NCBI RefSeq assembly: GCF_025149945.1
Contig: NZ_JALXVH010000049.1
Span: 1-17,741, forward strand
Direction: 5' to 3'
DNA from: Kocuria sp. p3-SID1428
GTDB taxonomy: Bacteria; Actinomycetota; Actinomycetes; Actinomycetales; Micrococcaceae
Length of the DNA stretch: 17,741 bases
Shown: positions 1-17,741 of the stretch, piece after piece
Layout of the letters: every line of letters starts with the position of its first letter
Position numbering within the stretch: the first letter of the stretch is position 1
Program-made: the position numbers and the translations under genes
Notes under the pieces: model-generated
Seen by the model: the letters and a program-made list of their open reading frames with translations, nothing else
Databases searched by the model: none
Told to the model about the DNA's origin: nothing

Positions 1-280
1 CATCAAATGGAAATCGACGACTCACAGAACGTCCGGACCGAATGAAGGGGGCGGCTCAGAAGCACATGATCAAGAAGCGCCCTGAGAGGCGCGTCCACCA
101 TCCTCCGCGGACCTGAGCCCGCACCACCGGAGGCATTCCGGGGGCTCCCGGGACTCTGCAGGCGTCGGTCCCCACGGCTTTACATATGGCGGACTAGCGG
201 CGAATTGTGCTGCGGCGAAGGGGCTTCATGCCTAGGGCCGTGGGGTTCCCGGGGTGGAGAGGTTCTTATCGAGGTAGTCG

Positions 281-1084
281 GAGGCGAGGTGGGCGATCGG
301 CCAGCTCCGGGCCGAGGGAGCAACGATCCAGGGCCTGGCCCGGCAGCTCGGCACCACCTGGAACACGCTCTGGTCCCAGGTCCAGCCCGTCCTGGCCCAG
401 GCCGCAGGCGATCCCTCCAGATTCGAGGACATGCAGGTCCTGGGCATCGACGAGCACATCTGACACCACCTCGACCCGCGCAGACGAGGCCCGAGGAGCT
501 CACCGGCATGGTCGATCTGACCCGTGGTCCCCACCCCACCGCCAGGCTCCTCGACCGCGTCCCCGGGTAGATCCGGCAGCGCCTACCGCGACTGGCTGGA
601 CGAGCGCGGCGAGGCGTCCGGCCACCGGGTCGAGATCGCAACGCTGGACCCGTTCCAGGGCTGCAAGAACGCGATCGATGACCAGCTCGAAGACGCGACC
701 TGCGTGCTGGACGCCTTCCACATCGTCAAGCTCGCCGGCGCTGAGGTCGAGGTCGCCTACCAGTGCTCCCAAGACGTCCGCGAAGTGTTCCACCAGCCCA
801 CCCTTCCCCGGGGTCGGCGCCTCGCCGAGCAGCTGATCGAGAAGGTGCCGTCCTGCCTTATCTCGGAGATCGCCAGGCTCGGGAAGACCCTCCGACGCTG
901 GCGGACAGCGTTACTGGCCTACTTAGATACCGACGGGGCGAGCAACGGCGGGACCGAGGCCATCAACGGAATCATCGAGCTCGGCCGCCGTATCGCCGGC
1001 GGGTTCCGGAACTTCGAGCACTACCGCCTCCGCATGCTCCTCATCACCGGCGGCCTCGACGCCTCACCCCACACGCAACTCTGA
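281..1084 (+). pseudogene. Broken ISL3-family transposase
   Basis: Reading across three frames gives a recognisable ISL3 (DDE) transposase. It starts near 281 with an RWAIGQLRAEG segment and continues through a helix-turn-helix-like RQLGTTWNTLW and a GIDEHI motif. A TGA at 461-463 replaces the Trp expected after GIDEHI. A frameshift near 493 precedes the EELTGMVDLTR segment, and a second near 567 precedes RSGSAYRDWLDER. The last frame carries TLDPFQGCKNAI, DAFHIVKL, LGKTLRRWR, SNGGTEAING and the C-terminal RLRMLLITGGLD, ending with TGA at 1082-1084. Between DAFHIVKLAG and EVEVAYQCSQDVR the usual middle segment is missing, about 50-60 residues from memory of the family. The N-terminal zinc-ribbon part and the left end of the element are also absent. 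It is a dead insertion-sequence remnant. Positions 1-280 upstream contain nothing I recognise. Confidence 0.85.
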
Positions 1085-1972
1085 AGAGCCAGTCAACCAG
1101 CCTAAGGCTGCTGTCCAGAATGTGTTTTGGAAGCGTTGGTGGAAAAGCCCGAAGTGCCCGATCTCGTCTACATCGAGGTTCCGAGGGTGCAGATAGATCT
1201 CCTCGCATTCGGCTTGAGGGAGATAGTTCAGCGTTCTTCGCACCGCTGCTGGTGTGGCATATGGGTCGTCAGTTGGATTCACCGCCAATACCGGGAGCGT
1301 CAGCTGAGCGCTTCGGCGCAGTATCGCCTCTCCCTCGGGGCCGATCGTCTTCGAGTAGTCCGATGCTCCGCGCGCCCAGTCGAGGGCGACGCCTTGTGGC
1401 AGATTTTCCAGCCATCCGAGCTTCTTTCCCGGGAAGTAGCCCAGTGCTCGAGCAATCACCGGCATACAGACGTGCCACTTGATAAATAGGCTGAGCCTGT
1501 GCTTCTTGTCGTAATCTGGCCAGTGTGCGTGCTGGGCGCCCACCATCAGCAGCCGGTCGATCTCAGACGCGTGCTCCGCGAGGATTGCCGCGTAGCCCCC
1601 GAAGCTGTGACCGACGGCGCTTAGCCGTGCCTGCGCTCCGTGGCGTTTACGTATCCAGAGAATGCAGGCTTCAAGGTCACGCGTACCCCAGTAGTGCCAT
1701 CGAATCTTCGCGTTCCGGTACTCCTTGAGAGTGTTCGGTGCCGAGCGGTCGATACCTCGATAGTCGGGCACCAGGGTAGTGACTCCGTTCTCAGCCAGGT
1801 AACTTGCGAATCGCCAGTAGTATCGGCCCCGCACACCGGTCGCCGGGGCGATGATTACAACATGCTCGATGCCACAGGCCGGTGCTGTGGCGGAGAAATA
1901 CCGAGCCTGGATCTTCTCGCCGTCGGCGCAGGCAATCGCGACGTCCTCGTACTCGTATTCGGATTCGATCAC
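1064..1972 (-). CDS. Alpha/beta hydrolase with IS-derived C-terminus
   Basis: The 302-residue protein is a cytoplasmic alpha/beta-hydrolase-fold enzyme, resembling the predicted hydrolases of the COG4757 type; its substrate is unknown. The nucleophile elbow GHSFG is at residues 121-125 (Ser123). A likely acid lies in NPTDDPYATP (Asp235/236) and the catalytic His is in IGHFGLF (His273). There is no signal peptide. The GTG start at 1972 is chosen because AAAGGAG lies seven bases upstream; an ATG in another frame just before it leads nowhere useful. Residues 295-302 (GSSELRVG) and the stop codon are encoded by the terminal repeat of the adjacent ISL3 remnant, so a short native C-terminus was probably lost. 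The triad is intact. Codon use is less GC-rich at third positions than in the core genes to the right, which suggests transfer. Confidence 0.75.
   Translation of the reverse strand: MIESEYEYEDVAIACADGEKIQARYFSATAPACGIEHVVIIAPATGVRGRYYWRFASYLAENGVTTLVPDYRGIDRSAPNTLKEYRNAKIRWHYWGTRDLEACILWIRKRHGAQARLSAVGHSFGGYAAILAEHASEIDRLLMVGAQHAHWPDYDKKHRLSLFIKWHVCMPVIARALGYFPGKKLGWLENLPQGVALDWARGASDYSKTIGPEGEAILRRSAQLTLPVLAVNPTDDPYATPAAVRRTLNYLPQAECEEIYLHPRNLDVDEIGHFGLFHQRFQNTFWTAALGWLTGSSELRVG
1067..1090. repeat. Right terminal inverted repeat of the ISL3 remnant
   Basis: Read on the minus strand this end begins GGCTCTTC, a start I recall from many actinobacterial ISL3 elements, and continues with a GT-rich stretch to 1067. 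It lies just beyond the transposase stop codon, where the IS end is expected. No matching left copy is visible in 1-280, so the outer boundary at 1090/1091 is inferred from the family motif and from the point where the hydrolase frame changes character. Confidence 0.6.
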
Positions 1973-2096
1973 GCGACATCTCCTTTCGATTCCGAGTGCC
2001 TCTCGTTCTCACACGATCTGCCCTCAGCTACTCTCGTGAGCCGACGCTCTCTGGCCGATAGGGTTCTTCCTGCACACCGTGGGCGAGCACGAGTTT

Positions 2097-2357
2097 CTAG
2101 GTGAGCAGGACGGGCAGCCACGCCCAGAGATCAGGGGCCGGGGTGAATAATGCTGCGATGCCCGCGAGTGCGCAGAACGCCGAGGCGACCGGTCGCTGGA
2201 GATGCAACGCTGAACGTCGGACAGCGATGGTACCCGCGAGGGTGAAGAGATACCAGAGCGCGCCCCACCACCAGAGTGTCGGAGCGAACACCAGGGCAAT
2301 GAGTATGGGATGCAAGTGCAGCGCCGTGAAGAGGACCGGTCGCCGCACGAGTTTCAT
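2097..2357 (-). CDS. Small membrane protein, possibly a truncated C-terminal part
   Basis: I do not recognise the family. The 86-residue frame is strongly hydrophobic, with about three likely membrane helices: FTALHLHPILIALVFAP, a Trp-rich LWWWGALWYLFTLAG, and ASAFCALAGIAALF. A short RRSALHLQRP loop lies between the last two. The ATG at 2357 has no convincing Shine-Dalgarno site, and the frame stays open upstream towards the recombinase remnant, so this may be the tail of a larger membrane protein cut when the island pieces were joined near 2390. It ends 124 bases before the hydrolase start on the same strand and could share its transcript. The residue composition looks protein-like rather than like an antisense shadow. 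Confidence 0.4.
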   Translation of the reverse strand: MKLVRRPVLFTALHLHPILIALVFAPTLWWWGALWYLFTLAGTIAVRRSALHLQRPVASAFCALAGIAALFTPAPDLWAWLPVLLT

Positions 2358-2388
2358 CCCGAAGGATTCCGGTCTCTCTCCGTGCGAA

Positions 2389-2940
2389 CCGAAGTGGTCA
2401 AGTTTTGCGGAGTGTATCGCCCCGGAAACAATCGAGGCGGTCTCGGGGATGATTCATGCCAAGTTCGACGAGATGAGGGCCGAAGGAGCCGCCGAGCTCG
2501 CCGACCTTGCGTCCCGGAGAACCCAGCTCGAAGGCGAGCAGCAGAAGCCGCTCCAGGCCCACTACGCCGGGGCGATCCCGTTCGACCTCCTCAAGAGGGA
2601 GCAGGACCGGATCACCGCGTCATTGGAGACCATCGAGCACCGGATCACCGCGCACCACGGCAACTACGCCGCTGCTCGAGAGAACCTCGACGACTCCCTG
2701 AAGCTGTTGTCCAACGCCGCCGACATCTACGAGCACGCCGACGACGCGAACCGGCGGCTCATCAATCAGGTGCTGTTCGAGGCGCTCTACATCGACGAGG
2801 ACAACGACGTGCGCGTCGGCTACCTGAACCCGTACGACGGGCTGAGCTGGACCGCCGAAGCGAAGAAAATGGGCCAGGTGAGAACCGCGACCAAGGGCGG
2901 ACCCTTGGTCGCAAGTTCACACCTGACCCGTTTGGGGTGA
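2389..2940 (+). pseudogene. C-terminal remnant of a large serine recombinase
   Basis: From about 2389 the plus frame encodes the C-terminal coiled-coil part of a large serine recombinase/phage-type integrase. It has a charged heptad-like stretch (RRTQLEGEQQKPLQAHYAGA), then IPFDLLKREQDRI, and near the end NQVLFEALYIDEDNDV. All are family hallmarks placed after the recombinase and zinc-ribbon domains. The catalytic Ser domain and DNA-binding core are missing, and no in-frame start belongs to this part, since the open frame upstream of 2389 is unrelated. The stop at 2938-2940 overlaps the 3' end of tRNA-His. This suggests a relic of an integrative element inserted beside the tRNA. It cannot be catalytic. 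Confidence 0.8.
2887..2912 (-). terminator. Hairpin downstream of tRNA-His
   Basis: This is a perfect 11-bp inverted repeat (GCGACCAAGGG / CCCTTGGTCGC) around a four-base loop, CGGA. On the minus strand it begins about 20 bases after the encoded CCA end of tRNA-His, where a factor-independent terminator is expected, although no clear T-run follows. It also lies within the recombinase remnant's last codons. Confidence 0.55.
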
Positions 2941-3008
2941 GCGACGGGGGTTGAACCCGCGACCTCCTGGACCACAACCAGGCGCTCTGCCGACTGAGCT
3001 ACGCCCAC
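2936..3008 (-). tRNA. tRNA-His (GTG anticodon)
   Basis: The reverse strand folds as a 73-base cloverleaf. The acceptor stem GTGGGCG pairs with CGCTCAC, with one G-T pair. The anticodon stem CCTGG/CCAGG encloses the loop TTGTGGT, giving anticodon GTG. The T arm carries GGTTCAACC. An extra G at 3009 provides the G-1 typical of tRNA-His, the discriminator is C, and CCA is encoded at 2935-2933. It lies between orn and the island, and its 3' end meets the recombinase remnant. Confidence 0.96.
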
Positions 3009-3076
3009 CATGCTGCTCGTGACGGCCGGGCCGTCTCCGCGGGGGAGACGTTGTCAGCCGCTGAGCAACGCGGACT

Positions 3077-3082
3077 ACTGTA
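3077..3082 (-). promoter_or_regulatory. Likely -10 box for tRNA-His
   Basis: The minus strand reads TACAGT here, fitting the actinobacterial TANNNT -10 pattern, and the same hexamer sits before orn. Transcription would start near 3070, about 60 bases before the mature tRNA. I see no good -35 element. The surrounding 3012-3161 gap holds no gene. Confidence 0.4.
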
Positions 3083-3161
3083 ACCCATTCCGCGCCCCGG
3101 CGCGCGCACGATGTCGATCCCGTCACGTGCAGACCCGCAGGGGCGGAGGCGGCATGGGGGA

Positions 3162-3812
3162 TTAGTCCTCCGGCTCGTCCTGGGCGCGGCGCTGCTCGGC
3201 CAGGCGCCGGGCCGCCACCACCCGGGAGGCGGCTTCCTTGGCCTGCTCGGAGGAGGGGCCGGGGTCGTCCACGAACACGGCCTCGCGGTAGTAGCGCAGC
3301 TCGTCGATCGAGTCCTTGATATCGCCCAGGGCGCGGTGGTTGCCGGTCTTGTCCGGGGACTGGAAGTAGGCTCTGGGGAACCAGCGCCTGGACAGCTCCT
3401 TGATCGTGGAGACGTCGATGATCCGGTAGTGCAGGTGCTCCACGACCTCCGGCATGTCCCGGACCAGGAACGTGCGGTCGGTGCCCACGGAGTTGCCGGC
3501 CAGCGGTGCCTTTCCCGGCTCCGGAACCCATGTCCTGATGTAGTCGAGGACCTGCTGCTGGGCCTCCTCGATCGAGGTCCCCGACGGCAGCTTTTCCAGC
3601 AGGCCGGACTCGACGTGCATGTTCCGCACGAAGTCGCCCATCTGCTCGAGCGCGCCCTCCGGCGGCCGGATGACGACGTCCACGCCGTCGCCGAGCACGT
3701 TGAGCTGATCATCGGTGACGAGCACCGCGACCTCGATGAGGGCGTCGTCCGTCAGGGACAGACCCGTCATCTCGCAGTCGATCCACACCATTCGTTCATT
3801 AGAAAGAGCCAC
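3162..3812 (-). CDS. orn: Oligoribonuclease
   Basis: Orn is a cytoplasmic DEDDh-type 3'-5' exoribonuclease that degrades two- to five-nucleotide RNAs and pGpG to mononucleotides. With a GTG start at 3812 the protein has 216 residues. The DEDDh residues are visible: WIDCEMTG (Asp12, Glu14), NSVGTDRTFL (Asp112) and NHRALGDIKDS (His159, Asp164). The body is colinear with Orn throughout, followed by an acidic and Ala/Arg-rich tail of about 40 residues beyond the compact E. coli enzyme (about 180 residues). A GTG three codons earlier (3821) is in frame, but a TACAGT -10 box overlaps it. The GTG at 3812 lies exactly seven bases after that box, which favours a leaderless mRNA starting at 3812. tRNA-His lies downstream on the same strand, an arrangement I recall as common in Micrococcales. 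Confidence 0.95.
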   Translation of the reverse strand: MALSNERMVWIDCEMTGLSLTDDALIEVAVLVTDDQLNVLGDGVDVVIRPPEGALEQMGDFVRNMHVESGLLEKLPSGTSIEEAQQQVLDYIRTWVPEPGKAPLAGNSVGTDRTFLVRDMPEVVEHLHYRIIDVSTIKELSRRWFPRAYFQSPDKTGNHRALGDIKDSIDELRYYREAVFVDDPGPSSEQAKEAASRVVAARRLAEQRRAQDEPED

Positions 3813-3819
3813 GTCGGTC

Positions 3820-3825
3820 ACTGTA
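3820..3825 (-). promoter_or_regulatory. Likely -10 box for orn (leaderless)
   Basis: The minus strand reads TACAGT followed by seven bases and then GTG GCT CTT, the proposed orn start. This is the spacing seen for leaderless actinobacterial transcripts. The box overlaps the alternative GTG at 3821, so a transcript from this promoter could not use that codon. Confidence 0.45.
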
Positions 3826-3885
3826 GCCGCGGCGGCGGACAGCCCTGCATATCCGTCGCGGGGAGTCTCCGCCGCGGCGCCCCGG

Positions 3886-3891
3886 TAGGAT
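3886..3891 (+). promoter_or_regulatory. Likely -10 box for the mannosyltransferase gene
   Basis: TAGGAT is a strong actinobacterial -10 hexamer. Start of transcription would fall near 3898, giving a leader of about 70 bases to the GTG at 3969. It is divergent from the orn promoter 60 bases away. No clear -35 element is seen. Confidence 0.4.
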
Positions 3892-3968
3892 GACGGCCAC
3901 TGCGGGCGGCCCTCGCAGCACGACCGTGCCGCCCGACCGACCGTCAGCAGACCGCCGTGAGGGGATCC

Positions 3969-5531
3969 GTGTCAGAGACGACCACCGAGCAGCCTCCCGA
4001 GCCGGCGGCCGCCGGCTCGACGACCCCGCCGCGCTCGGCGCGCACAGAGCGGTCTATCCTGCGCTCCGTCGTCTTCGGGACTCTCGGATCCGTGCTGCTG
4101 ATGATCGGCTCCTACGGGGTCGGCTGGCTGGCAGGGGTCTCCGAGCTGCGGCGCAGCCCCCTGGTGATCGAGCTGCGCTTCACCACACCGGGCGCGATCC
4201 TGTCGATCATCCTGGTGGCGATCGGATCCATGATGCTGGTGCGCGAGTGGTTCCGCCTGGGCCAGAAGCTGCAGGGGTGGGGACCGGGCTCTCGCAGGTG
4301 GGTCACCGCCGCGACCATCGCATGGTCGGTGCCCATGGTCTTCTCCGTGCCGATCTTCAGCCGAGACGTCTACTCGTACATCGGCCAGGGCCGTGTGGCG
4401 GCTGCCGGGCTGAGCCCCTACGAGGCCGGCGTCTCCACGATCGAGAACTTCTTCCAGCTCGGTGCGGATCAGCTGTGGAGCGAGTCCCCGCCGCCGTACG
4501 GGCCGCTGTTCATCATGATGGAGCGGGCGATCGTCGGGATCACCGGCGCGGAGCCGGACTCGTCGGTGTTCCTGTTCCGCATCCTGTGCGTGCTGTCCGT
4601 GATGCTGCTGGCCTGGACCGTTCCCCGGCTGGCGCAGCGCCACGGGATCGATCCCACGCGCGCCCTGTGGCTGTCGACGGCCAACCCGCTGCTGCTGGTG
4701 AACTTCATCCTGGCGGTGCACAACGACGCCATCATGACGGCGCTGGCGCTGCTCGGCGTGTTGGTCGCTGCCACGTGGCGCGACTGGCGCGGGGGACTGG
4801 CAGGCACGGCGCTGGTGGTCCTGTCCATCGGCATCAAGCCGATCACCGTGGTGCTACTGCCGTTCATCGGGCTGCTGTGGGCAGGGCGAGGGGCTTCGTG
4901 GCCGCGGAAGTTCCTGATCTGGTTCCTGACGCTGGCCTGGGCGATCGCCGTGATGGCTGCGCTGGGCTGGATGTCCGGCTTCGGCTGGGGCTGGATCGAG
5001 GGCCTGTCGACCACCGGCACCTCGTTCATCTGGTACGCCCCGATCGGCCTGCTGGGCGTGGTGGTCGGTGGGATCGCGGGGCTGTTCGGCGGCGATGCCG
5101 GGGCCGCCAGGGGCTTCGTGCACTCCGCCGGTCAGGCGCTGGCGGTGCCGATCATCCTGTGGCTGATGTTCACGGGCCGAGACGAGCGCGTGGTGCGGCG
5201 CATGACGCTGGCCTTCGCGGCGATCGTCGTGTTCTCGCCCATGATCCAGGCCTGGTACGTGGTGTGGCTGATCCCGTTCTTCGCGGTGACCGGTATCCGC
5301 CCGGACTGGCAGACCGACGTCCTGCTCTTCCTGACCGTGTTCTTCATGATCTACGCGATCTCGGACCAGCTCGACGTCTTCCCGTACCTCGACATCGACC
5401 TGGGATCCGGCCGCACCATCGCCGCGGTGATCGGCGTGGCGTACGGGGCGTACCTCTGGTTCCTGGACCCCTCCACCCGACGCAGCCGGCGGACGCGGAG
5501 CATCGACCCGAATCAGCCCGTGGTGATCTGA
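3969..5531 (+). CDS. mptB: MptB-like polyprenyl-phosphomannose alpha-1,6-mannosyltransferase
   Basis: This 520-residue integral membrane protein belongs to the GT-C superfamily and resembles MptB/MptA, enzymes that add alpha-1,6-mannose from polyprenyl-phosphate-mannose to the lipomannan backbone at the outer face of the plasma membrane. A polar, Pro/Thr-rich N-terminus of about 30 residues is followed by about a dozen hydrophobic helices. The extracytoplasmic loop after the third carries FSRDVYSYIGQGRV, with the GT-C catalytic Asp at residue 133. ESPPPYGPLFIMMERA, TANPLLLVNFILAVHNDA and SIGIKPITVVLLP are further conserved-looking stretches. The GTG at 3969 is preferred because AGGGG ends four bases upstream; the in-frame GTG at 3957 has no such site. 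Micrococcales make lipomannan, so the role fits. MptA versus MptB cannot be decided by eye. Confidence 0.8.
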   Translation: MSETTTEQPPEPAAAGSTTPPRSARTERSILRSVVFGTLGSVLLMIGSYGVGWLAGVSELRRSPLVIELRFTTPGAILSIILVAIGSMMLVREWFRLGQKLQGWGPGSRRWVTAATIAWSVPMVFSVPIFSRDVYSYIGQGRVAAAGLSPYEAGVSTIENFFQLGADQLWSESPPPYGPLFIMMERAIVGITGAEPDSSVFLFRILCVLSVMLLAWTVPRLAQRHGIDPTRALWLSTANPLLLVNFILAVHNDAIMTALALLGVLVAATWRDWRGGLAGTALVVLSIGIKPITVVLLPFIGLLWAGRGASWPRKFLIWFLTLAWAIAVMAALGWMSGFGWGWIEGLSTTGTSFIWYAPIGLLGVVVGGIAGLFGGDAGAARGFVHSAGQALAVPIILWLMFTGRDERVVRRMTLAFAAIVVFSPMIQAWYVVWLIPFFAVTGIRPDWQTDVLLFLTVFFMIYAISDQLDVFPYLDIDLGSGRTIAAVIGVAYGAYLWFLDPSTRRSRRTRSIDPNQPVVI

Positions 5532-5690
5532 GGGCTCAGGCACCGTTCTGCGCGTCCCAGGGATCGATGACGGGGACGCCTAGGGGCATGGAGTCCCTGA
5601 CAGTGCGCGAGACGATCCATGTGCGAACGGCAGGGTCCCCGCGCCTGAACGTCCGCCGTGAGCGCGTGAGCCTACGGCAGCTCCGGTTGG

Positions 5691-5736
5691 TGACGGATAT
5701 GCACGCCATCAGCGCGGATGGCGTGCATATCTGTCA
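5691..5736. repeat. Long imperfect palindrome, possible dispersed repeat
   Basis: Arms TGACGGATATGCACGCCAT (5691-5709) and ATGGCGTGCATATCTGTCA (5718-5736) match at 18 of 19 positions around an eight-base loop (CAGCGCGG). It lies in the 289-base gap between the mannosyltransferase gene and tRNA-Arg, about 160 bases after the former's stop. No T-run follows on either strand, so a simple terminator is doubtful. A transcript-end hairpin, a regulator-binding palindrome or a REP-like mobile repeat are all possible. Confidence 0.7.
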
Positions 5737-5772
5737 CGAACCGCCTGCTCGCCGACTCGCCGCGAGAAGAGG

Positions 5773-5812
5773 CTGAGCCGCGACATCGTCTGTCAACGAT
5801 GTCGCGACTCAG
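5773..5812 (-). terminator. Hairpin downstream of tRNA-Arg
   Basis: Arms CTGAGCCGCGACATCG (5773-5788) and CGATGTCGCGACTCAG (5797-5812) pair at 15 of 16 positions around an eight-base loop. On the minus strand the hairpin begins eight bases after the 3' end of tRNA-Arg, the expected place for its terminator. There is no strong T-tract, as is common for actinobacterial terminators. It could also act on plus-strand transcripts. Confidence 0.6.
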
Positions 5813-5820
5813 GACCGAAG

Positions 5821-5893
5821 TGCCCCGGGAGGGATTCGAACCCCCGACCAAGAGATTAGAAGGCTCCTGCTCTATCCCCTGAGCTACCGAGGC
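5821..5893 (-). tRNA. tRNA-Arg (TCT anticodon)
   Basis: The reverse strand forms a 73-base cloverleaf. The acceptor stem GCCTCGG pairs with CCGGGGC, with one T-G pair. D-arm GCTC/GAGC, anticodon loop CTTCTAA (anticodon TCT) and T-arm GGTTCGAATCC are all present. The discriminator base is A and no CCA is encoded. The pair closing the anticodon loop is C31/T39, a mismatch. This tRNA reads AGA/AGG, rare codons in such a high-GC genome. Confidence 0.95.
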
Positions 5894-5904
5894 GGGCGCG
5901 GAAC

Positions 5905-5910
5905 AGCTTA
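5905..5910 (-). promoter_or_regulatory. Possible -10 box for tRNA-Arg
   Basis: The minus strand reads TAAGCT, a TANNNT match, placing transcription start about five bases before the mature tRNA 5' end. GAACAGCT occurs twice here (5901-5908 and 5913-5920). No convincing -35 is seen. The remaining gap to the ssb start holds no gene that I can see. Confidence 0.3.
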
Positions 5911-6120
5911 TCGAACAGCTCGCGCCGACCGTGCACCCTGACTCCACAGGGGATTGATCGCACAGCGCACCTGGTGTCGTCCCCAGTTGCACCGGCGCCG
6001 CCGCCGGGGGCGGGGCATGGCGGTCCAGTCTGAGCGGACTCCGGGGCGCTGCCCGCACGAGCAGGCTCCGGCGACCATCCGCCGAGCGGCTCGTCTCGGC
6101 CCTCACCATCAGGAGTTGCC

Positions 6121-6720
6121 ATGTTCGACACCCTCACGGTCCGCGGCTTCGCCGCCACCAAGCCCGATCTCCGCAATCTTCCCGACGGCACTCCGGTGGC
6201 GTCGTTCCGCCTGGCCTCGACCCCGCGGCGCTTCGACACCGAGTCGAACTCCTGGGTCGATGTGGGCCCCACCAACTGGTACACCGTGACCTGCTTCCGC
6301 CGGCTGGCGGCGAATGCGGCGTCGTCGCTGAAGGTCGGCGACGCTGTGCTCGTGATGGGCCGGCTGCGCCTTCGGCCCTGGACCACCAAGGAGGGTCAGG
6401 AGCGGCTGACCGTCGAGATCGAGGCGACGGCCCTGGGCCCGGACCTGGCGCTGGGCACTGCCACCTACAAGCGCTCCGGCGCCGGTTCCGACAGCCCGCG
6501 CGGCGAGGGCTCGGACGCCTCGCAGCACAGCGACGACTGGGGCGACGGGTCCCGCTCGGTCGACCCCATGACCGGCGAGATCCTCGACGACGGGAACGAC
6601 GAGCACGACGGCCGCGACGGCTCCGGCTCCGATGCCGGGGGCAGCTCCGAGGACGCGCATTCGTGGGAGGGCGATCCGCAGGAGCTGCTGGCCGGTGCCG
6701 GGCAGGGATCCTCCTCCTGA
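6121..6720 (+). CDS. ssb: Single-stranded DNA-binding protein, second type
   Basis: The 199-residue protein has an N-terminal OB-fold of the bacterial SSB family (about residues 1-115): FDTLTVRGF, GTPVASFRLASTPRR, the ssDNA-binding strand region NWYTVTCFRRLAANA, then KVGDAVLVMGRLRLRPW and ERLTVEIEATALG. It should bind ssDNA as an oligomer during replication or repair. The remaining 85 residues are an acidic, Gly/Ser/Asp-rich disordered tail that ends AGQGSSS. It lacks the DDDIPF-type acidic tip through which canonical SSBs recruit partner proteins, so it is probably an accessory paralogue; the main ssb of Actinobacteria usually sits beside rpsF, rpsR and rplI. AGGAG at 6111-6115, five bases before the ATG, fixes the start. 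ettA follows on the same strand after 185 bases. Confidence 0.88.
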   Translation: MFDTLTVRGFAATKPDLRNLPDGTPVASFRLASTPRRFDTESNSWVDVGPTNWYTVTCFRRLAANAASSLKVGDAVLVMGRLRLRPWTTKEGQERLTVEIEATALGPDLALGTATYKRSGAGSDSPRGEGSDASQHSDDWGDGSRSVDPMTGEILDDGNDEHDGRDGSGSDAGGSSEDAHSWEGDPQELLAGAGQGSSS

Positions 6721-6765
6721 GTCGGTGTGCGGACAGCAGGTCCGTGCCGGGTCTGCAGGGCGCTC

Positions 6766-6811
6766 GCGGCGCCTCCCGCTTGGGTGCTCTCAGGGGCAGG
6801 GGAGGCGCCGC
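6766..6811 (+). terminator. Hairpin between ssb and ettA
   Basis: Twelve-base perfect arms GCGGCGCCTCCC (6766-6777) and GGGAGGCGCCGC (6800-6811) enclose a 22-base loop, starting 46 bases after the ssb stop. It may end ssb transcription. There is no T-tract and the loop is long, so this is only moderately supported. Confidence 0.4.
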
Positions 6812-6892
6812 CGGGGTGCGGAGCCCGGCCGAGGGGACTGGGCCCTGGGCAGATGCTCAGGCGGTTTGGCTCCGGCTGTCGTCCCCGACGGG

Positions 6893-6898
6893 TAGCCT
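6893..6898 (+). promoter_or_regulatory. Likely -10 box for ettA (leaderless or nearly so)
   Basis: TAGCCT fits TANNNT, and its last T lies seven bases before the A of the ettA ATG, so transcription would begin at or next to the start codon. The only ribosome-binding-like sequence, GAGGG, is just two bases from the ATG, too close for normal use. A TTGGCT at 6866-6871 is too far (21 bases) to be a standard -35. Confidence 0.45.
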
Positions 6899-6905
6899 GA
6901 GGGCC

Positions 6906-8588
<1,683 letters not shown>

Positions 8589-8620
8589 GCTGCTCTGCCG
8601 CGGTCCTCGCACCGCGCCCC

Positions 8621-8662
8621 GAGGGCCCGTCGTCATCCGGTGCAGGATGACGACGGGCCCTC
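8621..8662. terminator. Bidirectional terminator between ettA and the siderophore operon
   Basis: Perfect 17-bp arms GAGGGCCCGTCGTCATC (8621-8637) and GATGACGACGGGCCCTC (8646-8662) surround an eight-base loop. It sits between two convergent genes, 32 bases after the ettA stop and five bases after the stop of the last siderophore gene, so it can end transcription from both sides. No T-run is evident. Confidence 0.8.
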
Positions 8663-8666
8663 GTCG

Positions 8667-11513
8667 TCATGTGCGCTGTTTCGGATCAGCCGCGGCACCG
8701 CCCCTGGCTCGGGCGCGCTGCAGGGCCTCACGGGTCAGGAAGGCCAGCTGGGCGGTCTTGTCCGGAAGCCGGATCTGCGGGCCGAGCTCGAAGCCGGTGC
8801 GCTGCATCCTCCGCACCGCTCGCCAGTTCGAGGCATCGGGCTCGGCGACCACGCGCCGGGTAGCGGGGTCGGCGAAGAGGAACTGCGCCAGCGACTCCGC
8901 CAGGGCAGAGGTCAATCCGGGCTGCGGCCGCCGGGCCGGGGCGAGCAGCAGGTGCATGCCCAGATCACCGGCCCGCGGCAGATAGGCCCCGCCGATGGGG
9001 TCGGCGTGCGGCTGATAGGTCTGCAGCAGCCCCAGAGGGCGGTCCTCGAGCTCGAGGACCCAGGCGTGGTGGCTGTCGGCGGCTGCGATCTCGGCGTAGA
9101 TCGCCGAGACCGTCTCCGCTTCCAGTCCTCCCATGCCCCAGAAGACGGCGCGCGGTGAGCTGACCCAGCCGTGCAGCAGCTCGGCATCGGCCAGGGGATC
9201 CACCGGTCGCAGGCTCAGCAGGGGAGCGTCGGGGCCGAACCCGGGGGCACCGGTGGACTCCTCTGCGGAAGCGCCGACCGGAGCCTCGGACGTGACCTGC
9301 GCGGCAGGACGGCGCAGGTGCAGTCCTCCCAGCGGGTGCGGACGGTCAGTGGACGCCGGAGCCCCAGGCGGCACCCACGGCAGCGCCTGATCGATCTCGC
9401 CTGCCGCCCACCGATCGAGCGGTCGCGAGCCCAGCTGGCCGCGGTCCACGGGGTCCGGGGTGATCCATGCCGAGGCGGCCGGGTGCGCCAGGTCCCACAG
9501 CACCCGCACCGAGGGCACACGAGCGCAGCCTGCGCCCAGGCCCGGCAGCACGCCTGCGGCCAGCAGCGCATCGGAATCCCCGCCGACGGGCACGGGAGCG
9601 AAGGGCAGCAGCTGGTCACAGGCCCTCCACGGGGCGAAGGCGTGCTGCACTCCCCACGGAAAGCCGGACGGCCTGTCCAGCTGCGCCGCGAGCTCCTCGA
9701 GCGCCGCCTGCGCGCAGGGGCCGGGATCCAGCCCCAGCCCCGGGCCGAGGGTGACGATCGACTCGAGGGCCAGCCCCACCCGAGGGGTGGTCCCGAGCAG
9801 GGGATCCCACAGGGGCGGCAGGCCCGTGGCGCCGCGCAGCGGCTCGAGCGCCGGATGGCCCGCGAGGTGCCGGGCCAGCAGATCCCGCCACTGGGCTGCG
9901 TGCGCGGCGACGCCGGAGTCCGCGGCCATCTCCCCGTCCCACTCGAGCAGCTCCTGGCGCAGGGCCTCGACCTCCGTTCCTGCAACGGGGCTGGACGAGC
10001 CGGCGGCGCGATCCGCGCAGGGGCCGGCGGCGGGATCGACGGTCCCGCCGGCGTCGTCGTCGGAGTCCTTCTGCGCGTCAGCCGGAGCGAGCAGCGCGTG
10101 CACCAGACCCAGCAGGGACGACGAGCGCGTGTCCAGCTGGGCGCTGAGCAGGTCCTCCGCCGAGATCGCACCGCTGTCCCCGAGCGCCTGGCGCAGCAGG
10201 TGTTCTGCTCGCCGGGCGCGATGGGGAGGGGCGCACCCCAGGACGGACCCGGCCGCGATGGGATCCGGGGGCCGCTGATTGGCGCGGACGAGCAGGTCGT
10301 CGACGTCGCGGGGCTCGGGCAGCGGGCGCGAGGCCGCACCGATCACGGCGTGTACGCACCTGCCCGTCGTGTCGGCCGCGACCAGGTCGTTGACGGGCAC
10401 CGCCCAGCCCTGTGCCGCGGCCAGGACATCGGCAGCGGTGCCGGCGCCGAGCAGAGTGCGGCAGGCACTGAGGGCCGTGGCCGCAGAGCTTGGCGACAGC
10501 TGCTCGGCTGCCGTGCGCACGACCAGCACGGACGCGGTGCCGCCCTCGGGCAGGTCCGACAGTGCAGCCTCTCGCTCGCTGCTGCCGGGCAGGACCCGAC
10601 CCTGGCGGCAGCGACGAATCACGCGCAGTGCGCCGGTGCTGTCCCGGAACCCGGACTCGATGAGAGGCTCACCGGTCTCCTGCTGGACCAGCTGCCCGCC
10701 ACAGCGCACCACGGTGATCTCGGCGAGCTGCTCCGTGACGGCCATCGAGGCGGTGATCGCCCATGCCGCTGATTCCGTGCGCCCGAAGTGCGGGACGCCC
10801 GGCAGGCCCACCAGCGCCAAGCCCCGAACGCGCACACCGGGGCACGACAGGCACACCGGCTGGTAGGGCCCCGACTCCTCGACGATCCGGTGCGGATCGG
10901 CCGCGATCATCGGGGCTCCGGAGGCGCTGAGCCGCCCCGGGACCAGCCACGCATTGGATCCGGCCGTGCGGGGGCTCTCCGCGTCCAGGGCATCGAGCCA
11001 CTGCGCTCCCAGCTGCTCGCGGACCCGGTGGCGCCACAGCTGCTCCGGAAGGCTGCCTGCCAGCAGGTGCACGTCCAGGTGCACGGCGATCGGCGTCCAC
11101 GGATCCCAGGGCCGGGGCGGGCGATGGTCGAGTCCCAGGGACTGCACCTCGGGGCTTGCTGCCCAGGCCTGCGACAGCTGCGAGCTGACCCCGCGCGCGT
11201 AGCCGGCCAGGAACACGCGGTCCTGAGACCCGGCGGCCTCCCACCAGGACCGCGCCGTCTCCTCGATGCCGAGGGCGGCGCTGAGATGGTCGCCGTCGTC
11301 GTGCTCCGGGCCCAGCAGATGCCCGCTGCGGGATTCGGCCCGGGTGCGCAGGACCTCCAGCTGCCACACCCGGTCGCGGGCGGTCACGGCCCCGTGACCG
11401 AAGGCCAGCGCCTCGAGGTCGCGCGCCTGGACGTGCGGCACGCCGTGCGGGTCGCGGAACACGGCCCACCCGTCGCCGGAGAGCTCGCAGCCGTGCGGAT
11501 CGGGATCAGTCAT
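8667..11513 (-). CDS. Penicillin-acylase-type Ntn hydrolase fused to a DesC-like acyltransferase
   Basis: A 948-residue two-domain protein. Residues 1 to about 740 follow the penicillin amidase family. A short alpha-chain region includes FRDPHGVPHVQA and GHGAVTARDRVWQLE; then comes the self-processing site GSNAW with nucleophile Ser186, which would become the N-terminus of the beta chain. AADPHR (205-210), GLPGVPHFGRTESAAWAIT (236-254) and ANQRPPDP with a likely oxyanion Asn412 follow. No signal peptide is present, unlike most family members, so it should be cytoplasmic. Residues 765-948 form an IucB/DesC-type GNAT (Acetyltransf_8) with LGMHLLLAP (His854) and EPDASN (Asp893), the family's likely catalytic pair. 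Its ATG overlaps the desD stop (ATGA), so it is translated as part of the siderophore operon. The substrate is unknown. Acyl exchange on, or trimming of, hydroxamate intermediates is inferred from context. Confidence 0.88.
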   Translation of the reverse strand: MTDPDPHGCELSGDGWAVFRDPHGVPHVQARDLEALAFGHGAVTARDRVWQLEVLRTRAESRSGHLLGPEHDDGDHLSAALGIEETARSWWEAAGSQDRVFLAGYARGVSSQLSQAWAASPEVQSLGLDHRPPRPWDPWTPIAVHLDVHLLAGSLPEQLWRHRVREQLGAQWLDALDAESPRTAGSNAWLVPGRLSASGAPMIAADPHRIVEESGPYQPVCLSCPGVRVRGLALVGLPGVPHFGRTESAAWAITASMAVTEQLAEITVVRCGGQLVQQETGEPLIESGFRDSTGALRVIRRCRQGRVLPGSSEREAALSDLPEGGTASVLVVRTAAEQLSPSSAATALSACRTLLGAGTAADVLAAAQGWAVPVNDLVAADTTGRCVHAVIGAASRPLPEPRDVDDLLVRANQRPPDPIAAGSVLGCAPPHRARRAEHLLRQALGDSGAISAEDLLSAQLDTRSSSLLGLVHALLAPADAQKDSDDDAGGTVDPAAGPCADRAAGSSSPVAGTEVEALRQELLEWDGEMAADSGVAAHAAQWRDLLARHLAGHPALEPLRGATGLPPLWDPLLGTTPRVGLALESIVTLGPGLGLDPGPCAQAALEELAAQLDRPSGFPWGVQHAFAPWRACDQLLPFAPVPVGGDSDALLAAGVLPGLGAGCARVPSVRVLWDLAHPAASAWITPDPVDRGQLGSRPLDRWAAGEIDQALPWVPPGAPASTDRPHPLGGLHLRRPAAQVTSEAPVGASAEESTGAPGFGPDAPLLSLRPVDPLADAELLHGWVSSPRAVFWGMGGLEAETVSAIYAEIAAADSHHAWVLELEDRPLGLLQTYQPHADPIGGAYLPRAGDLGMHLLLAPARRPQPGLTSALAESLAQFLFADPATRRVVAEPDASNWRAVRRMQRTGFELGPQIRLPDKTAQLAFLTREALQRARARGGAAADPKQRT

Positions 11514-13402
11514 GGGCGGCTCGCCGCCTCGCTGCGGCGACCGTCCCCGATGCCGCCCTGGCTGCCGAATCCTCCTACTGCCGGGTCGGTGCCCCGGAAC
11601 TGCGCCAGCGGATTGCGGATCCGCCCCACGAGGATCTGCGATCCCAGCGGGTCCGCGAGGCTGACCATCGACTGCGGGTCGCGCAGCTGGAGGCGGTTGA
11701 GGCACGAGTGGGCGAAGTCCTCGCGGAAGAGATCGTGACCGCGCCACAGCTCGGGATGGGCCGCACGGTGCTCGTCGAGCACCTCGGCGGCCGCGCCCCA
11801 GAACCGCTGCTCGTCCAGGAGGCCGTCGTCGTGCAGCAGCGCACCCAGGTGACGCAGCACCCCGTCCAGGACGTCGGTGTACACGGACAGCTCCTGGGAC
11901 TCCGGCTCGATCAGGGTGCGGATGCGCTCGATCTGCGGAGGCAGGGGCTGATCATCCATCACGGCGATCTCCTCGCCGAGGTCCTTCCAGAACGCGCCGA
12001 CCGGCAGGCCGTCCTGCAGGCGCAGGATCACGTTCTCGCCATGGGGCATCAGCGCGATCGAGCGTGAGAGCAGCAGGTGCGCGACGGGCAGCAGGTAGAC
12101 CTTCAGCAGAGCACGGATCCACGTCTCGGCATCGACCCCGCTGCGCTCGATCCAGGCGCGCGCCAGCGGCACACCGTCGCGATCGGTGTGCAGGACCCCG
12201 GCGAGGCTGGCGGCCTGCTGGCCGGGGGCCAGCCGAGCGACCGGGGATTCCCGCCACAGCGCGGCCAGCTGCTTGGTGTGATCGCTGCGCAGCCCCGAGC
12301 GGTGCTGGGCATCGCCCACCCATCCCACGGCGCTGCGCTCGCGCAGGACCTCCACGCCGCACTCCCTGAGGACGGGGTCGGCCGAGACGATGTCGTCGAG
12401 CCAGTCGCTGATGGCGGGCATGGCCTCCATGTAGGCCGGCGAGAGCCCGCGCAGGAAGCCCATCGAATGCACGCCCAGCGCGGTCTTGGCGTAGTCGCGG
12501 GCCGGATCATCCATGTCCAGGAAGGTCCGCACGGACTGCTGGGCGCGCCAGCGGTGCTCGCTGGGGCCCACCAGGATCAGATCCCGGCGCAGGACGTCCG
12601 GCAGCATGCCGGGCAGGATCCGGTGCTCCCACTGCCAGGGGTGCAGGGGGATCGGCGTGTAGTCCTGCGGGTCCTCGCCCACCTCCCGCACGGCAGCGCG
12701 GAAGCGCTCGCGCTCCGGGTCCAGCAGGTGAAGCTCCATGTGCTCGCGGTCGTCCATCTCGCGGCCGAGCGAGAGGACGCAGCCGCTGCGGCGGGCGGCG
12801 AGCCACACCAGCGGGGTCGGCTCCGGAGCCTCGGGCGCCCACCGCTCCTGCTGGGCGGCGCCGAAGCCGATCCGGCCGGAGCTGGCGACGAACCCGGGGT
12901 GGCCCTCGTGCAGATGCTGCTCGACGAGCTCCAGGGGGCTCGCGGCGAGCTCGCGGGAGCTCGGTGCGGGTCGGGCCTGACGCCGGGCGGAGGTGAGCTG
13001 CGTGGCGGAGAGGTCCTCCAGGTACAGCGGCAGCACCCGGTCGGTGAGCCCGAGGACCTCGCGCAGATCCAGGATCGCCTGCTGCGCATCCAGGTCGCGC
13101 GGCGCTGAGCTGGGTCGGCCGTCGTCGGCCAGGCGCTGGATCGACGACGGGTCCACCCGCCAGTGCTCCAGCGGGTGGCGGCTCGCGCGGAAGCGCCAGC
13201 GCGGCGTGCCGGTGTGATCGTCCACGACCCAACCCTCCGCCTCCGGACGCGGCGCGAGGATGCGCTCGTGGGCGAACTCCGCGAACAGCTTGGCCAGGGT
13301 GAGCCGCTGCAGCTGCTCGGCGCCCTCGGCATCCAGGTTCGGGGCAGGCGTGGGTCCGGCGGAGCTCGCGGTCTCGGCTCCGGTCAGGGCGGTCGCGGTC
13401 AT
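11510..13402 (-). CDS. desD: Desferrioxamine-type siderophore synthetase DesD (IucA/IucC family)
   Basis: DesD is an NRPS-independent, ATP-dependent synthetase that joins N-hydroxy-N-succinylcadaverine units through acyl-adenylates and can close the macrocycle. The 630-residue protein follows the family closely: EGHPGFVASSGRIGF (166-180), the core LHPWQWEH (253-260), SVRT (290-293), KTALGVHSMGFLRGLSPAYM (306-325), LAALWRESPV (379-388), MPHGENVIL (452-460), KDLGEEIAVMD (473-483) and SCLNRLQLRD (566-575). The similarity to Streptomyces DesD is strong enough to favour that subtype over aerobactin synthetases. It is longer than DesD (about 595), with roughly 30 extra residues at the N-terminus and a Gly-rich 30-residue tail. 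AGGAGG lies seven bases before the ATG, which overlaps the upstream stop as ATGA. Confidence 0.93.
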   Translation of the reverse strand: MTATALTGAETASSAGPTPAPNLDAEGAEQLQRLTLAKLFAEFAHERILAPRPEAEGWVVDDHTGTPRWRFRASRHPLEHWRVDPSSIQRLADDGRPSSAPRDLDAQQAILDLREVLGLTDRVLPLYLEDLSATQLTSARRQARPAPSSRELAASPLELVEQHLHEGHPGFVASSGRIGFGAAQQERWAPEAPEPTPLVWLAARRSGCVLSLGREMDDREHMELHLLDPERERFRAAVREVGEDPQDYTPIPLHPWQWEHRILPGMLPDVLRRDLILVGPSEHRWRAQQSVRTFLDMDDPARDYAKTALGVHSMGFLRGLSPAYMEAMPAISDWLDDIVSADPVLRECGVEVLRERSAVGWVGDAQHRSGLRSDHTKQLAALWRESPVARLAPGQQAASLAGVLHTDRDGVPLARAWIERSGVDAETWIRALLKVYLLPVAHLLLSRSIALMPHGENVILRLQDGLPVGAFWKDLGEEIAVMDDQPLPPQIERIRTLIEPESQELSVYTDVLDGVLRHLGALLHDDGLLDEQRFWGAAAEVLDEHRAAHPELWRGHDLFREDFAHSCLNRLQLRDPQSMVSLADPLGSQILVGRIRNPLAQFRGTDPAVGGFGSQGGIGDGRRSEAASRP

Positions 13403-15387
13403 CGGGGATCCTCCTCGCTCGCGGGATCGACGGTCAGGGTGCCGGCCGACGGGCGCTCGGAAGCCGAGGTGCCCTCGGACGTCTCGGGCGCTGCGTCGGC
13501 TGCGGTGCGCTCGCGCACGGACAGGCAGGCGGTCTTCTCCGGCAGCTCGAGGGGTCCGAGCTCCCGGAAGCCGGCGCTGCGGTTCACGGCGCGGATCGCA
13601 TGGTTGGTGTCGTCCGGCTCCACGACGACGCGCTGGACGGACGGGTCGCTGAACAGCAGCCGCAGGGCCGCCGCCATGACGGCCGAGGACGTCCCGGGCA
13701 CCGGATCCTGGGCCGGGGCCATGAAGAAGTGCAGCCCGACGTCGCCGTCGCGCACGCACCAGTGCTCGGCCAGCGGGCTGCGTGCGGGGTCGTAGGTCTC
13801 CACGAAGCCGCGCCGCACCGGATGCTCGGGATCCGAGGCCACGATCTCCTCGACGAGCCAGGCATCCGTGTCATCGGCGCGCTCGATCGCCTCGAAGACC
13901 TCTCGGATCCGCTCGGGGCTTGCGCCGACGAGATCCCAGGCCCTGGCCCGAGGCCGGCTCAGCCACTCGTGCAGCGCGGCGCCGTCGCGCTGCGGGTCCA
14001 CCGGACGCAGCATGAAGCGGCGCCCGTCGATCTCGGCGCAGAACGGCTGGGCCTCGGCGGTGCGGGGGCCCCAGTGCTGCTGGGGCAGGCGGCCGAAGCT
14101 CTGGAACATGGTCCGCCGCTCCGTCCGATACGGCTGCCGACCGGCGACGTGGCCCAGGACGATCGCATTGCGCAGCGCGCCCATGCCCAGATCCGGGGCG
14201 GTCAGGGCGTGGGTGTGTTCGGTGTGGTTGAGCACGTGCAGGGTGCCGTCGGGGCTGGCCCGGTGCCAGCGGTCCGGGCTCAGGCGCCCGGCGCCGTCCA
14301 GGCTGAGCTGATCCCGCACGGGCTCCAGCCACGGCAGGGGAGCAGGGGCATAGCCGGTGCCGGCCACGACAGCGTCCGTCACGGTCTCTCGGCTGCGCCC
14401 GGTCTCGACCGAGCGCCAGGTCAGCAGCGTCCGGTCGTCGTGCGGGGCGGCGGCCACCAGCTCGGTCGCGCCCAGCAGCCGCACCGGGGCGCGACCGCCT
14501 GCCGCGCGGCGGACGTGCAGCGCCTCGTAGATCCGGGTGATCGTCTCGGCGGAGATGCCGCGGTGCAGCTGCGGCTGGGCGCGGTTGATCGCATCGCGCT
14601 GCTCCTGCGGAAGGGCCCGGAAGTGATCCAGGTACTCGGGGGAGGTCAGCTCGAGCGAGAGCTCTGAGTACTCCATGGGGTAGAAGCGCGGGGAGCGGGT
14701 GATCCAGTCCACGGCCGGGCCACGGGGATCTTCGAGCAGGTCGACGACGACCTCGGCGGCCGACTGCCCCGAGCCCAGCACGGTGACATGGTCCTGCCCG
14801 TGCAGCCGGTCCTGGTGGGTCAGGTAGTCCCCGGCGTGCAGGACCGCGTCGCCGACAGGATCCAGCGCCTTCGGCAGGGTGGGGACAGTGCCGGCGCCGA
14901 TCACCAGGTGGCGGGTCCACCAGAGCTGCTCGAGACCGTCGTCGTCGCGGGAGCGGACCTGCCAGGGGCCGGAACCCGACGGGCGACGGGCCTCGAGGAC
15001 CTCCTGGCCCCAGTGCAGCCCCGGCACGCGGGAGGCCGCCCAGCGGCAGTACGCGTTGTAGTCGCGGCGCAGCGGATAGAAGGACTCGCGCACGTAGAAG
15101 GAGTAGAGCTGCCCCGTCTCCTTGAGCCAGTTCAGGAACGAGTGCTCGGAGGTGGGATCGGCCATGGTCACCAGATCCGCCAGGAAGGGTACCTGCAGCG
15201 TCGCGTCGTCGAAGAGCAGCCCGGGATGCCAGTCGAAGCCGGGTCTGCGGTCCAGGAAGGCGGCGCGCACGTCCGACAGCGGCTCGGCCAGGCAGGCCAG
15301 CCCCAGCCCGAACGGCCCGATGCCCACGCACAGCAGGTCCAGCGGCTCGTCGGCGGAGCCGGTCTCGGCGGTGGAGTTCTCGTTCAT
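13399..15387 (-). CDS. desB: Cadaverine/lysine N-hydroxylase fused to hydroxamate acyltransferase (DesB-DesC)
   Basis: One 662-residue protein carries two siderophore steps. Residues 16 to about 425 are an IucD/SidA-type FAD monooxygenase. They include the FAD site VGIGPFGLGL (21-30), FLADLVTMADPTS (68-80), FYVRESFYPLRRDYNAYCRW (97-116), the NADPH site LGSGQSAAEV (204-213), and GTGYAP (343-348). LGMGALRNAIVLGHVAGR (400-417) closes the domain. Residues from about 455 to 630 are an IucB/DesC-like GNAT with GLHFFMAP (His553) and EPDDTN (Asp592). A disordered acidic tail follows. In Streptomyces DesB and DesC are separate proteins; here they are fused, so the unstable N-hydroxylamine may be acylated without leaving the enzyme (inference). 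The start overlaps the desA stop as ATGA, with GAGAGG upstream. Cadaverine rather than lysine is inferred from the desA neighbour. Confidence 0.92.
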   Translation of the reverse strand: MNENSTAETGSADEPLDLLCVGIGPFGLGLACLAEPLSDVRAAFLDRRPGFDWHPGLLFDDATLQVPFLADLVTMADPTSEHSFLNWLKETGQLYSFYVRESFYPLRRDYNAYCRWAASRVPGLHWGQEVLEARRPSGSGPWQVRSRDDDGLEQLWWTRHLVIGAGTVPTLPKALDPVGDAVLHAGDYLTHQDRLHGQDHVTVLGSGQSAAEVVVDLLEDPRGPAVDWITRSPRFYPMEYSELSLELTSPEYLDHFRALPQEQRDAINRAQPQLHRGISAETITRIYEALHVRRAAGGRAPVRLLGATELVAAAPHDDRTLLTWRSVETGRSRETVTDAVVAGTGYAPAPLPWLEPVRDQLSLDGAGRLSPDRWHRASPDGTLHVLNHTEHTHALTAPDLGMGALRNAIVLGHVAGRQPYRTERRTMFQSFGRLPQQHWGPRTAEAQPFCAEIDGRRFMLRPVDPQRDGAALHEWLSRPRARAWDLVGASPERIREVFEAIERADDTDAWLVEEIVASDPEHPVRRGFVETYDPARSPLAEHWCVRDGDVGLHFFMAPAQDPVPGTSSAVMAAALRLLFSDPSVQRVVVEPDDTNHAIRAVNRSAGFRELGPLELPEKTACLSVRERTAADAAPETSEGTSASERPSAGTLTVDPASEEDPR

Positions 15388-16940
15388 CGGATCCTCTCTG
15401 CGGTCTCGGCCATGTGGGGATGCGGCTGCGGGTCGCGCTCGGCCAGGACGGCCTCTCCGGCCCGGTGGACGTCGTCCAGGACGTCGCGCAGATCGCTGAG
15501 CTGCGCGGCGGGATTCAGCAGGGTGAGCTTGAGGCAGCGCTGACCTCCGACCACGGTCTCGGCGACCGTGGAGGAGGCCTCGTCCCACACCCGGCGCCGC
15601 ACCGGGCGCACGAGGGCCTGCGGGTCCGAGCCGTCCCGGGGCAGCCAGCGGAACAGCACCGTGGACAGCGACGGCTGCGCGAGAAGCTCGAAGCGCGGAT
15701 CGGCCTCGATCTCCCGGGCCGTCTCCTGCGCCAGGGCGCAGCAGCTGTCGAAGAGCTCGCCGATCCGCTCGGGTCCCATGGCGCGCAGGGTCGTCCACAG
15801 CTTGAGCGCATCGAAGCGGCGCGTGGTCTGCAGGGAGCGGTCCACCTGGTTGGGCTCCGGGGTGTCGGCCGGATTCAGGTAGTCGGCGTGGTGCGTGCAG
15901 TGCCGCAGCGTGCGGGGATCGCGCACGATCACGGCCGAGCAGGACACCGGCTGGAACCAGGACTTGTGAAAGTCGATGGTCACCGAATCGGCCTGCCCGA
16001 TCCCCGCCAGCCGCTGCCGCTGAGTCGGCGAGGCCAGCAGCCCTCCGCCGTAGGCGGCGTCGACGTGCAGCCAGGTCCCGGCCTCGGCGCACAGCTGGGC
16101 GATCCGCTCGAGCGGGTCGATGGCACCGCGGTCCGTGGTCCCTGCGGTCGCCACGACGGCGGCCGGGACCAGGCCCTGGGCGCGCAGATCCTCCAGTGCG
16201 AGCTCGAGGGCCTCGGAAAGCATGCGGCCGTCGTCGTCGACGGGCACCTGGACCACGGCATCGTCGTCCAGGCCCAGGATGTGCGCTGCGGTGAGCACCG
16301 AGAAGTGGCTCTGCTCGGAGGCCAGCAGCCGCAGCCGAGCCGCGCGCACGGGCCGGGGCTCGGCTCCCGGGGTCGCCGCGGAGCGCTCGAGCGCCTCGTC
16401 TCGGGCGAGCATGAGCGCCTGCAGGGTCGAGGTCGTGCCGCCGGGGGTGAACATGCCGTCGGCGCCGTCGGGGAAGCCGATGCGCTGCGCCGTCCAAGCC
16501 AGCAGCCGCCGCTCGATCAGGGTGGCCGAGGTCGACTGGTCCCAGGTGTCCACCGAGGTGTTCACGATCGCGGCCATGGTCTCGGCGGCAACGGCAGGCA
16601 CGGCCACCGGACAGTTGAGGTGGGCGGCGGTGCGCGGCAGATGGAACCACACGGCGCGGCGCAGCCAGAGCTCGTCGAGCTCGCCGAGCGCCGAGTCGAG
16701 ATCCCCGAGGGGACGGTCGAGGTCGATCGGGTCGATCAGGGCGGCGAGGTCGTCGAATCCGGCGGGGGAGTGCGCCGCGCCGGCCTCGGCGAGACGGGCC
16801 GAGGAGGTGCGCGCAGCGGAGGCGACGGCTTCGCGCAGCTGCGGAGCCGTGTCAGCGGCGAGCAGATCGCGCTGCGCGGATGCCGGGGCGACCGGGGGCC
16901 GGCCGGACGCGGAGTCGGTGGGATCGGGGGCTGGGGGCAT
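15384..16940 (-). CDS. desA: PLP-dependent lysine/diamine-forming decarboxylase DesA
   Basis: This group II (fold-type I) PLP decarboxylase should turn lysine into cadaverine, the first step of desferrioxamine synthesis. The 518-residue form has FNCPV-like HLNCPVAVPAVAAE, TSVDTWDQSTSAT (typical of the family), GMFTPGGTTS, a cofactor-stacking His in SEQSHFS (His212), TAGTTDRGAIDPL, HVDAAYGGG (Asp294, which contacts the pyridine N) and the Schiff-base Lys in DFHKSWFQP (Lys326). The first 30 residues are a low-complexity Pro/Ala extension. The ATG at 16940 with AAAGG 11 bases upstream is chosen; an in-frame GTG at 16988 would add 16 basic residues without a ribosome site. It is the first gene of the operon, about 100 bases downstream of an iron box. 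Lysine specificity is inferred from neighbours; related enzymes use DABA, glutamate or tyrosine. Confidence 0.93.
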   Translation of the reverse strand: MPPAPDPTDSASGRPPVAPASAQRDLLAADTAPQLREAVASAARTSSARLAEAGAAHSPAGFDDLAALIDPIDLDRPLGDLDSALGELDELWLRRAVWFHLPRTAAHLNCPVAVPAVAAETMAAIVNTSVDTWDQSTSATLIERRLLAWTAQRIGFPDGADGMFTPGGTTSTLQALMLARDEALERSAATPGAEPRPVRAARLRLLASEQSHFSVLTAAHILGLDDDAVVQVPVDDDGRMLSEALELALEDLRAQGLVPAAVVATAGTTDRGAIDPLERIAQLCAEAGTWLHVDAAYGGGLLASPTQRQRLAGIGQADSVTIDFHKSWFQPVSCSAVIVRDPRTLRHCTHHADYLNPADTPEPNQVDRSLQTTRRFDALKLWTTLRAMGPERIGELFDSCCALAQETAREIEADPRFELLAQPSLSTVLFRWLPRDGSDPQALVRPVRRRVWDEASSTVAETVVGGQRCLKLTLLNPAAQLSDLRDVLDDVHRAGEAVLAERDPQPHPHMAETAERIR

Positions 16941-17040
16941 GGAGCAGACTGCCTTTCGCCGTGGTCCGCGAGGGGACCGGTGGAACACGGGTCGTCACGA
17001 TCGGGGGACACGGGGTGTTCCTCCCGGCCGCAACGAATAG

Positions 17041-17059
17041 TGAGGTTAGCCTAATCTTC
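17041..17059. promoter_or_regulatory. DtxR/IdeR-type iron box
   Basis: TGAGGTTAGCCTAATCTTC matches the 19-base consensus TTAGGTTAGCCTAACCTAA at 15 positions, including the whole central GGTTAGCCTAA. It lies between desA (start 16940) and the divergent reductase gene (start 17118), and TANNNT-like -10 hexamers overlap it on both strands (TAGGCT/TAACCT leftward, TAGCCT/TAATCT rightward). An iron-loaded repressor bound here would block both promoters. Confidence 0.88.
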
Positions 17060-17117
17060 CTGAGTGGCGGCTCACTGCGAGCTGGCCGGACCGGCAGAAC
17101 CCAGCGGGAGAGGGAGC

Positions 17118-17741
17118 ATGGCGAGGATAGAGAGTGCCGTGGTGCGTGCCATGGGGTCCATGGAGACCAAGCTCACAGTTCTGGGGCGGGAGGAGATCGC
17201 GCCGTCGTACCTGCGCCTGGAGTTGGACGACGGAGGCCTGTTGGCTCGACGGCCGACGCATCCGACGATGTGGCTGAGGCTATGGTTCGCCGACGGCGGT
17301 CGGGGCCACCAGCGAGCCTTCACCCTGGTGGATCCCGACGCCTCCGCAGGCCGCTTCAGCCTGGAGTTCGCTCTGCACGAGGGCGCGGCCAGCGACTGGG
17401 CGCGCCAGTGCCGTCCTGGCGACACGATCCGCGTCTCGCTGCTGGGCAGCAAGCCGCCCTGGGACGCGCGCGGCAGGCGCGGCAGGAGGACGGCGATCTT
17501 GTCCGATGCGCCGTTCAGCGGGCGCACTCTCGTGATCGGCGACTCCGCCGCGCTTCCGGCGATCAACTCGCTGCTCGAGTCCCTGGGCGAGGCTCCCGCG
17601 GAGGTCTGGCTCGAGCACCGTCTGCCCGAGGACCGGCAGCTGCTGCTGCACGAGGGGCCGAACGTGAGCGGGCACCGGGTGCACCGCGGCGACGACTCCA
17701 CCGGGGTCCGGGCAGTGCTGGAGAGCCGCGGGGCCCCGCGG
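17118..17741 (+). CDS. Siderophore-interacting FAD reductase (SIP/ViuB family), partial
   Basis: The first 208 codons are present; the gene continues past the window edge. The family reduces ferric siderophores in the cytoplasm with FAD and NAD(P)H to release iron. Visible features are a beta-barrel FAD domain with RAFTLVDPD (flavin-binding R-x-[FY]-T at about 66-69), SLEFALHEGAASDWARQCRPGD (about 80-101), then GSKPPW, and a C-terminal nicotinamide-type domain opening with VIGDSAALPAINSLLESLGE. GGGAG seven bases before the ATG at 17118 sets the start; later ATGs at 17151 and 17160 are possible. It is divergent from desA with a shared iron box, like DesF of Streptomyces desferrioxamine loci, and probably recycles iron from the siderophore made by this operon. 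No transporter or binding protein is in the window. Confidence 0.9.
   Translation, partial: MARIESAVVRAMGSMETKLTVLGREEIAPSYLRLELDDGGLLARRPTHPTMWLRLWFADGGRGHQRAFTLVDPDASAGRFSLEFALHEGAASDWARQCRPGDTIRVSLLGSKPPWDARGRRGRRTAILSDAPFSGRTLVIGDSAALPAINSLLESLGEAPAEVWLEHRLPEDRQLLLHEGPNVSGHRVHRGDDSTGVRAVLESRGAPR

Follow-up and report, generated by a model that had tools for sequence, protein, structure and literature searches.

Why a desferrioxamine operon should close with a single gene for an amidase joined to an N-acyltransferase is the question raised by this locus, which lies in a 17,741-nucleotide stretch of DNA from Kocuria sp. p3-SID1428 that was analyzed as a whole (hereafter the window). The reading that we consider likely is that the encoded protein, DesGH, is an acyl-swap fusion, in which the DesG half would desuccinylate and the DesH half would acetylate, giving the end unit of desferrioxamine B. 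The initial annotation of the window had listed such a fusion as seemingly unreported, which needs correcting, as desGH fusions and the acyl-swap model are both already described in PMC12161575. The additions made here are a double fusion in one Kocuria clade, an argument from the acyl pocket and the occurrence of orphan DesG. In a literature search, neither the double fusion (DesBC + DesGH) nor DesG in the three pathway-less genomes was found in print, and no mention of a DesB-DesC fusion was found in listings of open-licence papers.

The desGH gene and its operon

The desGH gene (positions 8667-11513, minus strand), delimited from the list of open reading frames and Pfam matches, encodes 948 aa in a frame with no internal stop, with the G domain preceding the H domain in that single continuous frame. 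The DesG domain, a penicillin-amidase-family Ntn hydrolase, covers residues 1-730 (9324-11513, minus strand), and its Pfam Penicil_amidase match begins at residue 18 (E 1.2e-82). It is followed by a linker of about 35 aa (residues 731-765; 9219-9323, minus strand; boundaries approximate) and by the DesH domain, a GNAT N-acyltransferase assigned from Pfam and tree placement (residues 766-948; 8670-9218, minus strand). The GNAT domain is complete, as residues 772-915 match positions 1-144 of the 145-position Acetyltransf_8 profile (E 4.2e-44). These matches bear out the initial description of one gene that joins a penicillin-amidase-type domain, with its GSNAW site, to a complete GNAT, and of one protein with both an amide-breaking and an N-acyl-making domain in frame.

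A frameshift or assembly error at the junction (about 9220-9290) had been set beforehand as the refuting test for the fusion. No frameshift was found there, and the DesGH copy of G001, the nearest relative genome searched, is 97% identical, also occupies a single frame and aligns with that of the window without gaps over 948 codons. The dN/dS ratios between the two copies were 0.148 for DesG, 0.134 for the linker (from only 4 changes) and 0.164 for DesH, and both halves are under purifying selection. Additionally, DesGH was matched in 12 genomes of the same genus, and ten of these carry the gene as a single frame; G012 has its copy divided between two contigs. It could be argued from the broken copy in one relative (G003, locus L110) that the fusion reflects a frameshift or a faulty assembly. 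Against this stand the selection on both halves and the recurrence of the fused frame in ten genomes of the genus and in further lineages, and we regard the probability of an artefact as negligible. An error at the junction itself was rejected on the conserved frame, the gapless G001 alignment and the dN/dS values, and DesGH is a well-supported natural DesG-DesH fusion.

The operon reads desA, desB-desC, desD and desG-desH, all co-directional and with desGH last. It comprises desA, a PLP-dependent decarboxylase gene assigned by Pfam (15384-16940, minus strand), a desB-desC fusion of 662 aa (13399-15387, minus strand) with an N-hydroxylase part (about 14068-15387) and a GNAT part (about 13468-14022), and desD, an NIS synthetase gene (IucA/IucC + FhuF) of 630 aa (11510-13402, minus strand). 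An ATGA overlap occurs at each of the three junctions (desA/desBC, desBC/desD and desD/desGH), so that desD is overlapped at both ends, which is in keeping with the translational coupling of desGH to desD proposed initially. The earlier assignment to a desferrioxamine operon also stands, but the fusion of the cluster's own DesC to DesB had been missed.

An iron-box-like sequence, TTAGGCTAACCTCA (17041-17054, minus strand), precedes the ATG of desA by about 100 bp; it matches without mismatch a 14-bp core (chance expectation 0.00) of the iron-box consensus. The full 19-bp consensus was not found in the window with up to 3 mismatches allowed. The core TTAGGnTAnCCT preceded desA in 9 of 11 loci of the same clade vs 0 of 6 other same-genus loci, and the site is a putative iron box. 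Adjoining it is a divergent gene for a siderophore-interacting protein (17118-17741, plus strand) that runs off the window; its listed reading frame opens at 17064, and the ATG at 17118 was chosen as the start. Directly 3' of desGH, between that gene and a convergent ABC-type ATPase gene (6663-8588, plus strand), sits a very stable hairpin with a 19-bp stem (8620-8663, minus strand; fold z-score -7.1). The hairpin has no T run, and a terminator scan found no terminator.

Identity of the two halves and the acyl pocket

The GNAT half had initially been called DesC-like. In a tree of 94 GNAT domains, a set that omits loci L099 and L105 only, one branch with an SH-aLRT of 100 parted 52 DesH from 42 DesC domains, a clean split that is partly expected given that the labels were assigned by better BLAST match. 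The DesG-fused GNAT of the window grouped with DesH, and the DesB-fused GNAT grouped with DesC. DesC was thus ruled out as the identity of the DesG-fused half, and the two halves of DesGH are orthologues of DesG and DesH. His854 (of a GxH motif) and Asp893 were found in 52/52 DesH. Position 831 was Gln in 52/52 DesH vs Glu in 42/42 DesC, and at position 903 all 42 DesC had Asn and most DesH a hydrophobic residue. By P0001 numbering, DesH and DesC differ at positions 831, 838 and 903 (window 8805-9023, minus strand) in a fixed or almost fixed manner. By this pattern the three positions are candidate determinants of acetyl vs succinyl preference, with the Gln831/Glu contrast being a correlate of acyl preference and not proof of it.

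For the DesG half, membership of the S45 family is indicated by the Penicil_amidase domain together with a Ser nucleophile at the processing site AGSNAW, both of which are present. Ser186 (codon at 10956-10958, minus strand), which follows AG and opens SNAW, is the predicted N-terminal nucleophile (beta-1). It was conserved in 57/57 DesG sequences and lined up with the residue that opens the beta chain in PDB entries 35sz and 4hsr, and by analogy with its family DesGH most likely cleaves itself before this residue. Asn412 and Arg432 were also conserved in 57/57 DesG, and Asn375 in 56/57. Asn412 and Arg432 would be the catalytic beta-chain Asn and Arg, their equivalence to N241 and R263 being assigned by motif. 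These residue counts omit L099 and L105 (same contigs as L032 and L031), L107 and L108 (contig pieces) and L110 (broken).

The residue that bears most directly on the acyl group is Arg209 (codon at 10887-10889, minus strand), placed at pocket position beta-24 from the DesG alignment and the table of PMC11241749. Arg occupied this position in 57/57 DesG. According to that source, beta-24 contacts penicillin in penicillin G acylase and is Phe in the E. coli enzyme; of the ten structures tabulated there, only two have Arg at this position, 4HSR (named in the PDB as a glutaryl acylase) and 7EA4 (a D-succinylase). Amongst 22 other penicillin-amidase-family proteins, beta-24 was Leu in 20, Phe in one and Arg in one, and the closest PDB relative of the lone Arg protein (P0031) was D-succinylase. 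These 22 were the ones, out of 31 control proteins, in which the position could be located; the counts come from rows read by hand, disregarding chance motif hits, and they differ from a scripted tally that took the last hit per row. Seven further loci had Leu (six) or Phe (one). The hydrophobic beta-24 that marks an aryl-specific penicillin G acylase is replaced here by Arg209. Such a basic pocket would accommodate the carboxylate left free on a succinyl group, although the residue is suggestive only, because two other glutaryl acylases, 1FM2 and 1KEH, carry Leu at beta-24 and have Arg elsewhere in the pocket (PMC11241749).

Among solved structures, the DesG half is closest to PDB 35sz, a 'Penicillin acylase family protein' (585 bits for its beta chain against the family profile), for which only amidase alpha and beta chains are listed, unlike the fused DesGH; a literature search for this structure found no paper. 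Both 4hsr (glutaryl-7-ACA acylase) and 7ea4 (D-succinylase) are, like DesG, Ntn hydrolases with an Arg at beta-24, and their names indicate dicarboxylic acyl substrates, but unlike DesG they are not siderophore enzymes. His242, present in 57/57 DesG, is inserted as a single residue by comparison with 7ea4, and 4hsr has it too.

No secretion signal was apparent from the hydropathy of the first 45 aa of DesG. The top Kyte-Doolittle 15-mer in this region scored at most 1.07 in P0001 and P0003-P0028, compared with at least 2.07 by the same measure in seven generic acylases that were hand-picked as controls. DesG is probably cytosolic by this measure.

The acyl-swap model and its alternatives

A published counterpart is that of Streptomyces coelicolor, which carries desJGH (DesG, SCO4049; DesH, SCO4050) and whose null mutants made about 1000-fold (desG) and 16-fold (desH) less desferrioxamine B and more E, as reported in PMC12161575. 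There, DesG was proposed to desuccinylate N-hydroxy-N-succinylcadaverine and DesH to acetylate the freed N-hydroxycadaverine, and desG-desH fusions were reported in S. atratus and in Micrococcus spp. CH3/CH7 with an argument from high local concentration. The S. coelicolor proteins and these fusions resemble the window in their kinds of domain and in their link to desferrioxamine, and the S. atratus and Micrococcus desGH are, like that of the window, fused in one gene. Unlike them, and as far as a comparison by description only can tell, the desGH of the window sits inside a desABCD operon beside a second fusion, DesB-DesC.

Applied to the window, the DesB-DesC fusion would make N-hydroxy-N-succinylcadaverine, and the DesG half, following its predicted self-cleavage, would hydrolyze this compound to N-hydroxycadaverine and succinate. 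The DesH half would then re-acylate the freed hydroxylamine, with acetyl-CoA as the most likely donor, and the resulting N-hydroxy-N-acetylcadaverine would serve DesD as the terminal unit for desferrioxamine B. Tethering of the two halves may let DesH act before DesC re-succinylates. Acyl exchange on hydroxamates, which the initial annotation had suggested, persists in this form as the best reading, with a hydroxamate precursor as its substrate. Desferrioxamine B is a drug for iron overload, and what sets its production against that of E is a practical question. DesGH adds an independent clue, a basic residue in the acyl pocket, to the desuccinylate-and-acetylate model of 2025, and as a compact two-domain protein it would allow a one-tube test of the acyl swap.

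The installation of an aryl or other unusual acyl cap by the fusion was the original desG hypothesis, as cited in PMC12161575, which also mentions aryl-capped desferrioxamines for some producers. An aryl cap had likewise been raised in the initial annotation and loses ground here, as the beta-24 Arg (not Phe) in 57/57 DesG favors desuccinylation over aryl capping, and the published mutant phenotypes also disfavor it. In addition, PMC12161575 records no arylated desferrioxamines identified in S. coelicolor, a desG carrier. Aryl capping as the main role was rejected on beta-24 Arg, read with the PMC11241749 table, and a capping function of any kind appears quite improbable. One further point in its favor is that penicillin G acylase, the best-known member of the family, takes a phenylacetyl group. 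Penicillin acylases can also transfer acyl groups to amines, which lends some plausibility to a direct exchange in which DesG would pass its acyl-enzyme to another amine and not to water, with no free N-hydroxycadaverine being formed. The attached acyltransferase, of a CoA-dependent type, would then be unnecessary, and we consider direct exchange very improbable.

Editing or recycling, in which DesG would cleave mis-acylated monomers or desferrioxamines, whether taken up or self-made, with DesH re-acylating the products, is also unlikely, though less so than capping or direct exchange. It draws support from three genomes that lack the pathway yet keep DesG with all tabulated pocket and catalytic residues. 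On the other side, desG closes the biosynthetic operon here, and the loss of desferrioxamine B with a gain of E in the S. coelicolor desG mutant fits a biosynthetic role (PMC12161575).

Beyond the acyl swap, a broader idea can be offered tentatively, as a possibility that we would not call probable: each acyltransferase would be tied to the supplier of its reactive substrate, DesC to DesB for making and succinylating N-hydroxycadaverine and DesH to DesG for stripping and acetylating it, with free N-hydroxycadaverine kept scarce; translational coupling would set the DesBC:DesGH ratio, hence that of desferrioxamine E to B; and orphan DesG would hydrolyze scavenged hydroxamates. The double fusion in the Kocuria clade suggests that a reactive hydroxylamine is handled by tethering. 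A precedent by analogy for the DesB-DesC part is the Schizosaccharomyces pombe pair Sib2-Sib3, an N-hydroxylase physically associated with a hydroxylamine acyltransferase (PMC11424930), which consists of two binding proteins rather than a fusion and parallels DesB-DesC rather than DesG-DesH. Nothing usable on Kocuria siderophore chemistry was found in the literature, including the available part of PMC10052678.

Fusions and orphan DesG across loci

The search for the two-domain architecture that had been recommended returned G-H fusions in 18 of 50 junctions among 63 loci, counted without the same five loci that were left out of the DesG residue counts and with A-B and G-H pairs included where they lie on the opposite strand from the remainder of their locus. 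The other acyltransferase junctions were fused in 11/38 (B-C) and 16/40 (C-D) cases, whereas junctions between non-acyltransferase genes were never fused (A-B 0/43, D-G 0/30, G-A 0/1). A Fisher test of 45/128 vs 0/74 gave p 5e-11, a value that ignores relatedness and is to be read only beside the lineage counts of fusion changes. On a quick GNAT tree these were 1 for B-C, 5 for C-D and 7 for G-H, and on a quick DesG tree G-H required 6, of which 5 were forced by starred branches. With 6 or 7 changes needed, the G-H fusion was gained or lost several times, and fusions of neighboring genes can arise without advantage. A scan of named genomes yielded only 8 loci, and a profile search of proteins brought in no further named DesGH fusion from outside Kocuria.

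The C-D fusion was seen in L111-L116, L033-L038, L117, L122, L127 and L135. It matches DfoC from Erwinia (PDB 5o7o), in which, as in DesGH, a hydroxamate acyltransferase is naturally joined to a second enzyme of the desferrioxamine pathway; the partners there are acyltransferase and synthetase (DesC-DesD), not DesG and DesH. P0029 (781 aa), with IucA/IucC, FhuF and Acetyltransf_8 domains, is a further acyltransferase-synthetase fusion.

Among 27 same-genus genomes searched, 12 had a DesGH match, six had a DesC-type match without one of DesG strength, and nine had neither, with one weak amidase match among these nine. All 12 with DesGH carry the DesB end and DesC in one frame, and in the six DesC is fused to DesD instead and DesGH is absent from the locus. 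In the samples searched, an uninterrupted DesB-DesC match was confined to the genus of the window. A family-wide sample of 197 genomes gave 84 with a match, seven of which showed it uninterrupted; a class-wide sample of 296 gave 108 genomes with a match of DesB strength, and G001 alone among them showed it, although strongly diverged fusions could appear there as two pieces. In G184 and G209 the match spans DesB and DesC with a stop inside. In G003, desGH and part of desB are broken into several frames, with the DesB start in a different frame from the DesB end and DesC; this assembly is 79% complete, and the broken copy could be an assembly error.

Three genomes of one genus (G293, G355 and G447; loci L130, L132 and L133), each estimated to be 100% complete, keep DesG with every tabulated catalytic and pocket residue intact. 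The IucA/IucC synthetase (DesD) was found in 0/3 of them vs 3/3 sister genomes. Their best hydroxylase match had an E of 1.2e-9, short of DesB strength, compared with 7e-112 or better in the sisters, and their best GNAT match (3.8e-17) was short of DesC/DesH strength, each sister genome having two DesC/DesH-type GNATs at 2e-40 or better. The neighbors of the orphan gene are an amine-oxidase-like flavoprotein gene and, in two of the three genomes, a histidine kinase gene. The locus is common to the three sisters, with the amine-oxidase-like gene in 6/6 and the histidine kinase in 5/6. In family f22, loci L136-L138 likewise have DesG without DesH within the stretch covered. Together with the orphan genomes, these loci suggest that DesG probably serves some other purpose in such settings or else persists as a relic; in the three orphan genomes it would be another role or a young relic.

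Elsewhere in the window, two large reading frames (3111-3893 and 3890-5776, plus strand) drew no match from Pfam even at an E value of 1 and resemble translations in the wrong frame. Other features are a partial DDE_Tnp_ISL3 transposase match by Pfam (524-1084, plus strand), tRNA-His and tRNA-Arg genes (2933-3008 and 5820-5893, both minus strand), an RNase_T exonuclease gene (3162-3821, minus strand) and a gene for a single-strand binding protein (6121-6720, plus strand).
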